From assembly GCA_009692015.1 (NCBI GenBank), contig SIAB01000005.1:1-37937 (forward strand): a DNA stretch of 37,937 bases, written 5' to 3'. Positions 1-37,937 of the stretch are shown here, piece after piece. The translations under genes were made by a program, and so were the position numbers. Origin of the DNA: Phycisphaerales bacterium (GTDB taxonomy: Bacteria > Planctomycetota > Phycisphaerae > Phycisphaerales > SM1A02). The stretch's first letter is position 1; each line of letters begins with the position of its first letter. Below the pieces are notes generated by a model. That model searched no databases, was not told the origin of the DNA, and saw only the letters and a list, made by a program, of their open reading frames with translations.

Positions 1-48
1 AGTGTCCTCGCCCACCGAACCTGCGTCAAGTCTCTTCTTCAATTGCGC

Positions 49-77
49 TTGCAGAATCGGGGGCTTTCTGGCATAAT
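49..77 (+). promoter_or_regulatory. Sigma-70-like promoter of rpsT
   Basis: TTGCAG (49-54), a 17-nt spacer and CATAAT (72-77) fit a housekeeping promoter. Transcription would start near 84 and give a leader of about 55 nt before the rpsT start at 140. Seen by eye; strength and start site are inferred. Confidence 0.5.
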
Positions 78-139
78 GCCCACCGACGTTTTTTTGGAAT
101 CGCGTGTGCGGTCCGCGTCGTTTTTGCGAGGAACACGAC

Positions 140-418
140 GTGCCAAATTCAGAATCGGCTAAGAAACGAGTCAGACAAAATGTTGAGCGGAGCGCCCGAA
201 ATCGATGGCGCCGAACCAAGGTCAAGGATCAGACGAAGGTGTTCCTCAAGGCCATTCATGACGGCGACAAGAGTGCGGCCCAGAAGTCGCTCAACTTGCT
301 CTCGGGAATGTTGGATCGATTCGCGCTCACGCCAACGATGCACCGCAACACAGCGGCGCGTCGCAAGAGCCGGCTCGCGCTGCGACTCAACAAGTTGACC
401 GCCGCCAAGTCTGCCTGA
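140..418 (+). CDS. rpsT: 30S ribosomal protein S20
   Basis: Primary 16S rRNA-binding protein of the small subunit, needed early in 30S assembly. The 92-residue product is rich in Lys and Arg and shows the S20 pattern: an N-terminal SAKKRVRQNVERSARNR helix, a central helix, and the conserved C-terminal HRNTAARRKSRLA segment. The ORF track starts at 104, but GTG 140 is preferred because GAGGAA sits 6 nt upstream (128-133) and the protein then begins MPNSESAKKR, the usual S20 N-terminus; the extra 12 residues of the longer form do not look like S20. A CPBP protease gene follows after 4 nt, so the two are probably co-transcribed. Function is near certain; the start is very likely. Confidence 0.95.
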   Translation: MPNSESAKKRVRQNVERSARNRWRRTKVKDQTKVFLKAIHDGDKSAAQKSLNLLSGMLDRFALTPTMHRNTAARRKSRLALRLNKLTAAKSA

Positions 419-422
419 GCAG

Positions 423-1208
423 ATGGCGGCTCGGCGAGCTGAAGTGTCTTCCAAGACGCGTCGCGCAGTTGCGACGACTTACTTTGATCGTTCGCGGCAG
501 CCGCTTGAGATCTTGCTGTTCCTCGCGCCCTTCGTGGTCTTCTACGAGATCGGCTTGGAACTTGCGCTGCGCGGATCGCAAGGCACCTGGACCAATGGCG
601 CGCATGAGCGGCTCTTTCGGCTCTTCGCGAACTTTGGCGTCGATGCCACGCGGCTGAGTCTGCCAGCGCTGGCGCTGCCGGCACTCGCGCTGCTGGTCGT
701 CCTCCTCGTCTGGCAGATGCTGCTGCGAAAGCCCTGGACCGTTCACCTGCCCACCGTTGTCGGGATGTTTGCGGAGAGCGTGCTCTTCGCCCTGGCGCTC
801 TTGGTGATCGCGCAGCTGATCACGCGGGCATTCATCCCGGCCGCGCCAGAAACAATTCAAGAACTCAGCACGATCGGCAGGATTGCCATGAGTGTCGGAG
901 CGGGTCTCTATGAGGAATTGATTTTTCGGATGGCCATGCTCTCACTCTTGCACACCGTGTTTGTGGATCTCCTGCGAATTCCAGAAAGGTGGGGGATCGC
1001 CATCGCCATCGCGATTTCAGCAGTGCTCTTCGCGTGGTATCACCCGCTCTGGAACGCCACGGGCGCGCTGGACCTCCGCCGGGCGACCTTCTTTGTTGTG
1101 GCGGGTCTCTTCTTTGGTGTGCTTTATGTCGTTCGCGGATTCGGCATCGTCGTGGGAGCCCATGCCTTCTATGACATCGCTGCGGTTGTTCTGCTGGCGG
1201 GGGATTGA
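423..1208 (+). CDS. CPBP-family (Abi) intramembrane glutamic protease
   Basis: Multi-pass membrane protein of 261 residues with the three CPBP/Rce1-type motifs: EExxxR in LYEELIFR (E164, E165, R168), a histidine in the FAWYHP segment (H207), and HxxxD in GAHAFYD (H247, D251). In this family the glutamates and histidines form the intramembrane active site; bacterial members are linked to protein maturation, bacteriocin immunity or unknown jobs. Hydrophobic segments lie at about 28-50, 80-100, 115-140, 155-180, 190-212 and 225-258. The gene starts 4 nt after the rpsT stop and probably shares its transcript. The substrate cannot be told from sequence. Confidence 0.85.
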   Translation: MAARRAEVSSKTRRAVATTYFDRSRQPLEILLFLAPFVVFYEIGLELALRGSQGTWTNGAHERLFRLFANFGVDATRLSLPALALPALALLVVLLVWQMLLRKPWTVHLPTVVGMFAESVLFALALLVIAQLITRAFIPAAPETIQELSTIGRIAMSVGAGLYEELIFRMAMLSLLHTVFVDLLRIPERWGIAIAIAISAVLFAWYHPLWNATGALDLRRATFFVVAGLFFGVLYVVRGFGIVVGAHAFYDIAAVVLLAGD

Positions 1209-1222
1209 GTCGCCGCGCGATA

Positions 1223-1228
1223 TACACT
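1223..1228 (+). promoter_or_regulatory. Possible -10 element TACACT, 11 nt before the 1240 start
   Basis: TACACT fits the TANNNT pattern seen upstream of many genes here, but lies 11 nt rather than 6-9 nt before the ATG, so the leader would be a few nucleotides. No -35 is obvious. Weak on its own; listed because it matches a window-wide pattern. Confidence 0.3.
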
Positions 1229-1239
1229 TCAAACGCTCC

Positions 1240-3918
1240 ATGAATGTTCGCACGTCACGCATCTTGGTCGTAGCTCTCTCCGTTGTGATTGGGTTGGGGA
1301 TCCTCTTCGCGGCCTGGAAGTTTGATCTCAATCTTCCGCCGTCGAAGCGAGATCGAACGGTGCCGATCGATGAGCTGGTTGCCCCGAGCCCACTCTCTGC
1401 GCAGGAGCGGGCGGCCGTCGAGGCGCGCAAGGGCTTTGGAACCACGGTGCAACTCGATCAGGGTGCTTGGGTGCAGGTTGCCGGGAAGGACGGTCGGATC
1501 GCGCAGCAATACACGGCCGAGCGAATCGATCCACAGCCTGGGGCGTTTATGGGCATGGTCGAGCCGCGCACCGTCTTTTACCTTGATGATGGCCGTGTGG
1601 CGACGCTTCGCGCCAATGCGGGTCGCGTGCATGTGCCCAATCGTTCGCTTGAGTCCGGCACTTTCACGGGCAATGTGGTCATTCGTGTTTATCGTCCGGC
1701 GCCCGGCGCGGCGGTTGATCTTGTTCGTGACAGTCCAGCGATGATCTTGGAATCCGAACAACTGGACTTCGATCAGGTGCTCGGTCAGGTTAGTTGTGAG
1801 AGCGCATTTCGCCTCACCACCGACATACTGACCTTTGATGGCGAGGGGCTCGATCTGCTTCTCGGCCGAGATGGCAAGACGATTGAGCGATTGACCGTCG
1901 CGCATCCACTCGGCCCCATCGTGATTGATCGCGGGCGCCAGAGTCGTCAGCGGGTGAGTGCGCCGCCACGAACGGCGCCAATGGAGAGGGTTTCGTGGCG
2001 ACCCAACGCGCCGGTCCACACCCAACCATTCACGGCTTCGCAGGAGGCGCCACCCCCCACGGCGCAGCCCGAAGCAGAGGATCATTCCTTCTACCGACTC
2101 GAGTTGCATGATGATGTTGAGGTGTTGCGATATGCGGGCGCCGATCGGGCGTGGACCAAGGGCGACTTGCTGGTGGCGATCTTTACGCTCAAGAATGATC
2201 TCATTGCGCGAGAAATGGTGCTGGATTCTCCGCGAGATTCGGGGAGGATGCCGCCGATGGGAGTTCGAGCGCGCCTCGCGCTTGCGGCGATGGCCGCGCA
2301 GCAGGAACCAGAGGGAGATCTGCTGGTGGTTCGGTTCACTGGGCAACTGAAGTTTGAACCTGCCCCCGCCGGGCAGACGCTTCCGGCGCGACCAGAGGAC
2401 ATGCGGGTGGAGATCGACGGTGAAGAAGTCGAGATCGCCAATCATGTTGGTCTAGCACTTCGCGCCAAGGATGTTGATCTCGATTTGGCGCGAGACACGG
2501 CCGGTCGAACTGCTCCGAAACTTCTGATCGCCAAGGGAGCCGTAGAAGCAACGGATGTGGCGCAAACGCTCTGGTGCGATTCGCTGCGGGCAGAGTTTGA
2601 GAGCACCGAGGTCAGCGCGCCGGCTCGCACCGCGACTTCGGGCGATCCAGCGCTCGGTCCTGCCGAGGCAACCCGCGTCGACGCCGACCACGGTGTGCAG
2701 ATTCAACTCAAGGATGGGGCGCGCATCTTTGGTGAGGGGATGATTGCATTTCCTCCGACTGGACGGGCCGATCTTCGCGGACCCGGTCTCTCAATCTTTC
2801 GCGGCGGTGTGCTCATTGACGGTCTCGAATCGTTGGCAGTTGATGATCGCGCCCGCACGGCCCAGTCGCCGCGCGGCGGACGGGCGCGGAGTTGGTCCGA
2901 TCCCATTTTTGACCCTGATCTTCGCGGAAAACTCGCCGCACCTGAACTTCCAACGGCCAAGCCAGAGATGGATGCGCAGTGGAAGGGAGAGATGACCTAC
3001 ACCGATCGCGCCGCCGGCGGCGCCGTTCTGGAACTCTCCCAGACAGTCAAGATTCGCGCGCAGCCTCGCGCTGAGGAATTCGACGCGCTCGATGCCGAGC
3101 ATGTGCATCTTGAACTGGATCGGCGTCCCTCTGCGGATAGATCTCTCGCGAGCAATGCGACTGCGACGGCGCTCTCACCAACGGGTGGCGAAGTGCGACC
3201 GCGACGACTCATCGCCACGGGCGATGCGCGCATCGAGAACCAGCTGTGGCTCGATGCTGCGCGCACCGGCGAGCCGCGACTCTTTCAAGTGCGCGGTCAA
3301 CGGATCGACTACGACGCGATCACCGGTGAGGCGTCCGTGCCGGGCGCGGGGAGTGTGCTCGTCAATGTTCCATCCGGCGGTGCGCGCGATACCAAAGCCC
3401 AGCAGACGCGCGCCCGCGATCAGACCGTGGCCGGCGGTGGCGTGGAGGGTGTGAGCCGATTCCGATGGGGCGCGGCGATGAATCTCAAGCACCTCGTCGA
3501 TCAACAGTTCCTCATGACCATGGACCAGTCGGTCGAATTGGTGCGCGCCGGACCAGAAACGAGTGAAACGATGACGCTGACCTGTGATCGTCTCGAGGCG
3601 ACGCTCGAGCGCACCGCGACGGCTCCGGATGATTCTGCCGAGGGGTCCACTGCCTTCAATATGGGCGGCTCTTCAGAACTTCAGCGGGTTCGCGGCATAG
3701 GTCGCTGCTTCATCCGCACCCCGGATTACGATGTGGAGTGCGAGGAGTTTGACTACAGCGTGGTCACGCAGATTGCGCAGCTTCGCGCCCGTCCTGGGCG
3801 ACTCGTCAATGTGCTTCCCAAGGGACAAGGCACTCCACTGCGGGCCGCGGCGATGACCTGGGATATGACCACGGGTCGAATTCAGATTCGATCGGGCTCT
3901 GGCGCGCTGGGACAGTGA
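1240..3918 (+). CDS. Large OstA/LptC-like periplasmic protein, membrane anchored
   Basis: 892 residues from ATG 1240. The ORF track starts at 961, but those extra residues overlap the CPBP gene and are not protein-like. An N-terminal hydrophobic segment (about 5-24, SRILVVALSVVIGLGILFAA) is a signal anchor. The rest is a run of beta-rich stretches of the type seen in LptC/LptA/OstA proteins: LRANAGRVHVPNRSLESGTF then GNVVI, ELHDDVEVLRY, WCDSLRAEFE, GARIFGEGMI, LTCDRLEATLE, and a C-terminal DYDVECEEFDYSVVTQIAQL. OstA-fold proteins carry lipopolysaccharide across the periplasm. It lies 31 nt after the CPBP gene and faces kynA convergently with a 24-nt gap. The LPS-transport link is an inference from motif style; it is much longer than classical LptC or LptA. 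Confidence 0.55.
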   Translation: MNVRTSRILVVALSVVIGLGILFAAWKFDLNLPPSKRDRTVPIDELVAPSPLSAQERAAVEARKGFGTTVQLDQGAWVQVAGKDGRIAQQYTAERIDPQPGAFMGMVEPRTVFYLDDGRVATLRANAGRVHVPNRSLESGTFTGNVVIRVYRPAPGAAVDLVRDSPAMILESEQLDFDQVLGQVSCESAFRLTTDILTFDGEGLDLLLGRDGKTIERLTVAHPLGPIVIDRGRQSRQRVSAPPRTAPMERVSWRPNAPVHTQPFTASQEAPPPTAQPEAEDHSFYRLELHDDVEVLRYAGADRAWTKGDLLVAIFTLKNDLIAREMVLDSPRDSGRMPPMGVRARLALAAMAAQQEPEGDLLVVRFTGQLKFEPAPAGQTLPARPEDMRVEIDGEEVEIANHVGLALRAKDVDLDLARDTAGRTAPKLLIAKGAVEATDVAQTLWCDSLRAEFESTEVSAPARTATSGDPALGPAEATRVDADHGVQIQLKDGARIFGEGMIAFPPTGRADLRGPGLSIFRGGVLIDGLESLAVDDRARTAQSPRGGRARSWSDPIFDPDLRGKLAAPELPTAKPEMDAQWKGEMTYTDRAAGGAVLELSQTVKIRAQPRAEEFDALDAEHVHLELDRRPSADRSLASNATATALSPTGGEVRPRRLIATGDARIENQLWLDAARTGEPRLFQVRGQRIDYDAITGEASVPGAGSVLVNVPSGGARDTKAQQTRARDQTVAGGGVEGVSRFRWGAAMNLKHLVDQQFLMTMDQSVELVRAGPETSETMTLTCDRLEATLERTATAPDDSAEGSTAFNMGGSSELQRVRGIGRCFIRTPDYDVECEEFDYSVVTQIAQLRARPGRLVNVLPKGQGTPLRAAAMTWDMTTGRIQIRSGSGALGQ

Positions 3919-3942
3919 ACGCTTCGACAGAGAACGCCAAAG

Positions 3943-4725
3943 TCAGATTCGATCGCGGATCGTCCAGAGATCTGTGAAGAGTGGCGTGAAGAGCGTGGCG
4001 CGCAGATAGGCAGCGCCAGGGGATCCGCCAGTTCCCAAACGGGCTCCAATCGTTCGCTCGACCATCTTCACATGGCGATAGCGCCACTCTTGAATCCCCT
4101 CATCGAGGTCAACCAGCAGTTCGCAAAGCATGCGATCACTGGGGTGTTTGTGATAAATGTTCAGCAGCGTCTCTTGCAGAACGGGATCGCTCTCTGGAAG
4201 TGCTTGCAGCGGAGCTGCCAGGAGCGCATCCGGAATCGTGTGTCCGCCGCTCTTGAGCCGACGCAGGAAGGACTGCCAGAGTGTGAACTCGCCGAGGCGG
4301 GCGACGAGTGTGGCGCGCTCTGGGCTTCCCTCTGGATAGCGCTCGACAGCAGCCGCCTTGCGATTGCCAACGATGAATTCGAATTCGCGAAACTGCGCCG
4401 ACTGGAATCCACTGGCATTGGAAAGCAGTGATCGGAAGGAGAGGAACGAGACGGGGCTCATCGTTTCGAGTACATCGATTTGTCCAACCATGGTCTTGAG
4501 GATGGTCAGCATGCGCTTGAGCGTGGCCAGCGCGGTGGGATCGTCGGCAGCTTCGAGCGCCCGCTGCAGGAACAGCGCCTCGTGAATCTGCTGCTTGAAC
4601 CAGAGTTCGTAGACCTGATGAATGATGATGAAGAGCGTCTCGTCGTGATCGCGTCCGCCCGAAAGTGGGTGCTGAAGCGAGAGCAGTTCGGGCACGCGCA
4701 GATATTGGCCGTAGGTCATTGTCAC
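3943..4725 (-). CDS. kynA: Tryptophan 2,3-dioxygenase
   Basis: Haem enzyme that opens the indole ring of L-tryptophan to N-formylkynurenine, the first step of the kynurenine pathway. The 260-residue product has the family hallmarks: HDETLFIIIHQVYELWFKQ at about 27-45, SFRSLLSNASGFQSAQFRE at about 95-113, RHVKMVERTIG (haem-ligand region) at about 216-226 and GTGGSPGAAYLR, where the GTGGS motif recognises substrate. Length fits bacterial TDOs. Its GTG start overlaps the TGA of the upstream ABC exporter (GTGA, 4722-4725), so translation is probably coupled; an ATG two codons later (4719) is an alternative start. No kynU or kynB is visible nearby. Function is confident; why it is paired with an exporter is unknown. 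Confidence 0.93.
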   Translation of the reverse strand: MTMTYGQYLRVPELLSLQHPLSGGRDHDETLFIIIHQVYELWFKQQIHEALFLQRALEAADDPTALATLKRMLTILKTMVGQIDVLETMSPVSFLSFRSLLSNASGFQSAQFREFEFIVGNRKAAAVERYPEGSPERATLVARLGEFTLWQSFLRRLKSGGHTIPDALLAAPLQALPESDPVLQETLLNIYHKHPSDRMLCELLVDLDEGIQEWRYRHVKMVERTIGARLGTGGSPGAAYLRATLFTPLFTDLWTIRDRI

Positions 4726-6695
4726 GGCGGCGAGGATAGAGGCTGACCAGCGATCACCTTGGGCGGCGGCGGAACCGCAGTCTGCATCAGCACCATGTTC
4801 TGATACTTCTCACTGGCGACCATCAGGTGGGCATGACTTCCCGCCGCAGTGATTTCACCCTTCTCAAGCACCAAAATCAAGTCGGCGTGTTGGATGGTGC
4901 TCAGTCGGTGGGCGATCACGAATGTGGTGCGATCCTGCACCAAAGTGAAGAGCGCCGACTGAATGAGCCGCTCGCTCTGCGAGTCGAGGCTGCTGGTGGC
5001 TTCGTCGAGGATGAGAATCCGCGGATCGGCCAGGATCGCCCGAGCGATGGCGAGCCGTTGGCGCTGTCCACCCGAGAGCCGCACGCCGCGCTCGCCAATA
5101 CGCGTGTCGAGGCCCTGGGGAAGTTGATCGATGAACTCGAGCGCATTGGCAAGTTCTGCAGCGCGCCGCACGCGCGCTGGCAGTGCCGCGCGGTCGCCAT
5201 AGCGGATGTTGTCTGCCACGGTGCCGTCAAAGAGAAACACATCCTGTTCGACAATTCCCAGTGCGCCGCGCCATGAGTCGAGGGTGATGTCACGCAGATT
5301 GCGGCCATCGACTGTGATCGATCCGTGGGTGGCATCAAAGAATCGGGCAACCAAATTGCAAAGCGTGGTCTTTCCACTGCCCGATGGACCGACCAGCGCG
5401 ATGGTCTGCCCAGCACGGGCATCGAATGAAATGTTTCGGAGCACATCGTCAAGTGCGCCGGGGTATCGATAGGCGACATCCCGAAAGCCAACATCGCCCA
5501 CGATCTCGCGCTTGTGCAAGCGGATGGCACTCGGATGGTCGGGCATCTCCGGCTTCTCGCCGAGCAAGTCGAGAATGCGGTCCAACCCCGCCAGATTCGC
5601 TTGGAATGCTGTGGCGCTCGACGCCAGCATCTGAATGGGGATGAGCAGCATCATCACATAGGTCAGAAAGAGCACCAGATCGCCGGCCGTGAGCGTTCCG
5701 CGCAGCACCTGCGTGCCGCCATACCAAAGCAGTGCGGCCGATGCCACGGGAATGAAGAGCGCCCACGCCAGGTCGATGCCGCGCGACCACCACCAGACGA
5801 GGAGTTCCTGTCTGGCCATCAAGTGACTGCCCTCGGTGTAGCGCAATGACTCGGTGCGCGATCGCCCGAAGCCGCGCACCACGCGCATTCCACCAAAGAC
5901 CTCGGTGGCATGGGCATCGATGCCATCGCGGGTGACCTTGATGTCGCGGTACATCGGACGGATTCGTCCGATCCAGGTGCGGTGGGTGAGCACGATCACC
6001 GGCAGCAGCACCAGCGCGCCGAGCAAGAGTCTCCAATCTGTGATGGCCAGTACCGCCAGACTGCCGACCAGTTGGATGAGCGCTCGCCAAGGGTTGTAGA
6101 GCATGCTGAAGACGAGATCTCCAACGCCACCACCATCTTCGCGCAGCGTGGCCACGAATCCGCCGGTGCGCATCTGTTGAATGCGCGCCAGGGGCAAGCG
6201 CATGGCCTGCGAAAAGACCAATCGCCGCACCCGATTCTGCACGCGCTTGACTGTGCGCGTCGCGAGCCAGCGACCAATGAGTCCGAAGAAGACAGCAACA
6301 AAAGCAATCACAACAATCGCGATCGCGAGTACAGCCAGCAATTCGCTGGGCGATTTGGGAAGCGACTGCGCGTTTGGGATCCACCGCGCGAGTGCTGCGG
6401 GCAGCGGCAGCCCCGAGAAGACATTGTCAATCGCAATCTTGGTTGCAGCCGGGGGGAGCAGCTCGAGGATCGCGGCAATCGATGCGCAGAAGAGGGCGAC
6501 GAGCACACTGCGCCAGTCGCGGCGGACAAATCGGGCGAAGGCGCGCAGCAGCGGTCCGATTGCCCGCGAGCGTCTGGCACTCACTTCGGTTCCATGGCGG
6601 GTGACCAGAGTTTGTTCGGAGCGACTCTTCTTTCGGCGCAATTCGCGGGCGATCTGATATTCGTTGAATCGATGTCGGCTCGACCAGACTGGCAT
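4722..6695 (-). CDS. ABC exporter, fused permease and ATPase (MsbA type)
   Basis: 657-residue half-transporter with one membrane domain and one ATPase domain, working as a homodimer in the inner membrane. About 45 basic residues precede six predicted TM helices (about 60-385). The ATPase shows Walker A GPSGSGKTT, Q-loop VEQDVFLFDGT, signature LSGGQRQR, Walker B ILILDEATSSLD and H-loop AHRLS. MsbA-type proteins flip lipid A-core or other amphiphiles, and other LPS-related genes lie in this window, but substrate cannot be assigned from sequence. The stop overlaps the kynA start. The ATG at 6695 lies 6 nt after a TACCAT hexamer, which supports this start. A proline-rich tail (AVPPPPKV) ends the protein. 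Confidence 0.9.
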   Translation of the reverse strand: MPVWSSRHRFNEYQIARELRRKKSRSEQTLVTRHGTEVSARRSRAIGPLLRAFARFVRRDWRSVLVALFCASIAAILELLPPAATKIAIDNVFSGLPLPAALARWIPNAQSLPKSPSELLAVLAIAIVVIAFVAVFFGLIGRWLATRTVKRVQNRVRRLVFSQAMRLPLARIQQMRTGGFVATLREDGGGVGDLVFSMLYNPWRALIQLVGSLAVLAITDWRLLLGALVLLPVIVLTHRTWIGRIRPMYRDIKVTRDGIDAHATEVFGGMRVVRGFGRSRTESLRYTEGSHLMARQELLVWWWSRGIDLAWALFIPVASAALLWYGGTQVLRGTLTAGDLVLFLTYVMMLLIPIQMLASSATAFQANLAGLDRILDLLGEKPEMPDHPSAIRLHKREIVGDVGFRDVAYRYPGALDDVLRNISFDARAGQTIALVGPSGSGKTTLCNLVARFFDATHGSITVDGRNLRDITLDSWRGALGIVEQDVFLFDGTVADNIRYGDRAALPARVRRAAELANALEFIDQLPQGLDTRIGERGVRLSGGQRQRLAIARAILADPRILILDEATSSLDSQSERLIQSALFTLVQDRTTFVIAHRLSTIQHADLILVLEKGEITAAGSHAHLMVASEKYQNMVLMQTAVPPPPKVIAGQPLSSPP

Positions 6696-6701
6696 CTTCG
6701 G

Positions 6702-6707
6702 ATGGTA
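6702..6707 (-). promoter_or_regulatory. -10 element TACCAT for a leaderless ABC exporter-kynA transcript
   Basis: On the minus strand TACCAT is followed by 6 nt and then the ATG at 6695. A transcript starting the usual 6-7 nt after a -10 would begin at the start codon. No Shine-Dalgarno is present. Confidence 0.5.
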
Positions 6708-6713
6708 GGAAGT

Positions 6714-6719
6714 TAGTAT
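6714..6719 (+). promoter_or_regulatory. -10 element TAGTAT for a leaderless EEP gene transcript
   Basis: TAGTAT is followed by CCAAGG and the ATG at 6726. It lies 12 nt from the opposing TACCAT, so the two promoters overlap and the -35 regions would fall inside the opposite coding sequences. AAGG touches the ATG and is too close to act as a normal ribosome site. Confidence 0.5.
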
Positions 6720-6725
6720 CCAAGG

Positions 6726-7919
6726 ATGACACTCCTCAACTGCCTCGGCCGTGGATCGCTCGCACTCGCCGTGACCCTTGCGCTCGGCGCTTCACCACTT
6801 CCGCAGAACGCGCCAGAATCCAAGAAGCAAACCCAGACGAAGCAAACCCAGCAGAAGGAAGCCAAGCCGAAGGAAACCCAGCAGAAGGAAGCCAAGCCGA
6901 AGCGCGGCCCTGGTCCGCGATTTGGAATTGTGGATCCGCCGAAGAAGACCGCGGGTGCGGTGCGCATCGCGGCCTACAACCTGGCGAACATGTTCGATCA
7001 TGTCGATGATCCGACGCTTGACAACAAGTGGGAAGAGGCGAAGTTGCAAATCAAGGATGATCGCGCCAAGGCACTCGCCAAGGCGATCGTGCGCTTGGAT
7101 GCCGATGTGCTCTTTCTCGAGGAGATCGAGTCGAAGGAGGCACTGATCTGGTTTCGAGATACCTATCTCAAGGACTCGGGTTACACCTTTGTGGAGAGTC
7201 TTGATGCTGGCTACTACCGCGGTGTCGAGCAGTCGGTGCTCTCACGATTTCCCCTGAAGAACGCGCGGGTTTTTTTGGATGCCAAGTTGCGTGGCGAAGC
7301 GCCCGCTGCCGCAGAGCCTGGCGCAACCCCGAATGATCCAACGAAATTCCAGCGTAGCCCGCTGGCGGTCGACATCGAATTCCCAGGTGGTTACAGCCTC
7401 ACGGCGTATGCGATCCATCACAAGGCTGGTGGCAAGGACTTCGAGGGTCATCGCGCGGCTGAGGCAGAGAAGATTCTCGAGTTCGTTCAAGCAGACCTCG
7501 CCAAGGATCCCGATCGAAATCTGGTGATCGTTGGTGACTTCAACACCACGCCGCTCTCAGACATCGCCAAGGCGTATCGCGCCACCGGGCTGGCGACTGG
7601 CTATGACTATCGTCCCGCCGCAGATCAACCCAAGAAGGGCGAGAAGATGCCCGATGCAGTCTGGGACGCGCTGCGCGAGAAGTACACCACGCACGAGTCG
7701 GGCCGGCCCATCGATTACATCTTGATGTCTGCGGGCTTCGCCAAAGATGTTGTCCCGGGATCATTCTTTGTGCTCTCGACATTGCATCCCGGCGACGACT
7801 ACGACTGGAAGACTGACGAGCCGCCGGCGGGATACGCCAGCGATCACTATCCAATCGCGCTTGAATTCATGCCGAAGGATGCTGGGAAGCCAGCGACAAA
7901 AGACGCATCGCCTCATTGA
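6726..7919 (+). CDS. Secreted endonuclease/exonuclease/phosphatase-fold protein
   Basis: 397 residues. A signal peptide (about 1-27, hydrophobic [12 protein letters not shown]) is followed by a low-complexity Lys/Gln/Glu linker (about 32-60, repeats of [10 protein letters not shown]) and then an EEP domain: [24 protein letters not shown] with the metal-binding Glu, [20 protein letters not shown] with catalytic Asp and Asn, DYILMSAGF, and [10 protein letters not shown] with the catalytic His pair. EEP enzymes cleave phosphodiesters in DNA, lipids or sugar phosphates with Mg2+; a signal peptide points to an extracytoplasmic nuclease or phosphodiesterase. The last 53 nt overlap trpB on the opposite strand. 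The linker comes from a 30-bp tandem duplication. Confidence 0.85.
6841..6900 (+). repeat. 30-bp tandem duplication within the EEP gene linker
   Basis: Two adjacent 30-bp copies (6841-6870 and 6871-6900) differ at one base. They encode the repeated QQKEAKPK element of the charged linker, and a partial earlier copy (AAACCCAGACGAAGC) lies just upstream. A multiple of three, so it changes linker length without breaking the frame. Confidence 0.85.
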
Positions 7920-9084
7920 CATCCTTGTCGCCGCGACCTGAGATGTTGATCACCAGCAGCGCCGACTTGGGCATCGATCGAGCCATCTCGACCGCGTGCC
8001 AGACAGCGTGGGCAGTCTCGAGCGCGGGGATGATCCCCTCATGCTCTGCCAGGAGTTGAAACCCCGCTAGTGCCTGCGCGTCTGTGACTGCGCAGTACTT
8101 CACCCGCCCCAAGTCGCGCCAGTAGGAATGCTCGGGACCGACCCCTGGATAATCCAGTCCAGCGCTGCATGAGTGCACGGCGGCTGTCTGTCCCTCGAGA
8201 GTTTGCAGAACATACGAGTAGGAGCCGTGGAGCACGCCGGGCGATCCAAAGGAAAGCGGCGCAGCATGGTCGCCCGGTGAATTGCCGCGCCCACCGGCCT
8301 CGACTCCCACGAGCGCAACGGCGGGGTCATTGATAAAGGGGGCGAAGATTCCAGCTGCATTCGATCCGCCGCCAACGCAGGCGACGATGGCGCTCGGCAG
8401 CATCCCAAACTGCTCGAGGGATTGCGCCCGGCACTCGCGACCGATGACGCTTTGAAAATCCCGCACCATGGTTGGGAAGGGGTGCGGTCCCACCACGCTT
8501 CCAAGAATGTAATGGGTGTCGCCCACGGAACCCATCCAGTCGCGCATCGCTTGGTTGGTTGCATCCTTGAGGGTGCACGATCCTGAGGTCACTTCGTTGA
8601 CCTTTGCCCCGAGCAGTTTCATGCGAAAGACATTCAAGGACTGGCGGCGAATGTCCTCAGATCCCATATAGATCTCGCAGGGAATTCCGTAGTGCGCGCA
8701 AGCCGTCGCGGTGGCGACACCGTGCTGTCCGGCACCGGTCTCGGCGATGACCCGCTTCTTTCCCATGCGCTTGGCGAGCAGTCCTTGACCGATGGTGTTG
8801 TTGATCTTGTGTGCGCCGGTGTGGGCGAGGTCCTCGCGCTTGAGGGCAATGCGCGCGCCGCCGGCGAAGCGCGACAGTCGCAGGGCATCGGTGAGTGGTG
8901 TCGCCCGACCCACGAAGTGTTTGAGCAGCGCATCCACTTCAGCGGTGAAAGATGGGTCGGCGCGGGCAGCGATGTAGGCACTCTCCAGTTCTTCGAGAGC
9001 CTGCACAAGTGTCTCTGGGACATAGCGCCCGCCAAAGGCGCCGAAGCGATCGGGGAGTTGTGTTGGGGTCGCGACGGGACTCAT
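7867..9084 (-). CDS. trpB: Tryptophan synthase beta chain
   Basis: PLP enzyme that joins indole and L-serine into L-tryptophan; normally works with TrpA, which is not in this window. 405 residues, the usual TrpB1 length. Seen motifs: [13 protein letters not shown] near the N-terminus, HTGAHKINN with the PLP lysine K93, AETGAGQHG with the catalytic Glu (115), phosphate-binding GGGSNAAG, and C-terminal ISGRGDKD. It is the last gene of the minus-strand run, 7 nt after the pssA stop. Its last 17 codons overlap the 3' end of the EEP gene antisense. Placement away from other trp genes is ordinary in many phyla. Confidence 0.96.
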
Positions 9085-9091
9085 CGGGATC

Positions 9092-10018
9092 TCATCGCAG
9101 ATTCGTCGGTGAACGCTCGTCTCGCGCGGCAGCGGCGCCGCGTGACTGAAATCTGTGCATCAATCTTCGCACCGGTCCCGAGAGCGCGTAGATCGTGAAG
9201 CACGCGGCGAGCCCAACTTGGAACCACCACACCGCAAAAGCGAGCGGCAGCATCATCCAAGCGACGAATGCGAAGGGCTGTCGTCCGCGCAGATAGCGAT
9301 TGACGATGTGGGCGTAGGGAAGCCGTGAGATCATCGCCGCCGAGACCAAGAGGGTGATGAGTGGCAGTGCGAGCGCCGATGTTCGCTCGAAGCCATCCGG
9401 TGGAACTTCGTGAAAGCGAACCAGCGCCAGGTGTTGATGCAGCAATGTCAAACTCGCCACGGCGCCGGCAGCGCCTGGCGAGGGCAATCCGCGGAAAAAT
9501 CTATGGTCAGCTTCGTCTGTTGAGGTCGTTTCAGCATTGAACCGCGCCAAGCGCAGCGCCGTGCAGCAGATGTAAAACGCGGCGATCCCCCACATGATCT
9601 TTCCGTAGGCGTTGTCTGCATCTGGACCGAGAATTCCGGTGTAGTGGTCTGGACCACCGTAGTAGTAACTCACCAGGCGCAGGACCATGTAGGCCGGTGC
9701 CACCCCGAAGGTGACCATGTCCGCCATCGAATCGAGTTGCGCGCCGAACTCGCTGGCCGAGCGGGTAAGTCGGGCAGCAAATCCGTCGAGTGCATCGAAG
9801 AGCATGCCAATGAAAACCAGCGTTCCCGCGATTGTCAGGGTGCTCCATCCCAGGACAGTGCTTGGTCCGATCGGCTTGCTCGCATAGTGAATCGCGGCGA
9901 AACCGCAGACCAGATTTCCCAGAGTAAGCAGGGTCGGTACCACAGAAATGGAGAGGAGTCGCCGCCGATGGCGGGCGATATCGACTTCTTCTGGTTGCGG
10001 AGAGCGTGGTGAGTCCAT
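9092..10018 (-). CDS. pssA: CDP-diacylglycerol-serine O-phosphatidyltransferase
   Basis: Integral membrane enzyme making phosphatidylserine, the precursor of phosphatidylethanolamine. The CDP-alcohol phosphotransferase signature DGx2ARx8Gx3Dx3D is perfect: D78, G79, A82, R83, G92, D96, D100. 308 residues with about seven TM segments; the [16 protein letters not shown] start and [15 protein letters not shown] segment are typical of the type II PssA seen in Bacillus and many other phyla. Its ATG directly abuts the TAG of the upstream lipoprotein gene, and trpB begins 7 nt after its stop. Being in one coupled run with an AsmA-like protein hints at a link between phospholipid synthesis and transport. 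Confidence 0.93.
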
Positions 10019-10906
10019 CTATGGTTCTGGTGCGGCGGGCGATTCTACGGGCGGGGAATCCGGAAAGTGCCGGGCGGAAACAAGCGGGATCACCACCACG
10101 ATGGGGTGCAGGCGAAGTGCCGAGGATTCCGTGTTGCCATTGGTCAAGAGCAATTCGCCCAGAGTCGGCGGCGGCGAGACGGGTGGTCCCGCCGATGGTC
10201 CGCGCGTGGACGCCGCGTCACCCATTCCAGGCGGGAGTCCGGTGATGAGCAGCGCACTGCCCCTCGGAAGTGCCGCAAAGATCCCAGCCGAAGAAAAGAG
10301 TTCTCGCTGGGTGGCCCGGGCACCGGGAACGCTCCCACCACCCAGAAAGGCCGGCAGAATCTCGATGTCGGTTGCCGCTCCCGTTTCAAGCGGCACGGTC
10401 CAACCGCGCAGCAGCAGTTGGAGCGTGCCGGCCGCGAGCCTGCGCGTGCTGCCGTCGACCACGACTGCCAAGGATCCACGAATCTGGAGCGATCCAAGCT
10501 GGTTCCAATTCGTTGCTTGTCCAAGCCATACCCGGACATTCGCGTAGGTGCCGCCGAGTTCGTCCAGTGCCGTGGGAAGGTCGGCGTAGGCAATTTGCGC
10601 GACGCGAATTCCGTTGCGCGCCAAGGCTTCCTGCGACTGCCGTGAGGTCTCCGTGAACGGGTGTGCTTGAAAAAAATCCGAAATCACCGCGGGCGCATCG
10701 ATGACCTGCCACTGAATGATCGCAATGCCGTCGGTCACCCCATCGTCAACCGGCAGCGTGACGCGCTTGAGTGGCCCGCTCGAGATGGGCTGCGACGGGT
10801 CGTTGGCGGATCCATCGGCGCTGCCGGCAAGCGGCTCGGAGAGTGCACACCCGCCCACGACTGCCGATGCCACAGATGCCATGACGATCGTCGCGATGAT
10901 CTTCAT
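10019..10906 (-). CDS. Putative lipoprotein of unknown function
   Basis: 295 residues from ATG 10906. The track starts at 10990, but 10906 is chosen because it forms an ATGA overlap with the TGA of the LOG gene and because the protein then opens with a lipoprotein signal: MKIIATIVMASVASAVVGGC, lipobox VGGC with Cys20. The mature part has a Ser/Pro-rich start, a region ending in LLTNGNTESSALRLHPIVVV and a Pro-rich tail. Stretches such as DGIAIIQWQVIDAP and LGGTYANVRVWLGQATNW look conserved in style, but I recognise no family. Probably lies in the periplasm, attached to a membrane. The gene abuts pssA with no gap. Confidence 0.75.
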   Translation of the reverse strand: MKIIATIVMASVASAVVGGCALSEPLAGSADGSANDPSQPISSGPLKRVTLPVDDGVTDGIAIIQWQVIDAPAVISDFFQAHPFTETSRQSQEALARNGIRVAQIAYADLPTALDELGGTYANVRVWLGQATNWNQLGSLQIRGSLAVVVDGSTRRLAAGTLQLLLRGWTVPLETGAATDIEILPAFLGGGSVPGARATQRELFSSAGIFAALPRGSALLITGLPPGMGDAASTRGPSAGPPVSPPPTLGELLLTNGNTESSALRLHPIVVVIPLVSARHFPDSPPVESPAAPEP

Positions 10907-11979
10907 TTCGCGGCGATCTGTGGCATCTCGTTGATCCGATCGATCAGGCGACGAACCAGTCCTATGTACTTTCGATTGTGACGGAACCACAGACGCGGCG
11001 TGCCAGCAGGAGCGTCGTCGCCATCGAGGTCATTGCCCTGCTCGAAACTGCCGCTGGCGAGCAAGCCGCCGAAATCGCGCTCGAAAACCGCGCAGGCATT
11101 CGGTGGCAGCGGCGCGTCAAGTCGGATGACAAAGCGATCGTCCACATATCGACTCGATCGATAACGCAAATAGAACTGAGTGACAATGTTGGCGGCGTCG
11201 ATTGGCGACGCAGCGAGGCGATAGAGGCTCTCGTCCTCTGGACTGATCCATCCCGTGGCATGCATCGAATCTCGCACGAAGCGATCCCAGTTTTTCCAGT
11301 AGCCCAGTGGTTGCCCATCGCCGCTGTGCCCCTCGACGAGCACGATTGGGATGATGGCGTTGCGACCAGTTTGCACCAGAGTGAGCGCTTCGAAGAGTTC
11401 ATCTTGTGTTCCGAATCCACCCGGAAATGCCGCGACGGCATCTGCGTTTCCCATGAATGCCAGCTTGCGGGTGAAGAAGTAGCGAAAAGTGAGCAACTTG
11501 GGATCGTTGGCGATCACCGGATTTGGCTTGTCTTCAAAGGGCAGGCGAATGCTCAATCCAAAGGCGTGTTCGGGAGTCGGTCCCTCGATGCCGGCCTGCA
11601 TGATCCCGGGACCCGCGCCGGTGATCGCCATCCAGCCGCGCGAGGCGAGCAGCCTTGAAAACGCGACGGCCGCCACATAATCCGGATGCTCGCGCGGTGT
11701 TCGCGCGCTGCCGAAGACGGCGATCTTGCGCAGCGCGCGATAGCGGTTGAACATGGTGAATCCCGCGCGCATTTCTCGCAGTGCCTGCCGCGCGAGTCGA
11801 AGTTCGCCCGTGGTGAGTCCATCGTCGAAGAGGCGCAGCGAAGTTGCCACCATCTCGGCGACCAGCAATCGGCGCTGGGCATGACCCGGGTCGCTAGTGC
11901 CGGTGGGTGCGGCGAGGTCGACGATTGCATCGATGGCGCTGCGGATGTGCGGCGCGAGGCGGGTGTTTCGATCGTTCAT
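10903..11979 (-). CDS. LOG-family protein (Rossmann fold, TIGR00730-like)
   Basis: 358 residues. The LOG domain sits at about 83-265, with VFGSAR at the first Rossmann strand, ITGAGPGIMQAG, the TRK active-site element (170-172) and the signature PGGFGTQDE (186-194). LOG proteins are nucleoside-5'-monophosphate phosphoribohydrolases that release cytokinin-like bases, or nucleotide-binding relatives such as PpnN. This longer form has about 80 extra residues in front and a C-terminal part of about 90 residues (YVDDRFVIRLDAPL...). Both ends overlap neighbours by ATGA (with the AsmA-like gene upstream and the lipoprotein downstream). Substrate is not predictable. Confidence 0.88.
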   Translation of the reverse strand: MNDRNTRLAPHIRSAIDAIVDLAAPTGTSDPGHAQRRLLVAEMVATSLRLFDDGLTTGELRLARQALREMRAGFTMFNRYRALRKIAVFGSARTPREHPDYVAAVAFSRLLASRGWMAITGAGPGIMQAGIEGPTPEHAFGLSIRLPFEDKPNPVIANDPKLLTFRYFFTRKLAFMGNADAVAAFPGGFGTQDELFEALTLVQTGRNAIIPIVLVEGHSGDGQPLGYWKNWDRFVRDSMHATGWISPEDESLYRLAASPIDAANIVTQFYLRYRSSRYVDDRFVIRLDAPLPPNACAVFERDFGGLLASGSFEQGNDLDGDDAPAGTPRLWFRHNRKYIGLVRRLIDRINEMPQIAAK

Positions 11980-14900
11980 TGTGAAGCGCTCGCAATCGGT
12001 CCTGCGCGATTCAGTTCGGGAGCTGGGATGAGTCCTGGAAGTGGAGCGATCGAGCCCCGTGGTTCTTGAAGCGTTCCGCGCACATCGATTTGGAAGAGCT
12101 GATTGGTAACGCCTCCTAGCAGATCGCTGAGGATGGGAAGCGTGCCGCGATTTCTCAAGCGCAGCGCGAGTTCAGTTGTCTCTGTGTTCAGCCAGCCGTC
12201 GCCAGAGAGCACGACGTCGCGGCAGGCAATCTTGAACTCGTCGAAGTGCAGGCGATCCTGATCAATCGTGAACTCGAAATCACCCTCGGTGACCACTGTG
12301 TCGAGCGCCAGGCTCAATTGGGCGACTTGCAGGATGGCCAGCGCGATCGGCAGCCGCGCGAGTTCGGCCTCCTTGATCGATGCCGAACCTCTCCCACGGC
12401 GGGATCCAACGCCGCTGGCATCTCCGCCCAGACCGATTCGCGCGCTCACCAGACCGGGTTCTCCCGCTGGAGTCGGTAGCGATGGATCGACCCCGTCGCG
12501 GGGCAGCGCCAGCGCAGCGATTGGCACCCCCATGAGCGTGAAATCCATTTCGAACCGATGGGGCGCCGCCAGCTCAACGCGCGCATCGCCCGCGATCGAA
12601 CCGGTCCCCATCGAGCCGTGAAATCGTTCGATGAAGAACTCTGGGTTCGTTTCGTGCTTGTGAAGCATGGTCGAGAAATTGTTGATCTCCCGCCCCGCAA
12701 GAATTGCCCGACCGTTGGTGACTTCGCCGACCAACGATGTGGCCTCAGCGTCGCTGGCGATCGTCAGTCCCACATTGGCGCTGAACTGCGACATATGTGG
12801 GCTCATCGCCAGCGACGCTCCATGGATTGAAATGTCGCTGGCGACATCGGTGCGAACCAATTCCCCGCGCGGGCTGAGCCGGATGGTCGTCGCCGCGCGC
12901 AGAATGTCCGGGCAGGAAAAACCGATTTGGGTTAGGGGATCGCGCGCCGCCGCTGGCAGCGCTGCAATGACATCGGCGCCTGTTCCGAGCGCCAGGAGAT
13001 CAAAAGAGAACTCGCCCGCGTTGATCGCTCCGGCGCCATCGCTTGCGAGCCATCCGCATCCATCGATCGAGCCACCTGGGAAACTCGCTCGAAAGGGCAA
13101 GATGCGGAGCGCCAGGTCGGTGCTGTGGATGTGCAAAGGAGTTGTGAATCCAAGCGAGAGCCGCGCCGCATCACTGCCGAGCGAGAGGTCGTTGATCCAC
13201 CCGTCAAGTTCGAAGGAGTCTCCGCCGCGACCCGGCTGCATGGAACAGGAAAATTGCGCGTCATAGCGACCCTCTGGTTTGAACTCTTGCATGAACGACT
13301 TCGCCGCGTGTTCGCCGAGCAACTTGACCAACTCAGCGATGAGCGGGCCGTGAATCAGCCCGTTCTGGATCGACCCACTGAGATCGAGCTGCCCAGTCGC
13401 CTCGCCGTAGCTCCCGTCGATGCAGATGGCGGTGGGCAAACCACCAACCGGGCTGAGTGTTCCCGTGAGCGCATCGCAGCGCACCACCTGCTGCTCGACA
13501 TGCAGTGTTCCCGAGTCGAAGCGGGCCTCGATTGGGCCGCCCCCGAAGGTGAGTCCGAATGTTCGCGGCGTCACCGCGAGTCGACTCTCGACCGGACCGC
13601 CCGCGCGTGGAGTCGTCAAGACGATGTCAGCGTCGAATTGACCAGTCGGTTGATAGCGATCCCACAGTGCGGCGGCATTCTCGCGCTCGTCGAAGGGAAG
13701 GAGGTTGATCGCATAATCCGCGAGTTCCATGGCGCGAAGTTTGATGGTGAGGTCGGTGGCCGTTCCATCGAGCGAGACCTGACCGATGGCTTCAATCTCG
13801 CCGCCCCGGCGAAATCCAGAAAAGGAGTTCACGACCACGGTGTCATCTGTCAAACGAAATGAACCAGTGCAGTCATCGAGCCCAAAGCCGACGGGCCAAC
13901 TGAGACCCTCATCGGCGATGATCTGCCCAGTCGCGACAGTCGGATGGATCGATCCGCCGCGCAGCTCGATGTCGCAACCAACTGCGAGTTCGCCATCCGC
14001 GGCGATGCTGATCTGGCCGCGGAGTGAAAAAATGCCGCGCGGGTCGAGCTGTGAGAGCGTTGTTCCGCCACGCGAAAGTCGCGCGCCCGGCCAGCCCACC
14101 TGACTCGCGGTTGCATCGGGCGGAATCGCCAAGAAGAGGAGCGGATTCAACTGATCGTCAGTCAGGGTGAACGCGAGTTGGGTGGGATCCCTGCCGACCT
14201 GTTGCGTATCGCCGAGCTGAATGTGTCCGTTGAATAATCCCTCGGCGCCATCGAGGGTGCGAAAGGGGATCCCCACTCCGAAGTCCAGGCGTTCGTCTCG
14301 AATGGTGATGACGCCGCTGCTGGCCCTGATCGGATAGGGGAAGGTGGTGGTGAGGATGTCGGCATGCATCAAGCGGATCTCCCCGGCGACATCGACCTTC
14401 GCCCCTTCAGTCTCGGCGCGCGAGACTCGAAACTCGAAAGCCAGCCGACCGCCGGGCGTGAATGCGCCATGGTCGATGATTCGTTGCAGTTGCCCAGCGC
14501 GCGTGGCAAGTTCAGCAATTTTCGACGCTTCCTCATTGCCCTGGTCGGATTGGGTCATCACCGTCAATCGGCTCTCGCAGCTCTTCAATTCGGTCACGGC
14601 ATCGGCGACTTGGGCTGCATCGAAAAGCACTCCGGCCGATTGCAGCGAGCGAAAACCCTCTTGCCAGAAGAGCCCCGCGAGAAGGTCGCGCTCCCGCGCA
14701 GGAAAACTGTCGAAGAGTGTCTGGTCAATGGAGGCAGAGGGTGCGGCGATCACGAGGGTCACCCCAGCGTTCGATCCGATGTTGGTGATCGCTCCATGAA
14801 TGGTCACACCTTCGCCGTCGGGTCCCACACCGGTCAGCGAAGTGATGTCGGCACGCGATCCAGAAAAAAGCACGGTGGATCGAATGTCGTGCACTGGGTA

Positions 14901-16307
14901 GGCGAAGTCCTCGAACGCACCGCGACCATCGGTGATGGACAGGGTGCCTGAGGTGGTCACCGGCATCGACGCGAACGAACCGTCGGCAGCCTCGACGCTG
15001 GTAGCCCGTGACGCGGTCACCTGCAATGAAAACTCAAGTTCGGTCACTTGGAAGGTCTTCATGAATTCGGCGGCCAAGCGGGGCACTTCGATGGCGGTTT
15101 CCTGCGCCGTTTGTCCAAGCGAAAACTTTGGAACCATCAGGCTCAGATCGAAGGGTGCGAAGGCGCGGATCTTGTCGATCCACTTGGAACGGTCGCCCCA
15201 CTCGAACGCCTCGATCTTCAGGGTTGCGAGGTCCATCGTCAGCGTGGCACGAACGGGGAGCGTCGCCACGCGACCATCTGCCGCAGTATTGACGAGTTCA
15301 AAGTCAAGATCGCGAAAGTCGAGTTGTGATCCAGTGACTTCAACCGTTCCCGATCGGAGTTGCACTTGAAGAAAGCCGCGCGCAGGTGAAATGGTCTGGT
15401 TCTCGTATCGCACCCACTCCTCAAATCCACCAGCCGGAAGTGTCGCCCGAAAGTCTGCGAGTTCAACAATCCCATGCACTTCGGTCCCCGGGCTCATGCG
15501 CAGCCGCGCCGACTTCACTGTTCCTGTTGCCTCAGCTTGGGCAACCAGCGCGCGAAAATTCCGCGGCATAATCAGACTCAGGTCTTGGCCAATCGAGATT
15601 CCGGCCACGGCGAGATCGAACCCAAGCGTGGTCTGGTTGAACGAGCCCGACACCTGGATCGGTCCCTCGACTTGATTGAACGAGACGAGCGAAAGCGACT
15701 GGTCGTCGGGCGAAGGTCGCACGGCGGCCGTTGCGAGAAAACTCATGAGTTCGACGGGGCCGCCGTGGTCGAGGCGCTGGATCGATACGGCGATGCTGTT
15801 CAAAGTCGCTCGCTCCACAATCACCGGATTCTCCGCGGGCGCCCCGGCCTGCTTTCTGTCAAGCGTCTGAAAGTTGTAGAGGCTGCCGCCGCTGGGATCT
15901 TCAACGGCGGTCAACTGAAGGCCATCCACCACAAGGCTTCGGATGGTCGTGTTGCCCCAGACAAGTGAGAACACGGCCACCTCGATCTGCACGCGATCGA
16001 TGTGGGCGATTTCGCTGCCTGGCCCAGACCAGTTTGGGGTGCTCAGGCGAACGCCACGGATCTCAGCCGACCCCCAACCCGTCCAGCGAAACGAATCGAG
16101 AGTCACAATGCCGCCCGCGGTGTCGCTCAAACGACTGGCAACGAACGAGCCAACGATTCGCGGGTTCAAGAGCACCACCAGCGCCGTCGCAACGACGAGC
16201 ATGACGGCACAGACTGCGATGGCGCGCGACTTTCCGAGGCGGCTCCCACGCGCAGTGGTCGCGGGTGTGTTCGACCGCGGTGTGATTGGTGGGGCTTGCG
16301 CTGGCAT
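11976..16307 (-). CDS. Very large AsmA-like membrane-anchored periplasmic protein
   Basis: 1443 residues from ATG 16307. The track runs to 16901, but that extension is the antisense of the SDR gene and is not protein-like. A Thr/Pro/Arg-rich cytoplasmic start precedes one TM helix (about 27-48, AVCAVMLVVATALVVLL), then about 1400 residues of beta-rich sequence. The start of this part (TLDSFRWTGWGSAEIRGVRL, SLVWGNTTIRSLVVDGLQL) and the end (DRLHFDEFKIACRDVVLSGD, NRGTLPILSDLLGG) match AsmA/TamB/YhdP style. Such proteins are thought to form a hydrophobic groove bridging inner and outer membranes for phospholipid movement. First gene of a coupled run leading to LOG, lipoprotein, pssA and trpB. 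Family call is from motif style. Confidence 0.8.
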   Translation of the reverse strand: MPAQAPPITPRSNTPATTARGSRLGKSRAIAVCAVMLVVATALVVLLNPRIVGSFVASRLSDTAGGIVTLDSFRWTGWGSAEIRGVRLSTPNWSGPGSEIAHIDRVQIEVAVFSLVWGNTTIRSLVVDGLQLTAVEDPSGGSLYNFQTLDRKQAGAPAENPVIVERATLNSIAVSIQRLDHGGPVELMSFLATAAVRPSPDDQSLSLVSFNQVEGPIQVSGSFNQTTLGFDLAVAGISIGQDLSLIMPRNFRALVAQAEATGTVKSARLRMSPGTEVHGIVELADFRATLPAGGFEEWVRYENQTISPARGFLQVQLRSGTVEVTGSQLDFRDLDFELVNTAADGRVATLPVRATLTMDLATLKIEAFEWGDRSKWIDKIRAFAPFDLSLMVPKFSLGQTAQETAIEVPRLAAEFMKTFQVTELEFSLQVTASRATSVEAADGSFASMPVTTSGTLSITDGRGAFEDFAYPVHDIRSTVLFSGSRADITSLTGVGPDGEGVTIHGAITNIGSNAGVTLVIAAPSASIDQTLFDSFPARERDLLAGLFWQEGFRSLQSAGVLFDAAQVADAVTELKSCESRLTVMTQSDQGNEEASKIAELATRAGQLQRIIDHGAFTPGGRLAFEFRVSRAETEGAKVDVAGEIRLMHADILTTTFPYPIRASSGVITIRDERLDFGVGIPFRTLDGAEGLFNGHIQLGDTQQVGRDPTQLAFTLTDDQLNPLLFLAIPPDATASQVGWPGARLSRGGTTLSQLDPRGIFSLRGQISIAADGELAVGCDIELRGGSIHPTVATGQIIADEGLSWPVGFGLDDCTGSFRLTDDTVVVNSFSGFRRGGEIEAIGQVSLDGTATDLTIKLRAMELADYAINLLPFDERENAAALWDRYQPTGQFDADIVLTTPRAGGPVESRLAVTPRTFGLTFGGGPIEARFDSGTLHVEQQVVRCDALTGTLSPVGGLPTAICIDGSYGEATGQLDLSGSIQNGLIHGPLIAELVKLLGEHAAKSFMQEFKPEGRYDAQFSCSMQPGRGGDSFELDGWINDLSLGSDAARLSLGFTTPLHIHSTDLALRILPFRASFPGGSIDGCGWLASDGAGAINAGEFSFDLLALGTGADVIAALPAAARDPLTQIGFSCPDILRAATTIRLSPRGELVRTDVASDISIHGASLAMSPHMSQFSANVGLTIASDAEATSLVGEVTNGRAILAGREINNFSTMLHKHETNPEFFIERFHGSMGTGSIAGDARVELAAPHRFEMDFTLMGVPIAALALPRDGVDPSLPTPAGEPGLVSARIGLGGDASGVGSRRGRGSASIKEAELARLPIALAILQVAQLSLALDTVVTEGDFEFTIDQDRLHFDEFKIACRDVVLSGDGWLNTETTELALRLRNRGTLPILSDLLGGVTNQLFQIDVRGTLQEPRGSIAPLPGLIPAPELNRAGPIASASQ

Positions 16308-16340
16308 TGGCTTGGGTTGGGCGATGGTAATACTCAGCGC

Positions 16341-17138
16341 ATGAATGGTGAGCGAGGCAACAGTTCCAGCGAGAAGTCTGGCCGTCGCCCGCGGACGCTG
16401 GTGACTGGGGCAGCCCTGCGAGTTGGACTCGCCACGGCGCTCGAGTTCGCGTCGCGGGGACATGCCATCGTGCTTGCGGTGCGCCGGATCGACGATCGCT
16501 CTCAGGCCGCTCTTCTCGCGGTGCAACAGGCAGCGCGCGCGGCTGGACACGCAGACGCGCCCATTGAAGTGCACGCCGCTGATTTGGATGATGTGGTCGC
16601 GGTGCAGGCGCTGGGGGTCGCGGTCGCGCAGGGGCCGCTCGATGTTGTTGTGCACTGCGCAGCGCGGTATCGGGCGCAGCCGATTGGCTCGATCGAGCCA
16701 GATCAAGCGCTCAGTGATTATCGAGTGAATGCGCTCGCGCCGCTCCTGTTGACACAGGCGCTCGCGCCACGGCTCGCCAAGAGCATCCTTCCAGCCGGGG
16801 GCGCCGTGGTGTGCTTCACCGACATGCATGTGGAGGGACGGCTCTACAGCTCGCACGCCGCATACTTTGCATCGAAGGGAGCAGTGAGCGCGCTGGTTCA
16901 AGCGATGGCAGTCGAACTCGCGCCGCTTGTTCGCGTGAATGGGATCGCGCCTGGAGTTGTGGCGTGGCCAGAGGGGGCCGACGAGGAATTCAAGAAGCGA
17001 TACATCGCAAAGACCCCGCTCGGGCGCGCGGGGAGTCCAGACGAAGCCGCCAAGTGTGCGGCATGGTTGGCGCTCGATGCCTCATTCCTGACGGGCGTGG
17101 TTATTCGACTCGATGGCGGGCGCTGGTTGAAGGGGTGA
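16341..17138 (+). CDS. Short-chain dehydrogenase, pteridine-reductase-like
   Basis: 265 residues from ATG 16341 (the track start at 16002 is antisense to the AsmA-like gene). Cofactor site LVTGAALRVG (20-29) is the TGxxxRxG variant typical of NADPH-dependent pteridine reductases (PTR1, FolM) rather than TGxxxGIG. The usual catalytic Ser is replaced by Asp161 (CFTDMH), with Y175 and K179 in YFASK, the Asp-Tyr-Lys arrangement of PTR1/FolM. VVHCAARY, VNGIAPGVV and the C-terminal VIRLDGGRWL complete the fold. Likely reduces a dihydropterin such as dihydrofolate or dihydromonapterin. Diverges from the AsmA-like gene with 33 nt between. A TAATAC box 7 nt before the ATG may be its -10. Confidence 0.8.
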   Translation: MNGERGNSSSEKSGRRPRTLVTGAALRVGLATALEFASRGHAIVLAVRRIDDRSQAALLAVQQAARAAGHADAPIEVHAADLDDVVAVQALGVAVAQGPLDVVVHCAARYRAQPIGSIEPDQALSDYRVNALAPLLLTQALAPRLAKSILPAGGAVVCFTDMHVEGRLYSSHAAYFASKGAVSALVQAMAVELAPLVRVNGIAPGVVAWPEGADEEFKKRYIAKTPLGRAGSPDEAAKCAAWLALDASFLTGVVIRLDGGRWLKG

Positions 17139-17646
17139 GGATCACCTCGCGCGCGCTTGGCAAGCAAACACCAGCTGAATACGTGGCAACATGCGAAGTA
17201 TCTGCACCGCGAAGGCAGGTGGAATGAAGGCCAGTAACAGCCAACACACGAAAGGCGGCACCGATCGTGATCGCCGAAACCTCATGAGGGGTGGCTCTGC
17301 AGTCGGGAACCGGATACCCCCCCTCAGGAGGCATTCTGCCAACGAGTATCTCAGTGGAGTCATTTTCGAATTGCGCCATCAGATGGCCTTGTTCTTGTAC
17401 AACTACTTTCGGTTTACCGTTCGGGCATACACCCTGGATCGCCGATCCGATTACACCAACGGCCCCAGGCATGGGCGACTCAACGACTTGTCATTACAAG
17501 CGCACCTACAGCCAAACTTGGACGAACACGGGAGAGCATTGGTACTGCTCAAGTTGTGTCGCTAGAGGAACACAAGTTGTTACGCCGACTGGCAGGACCC
17601 AGGCGTTTCTAGGTGATCCATGCCTGCCGCCGCCGACATAAAGATC
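17139..17646 (+). other. 508-bp stretch without a convincing gene
   Basis: Only short overlapping ORFs on both strands (for example 17291-17641 plus, with a CHYKR...WYCSSC segment, and 17142-17363 minus, with one hydrophobic segment WLLLAFIPPAF). None has a supported start, a recognisable domain or a clear advantage over its opposite frame. Codon use is less biased and local GC is lower than in the flanking genes. With the broken gene just downstream, this looks like decaying DNA. Confidence 0.5.
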
Positions 17647-18327
17647 ATGCGGTCCACTCACCAACTACTGGGGATGGGTTGCTACGCCCGCAGCAGCAGA
17701 TTGATGATGTGGGCCGTTGTGAGCGGGGCGGCGCTGACCGTTGTCGTCGCCTAGTGGTCGGGACTTTATGAAGACTGCTTCGAAGGCACTGCTCGCCAGA
17801 TCGTCACTTCCACGGTTGGTCCCGCCTGGCAGGGTGGGCTGTTTGCAAATGGTTCTACGGCAAGTGGCGTGCTGAGTTTCGCGATTGAGGCAGAGCCGTC
17901 AAAAGTGGCACAGTCCGTAGTTGAGGGGCCTGCATGGAGCCGAATTCGAATCAAGCCAACTCGCGAGCAGATCGACAGTTGTCATGCTCTCTTTGAAGAT
18001 GCGCGAGGATGGCCGTTCCCTGCGTTGATGGCTTTGCATTCGAGCGATACGACCTTCGAGGTGTGGAAAACAAGCTGGGGATTCCCACTTACCGGCTACC
18101 AGGGGAATCATCGCGCGCCATACGCGCTGCCCTTGCGTCCGATCATCGGTGGATTTCTGGTGAACTGGATCGTGTTCGCTGTCGTGTCCTACCTCGTTCT
18201 TTATCGCATCTCCTAGGCACGACGCGACGTCCTTCTTCGACGAAAACGCTGCGGCGCGTGCGGCTATCCCACCGGCAAGTCGCCCATATGCACCGAGTGC
18301 AGCACAGAGTGCGGCAAAGATGGATAG
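17647..18327 (+). pseudogene. Amber-interrupted membrane protein with C-terminal zinc ribbon
   Basis: One reading frame stays coherent from ATG 17647 to TAG 18325 but holds two internal TAG codons (17752-17754 and 18214-18216). Before the first TAG is a basic start and a TM helix (LMMWAVVSGAALTVVVA). Between them is a soluble part with ARGWPFPALMAL, then ALPLRPIIGGFLVNWIVF entering a second TM helix. After the second TAG the frame continues with LLRRKRCGACGYPTGKSPIC and TEC, a four-Cys zinc ribbon. This layout, two TM helices around a soluble domain ending in a CxxCGY ribbon, is a familiar planctomycete protein type of unknown role. The track shows only 17869-18216. Most likely a pseudogene; TAG readthrough is a less likely alternative. 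Confidence 0.65.
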
Positions 18328-18444
18328 GAATGAGCCTTTCGAGCAGGTGACCTTCCCCCTCAAACCAGACCAGCAGAAACCTTCGCATTCGGCGCAATTC
18401 GGGAGGTCAGTTGATGGCACTCAAGCGCACGGGTCGCGCCCCGT

Positions 18445-19419
18445 TCACCGCGCTCCGCGTTGGCGCGCCACCATGCTCCAAGTCTGTGCCTGAATCGGAT
18501 CCTTGGCCAGAGTCCATCTGCGCGCCGCGTCGAGTGCTGATTCGGCTGTGCCACAAAATTCCGCCCACTTGGCCCAGGCCTCTGCCGCAGCAGTGGGATC
18601 ACCCATCGATTCATGCGCCGCCGCGATTTCCCACGCGATCGCCTCGGTGAGACGGGCTCGCTCGGGGAGTGCCAAGAGCAGCGTCAGCACTTCCTGATGC
18701 CGAGCGAGTTTTCGCAGCGCCTTGGCCTCGGCGATGCGAAGCTCATCGCTTCGTGGATCGAGCAGGCGCGCCTCGCGCGCCAGTTCAAGTGCCCGTGGCG
18801 CGTCGCCCTGTTGAAGCGCGAGACCAGAGAGCGCCGCGACCACCCACGGCGACTGCGGGTCGAGAGCTCGCGCGCGCGCAAGCGACACTCCCGCCGCGTC
18901 GAACTGGCTCATCTGCATGAGCGCCAATCCTTGAAAGAGCGGGTGCTGCGGATTGGTTGGATCGAGCTCGCGCGCGCGCGCGAAGAATCCGACTGCTCCC
19001 GCGAGATCGTCCGCAGACTGGGCGGCAACTCCCGCGGCGTTGAGCAAGCCCGCACTCGGCGCGCAGAGTTCGACGGCGCGCTTGTACGCCGCCGCCGCCG
19101 CATTTCGCGCTGTTTGCTGGGCGAGCGGCGCGCGGGCATCGAGCGAGAGTGCGATCTCAACGCGGCCGAGCAACTCGAACGCCTCGCAACTCTGCGGAGC
19201 GACTTCCGTCAAGCGGGTGGCGATGCGAAGTGCCTCTGAAAAGCGCGCCGATTGAAGAGATGACTCGATGGCGGTGATCGTCGCCCGCATCGCGATGGGA
19301 TCATCTGGATTCAACTGCGGGGCATCCGCGGCGCGATCGCATCCACTGGTCGTGCCTGTGGCGACAATCAACCCCAGCATTGTCGATCTGTAGACTTGAT
19401 TCGATATGACCGAGATCAC
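18445..19419 (-). CDS. TPR-repeat lipoprotein
   Basis: 324 residues. A lipoprotein-type signal (YRSTMLGLIVATGTTSGC, Cys27) precedes an Ala/Leu-rich helical protein with about five TPR units, for example ARFSEALRIATRLTEVAPQS, AVGFFARARELDPTNPQH and DAAGVSLARARALDPQSPW. Such proteins act as scaffolds in envelope complexes; no partner can be named. GTG 19419 is kept as start because a TAGGAT hexamer lies 9 nt upstream and the basic residue before the hydrophobic core is then included; ATG 19380 is possible. From 19419 the coding start overlaps valS by 14 nt head to head. Confidence 0.75.
   Translation of the reverse strand: MISVISNQVYRSTMLGLIVATGTTSGCDRAADAPQLNPDDPIAMRATITAIESSLQSARFSEALRIATRLTEVAPQSCEAFELLGRVEIALSLDARAPLAQQTARNAAAAAYKRAVELCAPSAGLLNAAGVAAQSADDLAGAVGFFARARELDPTNPQHPLFQGLALMQMSQFDAAGVSLARARALDPQSPWVVAALSGLALQQGDAPRALELAREARLLDPRSDELRIAEAKALRKLARHQEVLTLLLALPERARLTEAIAWEIAAAHESMGDPTAAAEAWAKWAEFCGTAESALDAARRWTLAKDPIQAQTWSMVARQRGAR
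19391..19396 (+). promoter_or_regulatory. -10 element TAGACT for a near-leaderless valS transcript
   Basis: TAGACT ends 9 nt before the valS ATG (19406). It lies inside the TPR gene. No Shine-Dalgarno precedes valS. Confidence 0.45.
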
Positions 19420-22400
19420 GCAGGCGAAATCCTACTCACCGAGTGATCACGAGCCAGTCATCCTTGCACGGTGGTCTGCCGCGGGATGCTTTCACGCCGA
19501 GCCGACGAGTTCGGGCGCGCCCTATTCCGTTTTCATTCCTCCACCCAATGTGACTGCGGCGCTGCACTTGGGTCATGCCCTCAACAACACGCTGCAGGAT
19601 GTTCTCGTTCGCGTGGCGCGCATGCGGGGGTTGAACACGATGTGGATGCCGGGCACCGATCATGCTGGGATCGCCACGCAGACGGTGGTTGAGAAGCGGC
19701 TGCTCATGCAGGGAAAGCGCCGCACCGATTTCACGCGCGAAGAGTTTGTGGCGAAAGTGCAGGCGTGGAAGGACGAGTACGAGGCCGTAATCCTGGCGCA
19801 GCTACGGGAGATGGGGGCTTCATGCGACGAGGCGCGCACCCGCTTCACGATGGATCCCGTTTGCACGGCGGCGGTGCGCGAGGCCTTCTTTCGACTCTTC
19901 CAGGATGGTCTGATCGAACGGGGAAAACGGTTGGTGAACTGGGATCCCGCCTCGCAGACCGCGCTCGCCGACGACGAAGTTGAGATGGAAGAGGTCGATG
20001 GCTTCTTCTGGTACTTGCGCTATCCACTCGCCGATGGATCGGGTTTCGTCACGGTCGCAACAACGCGCCCCGAAACGATGCTCGGCGACACGGCGGTGGG
20101 TGTGAATCCCAAAGACCCGCGTGCCGCTGCACTTCGCGGCAAGCAGGTGCGCTTGCCGATTGTTGATCGCGTGATCCCAATCATCGAAGACGATTATGTC
20201 GTGAGGCCAGTCGAACTCGGTGGCGATCCACTCGATGGCAAGGCGAAGTTTGCGAGCGGGTTTCTGAAGGTAACCCCCGCGCATGATCCAAACGATTGGG
20301 AACTCGGTCGCCGGCACAATCTGCAGGCGATCAACATCATGGCTCCCGATGGATCGATTAGTGATCGACATGGTTGGACCGATGTCTCAGCGGCCGCGCG
20401 CGCATTCGTGGGCATGTCGCGCGAGGAGGCGCGCGTAGCAGTTGTCGCCTGGTTCAAGACCAATGGACTGCTCGAGAAGGTCATTCCCTATCGCCACACT
20501 GTTGGTCACAGTTACCGAAGTCATGTTCCAGTGGAACCCTACCTCTCGGATCAGTGGTACGTGCGCGTCACGGACGATCGCTTGTGCGGCAGTGCGCTGC
20601 GGGCGATGGATGAGGCGCAGTATGAGGGCGAGCGCCCGGCTTCTGCGCCGGCGGCACGCCTGGGCGATGGCGGTCTGAAGTTCTTTCCGGCGCGCTACGC
20701 CAAAACATTTCAGCACTGGCACGAGGGGATCCGCGACTGGTGCATCTCTCGTCAATTGTGGTGGGGGCATCGCATACCCGTCTGGTCGAAGTCGTTCGCG
20801 GTCGCGGATGCCCCAGAAGCGAATGCCTGGACCGACCGCGGCGCGTGCGAAATGCGTCGCGAACTTTCGGATGGTCGAATCGAACTCTTTGTCTGTTTGC
20901 CAGAGGCGCTCGATGCAACCCTCGGCGCCCAACTCACCGCCGCAGGTTTCGTGCAAGACCCCGATGTACTCGACACCTGGTTCTCGAGTGCGCTCTGGCC
21001 GATGAGCACGCTCGGGTGGCCCAATCCAGCACGATTTGAGCTGGATGGCATGCTCGAGACATTCAATCCCAGTGCGGTGCTCTCGACTGCCCGTGAGATC
21101 ATCACCCTCTGGGTGAGTCGCATGGTGATGTTCAATCGCTATTTCTTGAAGGGTCGCTTGCCCTTCCATTCTGTCTTCATTCACAGCGTTGTGCAGGATG
21201 GATTCGGGCAGAAAATGTCGAAGTCGCTTGGCAATGGTGTGGATCCCCGCGACATCATTGCCACGCATGGCGCCGACGCGATGCGATTCGTGTTGACCCA
21301 GATTTCAACACCGACTCAGGATGTGCGCTTGCCGATCGACATGCTCTGTCCCTTCACCCAAGCAGCATTCGCACCCAAGACGATCACCACCGCATCAGGT
21401 CATGTCGTTTCTGCGCCGACCCAGCTCTGCCCGACAGATCCGAAGAAGCAGATGGTGACTGCCTATGGGGTGAGCGCTGGATTGGTCAGCGCGACCCCGG
21501 AAACACCGCTGGCCCGCAACACTTCGAGTCGCTTCGATGGCGGCCGCAACTTCGTCACAAAGTTGTGGAACGCCGCTCGGTTCGCGCGGGCGCAGTGCGC
21601 GGGCTCGACGCCGTCGAGCGATCCCGTCACGGCAGTCGCGCTGCCCGATCGCTGGATCTTGGCACGATTCGCGCTTACGGTCGAAAGCATCGATCGCGCC
21701 CTTGGTGACTACCAGTTCAATCAGGTGGCAGATGCGCTCTACGAGTTTGTCTGGAGAGACTTCTGCGATTGGTATCTCGAAGCGATCAAGCCAACGGTGC
21801 AGGGCGATCCCGTTCAACAGGCTGTTCTGCGCGCAGTGCTCGATGGCATCTTGCGGATCATGCATCCGGTGATGCCATTCGTGACTGAAGTTCTCTGGGA
21901 GCCGGTGCGGTCGATGTCGACTGCGCCGGTGCGCGGTCTCGACCTGCCCAGCGCGTCGTTGCTCACAGTCGCGCGGTGGCCGACTCCGGCGGCTGAGCTC
22001 CATGATGCGCGCGCGATCGAGTCATTCGAGCGTGTGCAGACGCTGGTGACCGCGATTCGAAATGTTCGCGGCGAGCGCCAAGTCAATGACAAGCGGCGCA
22101 TCACGCTGCACGCGCCAAAGGAGATTATTGAATCCATCGCAGCGGGGGGTGGCGCTGTCGAAACACTCGCTGGTCTTTCGCGCGCAGAGCAGGTGGATCC
22201 AGAGAATCGACCGGCCGATGCGGTGGCCTTTCCATTCCAGGGATTTGAACTCTTGGTGAGCGGACTGGTCGACGCCGTCGATGTGGGGGCGGAGCGCAAG
22301 CGCCTCGAACAAACCATCGCCGATCGAACCCGGGCCGCGAGTGGATTTCAGGGGAAGCTCAACAACGCCGGATACCTCGCCAAGGCCAGGCCAGAAGTGA

Positions 22401-22489
22401 TCGAAGAAACGCGGCGTATGCTCTCTCAGGTGCAGGCGGATCTCGTGGCCGCCCAGCGCACACTCGAAACGCTCTCGACGACTGTGTGA
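19406..22489 (+). CDS. valS: Valine-tRNA ligase
   Basis: Class I aminoacyl-tRNA synthetase charging tRNA-Val, with an editing domain that removes mischarged Thr. 1027 residues. Seen: PPPNVTAALHLGHA with the HIGH motif as HLGH (54-57), MWMPGTDHAGIATQ, an inserted editing domain around TTRPETMLGDTAVGV, WCISRQLWWGHRIPVW, DVLDTWFSSALWP, and QKMSKSLGN with KMSKS at 603-607. After this comes the helical anticodon-binding domain and a C-terminal coiled-coil arm (ERKRLEQTIADRTRAASGF) typical of ValRS. The first residues overlap the divergent TPR gene. A metallopeptidase-like lipoprotein follows after 9 nt, probably on the same transcript. Confidence 0.97.
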   Translation: MTEITQAKSYSPSDHEPVILARWSAAGCFHAEPTSSGAPYSVFIPPPNVTAALHLGHALNNTLQDVLVRVARMRGLNTMWMPGTDHAGIATQTVVEKRLLMQGKRRTDFTREEFVAKVQAWKDEYEAVILAQLREMGASCDEARTRFTMDPVCTAAVREAFFRLFQDGLIERGKRLVNWDPASQTALADDEVEMEEVDGFFWYLRYPLADGSGFVTVATTRPETMLGDTAVGVNPKDPRAAALRGKQVRLPIVDRVIPIIEDDYVVRPVELGGDPLDGKAKFASGFLKVTPAHDPNDWELGRRHNLQAINIMAPDGSISDRHGWTDVSAAARAFVGMSREEARVAVVAWFKTNGLLEKVIPYRHTVGHSYRSHVPVEPYLSDQWYVRVTDDRLCGSALRAMDEAQYEGERPASAPAARLGDGGLKFFPARYAKTFQHWHEGIRDWCISRQLWWGHRIPVWSKSFAVADAPEANAWTDRGACEMRRELSDGRIELFVCLPEALDATLGAQLTAAGFVQDPDVLDTWFSSALWPMSTLGWPNPARFELDGMLETFNPSAVLSTAREIITLWVSRMVMFNRYFLKGRLPFHSVFIHSVVQDGFGQKMSKSLGNGVDPRDIIATHGADAMRFVLTQISTPTQDVRLPIDMLCPFTQAAFAPKTITTASGHVVSAPTQLCPTDPKKQMVTAYGVSAGLVSATPETPLARNTSSRFDGGRNFVTKLWNAARFARAQCAGSTPSSDPVTAVALPDRWILARFALTVESIDRALGDYQFNQVADALYEFVWRDFCDWYLEAIKPTVQGDPVQQAVLRAVLDGILRIMHPVMPFVTEVLWEPVRSMSTAPVRGLDLPSASLLTVARWPTPAAELHDARAIESFERVQTLVTAIRNVRGERQVNDKRRITLHAPKEIIESIAAGGGAVETLAGLSRAEQVDPENRPADAVAFPFQGFELLVSGLVDAVDVGAERKRLEQTIADRTRAASGFQGKLNNAGYLAKARPEVIEETRRMLSQVQADLVAAQRTLETLSTTV
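19429..19434 (-). promoter_or_regulatory. -10 element TAGGAT for the TPR lipoprotein gene
   Basis: On the minus strand TAGGAT is followed by 9 nt and the GTG at 19419. It lies inside the valS coding start, the mirror image of the valS -10 lying inside the TPR gene. Confidence 0.4.
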
Positions 22490-22498
22490 TTCGTACTG

Positions 22499-23803
22499 AT
22501 GTTCCTCGAACCGCTCTCTTTGCCACTCGATTCACCCGCCGCGCGCCGCATCATCCCGCAAGGGAAGGCGATCGCGCTGTCGATTCTCTTGGCGATGGCA
22601 GGCAGCGGTTGCGCGCGCACCACCGCAACTTCGCAGCGTGCCACGGCGGCGAACGCGCTGGGGACAACCGCGCGCGCGCGCGACAATGATCCGACCGACG
22701 CCCCCGCCCCCGCAGCAACTGCGCCACTAGTAAGTGCGCCGGTTGGATCTGCCATCGGGGACGGGGGGGCCGGGGCGATGCAGCGGCGGTTGTCCGTGCC
22801 ACGGGTGAATCCGTGGAAGAGCGCGACGCGCGACGGCCACCAGATTGACACCGATCACTTCACGCTTCGCACCACGATTCGCAATGGCGACCTGCGACGC
22901 TTCCTGCCAAATTTCAGCGAGCGCGCGCTCACCCAGTACACCACGGCCATCGTTCCGCTGCCCGCGCCTTCGCGCAAGTTGGAGTCCTTCATCTTTGGGA
23001 CGCGCGACGAATGGGTGAAATTCACACAGGATCGACTCGGCGAGGATGCGGGCGCGTACCTGGGACTCGGTCGCGGTGGTTACACATCAAAGTCCGTGGC
23101 GATCCTCTATGACATTGGCCCAACCGACACGCTGACGATTCTCGCCCATGAAGGTTGGCATCAGTATTCGCAGGCTGTTTTTCAGCAGGAATTGCCGGTG
23201 TGGCTTGAAGAGGGTGTGGCGACTTTCATGGAGGGGTATCGCGTCGATAGCGAAGGGCAGCCCCTCTTCGCAGCGTGGCGCAACTTCGAGCGATTCGGTG
23301 AATTGCGCGACGCGGTCCGCCGTGAAGAGCTCATTCCCCTTGCAGAGTTGTTGGATGGCACCCCGCAACAGTTTCTCGCTGATGGTCGTGATCGGCTCTT
23401 GACCTACTACGCGCAGGTGTGGGCGCTGACCCACTTCTTCGCCGAGGGTGCCAATGGAAAGTACCGCGCAGCGCTTGCCGAGCTTCTCACGGATGCGGTT
23501 ACTGGTCAGATTTCACAGACGCTCGAGGAACGGATGTCGACCAATGCTGATCGACGCACGGTTCAACGGTTGATGAGTCGCGGAGGAATTCGCGGACTCC
23601 CTGGCACGCTGGTCGCCCGTGGATACTTCTCGGAAAACTTTGCCGAATTCGCAGCCGAGTACGACGCGTTCGTCCGACAAATCTGCGGTCGTGGATCAGG
23701 CGAGTTCATTTGGCGCGGTGTGAGTCCGATTCCGCGCGTGTTGGCGGAGCCTATGCCGGCGCACGATGCGAACGAGCAGGACGCTGAACAGAACGACCCC
23801 TGA
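22499..23803 (+). CDS. Putative HExxH metallopeptidase lipoprotein (gluzincin-like)
   Basis: 434 residues. A long signal ending in the lipobox-like AGSGC (Cys about 38) is followed by an Ala/Pro/Thr-rich linker and a domain with HEGWHQY (HExxH, H217-H221) and WLEEGVATFMEG, where Glu 16-17 residues later is the expected third zinc ligand. Together these make a gluzincin-type active site. Planctomycetes carry many such proteins, often annotated DUF1570; the soluble domain here starts near RDGHQIDTDHFTLRT, a strand pattern usual in that group. Expected in the periplasm or at the outer membrane. It starts 9 nt after valS, which probably reflects shared transcription rather than shared function. 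Proteolytic activity is inferred only from the motif. Confidence 0.75.
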   Translation: MFLEPLSLPLDSPAARRIIPQGKAIALSILLAMAGSGCARTTATSQRATAANALGTTARARDNDPTDAPAPAATAPLVSAPVGSAIGDGGAGAMQRRLSVPRVNPWKSATRDGHQIDTDHFTLRTTIRNGDLRRFLPNFSERALTQYTTAIVPLPAPSRKLESFIFGTRDEWVKFTQDRLGEDAGAYLGLGRGGYTSKSVAILYDIGPTDTLTILAHEGWHQYSQAVFQQELPVWLEEGVATFMEGYRVDSEGQPLFAAWRNFERFGELRDAVRREELIPLAELLDGTPQQFLADGRDRLLTYYAQVWALTHFFAEGANGKYRAALAELLTDAVTGQISQTLEERMSTNADRRTVQRLMSRGGIRGLPGTLVARGYFSENFAEFAAEYDAFVRQICGRGSGEFIWRGVSPIPRVLAEPMPAHDANEQDAEQNDP

Positions 23804-24461
23804 CCCAGGCCTGAACAAGCCCTGCGCGTGGGCGGTGCGTGGGGGGATGTGATTGTGGATGGGATGATCCGGCAAGCGCGCGCCAATGATGAGTGAACTT
23901 GGCAGCAGCGACGGACTGGGAATTCAGAAAAATCGAAGAGGGAGGTAAAGAGGAAAGATGGTGGAGGGAATCACGGAGTCCTTAGACACGGAAACCGAGG
24001 CTGTCGTTGGCGGCGATCGGGTTGTTGTTCCTGTAGCCGAACGATTTGGGCGCAGCGACGATCTCGATCCCGCCAAGCGAATGAGCAACGGTTGCATCGT
24101 CTCGGAACGCATGTACTGGGGCTCAGACATGCTGCGCGGAGCGGCGCAGACTTGCGCGACTCGCAAACTCGCCCAGCACTTGGTTCCGAGCCGATGCACT
24201 AGGGCGCACACAATGCGGCGGTTTGAGTCCCCACTGCGCGCACCATGTGGCCATTTCTTTCCTCCGGCACACGCACTTCCGACCGCGCTTGTGCCATCGC
24301 CGCGGGACAAGTTCGCCCCTCGGGGTTACGGGCAAACCCATCGCTTTCACCAGCAGATTCTGCCCCGTAACCGTGGGGTACTGCACGAGAAGGACCAACG
24401 CCCAACAAGCGCAGGCGATCAAGCGGTGATGCGAGAAACAGAAGAGTCTGTCAGCGTCCTG
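23804..24461. other. 658-bp stretch with no intact gene
   Basis: The plus ORF 23958-24599 and several minus ORFs overlap one another without a recognisable domain or supported start. The one readable element is a formylglycine-generating-enzyme-like C-terminus on the minus strand (listed separately). No terminator with a clear T-tract was found after the metallopeptidase gene. I read the stretch as mostly decayed coding DNA. Confidence 0.5.
23982..24123 (-). pseudogene. C-terminal remnant of a formylglycine-generating-enzyme (SUMF1/FGE-sulfatase) domain
   Basis: In the minus-strand frame ending in TAA at 23982 the last residues read SFGYRNNNPIAANDSLGFRV. This is the usual end of FGE-sulfatase domains (R-x-x-x-R-N...P......GFRV). 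The frame is open for 46 codons back to a TGA at 24124-24126, and nothing upstream in any frame matches the rest of the domain (no GNVWEW or RGGSW). It is therefore a fragment, not a gene. FGE domains convert a Cys to formylglycine in sulfatases or serve as carbohydrate-binding or regulatory folds. The ORF track misses it because no start codon opens this frame. Confidence 0.45.
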
Positions 24462-25244
24462 TTAGCTGAAACCCCCAACGCACTTGGACACAAACGCAGT
24501 GCCGCGATCCTTGGCATCGCTGGCCATCCTGCCAAACCCCATGTGCTCGTGGGGCGCACCAGTTTCGGTGTACGCGTGCATCTCAATTCTCTCTGGTGAT
24601 GAAGAGCGCCCACGCAAGGCGTCGAGAAATCGGCGCTGTCCCTCAATGGGCACCCACCCATCGAGCTCGGAGTGAATCGCCAGCAGAGGAATGTCCCGCC
24701 AGGCATTCAAGTGCGTGATGGGATTGAATGCGTCGACGAGTTCCTGCTGATACATCGCCCGCTGCCGCTGACTCTCCCAATCACCTGTGGTTGATTCGAG
24801 CAGCATTCCGCAGAACGGATGCGCCGAGCATCCGCGCACCATCGCCGTCATTCCACCAGCGCTCATGCCACCGATGACTGCCCGCGTGATATCGAATCCG
24901 CCAAGCGCCTCGAGGTCGCGCATCATCTGGTCAATCTCCGCAGCGGCTTGAGTCACCACCCGCAGCGTCTGGGCGCCGTCGTGCATCGCAAGGTCGAGCC
25001 GCTCTCCATGACCAGGCAGATCAACAGCAACGCAGGCGATCCCAGAGCGAATGAGTCGCAAGTAACGACCTGGGTCGAGTTCCTTGGTCACGGTTCGTCC
25101 GTGAAACCACAAGAGGAAGGGCAGTGCCTCGTCACGGCGCTCGACCGGTCGCATGATGACCACAGGCACCGTGCCATCCACCAGTCGCCGCCAATGACTC
25201 GCGCGCATCAGCTGCGATGGGAACCCATCGGAAGGCGATGGCAT
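24462..25244 (-). CDS. Alpha/beta hydrolase, dienelactone-hydrolase or esterase type
   Basis: 260 residues, no signal peptide, so probably cytoplasmic. Oxyanion region LLWFHGRTVTKE, VAVDLPGHGER, nucleophile elbow GGMSAGG with S128, acid ELDGWVP (D195) and base PHEHMGFG (H232 or H234, the latter in the usual place) give a full catalytic triad. It resembles YitV-like and prolyl-oligopeptidase-related esterases. Its ATG lies 3 nt after the rsmD TGA, so the two are co-transcribed, though no functional link is evident. Natural substrate unknown. Confidence 0.8.
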   Translation of the reverse strand: MPSPSDGFPSQLMRASHWRRLVDGTVPVVIMRPVERRDEALPFLLWFHGRTVTKELDPGRYLRLIRSGIACVAVDLPGHGERLDLAMHDGAQTLRVVTQAAAEIDQMMRDLEALGGFDITRAVIGGMSAGGMTAMVRGCSAHPFCGMLLESTTGDWESQRQRAMYQQELVDAFNPITHLNAWRDIPLLAIHSELDGWVPIEGQRRFLDALRGRSSSPERIEMHAYTETGAPHEHMGFGRMASDAKDRGTAFVSKCVGGFS

Positions 25245-25247
25245 CGA

Positions 25248-25838
25248 TCACTCCACCGGCGCGGTCTTGGCGGGCGCGTAGAGCAAGATGTGTTGCTCGG
25301 GGCCATAGTCGTACGCTTCGGGACCGCTGAACCCTTCGATCGCAAAGTCGAGATCCGCGTAATAGGTCGGCGCGCGCAGGATCACGAATGATTTCTCTGC
25401 CAGCGTGGGCTTCAAGTTCGCGATGTGTCCGAGTACGCGCGCCTTGCCCCCCGGATCGTTCATCAATTCAAAGGGTGGATCGACAAAGACAATGTCGACC
25501 GGCGCCGGCGCGCAGGCAATCGCCCCGGGGCCCAGTGCATCGGTCTGAATCCACTGCACACGATCGCCACAACCGAGCGTCAGAATGTTGGCGCGCAGAT
25601 ACTCGCCAACCTGTCGATTCTGTTCGACACAGACAACGCGACTGGCACCGAGGCTGGCGGCCTCGATCCCCATGGTTCCAACCCCGGCGAAGAGATCAAG
25701 CACCCGCGCACCCTCGAACCATCCGCGCAGAATGTTGAAGACCGCTGACTTGGTGCGCGAACCCATCGGGCGCGTCTGCGTGCCGTCTGGGATTTGGAGT
25801 TGTCGTGAGCGATACTCACCAGAGAGAATCCGAAGCAT
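25248..25838 (-). CDS. rsmD: 16S rRNA (guanine966-N2)-methyltransferase
   Basis: SAM-dependent enzyme methylating G966 of 16S rRNA, near the P site. 196 residues from ATG 25838; the track start at 25982 adds a translated GC-rich repeat and is rejected. The protein opens MLRILSGEYRSRQLQIPDG and has TRPMGSRTKSAVFNIL, SAM-binding VLDLFAGVGTMGIEA, VCVEQN and the N6/N2-methyltransferase motif FVDPPFE, all typical of RsmD. A TACGAT hexamer lies 7 nt upstream of the ATG. First gene of a two-gene unit with the alpha/beta hydrolase. Confidence 0.93.
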   Translation of the reverse strand: MLRILSGEYRSRQLQIPDGTQTRPMGSRTKSAVFNILRGWFEGARVLDLFAGVGTMGIEAASLGASRVVCVEQNRQVGEYLRANILTLGCGDRVQWIQTDALGPGAIACAPAPVDIVFVDPPFELMNDPGGKARVLGHIANLKPTLAEKSFVILRAPTYYADLDFAIEGFSGPEAYDYGPEQHILLYAPAKTAPVE

Positions 25839-25845
25839 AGAGCCG

Positions 25846-25851
25846 ATCGTA
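25846..25851 (-). promoter_or_regulatory. -10 element TACGAT for a leaderless rsmD transcript
   Basis: On the minus strand TACGAT is followed by 7 nt and the rsmD ATG at 25838. No Shine-Dalgarno is present. Confidence 0.5.
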
Positions 25852-25867
25852 GGGATTTTGCCGGTCG

Positions 25868-25936
25868 GCGCGCGAGTCGGCGGCGGGCGGCGTGCGGCGG
25901 GCGGCGTGCGGCGGTCGGCGGGCGGCGCGGGCGCCG
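25868..25936 (+). repeat. GC-rich 14-bp tandem repeat tract between divergent genes
   Basis: Two perfect copies of GGCGGGCGGCGTGC (25882-25909) are flanked by degenerate copies (GGCGGTCGGCGGGC and others). The tract is almost pure G/C, with many GGCGG and GGCGGG runs on the plus strand and C runs on the other, so it could form G-quadruplex-like structures. It lies between the rsmD -10 and the next gene's -10. Confidence 0.75.
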
Positions 25937-25950
25937 CGCTCCACCGCGCG

Positions 25951-25965
25951 GGGTGTGCCACACCC
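25951..25965. promoter_or_regulatory. Perfect inverted repeat GGGTGTGCCACACCC, possible operator
   Basis: Two 7-bp arms around a single central base, ending 6 nt before the TACCGT -10 of the 25985 gene. The place fits a repressor or activator site, but no second copy was seen and it could be chance in GC-rich DNA. Confidence 0.35.
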
Positions 25966-25971
25966 GACCTG

Positions 25972-25977
25972 TACCGT
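25972..25977 (+). promoter_or_regulatory. -10 element TACCGT for a leaderless transcript of the 25985 gene
   Basis: TACCGT is followed by 7 nt (AGCACCC) and the ATG at 25985; no Shine-Dalgarno. Confidence 0.5.
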
Positions 25978-25984
25978 AGCACCC

Positions 25985-27103
25985 ATGATCATCTCGCTTT
26001 GTGTGGCACTCCTTTTCATCGTTCGCCCCGCTCCAACTGCAGAGCAACTTGCCCAGGCCGTGCAGGGGGCCGTCGACAGCATGGTGCTGATGCAAGAGGG
26101 ACCCAGTCGCGGCGAGTGGCCCTACGAGGGTGTCTATCGAGTTGGCGGAAAGATTCCATTCGGATACCGAATTGGCGGGACCGCCATCGTGGCCGAGGCG
26201 ATCCTTCGCGCGCCGGGTTACGCAGATCATCCAGAGCGGCAAGATGCAGTTCGCCGCGCGACGCAGTTTGTCTGCAGCGGAATCACCGAGCCGCTCTTGC
26301 AGGTTTCGACCTACGAGGGGGGTTACGATGTCCGCGCCTGGGCATCCTGCTACGGCGCTCGATTCCTGCTGGCACTCGAGGAGTACAAGGCAGTGCCGCC
26401 AGAGCTCGCGGGCGAAGTGAAGCAGGCACTCGGCTGGTATCTCAGCGCGCTCCAACAGTTCGAGATTCCAGTAACCGGCGGATGGAACTACGCGCGCGAC
26501 GCAGGCGCAGAGACTCCCAGCGCGACCAGCGGGTTCATGACGCCGGTCTGCCTGCAGACGCTCTATCAAGCCAAGGCACAGGGATATCCAGTCGACTCTG
26601 CGGTCGTCACGCGGGCACTCGAGGCGCTCGCCCGTTGCCGTACGCCGGATGGAAATGTGGCATATTCAGCGATGAAACAGGCAAGAATGCAGAGCAAGAT
26701 GATCCCCGGAGCCGTGGGTCGAATGGTGGCATCCGAAGCGGCGCTGGCACTTGCTGGTCGCACCGACAACGCGCAAGTCAGCCGCGCAGTTCAGGCCTTC
26801 ATCGACTACTGGATCGAACTCGAGAGGCGCCGCGCCAAGAACGGCACGCACACGCCGCCCTATGGAGTTGCGCCCTACTACTTCTGGTTTGCCCACTACC
26901 ACGCGGCGCAAGCGGTGGAGTTGTTGCCCGCACACGATCGCCCCGCACTTCGCGCGAGGTTGAATTGGCTGCTCTGGCAGACTCGGGCAGCGGATGGAAC
27001 TTGGAACGACCGAGTCTTTCCCCGCTCGGCCGCGTACGGTTCGGCGATGGCTGTGATGTCGGCGACGATGCCAGAATCTTTCCCGCCAAAGAGTTGGAAT
27101 TGA
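25985..27103 (+). CDS. Prenyltransferase/squalene-oxidase-repeat-like (alpha/alpha toroid) protein
   Basis: 372 residues from ATG 25985; the track start at 25892 translates the GC repeat. A short hydrophobic start (IISLCVALLFIV) may be a signal peptide. The rest is alpha-helical with toroid-type spacing: TAIVAEAILRAPGY, GGYDVRAWASCYGARFLLAL, GWYLSALQQFEIPVTGGWNY, SGFMTPVCLQTLYQAKAQGY, DGNVAYSAM, PYYFWFAHYHAAQAVELLP and a final DGTWNDRVFPRSAAYGSAMA. The pairs of helices ending in GGW or DGxW match the squalene-cyclase/prenyltransferase repeat fold common in planctomycete secreted proteins of unknown role. I see no cyclase DxDD motif, so catalysis is not claimed. speA follows after 31 nt from its own promoter. 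Confidence 0.7.
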   Translation: MIISLCVALLFIVRPAPTAEQLAQAVQGAVDSMVLMQEGPSRGEWPYEGVYRVGGKIPFGYRIGGTAIVAEAILRAPGYADHPERQDAVRRATQFVCSGITEPLLQVSTYEGGYDVRAWASCYGARFLLALEEYKAVPPELAGEVKQALGWYLSALQQFEIPVTGGWNYARDAGAETPSATSGFMTPVCLQTLYQAKAQGYPVDSAVVTRALEALARCRTPDGNVAYSAMKQARMQSKMIPGAVGRMVASEAALALAGRTDNAQVSRAVQAFIDYWIELERRRAKNGTHTPPYGVAPYYFWFAHYHAAQAVELLPAHDRPALRARLNWLLWQTRAADGTWNDRVFPRSAAYGSAMAVMSATMPESFPPKSWN

Positions 27104-27123
27104 CAAGTCGAGCGTTGTAGTAT
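27100..27123 (+). promoter_or_regulatory. Possible speA promoter: TTGACA and TAGTAT
   Basis: TTGACA (27100-27105) overlaps the stop of the previous gene, and TAGTAT (27118-27123) ends 11 nt before the speA ATG. The 12-nt spacer is too short for a classical promoter, so only the TAGTAT box may matter. There is no Shine-Dalgarno. Confidence 0.35.
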
Positions 27124-27134
27124 TTGCGCCAACG

Positions 27135-29189
27135 ATGGCACCAACAAAGACTGCAGACGCTCCCACTCCAACGCCTCCAACAATTCGCGGATCCGCCATC
27201 GTGGTCAACGAACCGATCAAGCCCAAGGCGGGTCAGGCTTCGCTCGAAGGTCGTTGGACAATCGATGACTCCGCAGAGATCTTTCAGACGCGGCTGTGGG
27301 GCAAGGGATTCTTCGACATCAACGCCAAGGGACATGTGGTGGTTCGTCCCACGCGGGTGCTCGGTCATGAGATCGATCTCTTCGAAGTCGTGAATGGGAT
27401 GCGCGAGCGCGGTCTGAACACGCCGGTGCTCCTGCATTTCAGCGACTTGCTCGAGCGGCGGATGCGCGACATGCGCGAGGCATTCGCAGCGGCGATCGCC
27501 GAGAACAATTACCAGGGTTCATATTTCGGCGTCTATCCGATCAAGGTGAATCAGCAGCGGCGCGTGGTCGAGGAAGTTCGCCGCAACGGAGTCGAGCTGG
27601 GATTCGGTCTTGAAGTCGGGTCGAAACCAGAGTTGCTCGCGGTCATGGGTCTCACCACTGACTCGCCCGATCGACTCATCATCTGCAACGGCTTCAAGGA
27701 AGAGAAGTACATCGAGTTCGTGACCCTCGCTGCAAAGCTCGGGCGCAACATCATCCCGGTTATCGAGAATGTTGGCGAGCTCAAGTTGATCGTGGAGTAC
27801 GCCAAGCGACTCGGCGTGCGCCCCCAGATCGGCGTGCGCATGAACCTCGCGACTCCGGGTGCTGGAAGGTGGCGGCATTCATCGGGCGTGAAGGCGAAGT
27901 TCGGTCTCTCGCTGACCGAAGTGCTCGAGACTCTGAACTATCTCAAGGACCGCGGCATGGCAGATTGCTTGCAATTGCTGCACTGCCACATGGGCAGCCA
28001 GATTCACGACATTCGTCAGGTCAATGCTGGCGTGAACGAACTCGCGCGCATTTATGTCGAGCTAGTGAAGATGGGTGCGGGCCTCAAGTATCTCGATGTC
28101 GGCGGCGGCATGGGAATCGACTACGACGGAAGCCAGACCGCCTTCGAGTTCTCAACGAATTATTCGCTGCAGGAGTATGCCAGCAGCGTGGTCTACAAGG
28201 CGATGAGCGTCTGCGACGAAGAAGGCGTGGCGCACCCAATCATCGTCACGGAATCGGGCCGGGCGATGGTGGCCCAACAGTCGGTGTTGATCTTCGATGT
28301 GCTGGGTACCAATCGTCCGGATCGATCGCCACCACCCGCCACGCTCGCGGGGCTTCCACTGGTTGATGGCGAGTTGCCCCGTCCGCTGATCGATCTCTGG
28401 GAGTTGCATCAGAGCATCAGCGAGCGTCGGTTGCTCGAGCAGTACCACGATGCGCTCGAGGCGCGCGAAGAGGCGATGCGGCTCTTTTCAGTGGGTTATC
28501 TCACTCTGGAGCACCGGGCGGTCATTGACCAGCTCTTCTGGTCGATCAGTGCGCGCATTCGCGACAAGTCCAAGGACATGGGCGCGCATATGCCCGAAGA
28601 ATTGGCGGATCTCGATTCAACCCTCAGCGATACCTACTTCTGCAATCTCTCGATCTTTCAGAGCCTGCCCGATATCTGGGCGATCAATCAGCTCTTTCCG
28701 ATCATGCCGCTGCATCGACTGGATGAGCGTCCGACTCGCAAGGCGACGATCGCCGACATCACCTGCGACTCAGACGGCAAGGTGGATCGATTCGTGGATG
28801 ATCACGACATCAAGAAGTTTGTTGAGTTGCACGAGTACGAAGAGGGATCGACCTATTTGCTCGGTGCGTTCCTGGTGGGTGCTTATCAAGAAACCCTGGG
28901 CGATCTGCACAACCTCTTTGGCGACACCCATGTGGCGCACATCAAGCTCGACGAGAACGGACAGTGGTGGGTTGATGAAATTGTCGAGGGGGACTCAATC
29001 ACCGAAGTGCTGAAATATGTGCAGTTTGACGCGGCGCAACTGGCGGCCGAGATCCGCCGCGAATGCGAACGCGCCGTGCGGAAGAAGCAACTCTCACCCA
29101 AGGAGAGCAAGCTCTTCATGAAGATCTATGAGGGCGGACTCGCGGGGTACACATACCTCGAGCCCAATCGCACCACACTCGAGTCATGA
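27135..29189 (+). CDS. speA: Biosynthetic arginine decarboxylase
   Basis: PLP enzyme converting L-arginine to agmatine, the first step of the agmatine route to putrescine and other polyamines. 684 residues, a little longer than E. coli SpeA because of a Thr/Pro-rich start. Seen: YFGVYPIKVNQQ with the PLP lysine K137, GLEVGSKPELLAV, RMNLATPGAGRW, HCHMGSQIHDIRQV, DVGGGMGIDYDGS, TESGRAMVAQQSVL, and in the C-terminal domain the active-site segment CDSDGKVDRFVDD. All are diagnostic of the fold III decarboxylase SpeA rather than diaminopimelate decarboxylase. It converges with scpA with 13 nt between stops. No agmatinase or agmatine deiminase gene is in the window. Confidence 0.95.
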   Translation: MAPTKTADAPTPTPPTIRGSAIVVNEPIKPKAGQASLEGRWTIDDSAEIFQTRLWGKGFFDINAKGHVVVRPTRVLGHEIDLFEVVNGMRERGLNTPVLLHFSDLLERRMRDMREAFAAAIAENNYQGSYFGVYPIKVNQQRRVVEEVRRNGVELGFGLEVGSKPELLAVMGLTTDSPDRLIICNGFKEEKYIEFVTLAAKLGRNIIPVIENVGELKLIVEYAKRLGVRPQIGVRMNLATPGAGRWRHSSGVKAKFGLSLTEVLETLNYLKDRGMADCLQLLHCHMGSQIHDIRQVNAGVNELARIYVELVKMGAGLKYLDVGGGMGIDYDGSQTAFEFSTNYSLQEYASSVVYKAMSVCDEEGVAHPIIVTESGRAMVAQQSVLIFDVLGTNRPDRSPPPATLAGLPLVDGELPRPLIDLWELHQSISERRLLEQYHDALEAREEAMRLFSVGYLTLEHRAVIDQLFWSISARIRDKSKDMGAHMPEELADLDSTLSDTYFCNLSIFQSLPDIWAINQLFPIMPLHRLDERPTRKATIADITCDSDGKVDRFVDDHDIKKFVELHEYEEGSTYLLGAFLVGAYQETLGDLHNLFGDTHVAHIKLDENGQWWVDEIVEGDSITEVLKYVQFDAAQLAAEIRRECERAVRKKQLSPKESKLFMKIYEGGLAGYTYLEPNRTTLES

Positions 29190-29202
29190 GGGACGCAGGG
29201 AA

Positions 29203-30021
29203 CTAGGTCGCCAGATCCGCGGGTTCTGCCGTCACAACGCTTTCAGGCTCGGGACTCAGCTGCAGCAATTCGATGTCGATCTCCGCGTCGCCGTCTTCCT
29301 GACGAACCGCAACCTGTTGCTGGCGCGCCAACTCGAGGAGTGCCAAGAAGAGTCCAATCATCTCGCTGCGCGAGCGACCATCGAAAATCTGTCGCATGCT
29401 CAGCCGTCGGCGGTCGGCGTGGGCGAGTCGATCCACCAAATCGGCTTGATGCAGGCTGATCGGTGTATCGTCATATTCGACGCGGTGGTCGCCCAGCCGC
29501 GAGATGTCGACCGACTGCATGATGCGCTCGAATGACTCCACGAGATCGAGCACATGGGCATCCTCGATCTCGACTGAAAACTCGTGCTCGTCGGGATCCG
29601 CAGGCATTTGACCGCCGTGCGATCCCGCAACATATCTGCGCGCGCTCTCTTGGCGCAGTCGATCAAGCGTTCCCGCCGCCGTACGAAACTGCTGATAGGC
29701 CAGCAATTGCTGCACGAGCTCGAAGCGCGGATCGGCGGAACTCGAACGACGCTCGTCCGAGTCTGTGGTCTCGCGGGTTGGGTTTGGCGCCAGCGTGCGC
29801 GACTTGATCTCGACCAGTGTCGCGGCCATCACCAGGAACTCGCCGGCGAGCTCAACATCAATACGGTGAATATTCTTGAGAAAACCAAAGTACTGCTCGG
29901 TGATGTGCGCAATCGGAATATCCGAGATATCGACTTCGCTCCTGCGAACTAGGAACAAGAGAAGATCGAGCGGTCCCTGGAAACTCGAGAGCCTTACTTC
30001 GTACTCATCCTGCGTGGGCAT
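29203..30021 (-). CDS. scpA: Segregation and condensation protein A
   Basis: Kleisin subunit that links SMC heads with ScpB in chromosome condensation. 272 residues from ATG 30021; the track starts two codons earlier at GTG 30027. ATG is preferred because TAGCCT lies exactly 6 nt before it and touches the GTG. The N-terminus YEVRLSSFQGPLDLLLFLVRRSEVDISDIPIAHITEQY is a textbook ScpA start (SMC-neck binding), followed by AGEFLVMAATLVEIKSR, an acidic linker, and the C-terminal winged-helix part (EMIGLFLALLELARQQQVAVRQE). scpB is not in this window. Confidence 0.94.
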   Translation of the reverse strand: MPTQDEYEVRLSSFQGPLDLLLFLVRRSEVDISDIPIAHITEQYFGFLKNIHRIDVELAGEFLVMAATLVEIKSRTLAPNPTRETTDSDERRSSSADPRFELVQQLLAYQQFRTAAGTLDRLRQESARRYVAGSHGGQMPADPDEHEFSVEIEDAHVLDLVESFERIMQSVDISRLGDHRVEYDDTPISLHQADLVDRLAHADRRRLSMRQIFDGRSRSEMIGLFLALLELARQQQVAVRQEDGDAEIDIELLQLSPEPESVVTAEPADLAT

Positions 30022-30027
30022 CGGCAC

Positions 30028-30033
30028 AGGCTA
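30028..30033 (-). promoter_or_regulatory. -10 element TAGCCT for a leaderless scpA transcript
   Basis: On the minus strand TAGCCT is followed by 6 nt and ATG 30021. It faces the kdsD TACCCT at a distance of 11 nt, the same layout as at 6.7 kb. Confidence 0.5.
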
Positions 30034-30038
30034 TCCGC

Positions 30039-30044
30039 TACCCT
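30039..30044 (+). promoter_or_regulatory. -10 element TACCCT for a leaderless kdsD transcript
   Basis: TACCCT is followed by 7 nt and the ATG at 30052; no Shine-Dalgarno is present. Confidence 0.5.
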
Positions 30045-30051
30045 TCTGCGA

Positions 30052-31074
30052 ATGAAAGCGCCAGCCGCCACAACCGAGTTGATTTTCATGGCTGAGGTGA
30101 TCGAAGCCGAATCGACTGCGCTCGCCGCGATGGCGCGCGCGCTGCGCGCGAGCAGCGATGGCGCGAGCGGGTGGACCAAGGCACTCGATCTCCTCGAGCC
30201 TTGCACCGGGCATGTGGTGGTCAGCGGTCTGGGAAAGTCTGGGTTCATCGGTGCGAAGATCTCGGCAACTTTGGCGAGTTTGGGACAGCCATCGCATTTC
30301 ATTCACCCGGCGGAGGCGGTCCACGGCGACTTGGGTCGCATGCGCGAGGGGGATGTCGCCCTCTTGCTCTCGTACAGCGGCGAAACGGCCGAAGTTGTCG
30401 ATCTCGCGCTCCATCTCAAGGCCGATGGCGTAGCGCGCATTGCCATTTCCTGCCGACCTTCGACCCAACTCGCGCGCCTTTGCGACGCGCATATTGCCGT
30501 TGGCGACATCGTCGAAGCCTGCCCGCTCAACCTCGCCCCGACGGCGAGCACGACTGCGATGCTGGCAGCGGGTGATGCGCTGGCGCTCGCCCTCGCGCGG
30601 CGCCGCAATTTTCAGGCCGATGATTTTCACCGCCATCATCCCGGGGGAATGCTGGGCGCGGGTCTGCGGCAGATCACCGATGTCCTGCGCTTTCGGGTTG
30701 GTCAGAATGTGACGGTGGTTTCAGATGCGCTCACGGTCCGGCAGGCTCTCGCCGCGGCAGGCGCGGGTCGTCGCGCCGGAGCCATTATGCTCATCGATGG
30801 CACGGGTCGTCTCTCTGGCATTTTCACCGACGGCGATCTGCGAAGGCTGGTCAACCTGCAGGGCGCAGAAGGCGCAGTTGGGATCGATGTGCCGGTTGCG
30901 TCGGTCATGACCGCGCGCCCCATTTCGCTGACCGTCGATGCGCTGGTGCGGGATGCGGTGCGCCTGGTGCAGGAGAAGCGGCTCGATGAAGTGCCGGTGG
31001 TGGATGCCCATGGCAAGCCCGTTGGACTCGTTGATGTTCAGGACCTGATCGCGATGCGCGTTGTCGAAGGTTGA
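30052..31074 (+). CDS. kdsD: D-arabinose 5-phosphate isomerase (KdsD/KpsF)
   Basis: Converts D-ribulose 5-phosphate to D-arabinose 5-phosphate, the first step of Kdo synthesis for LPS. 340 residues with an N-terminal SIS domain (about 45-180: VVVSGLGKSGFIGAKISAT, HPAEAVHGDLG, LLLSYSGETAEVVDLA, APTASTTAMLAAGDALALAL, FHRHHPGGMLG) and two CBS domains (about 205-265 and 275-338, TDGDLRR and PVVDAHGKPVGLVDVQDL). This domain order is diagnostic. It implies Kdo-containing LPS, in line with the other envelope genes here. A STAS-domain gene follows after 4 nt. Confidence 0.95.
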   Translation: MKAPAATTELIFMAEVIEAESTALAAMARALRASSDGASGWTKALDLLEPCTGHVVVSGLGKSGFIGAKISATLASLGQPSHFIHPAEAVHGDLGRMREGDVALLLSYSGETAEVVDLALHLKADGVARIAISCRPSTQLARLCDAHIAVGDIVEACPLNLAPTASTTAMLAAGDALALALARRRNFQADDFHRHHPGGMLGAGLRQITDVLRFRVGQNVTVVSDALTVRQALAAAGAGRRAGAIMLIDGTGRLSGIFTDGDLRRLVNLQGAEGAVGIDVPVASVMTARPISLTVDALVRDAVRLVQEKRLDEVPVVDAHGKPVGLVDVQDLIAMRVVEG

Positions 31075-31078
31075 GCGC

Positions 31079-31432
31079 ATGGAACTCTACGCAATCGAAG
31101 TCTTCGGCGACCTGCTTGTTCTGCGGGCCGATGGTGGCCTCAACACCGGTACTTCGAGCCAACTCTCCGATCAGGTTACGACCCTGGTGCAGGGCGGGGT
31201 CCAGAAGATCGTGGTGGATTGCACGAAACTCGAAATCATCTCCAGCCTGGGGCTGAGTTCACTGTTGATGCTGCACACCCGAATCAAGCGCGTCGGTGGC
31301 GAGGTGAAACTCTGTGGATTGAAGGGGGCAATCGTGCAAGTGCTGGCCATCACAAAACTCGACAAGGTCTTTGAGTTGTACCCAGATGTCGAGTCTGCCC
31401 GACTCGCCTTTCGCCCCGCGGCGAAGGCGTGA
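31079..31432 (+). CDS. STAS-domain protein, anti-sigma-factor-antagonist-like
   Basis: 117 residues from ATG 31079; the track starts at 31061 inside kdsD, but AAGG within the kdsD end lies 8 nt before 31079 and the protein then opens cleanly with the first STAS strand. The SpoIIAA-type fold is visible: VVDCTKLEIISSLGLSSLLMLH, where the Ser pair before LGL occupies the phosphorylation site of anti-anti-sigma factors, then GGEVKLCGLKG and VFELYPDVESA. The site reads ISSLGLSS in place of the common DSSGLG, so phospho-control is plausible but not assured. No serine kinase (RsbW-like) or sigma-factor gene is adjacent. Its target is unknown. Confidence 0.85.
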   Translation: MELYAIEVFGDLLVLRADGGLNTGTSSQLSDQVTTLVQGGVQKIVVDCTKLEIISSLGLSSLLMLHTRIKRVGGEVKLCGLKGAIVQVLAITKLDKVFELYPDVESARLAFRPAAKA

Positions 31433-31444
31433 GCGCGCGCAGCG

Positions 31445-33004
31445 CTAACCGCCAATTGCCGGACGACTTCGCTCTCCGATCGCATCGGCGATGAGCTTGG
31501 CGACGCGATCCTGCAATTTCTTTGCCTTGCCGACCGACTCAACCTCAGAGAGATTGTTGGCAAGCACGCTGAAGGCATACCGCGTGCCATCGCGCGCGGT
31601 GACGAATCCACTCAGACAACTCACCTTGTCGATGTATCCCGTCTTGCACTGCACGGTGGCCAGGTCTTGATCGATGTCCCTCATCCGATTGCGCACGGTG
31701 CCAGACTTTCCGGCCACCGCGAGACTTTCCACGAACAGTGGTCCAACCGTCGGGTCTTGTGCAAGCGTCGTAAGCCAAGCGGTCATGCCGTCAGCAGTCA
31801 CGCGATTGCCCCGGGAGAGTCCGCTGCCATCCGAGATCACGAATCCAGTCGCATGCGCGCCAAGTCGCGACGCGAGCGCGGTCGAAACGGCAACCGCTCC
31901 ATTGTTCCAACTTCCCGGCGCGCCGGTTGACTTTGCCCCAAGGCGCTTGAGCAGACTCTCGGCGTAGAGGTTCTGACTCTCAACATTGCAGCGGGTAACG
32001 ACGGTGGCTATGGGTGTCTGCAACACCGGTCCCACCGCAGCGCCAGTCGAGAGGGGTTCATTCGCTCCTGCAATGCGCGCGCTTTCGACGGGAATGCCAG
32101 CCACGCCGAGACGATGCGCGATGCACTGGCCAAGAAAACTCGCGGGATCGCCAATCGATACAGCGATGGGCGAAACATAGGCAGTCTTCACATTTCCGAA
32201 GATGGTCAACTCGCCACGCGCGGGCTCGCGGGCAATCCACATGGTGTTGCGATCATTCTTGCCAGCGCGGCTGGTGCCCTTGTTGACAATCTTGAGCCAG
32301 GGCGATGCCGGACTCACGCTGGTGATTGTGGGGGCGTGCCCAGGATTCGGCGCGGCCGTCACATGCAGGGCATTGCCATGAAAGTTCACCCCAAAGGGTG
32401 GCGAGCAGTACTCCGCGTCGAGCTGATCCTTGGGCCAGAGTGAATGCGCGCCCTCGCGAGCGAAGATGCGGTCATCGATCACCAGTTCGCTCACCCGCGT
32501 CATCCCCGTTGCCTTGATCGCATCCACCCAGGCCGCGAGAAGATGCTCGATCGTCAAACCGGTGTGCACGAATCCATCGGCATCAACATAGTTGGACTGC
32601 GCGAGAAGTTCTGGATCGCCCAGCGCTGGATCTCCATCGCCCAGGATGATGAGCCGATCGCCATCGCGCAAGAGCCTTGTCCGAAAGACGAAGTCGCCGC
32701 CGAGACCCAGGAGTGCCGCACCGGTTGTGAGCAATTTCATATTGCTCGCGGGGACCAGCGGCTCGCTTCCCCGCAGCGACACGACGCACGCGCCGGAAGA
32801 CACATCGCGAACGCTGACTCCGATGACTGCCTTCTTGAGTCCCAGTGCCGCGATCTCGGCTCGAATCGATCCAGCAAGATCGGGTTTCGCCGCCCAAGGG
32901 AGGGCGCCGCTCACCGCGGAGGGGCTGAGACAGAGGGCGAGGAGCGCGACGGCGGGGAAGGAGAAATGACGAACGGAAGGTCGATCCATAAGAATCCAAC
33001 TCAT
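31445..33004 (-). CDS. dacB: D-alanyl-D-alanine carboxypeptidase/endopeptidase (PBP4, peptidase S13)
   Basis: Periplasmic penicillin-binding protein that trims or cuts peptidoglycan cross-links. 519 residues from ATG 33004 (514 from ATG 32989); the track start at 33175 runs through the tsf terminator. A signal peptide (SFPAVALLALCLSPSAVSGA) is followed by the three active-site motifs: SxxK in PASNMKLLTTG, SxN in ISDGSGLSRGN and KTG in CKTGYIDK. GDGDPALGDPELL and LWPKDQLDAEYCSP are S13 features. The S13 family implies that a peptidoglycan substrate is present, which matters given the long debate on planctomycete walls. The gene is separated from tsf by a terminator, so it needs its own promoter, which I could not identify. 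Confidence 0.92.
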   Translation of the reverse strand: MSWILMDRPSVRHFSFPAVALLALCLSPSAVSGALPWAAKPDLAGSIRAEIAALGLKKAVIGVSVRDVSSGACVVSLRGSEPLVPASNMKLLTTGAALLGLGGDFVFRTRLLRDGDRLIILGDGDPALGDPELLAQSNYVDADGFVHTGLTIEHLLAAWVDAIKATGMTRVSELVIDDRIFAREGAHSLWPKDQLDAEYCSPPFGVNFHGNALHVTAAPNPGHAPTITSVSPASPWLKIVNKGTSRAGKNDRNTMWIAREPARGELTIFGNVKTAYVSPIAVSIGDPASFLGQCIAHRLGVAGIPVESARIAGANEPLSTGAAVGPVLQTPIATVVTRCNVESQNLYAESLLKRLGAKSTGAPGSWNNGAVAVSTALASRLGAHATGFVISDGSGLSRGNRVTADGMTAWLTTLAQDPTVGPLFVESLAVAGKSGTVRNRMRDIDQDLATVQCKTGYIDKVSCLSGFVTARDGTRYAFSVLANNLSEVESVGKAKKLQDRVAKLIADAIGERSRPAIGG

Positions 33005-33024
33005 CGGCACTCGGCGATCATCTA

Positions 33025-33058
33025 GGAAAGAAAAAAGCCACGCGACTTGCGTGGCCTT
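33025..33058 (-). terminator. Rho-independent terminator of rpsB-tsf
   Basis: On the minus strand GCCACGC-AAGTC-GCGTGGC forms a perfect 7-bp stem (33037-33055) with a 5-nt loop followed directly by TTTTTTCTTTCC. It begins 41 nt after the tsf stop and insulates the DD-peptidase gene downstream. This is the only clear intrinsic terminator I saw in the window. Confidence 0.88.
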
Positions 33059-33095
33059 TGCTTTCAGTTTGCGAGCGACTCGATCGCGGGCGGGA

Positions 33096-33899
33096 TCAGC
33101 CCCCAACGCGCATGCGCACGAAGGCCTTGATGACCACCCCCTTGGGAAGAATCTCGCGGACGCTCTTCTTGTCATCCTTCACGAACTTCTGTCCCAGCAG
33201 CGTGGTCTCTTCGAAGAACTTACGCACCTTGCCCTCAGCCATCTTCTCTGCGATTTGAGCTGGCTTGCCAGATTCTGCAGCTTCCTTGATCGCTTCGGCG
33301 CGTTTGGCTTCGACAATATCGGCTGGAAGCCCATGCTGATCCACCGCCATTGGAGTTGGAACGGCTGCCGCGATGTGCTGGCAGACACCCGTTGAGATCT
33401 CTGCCGGCATTTCGCCTTCGAACTGCAGGAGCACGCCAACCTTGCCATCGTGATGCGTGTACGAACCGAACGATCCGCCATCGAGGCGCGAACCGCGGGC
33501 GAAGGAGATGTTTTCGCCAGTCTTGGCGCGCAATCGATCGATTGCTGCCGTCATCTCGGCACTCATCGAGATCGCGCCCGCTGCCGCGGCGAGCGACTTC
33601 GCGGCGAGTTCCTTGGCAAGCGCCCGAAACTCATCGTTCTTCGCGGTGAAATCCGTCTCCGAACGAACTTCGAGAATCGCCGCCTTCGCGCCGTCAGTCA
33701 CAATCGCGATGCAGCCCTCACCAGCGGCGCGATCCGATCGCGTGTCCATCTTGCCCTTGAGCCGCTCCCGCAGCAGGGCCTCTGCCTTGCCGAGATCGGC
33801 TCCAGTTTCGAGGAGCGCCTTTCGGCAATCACCAAAGCCCAGCCCCGTGGCGGTGCGCAGTGCCATCACCAATTTTGCATCAATGTCTGCAGTGGTCAT
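33096..33899 (-). CDS. tsf: Translation elongation factor Ts
   Basis: Guanine-nucleotide exchange factor for EF-Tu. 267 residues from ATG 33899; the track extension to 34082 is antisense shadow of rpsB. The start is supported by AAAGGA 7 nt upstream. The N-terminal UBA-like part TGLGFGDCRKALLETGADLGKAEALLRERL and the core RSETDFTAKNDEF (EF-Tu contact) are diagnostic, as are VGVLLQFEGE and the C-terminal coiled-coil EAIKEAAESGKPAQIAEKMAEGKVRKFFEETTLL split over two helices. Follows rpsB after 25 nt in the universal rpsB-tsf order and ends at an intrinsic terminator. Confidence 0.97.
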   Translation of the reverse strand: MTTADIDAKLVMALRTATGLGFGDCRKALLETGADLGKAEALLRERLKGKMDTRSDRAAGEGCIAIVTDGAKAAILEVRSETDFTAKNDEFRALAKELAAKSLAAAAGAISMSAEMTAAIDRLRAKTGENISFARGSRLDGGSFGSYTHHDGKVGVLLQFEGEMPAEISTGVCQHIAAAVPTPMAVDQHGLPADIVEAKRAEAIKEAAESGKPAQIAEKMAEGKVRKFFEETTLLGQKFVKDDKKSVREILPKGVVIKAFVRMRVGG

Positions 33900-33924
33900 C
33901 TGTTTTCCTTTCTGCCAAACCAGA

Positions 33925-34782
<858 letters not shown>

Positions 34783-35006
34783 TGGGGGATCCTTCTGAAT
34801 CAAACTCCGCGAACGGAGTCAGCGACACCCGAGTGATCGGCCGGTGAGCCTTGCGGCGCCGCGCACTCGATAGGGCGCTTGGCGTGACGAACGAAGAGAA
34901 GTCCCATACTCACCGAAGCAGGGGACTGTTTCCACCCTGACCGAATACAAACTCGGTCAGAAGTAGCGGATCGGTAGTGTAAACAAGTCCTTCATGATTT
35001 GGCAAC
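34783..35006 (-). promoter_or_regulatory. rpsB leader and divergent intergenic region with two hairpins
   Basis: About 220 bp separate rpsB from the phosphomannomutase gene. On the minus strand an early perfect 8-bp hairpin, CTGACCGA-GTTTGTAT-TCGGTCAG (34960-34937), and a later hairpin ACTCCG-TTCG-CGGAGT (34819-34804), whose UUCG loop ends 8 nt before the rpsB Shine-Dalgarno, suggest a structured 5' leader. S2 represses its own operon through leader RNA in several bacteria, so autoregulation is plausible but not shown. A clear rpsB promoter was not found. Confidence 0.45.
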
Positions 35007-35012
35007 TACTAT
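35007..35012 (+). promoter_or_regulatory. -10 element TACTAT for a leaderless phosphomannomutase transcript
   Basis: TACTAT is followed by 7 nt (CTCGCGC) and the ATG at 35020. This supports 35020 over the TTG at 34999. Confidence 0.5.
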
Positions 35013-35019
35013 CTCGCGC

Positions 35020-36417
35020 ATGCTCGAAAAGGTTTTCAAGGCGTATGACATCCGGGCGACTTATCCCGCGCCGCTCGATGAGGCGACTGCGTGGCGAATT
35101 GGCTATGGGACTGCCCGCTGGTTGACTGAGCGAGCCGGGCAGGATGGTTGGGACCATCCCAAAATGCGTCACATCGTGGTTGGCAGGGACATGCGAAAGA
35201 GTTCGCCATCGCTCGCGGCGGCGTTGAAGCGCGGCATTCGAGATTTCGGCGCGCATGTTGTCGATGTGGGCATGGTCGATACACCGATGACTTATTTCGC
35301 CATCAATCATCTTGGATGTGCGGGTGGGATTGAGGTCACTGCGAGTCACAATCCAGCCCACTACAACGGATTCAAGGTCAGTCGCGTGCGCGCCAAGCCG
35401 GTGGGAACGGGCAGTGGTCTCGAGGTCATTCGCGCCTATGCCGAGGCGTGCGAAGAGGGAAAGGTCGAGTCGCGTGCCGGGCGCGAGGAGTCGATGGATT
35501 TGTGGAGTGCATATCGCGATCACCTGCTGCGCCTCTTGGATTCGTCGGTGCTTGATGGCAGCGTGCGATTGCGGGTTGCAATCGATGCGAGCAATGGGAT
35601 GGCTGGAACGATGGTCCCCAAGGTGCTCGACGGAGTCGCGGGTCTTGAGATTCAGCAGATCAATTTCGACAATCGCTCCGGCGAATTCGTGCATGAGCCC
35701 AATCCGCTGGTCGAAGCGAATTTGGAATCGGTGCGCACTGCAGTCATTGCCGGCAAGATGGATTTCGGTGTCTGCTTCGATGGCGATGCGGATCGCTGCG
35801 TGATTATCGATGAGCAGGGCAAGACCCTCGGGTGCGATCTCTTGCTTGCTGCGCTCGCTGGCGATGTGCTCAAGAGTGCTCCAGGGGCGGCGGTGGTCTA
35901 TGACTTGCGATCATCGCGCAGCGTGCGCGAGGCGATCATCGAAGCGGGGGGAGTGCCGGTCGAGAGTCGGGTGGGTCATGTGTTCATGAAAGCCAAGCTC
36001 GCCGACACCGGCGCACCGATTGGCGGCGAGCTTTCTGGGCACTTCTATTTCGCTGACATGTTCAATGCGGATAGCGGCATTCGCGCGTTCATCGCGGTGG
36101 CGAGTTTGGTCGCAACCCATCGCAAGCCACTCTCGCAGATCATCGCGCCGTTTCGGCGCTACCAACAATCGGGTGAGATCAATTTTCAGATCGAGGACAA
36201 GTTGGGCGCGCTCGCTGCACTGCGCGCGGCGTATCCCACTGGAAAGTTCACCGAACTCGATGGACTGAGTCTCGATGCGGGAGAGTGGTGGTGCAATGTG
36301 CGGATGAGCAACACAGAGCCGCTGCTGCGCCTCAATCTCGAAGCGAAGGAGCGTGCAACGGTGGATCGACAGGTTGCCGCGCTCACGCCGCTGCTTGGCG
36401 TGCGGGTGGAGCATTGA
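35020..36417 (+). CDS. manB: Phosphomannomutase/phosphoglucomutase
   Basis: Interconverts hexose 1- and 6-phosphates, feeding nucleotide-sugar and surface-polysaccharide synthesis. 465 residues from ATG 35020; the track begins at TTG 34999. The four alpha-D-phosphohexomutase motifs are intact: VTASHNPAHYNG with the phosphoserine S109, metal loop DGDADR (254-259), sugar-binding GGELSGHF (about 335-342) and phosphate-binding RMSNTEPLLR (S430). FKAYDIRATYP at the N-terminus is typical of the PMM/PGM (ManB/AlgC) branch rather than GlmM. It diverges from rpsB. Mannose versus glucose preference cannot be told from sequence. Confidence 0.93.
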   Translation: MLEKVFKAYDIRATYPAPLDEATAWRIGYGTARWLTERAGQDGWDHPKMRHIVVGRDMRKSSPSLAAALKRGIRDFGAHVVDVGMVDTPMTYFAINHLGCAGGIEVTASHNPAHYNGFKVSRVRAKPVGTGSGLEVIRAYAEACEEGKVESRAGREESMDLWSAYRDHLLRLLDSSVLDGSVRLRVAIDASNGMAGTMVPKVLDGVAGLEIQQINFDNRSGEFVHEPNPLVEANLESVRTAVIAGKMDFGVCFDGDADRCVIIDEQGKTLGCDLLLAALAGDVLKSAPGAAVVYDLRSSRSVREAIIEAGGVPVESRVGHVFMKAKLADTGAPIGGELSGHFYFADMFNADSGIRAFIAVASLVATHRKPLSQIIAPFRRYQQSGEINFQIEDKLGALAALRAAYPTGKFTELDGLSLDAGEWWCNVRMSNTEPLLRLNLEAKERATVDRQVAALTPLLGVRVEH

Positions 36418-36450
36418 GGGGGGGTAGATGGTTGCTTGGGGTGGTCTTTC

Positions 36451-36478
36451 TTGACCTCGGTTCTTGTCGGGGTAGGTT
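36451..36478 (+). promoter_or_regulatory. Promoter of the dockerin-type secreted protein gene
   Basis: TTGACC (36451-36456), 16 nt, then TAGGTT (36473-36478). Transcription would start near 36485 and give a leader of about 45 nt with a strong GGAGG (36519-36523) 6 nt before the ATG at 36530. Confidence 0.45.
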
Positions 36479-36529
36479 TTGAGTTGATCGGGTTCCTAGG
36501 TTTGGTGGCAGTTCTCCCGGAGGTTTCAC

Positions 36530-37061
36530 ATGATGTCTCAACGAATGTCGGCAAGAGAGATTCGAACCAATGTCCATGCGTCGGTTGCGATTGCGTTGGC
36601 TGCTGTGGTCGTCTGCGGAAGGCGCCGCGACTGTTCCGATGGATGTTTTCAACAGCGGAATCCCTCCCAACGGATCGGTGACGCTGCGATTTGAGGCCTC
36701 GATTGCAGTTGATCCTAATGTTTGCCTTGCAGGGTCTTGGGTCGAGGCAACGCTTGAGTATTCAAGCAGCACTCCCGCCGACTGCAACGCCAACGGACTG
36801 CTCGATACATGTGAAATCGACGAAGGACTCGGCGCGGATCTGAACAACAATGGCATCTTGGATGAGTGCGAGAATCCTGTGACGACCTGCCCCCCCGACT
36901 TCAATGGTGATGGATTCGTCGACGGCCTTGATCTGGTTGCCTTGCTCGCGGCCTGGGGCAGCACAACAATGCCCGCGCTTGACCTCAATCAGGATGGCGT
37001 GATCAACGCGTCAGATCTGGCATATGTGCTCGCCGGGTGGGGCGTCTGCGCGCCCAATTGA
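36530..37061 (+). pseudogene. Secreted dockerin/EF-hand-type protein, frameshifted after the signal peptide
   Basis: GGAGG and ATG 36530 open a frame encoding MMSQRMSAREIRTNVHASVA then IALAAVVV, a proper signal peptide, but that frame soon runs into nonsense and stops. The frame carrying the mature protein (track 36570-37061) picks up at SAEGAATVPMDVFNSGIPPN, which would be a natural signal-peptidase site (AEGA-A). The two frames join if one base near 36609-36616 is removed. The mature part has a beta-rich stretch, a D-x-N-x-N-G repeat pair (DCNANGLLDTCE, DLNNNGILDECE) and C-terminal dockerin-like repeats FNGDGFVDGLDLVALLAAWG and LNQDGVINASDLAYVLAGWG. Such tails mark secreted planctomycete proteins. 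A sequencing error, a true frameshift or recoding could each explain it. Confidence 0.7.
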
Positions 37062-37079
37062 ATCGAGTCCTCCGATCGC

Positions 37080-37085
37080 TATCCT
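37080..37085 (+). promoter_or_regulatory. -10 element TATCCT for a near-leaderless transcript of the 37095 gene
   Basis: TATCCT is followed by 9 nt and the ATG at 37095; no Shine-Dalgarno is seen. Confidence 0.45.
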
Positions 37086-37094
37086 TCAAACCCA

Positions 37095-37517
37095 ATGGAA
37101 AGCACTCAGACTGATACCGCCTGCGTCGTCCTTGAGTCCGTGAGTGATGCGCGCGTTGTCGTGGCAATACCACGGACGAGTTATCGACTCGACCTTGTGA
37201 ACGCCGCACCAGCGGGGAGCACTCCAAGATTGTCAGCAGAGGTCGGTCGACACATTCATGGAGTGGTGCATGCCCGCGCTCTCAAGATGCACCGTGCCAC
37301 TGCCGGCGGTGTGTTCATCGAGCCCGTTGATGGACATCCGCGGAGTGTGCAGGGTCGTGTACTCGCCACCGACACCGCGCGCAACCAAATCTTGGCGCAT
37401 GTTGTGATTCCGATGTGGATCGCCGTGCCTGCTGGTCAGGCCGCAGCTGATTTTTCAACTGGCGAATTGCTCAACTTCTATGTCGAGAGCGGGACGGCGT
37501 TCACGATCGCGTCGTGA
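37095..37517 (+). CDS. Hypothetical protein, small beta-rich, unknown family
   Basis: 140 residues, no signal peptide or TM helix. Alternating hydrophobic stretches (ARVVVAIPRTSYRLDLV, VEVGRH-like AEVGRHIHGVVHARALKMH, GVFIEPVDGHPRSVQGRVLA, NQILAHVVIPMWIAVPAGQ) suggest a compact beta barrel of OB-like size. The frame is clean, starts 9 nt after a TATCCT -10-like box, and codon bias matches its neighbours, so it is probably a real gene. I do not recognise the family. It converges with the partial gene at the right edge. Confidence 0.65.
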   Translation: MESTQTDTACVVLESVSDARVVVAIPRTSYRLDLVNAAPAGSTPRLSAEVGRHIHGVVHARALKMHRATAGGVFIEPVDGHPRSVQGRVLATDTARNQILAHVVIPMWIAVPAGQAAADFSTGELLNFYVESGTAFTIAS

Positions 37518-37553
37518 GTTGAGAGCGGGTCAGGCCGCCGTTGTCTCGCGCAC

Positions 37554-37937
37554 TCACGGCGCCGCTGTCGCACTCAACACTCGCTTGCGGGTTCCTGGTC
37601 CGTCATAGACCGCAACTTCCCCTGCGCCGATTCGATCGACGCCCAGGCGCACGATTTGTGATCCAGTGCCACTGCGAATGCTGATTGCGCCACCATCTGC
37701 ATCACTCGCGGCTCCTGCCACGACCACGGCCCTGCCATCAGGTTTGGCAAGATTGAGCAGTCCGCCGCTGACCGATGACCCAAGCCCAGCGACGCGCGTT
37801 CCATTCTCGAAGAATGCGATGATTCCCGTGTTGTCGTCATTGGCTTCGAGAACGGCTGCGGGAAGGTGATTGGGACCAAAGAGTGAGAGGCGCGGGCTTG
37901 TTTCGCTGCGGGAGATCGCTGTGATTGCCGCAGATCC
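37554..37937 (-). CDS. 3' end of a beta-rich repeat protein, 5' truncated by the window edge
   Basis: The minus-strand frame ending in TGA at 37554 is open to the last base, 127 codons, with no start inside the window; the ORF track misses it and lists a shadow frame instead (37574-37879). The sequence has regular beta-strand/turn repeats: RLSLFGPNHLPAAVLEANDD, GIIAFFENGTRVAGLGS, GLLNLAKPDGRAVVVAGAAS, GGAISIRSGTGSQIVRLGVD and GEVAVYDGPGTRKRVLSA. The short units of 16-20 residues with Gly/Asp/Asn turns resemble stacked beta-repeat surface proteins. Specific family and function are unknown. Confidence 0.75.
   Translation of the reverse strand, partial: GSAAITAISRSETSPRLSLFGPNHLPAAVLEANDDNTGIIAFFENGTRVAGLGSSVSGGLLNLAKPDGRAVVVAGAASDADGGAISIRSGTGSQIVRLGVDRIGAGEVAVYDGPGTRKRVLSATAAP

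What the first reader, a model, noticed from the sequence alone, without database searches (positions are those of the whole stretch)
9092..16307. AsmA-like giant and phosphatidylserine synthase in one coupled operon
Five minus-strand genes run with ATGA overlaps or gaps of 0-7 nt: AsmA-like (1443 aa), LOG, lipoprotein, pssA, trpB. Established knowledge: AsmA/TamB/YhdP proteins are implicated in moving phospholipids between inner and outer membranes, and PssA makes the precursor of the main zwitterionic phospholipid. An operon pairing the two, plus an unknown lipoprotein, suggests a synthesis-and-export unit. The lipoprotein may be an outer-membrane partner of the bridge protein.
Basis: partly seen in the sequence, partly recalled or inferred. 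Interest (0 to 1): 0.6.

Follow-up and report, generated by a model that had tools for sequence, protein, structure and literature searches.

The report
Lipid bridge, lipoprotein and lipid-synthase operon
In the planctomycete order Phycisphaerales, the gene for a giant protein that probably carries lipids between the two cell membranes is kept for long evolutionary times beside genes for a nucleotide-cleaving enzyme, a previously unrecognised membrane-anchored protein and a phospholipid-making enzyme, which suggests that the four act as one envelope-lipid unit.

Summary
In detail: AsmA-like (1443 aa), LOG, lipoprotein, pssA and trpB lie on the minus strand with junctions of -4, -4, 0 and +7 nt. 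The proposed refutation (order not conserved) failed. AsmA-LOG-lipoprotein-pssA is kept in 16 of 18 assessable genera of this family, where the AsmA protein is mostly 20-30% identical. Outside the family it behaves as two couples, AsmA-LOG and lipoprotein-pssA; the second stays together even where it lies far from the first. Two genera fuse LOG and lipoprotein into one open frame that keeps the lipobox cysteine. The giant models as long amphipathic beta-strands behind one N-terminal transmembrane helix and is YhdP/DUF748/AsmA-like. TamB is absent from all 61 genomes checked, and 59 of 61 carry Omp85. The lipoprotein matches no Pfam, NCBIfam or PDB family or fold and is essentially confined to the order. 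Against a strict "phosphatidylserine synthesis-and-export" reading, all six genomes of a sister family lack PssA and PS decarboxylase yet keep AsmA-LOG-lipoprotein. Best reading: a phospholipid bridge with a lineage-specific lipoprotein partner, analogous to YdbH-YnbE, tied to phospholipid synthesis. Transport itself was not tested.

The parts
11976..16307 (-). AsmA/YhdP-like giant (1443 aa): one N-terminal hydrophobic helix (residues 24-57), then an almost all-beta periplasmic region
   Evidence: homologs in 60/61 relatives and 285/298 genomes of the class
10903..11979 (-). Type-II LOG-like phosphoribohydrolase (358 aa) with the motif PGGFGTQDE
   Evidence: PF03641; catalytic R171 K172 T191 D193 E194 invariant in 30 orthologs, matching the mutated residues of CgLOGII (PMC5379747); nearest solved structures are type-II LOGs
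10019..10906 (-). Predicted lipoprotein of unknown family (295 aa), Cys20 lipobox; invariant G60, W127, W134, R167, W169
   Evidence: No Pfam or NCBIfam match, no PDB sequence or fold match; model pLDDT 83, pTM 0.77; alignment of 37 homologs
9092..10018 (-). pssA, CDP-diacylglycerol-serine O-phosphatidyltransferase (308 aa)
   Evidence: PF01066, TIGR00473 100.7 bits against 107; complete CDP-alcohol motif at residue 78
7867..9084 (-). trpB, downstream passenger (not part of the conserved core)
   Evidence: TIGR00263 588.7/392 bits; follows pssA in g1, g2, g3, g6, g7, g14, g16, g17 and g18; gltX stands there in five other genera looked at

Best explanation
The operon encodes an envelope phospholipid-delivery unit. 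[quoted passage not shown] The lipoprotein, a family found essentially only in Phycisphaerales, works with it at a membrane end of that path and is coupled both to the bridge and to phospholipid synthesis by PssA. LOG is a nucleoside-monophosphate phosphoribohydrolase of the cytoplasm with an intact active site; its fusion to the lipoprotein in two genera suggests it acts at the membrane next to it. Shown here: gene order and its conservation, family membership, motifs, predicted beta architecture, strand amphipathicity, fusion frames. Inferred: lipid cargo, direction, physical contact between the proteins, and any role of LOG.
For: Quartet order kept in 16 of 18 assessable genera of the family at mostly 20-30% AsmA identity. 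Lipoprotein directly upstream of pssA, away from AsmA, in five of five pssA-bearing genomes of f5, in G051 (f4) and in G027 (f1). LOG-lipoprotein fusion in G019 and G023 with no stop between them and the lipobox Cys kept. AlphaFold model of residues 244-1443: pLDDT 84, 53% strand, 50 strands of six or more residues; mean alternation of hydrophobicity 2.35 against 1.47 +/- 0.15 in shuffles, 0 of 1000 as high; the only Foldseek hits below 1e-3 are ApoB100, a lipid-binding amphipathic beta belt. YhdP (PF13116) matches 16 of 27 orthologs, DUF748 21 of 27. TamB 0/61, Omp85 in 59/61: a diderm lineage without TAM, leaving this giant as the obvious bridge candidate. Precedents: YhdP/TamB/YdbH as phospholipid transporters (PMC8593681); YdbH with the OM lipoprotein YnbE (PMC12977461, PMC11784454).
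Against: No cargo, binding or localisation data. Families f2 (six genomes) and f3 (one) keep the trio without PssA or PSD, so PS is not a required cargo. In f4-g22 and f6, AsmA and pssA are both present without any of these adjacencies. The window protein itself is below the Pfam cut-offs. Foldseek TM-scores are low (at most 0.19 on the query for hits below 1e-3) and pTM is 0.55, so groove geometry was not measured. In G032 AsmA and lipoprotein are adjacent without LOG, so LOG is not indispensable.
Confidence: 0.5

Rival explanations
1. The AsmA-like protein is a lipid bridge, but the operon is a co-expression cluster of growth genes; PssA, LOG and lipoprotein have no physical or functional link to the bridge.
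For: trpB or gltX, ordinary growth genes, follow pssA; in f4-g22 and f6 all adjacencies are absent although AsmA and pssA exist; outside the order the AsmA homologs have other neighbours.
Against: The quartet outlasts trpB in the same genomes; the lipoprotein-pssA couple and the AsmA-LOG couple each persist after being separated; LOG-lipoprotein fusions in two genera.
Confidence: 0.3
2. LOG and the lipoprotein form a transmembrane sensor or control unit: the periplasmic lipoprotein domain reads envelope-lipid status and LOG alters a nucleotide pool in the cytoplasm that sets phospholipid synthesis or bridge activity.
For: Fusion of a LOG domain to the hydrophobic lipobox segment and lipoprotein domain in G019 and G023; LOG catalytic residues invariant; LOG and lipoprotein adjacent even in loci where no AsmA was detected within the flank held, e.g. 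L096, L100, L107, L108, L109.
Against: The lipobox Cys is kept in both fusions, so LspA could cleave the two parts; no sensor fold was recognised; five f5 genomes and G051 place the lipoprotein away from LOG.
Confidence: 0.15
3. The AsmA-like protein carries something other than phospholipids, for example lipoproteins, as proposed for the AsmA-like GspN, or helps outer-membrane protein assembly.
For: A weak GspN match in the window protein (TIGR04411, 7.5e-5, cut-off not met) and T2SSN in one ortholog; a paper titled for GspN transporting lipoproteins exists (PMC12802150, listed, not read).
Against: The protein is 1443 aa with a long all-beta region and YhdP/DUF748 affinity, whereas GspN is short (280-position model); the pssA-lipoprotein linkage points to phospholipid.
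Confidence: 0.08

Closest known systems
YhdP / TamB / YdbH (AsmA-like proteins of E. coli)
   Same: One N-terminal membrane helix, long beta-rich periplasmic region with one hydrophobic face; sequence affinity to PF13116 YhdP and PF05359 DUF748 in orthologs.
   Different: Window protein below every Pfam cut-off; encoded with LOG, a new lipoprotein and pssA; no TamB found in these genomes.
YdbH-YnbE (AsmA-like protein plus outer-membrane lipoprotein)
   Same: A large AsmA-like protein paired with a lipoprotein.
   Different: The lipoprotein here is 295 aa with a folded mixed alpha/beta domain; from memory, YnbE is a very small lipoprotein. No homology was tested; analogy only.
Type-II LOG (CgLOGII, TtLOGII)
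   Same: PGGxGTxxE motif, Phe-Phe pair and all residues whose mutation abolished or nearly abolished CgLOGII activity (PMC5379747).
   Different: C-terminal extension of about 90 conserved residues; gene context with AsmA; fused to a lipoprotein in two genera. Chlamydial and cyanobacterial relatives lack that context.
PssA (CDP-DAG-serine phosphatidyltransferase, CDP-alcohol type)
   Same: Motif and fold family.
   Different: Slightly below the TIGR00473 cut-off; encoded in an envelope operon, while psd is at a different locus.

Membership tests
AsmA-like clan (YhdP/AsmA/DUF748) | Pfam curated score reached | tested here: not met
   Window protein: DUF748 35.0/50, AsmA 20.3/29.8. Ortholog L078 passes both (55.2, 31.4), so membership is by homology, not by score of this protein.
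AsmA-like clan (YhdP/AsmA/DUF748) | Single N-terminal membrane helix followed by a large periplasmic region | tested here: met
   Strong hydrophobic segment at 24-57 (mean 3.03); two marginal ones at 1316-1340.
AsmA-like clan (YhdP/AsmA/DUF748) | Long beta region with a hydrophobic groove | tested here: inconclusive
   53% strand, pLDDT 84, strongly amphipathic strands; groove geometry not measurable, pTM 0.55.
AsmA-like clan (YhdP/AsmA/DUF748) | Transfers phospholipid between inner and outer membrane | not testable with these tools
   Needs genetics or biochemistry.
TamB | PF04357 domain | tested here: not met
   0 of 61 genomes match; one ortholog in 27 reaches only 0.0011.
Type-II LOG phosphoribohydrolase | PGGxGTxxE motif plus catalytic Arg/Lys/Thr/Asp/Glu | tested here: met
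   R171 K172 T191 D193 E194 invariant across 30 orthologs, equal to R155 K156 T175 D177 E178 of CgLOGII.
Type-II LOG phosphoribohydrolase | Hexamer, cleavage of AMP-type nucleotides | not testable with these tools
   TIGR00730 score 74.8 is below its cut-off 96.35.
PssA (TIGR00473) | Curated score and CDP-alcohol motif | tested here: inconclusive
   Score 100.7 against 107 (not met); motif complete; homologs in G033, G023, G008 pass the cut-off.
Bacterial lipoprotein | Hydrophobic signal ending in a lipobox Cys | tested here: met
   Cys20 invariant in 37 homologs; hydrophobic segment 1-23. Lipidation and final membrane not testable here.

The most novel reading that the evidence does not exclude
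LOG and the lipoprotein form a membrane-spanning unit that links nucleotide chemistry at the inner membrane (all CDP-diacylglycerol-dependent synthases, PssA included, release CMP, a possible LOG substrate) to the loading of an AsmA-type lipid bridge, so that new phospholipid is handed from synthesis to export. To my knowledge this would be the first genetic unit joining phospholipid synthesis to an intermembrane bridge.
Probability: 0.12. Interest if true: 0.8.

Novelty: new variant of a known kind. Interest (0 to 1): 0.52.

Why it matters
How bacteria move phospholipids to the outer membrane, and whether export is tied to synthesis, is an open question studied mostly in Proteobacteria with redundant AsmA-like proteins. 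Here is a diderm lineage in which TamB is absent, one large AsmA-like protein is near universal, and its gene travels with a lipoprotein of no known family and, through it, with pssA. That gives a named candidate partner and a natural comparison (families with and without PssA) for asking how a lipid bridge is loaded and unloaded.

Tried and rejected
PDB sequence searches with the AsmA and lipoprotein profiles found no relative. Fold search of the lipoprotein gave no match (best E 0.08, TM below 0.2); secretin entries among the weak hits were not taken as evidence. My first view that pssA joined the operon only in one family was dropped after searches showed lipoprotein-pssA pairs in f4 and f5. 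The idea that the window genome lacks an outer membrane (no Omp85 in the own genome) was dropped: 59 of 61 relatives have Omp85 and the own assembly is 86% complete. LptD was not found in the own genome and was left uninterpreted for the same reason. Whether the LOG-lipoprotein fusion happened once or twice: unresolved in the LOG tree. Sequencing error as the cause of the fusions: thought unlikely, because in L048 the lipoprotein part has no ATG or GTG start upstream of the lipobox (only an in-frame TTG inside the hydrophobic stretch); an indel cannot be fully excluded, and L071 has an in-frame GTG that could start a short signal. A complex prediction (AsmA with lipoprotein) was not possible with the tools.
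Full report
OBSERVATION. A short-chain dehydrogenase starts divergently at 16341. The giant has one N-terminal hydrophobic helix (24-57) and sub-threshold matches to DUF748 and AsmA. The lipoprotein matches nothing in Pfam or NCBIfam, nor do its homologs as a set.

CONSERVATION WITHIN THE FAMILY. I searched 61 genomes and read the neighbourhoods. In the window's family (f1, 19 genera in the sample) AsmA-LOG-lipoprotein-pssA occurs in that order in 16 of 18 assessable genera (g1-g9, g12-g14, g16-g19; g19 across a contig break within LOG). The exceptions: g10 (G027) splits it into AsmA-LOG and lipoprotein-pssA, and g15 (G032, 72% complete) has AsmA-lipoprotein-pssA without LOG; g11 could not be assessed. 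Outside the window's genus AsmA identity to the window is mostly 20-30%. The next gene downstream is trpB in about nine genera and gltX in g5, g8, g9, g13 and g10, so the quartet is the unit and trpB is not.

OUTSIDE THE FAMILY: TWO COUPLES. AsmA-LOG is adjacent in f2, f3, G051 (f4), and G044 and G056 (f5). The lipoprotein stands directly upstream of pssA in all five f5 genomes that have pssA (G040, G044, G048, G056, G060) and in G051, at loci away from AsmA; the f5 lipoproteins are divergent (21-48 bits) but all sit at the same place, with a lipobox-like start where the N-terminus is present. With some thousands of genes per genome, a homolog landing directly upstream of pssA by chance is of order 1 in several thousand per genome (my estimate). 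A scan of GTDB species genomes by LOG shows the LOG-lipoprotein pair in most Phycisphaerales loci, while chlamydial, cyanobacterial (Leptolyngbya) and verrucomicrobial LOG relatives lack it.

A NATURAL TEST OF THE PS HYPOTHESIS. All six f2 genomes, the one f3 genome and G052 lack PS decarboxylase, and their only TIGR00473 matches are about 40-residue motif hits, as expected of other CDP-alcohol enzymes. f2 and f3 nevertheless keep AsmA-LOG-lipoprotein. The trio therefore does not need PS or PE synthesis. pssA is an optional but recurrent partner, attached through the lipoprotein.

FUSIONS. In L048 (G019) and L071 (G023) LOG runs without a stop into the hydrophobic segment and lipoprotein domain...INRLNDTAAKSATTLLLFLLAASGALSAC... 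and ...INKLPVRVAAFLCCATLIAC.... A LOG domain is expected in the cytoplasm, so the fused chain must cross the inner membrane once, unless it is cut at the retained lipobox Cys. The LOG tree leaves the number of fusion events open.

STRUCTURE. Residues 244-1443 of the giant model at pLDDT 84, pTM 0.55, 53% strand. Fifty strands of six or more residues alternate in hydrophobicity far more than shuffles of the same strands (2.35 against 1.47 +/- 0.15; 0 of 1000); one face is rich in L, G, I, F, V, A and the other in R, S, D, T. Foldseek's only hits below 1e-3 are human ApoB100, a lipid-binding amphipathic beta structure; LptD follows at 5e-3. TM-scores are low, as may be expected for long flexible shapes, so I claim an amphipathic beta bridge and not a measured groove. 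Orthologs carry YhdP (16 of 27) and DUF748 (21 of 27) matches, and one passes the DUF748 and AsmA cut-offs. The lipoprotein models well (pLDDT 83) as a mixed alpha/beta domain with no PDB counterpart.

LINEAGE CONTEXT. The AsmA-like family is found in 285 of 298 genomes of the class (orthologs and paralogs not separated there), but outside the order its neighbours are different, and the lipoprotein is essentially order-specific (26 of 198 in the class, 24 of them in the order). TamB is absent in 61 of 61 genomes and Omp85 is present in 59 of 61, so these are diderms without a TAM. From the literature: YhdP, TamB and YdbH are redundant and essential for outer-membrane lipid homeostasis in E. 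coli (PMC8593681); YdbH works with the OM lipoprotein YnbE (PMC12977461, PMC11784454); TamB sits with mlaEFD in Negativicutes (PMC10665443). My literature searches returned no paper on an AsmA-LOG-lipoprotein-pssA cluster, within an open-access library only.

LOG. All five residues whose mutation abolished or nearly abolished CgLOGII activity (R155, K156, T175, D177, E178; PMC5379747) are invariant here. It is probably an active nucleotide phosphoribohydrolase. Why it accompanies a lipid bridge is unknown; CMP released by CDP-diacylglycerol-dependent synthases is a possible substrate (inference).

CONCLUSION. The mechanism (phospholipid bridge with a lipoprotein partner) is likely but untested; PS-specific synthesis-and-export coupling is weakened by f2 and f3; the outer-membrane placement of the lipoprotein is open.

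Noticed in passing
G037, G042, G046, G050, G054, G058 (f2), G038 (f3), G052 (f5): These Phycisphaerales genomes lack PS decarboxylase and any full-length pssA match, suggesting loss of PE synthesis in whole families.
   Followed up: partly
window 3943-6695, minus strand: An MsbA-like ABC transporter (4722-6695) overlaps by 4 nt (ATGA) a tryptophan 2,3-dioxygenase gene (3943-4725), near trpB; a tryptophan-degrading enzyme coupled to a lipid-flippase-like transporter is odd.
   Followed up: no
AsmA profile positions about 887-1003: f5 and f6 AsmA proteins lack a segment of about 120 residues present in f1, f2 and f4; the families with the longer giant are those with a clearly recognisable lipoprotein.
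   Followed up: partly
L251-L270 (other orders of the class): Outside Phycisphaerales the AsmA-like gene is preceded by a conserved membrane protein gene and a tilS-like gene, or followed by an MTA-phosphorylase-like gene, rather than LOG.
   Followed up: partly
L089 (G032): AsmA is followed directly by the lipoprotein gene, with LOG missing from between them and no full-length copy found in that 72% complete genome.
   Followed up: partly
L054, L286 (G027): A one-contig genome carries the quartet split into AsmA-LOG and lipoprotein-pssA-gltX, about 285 kb apart.
   Followed up: yes
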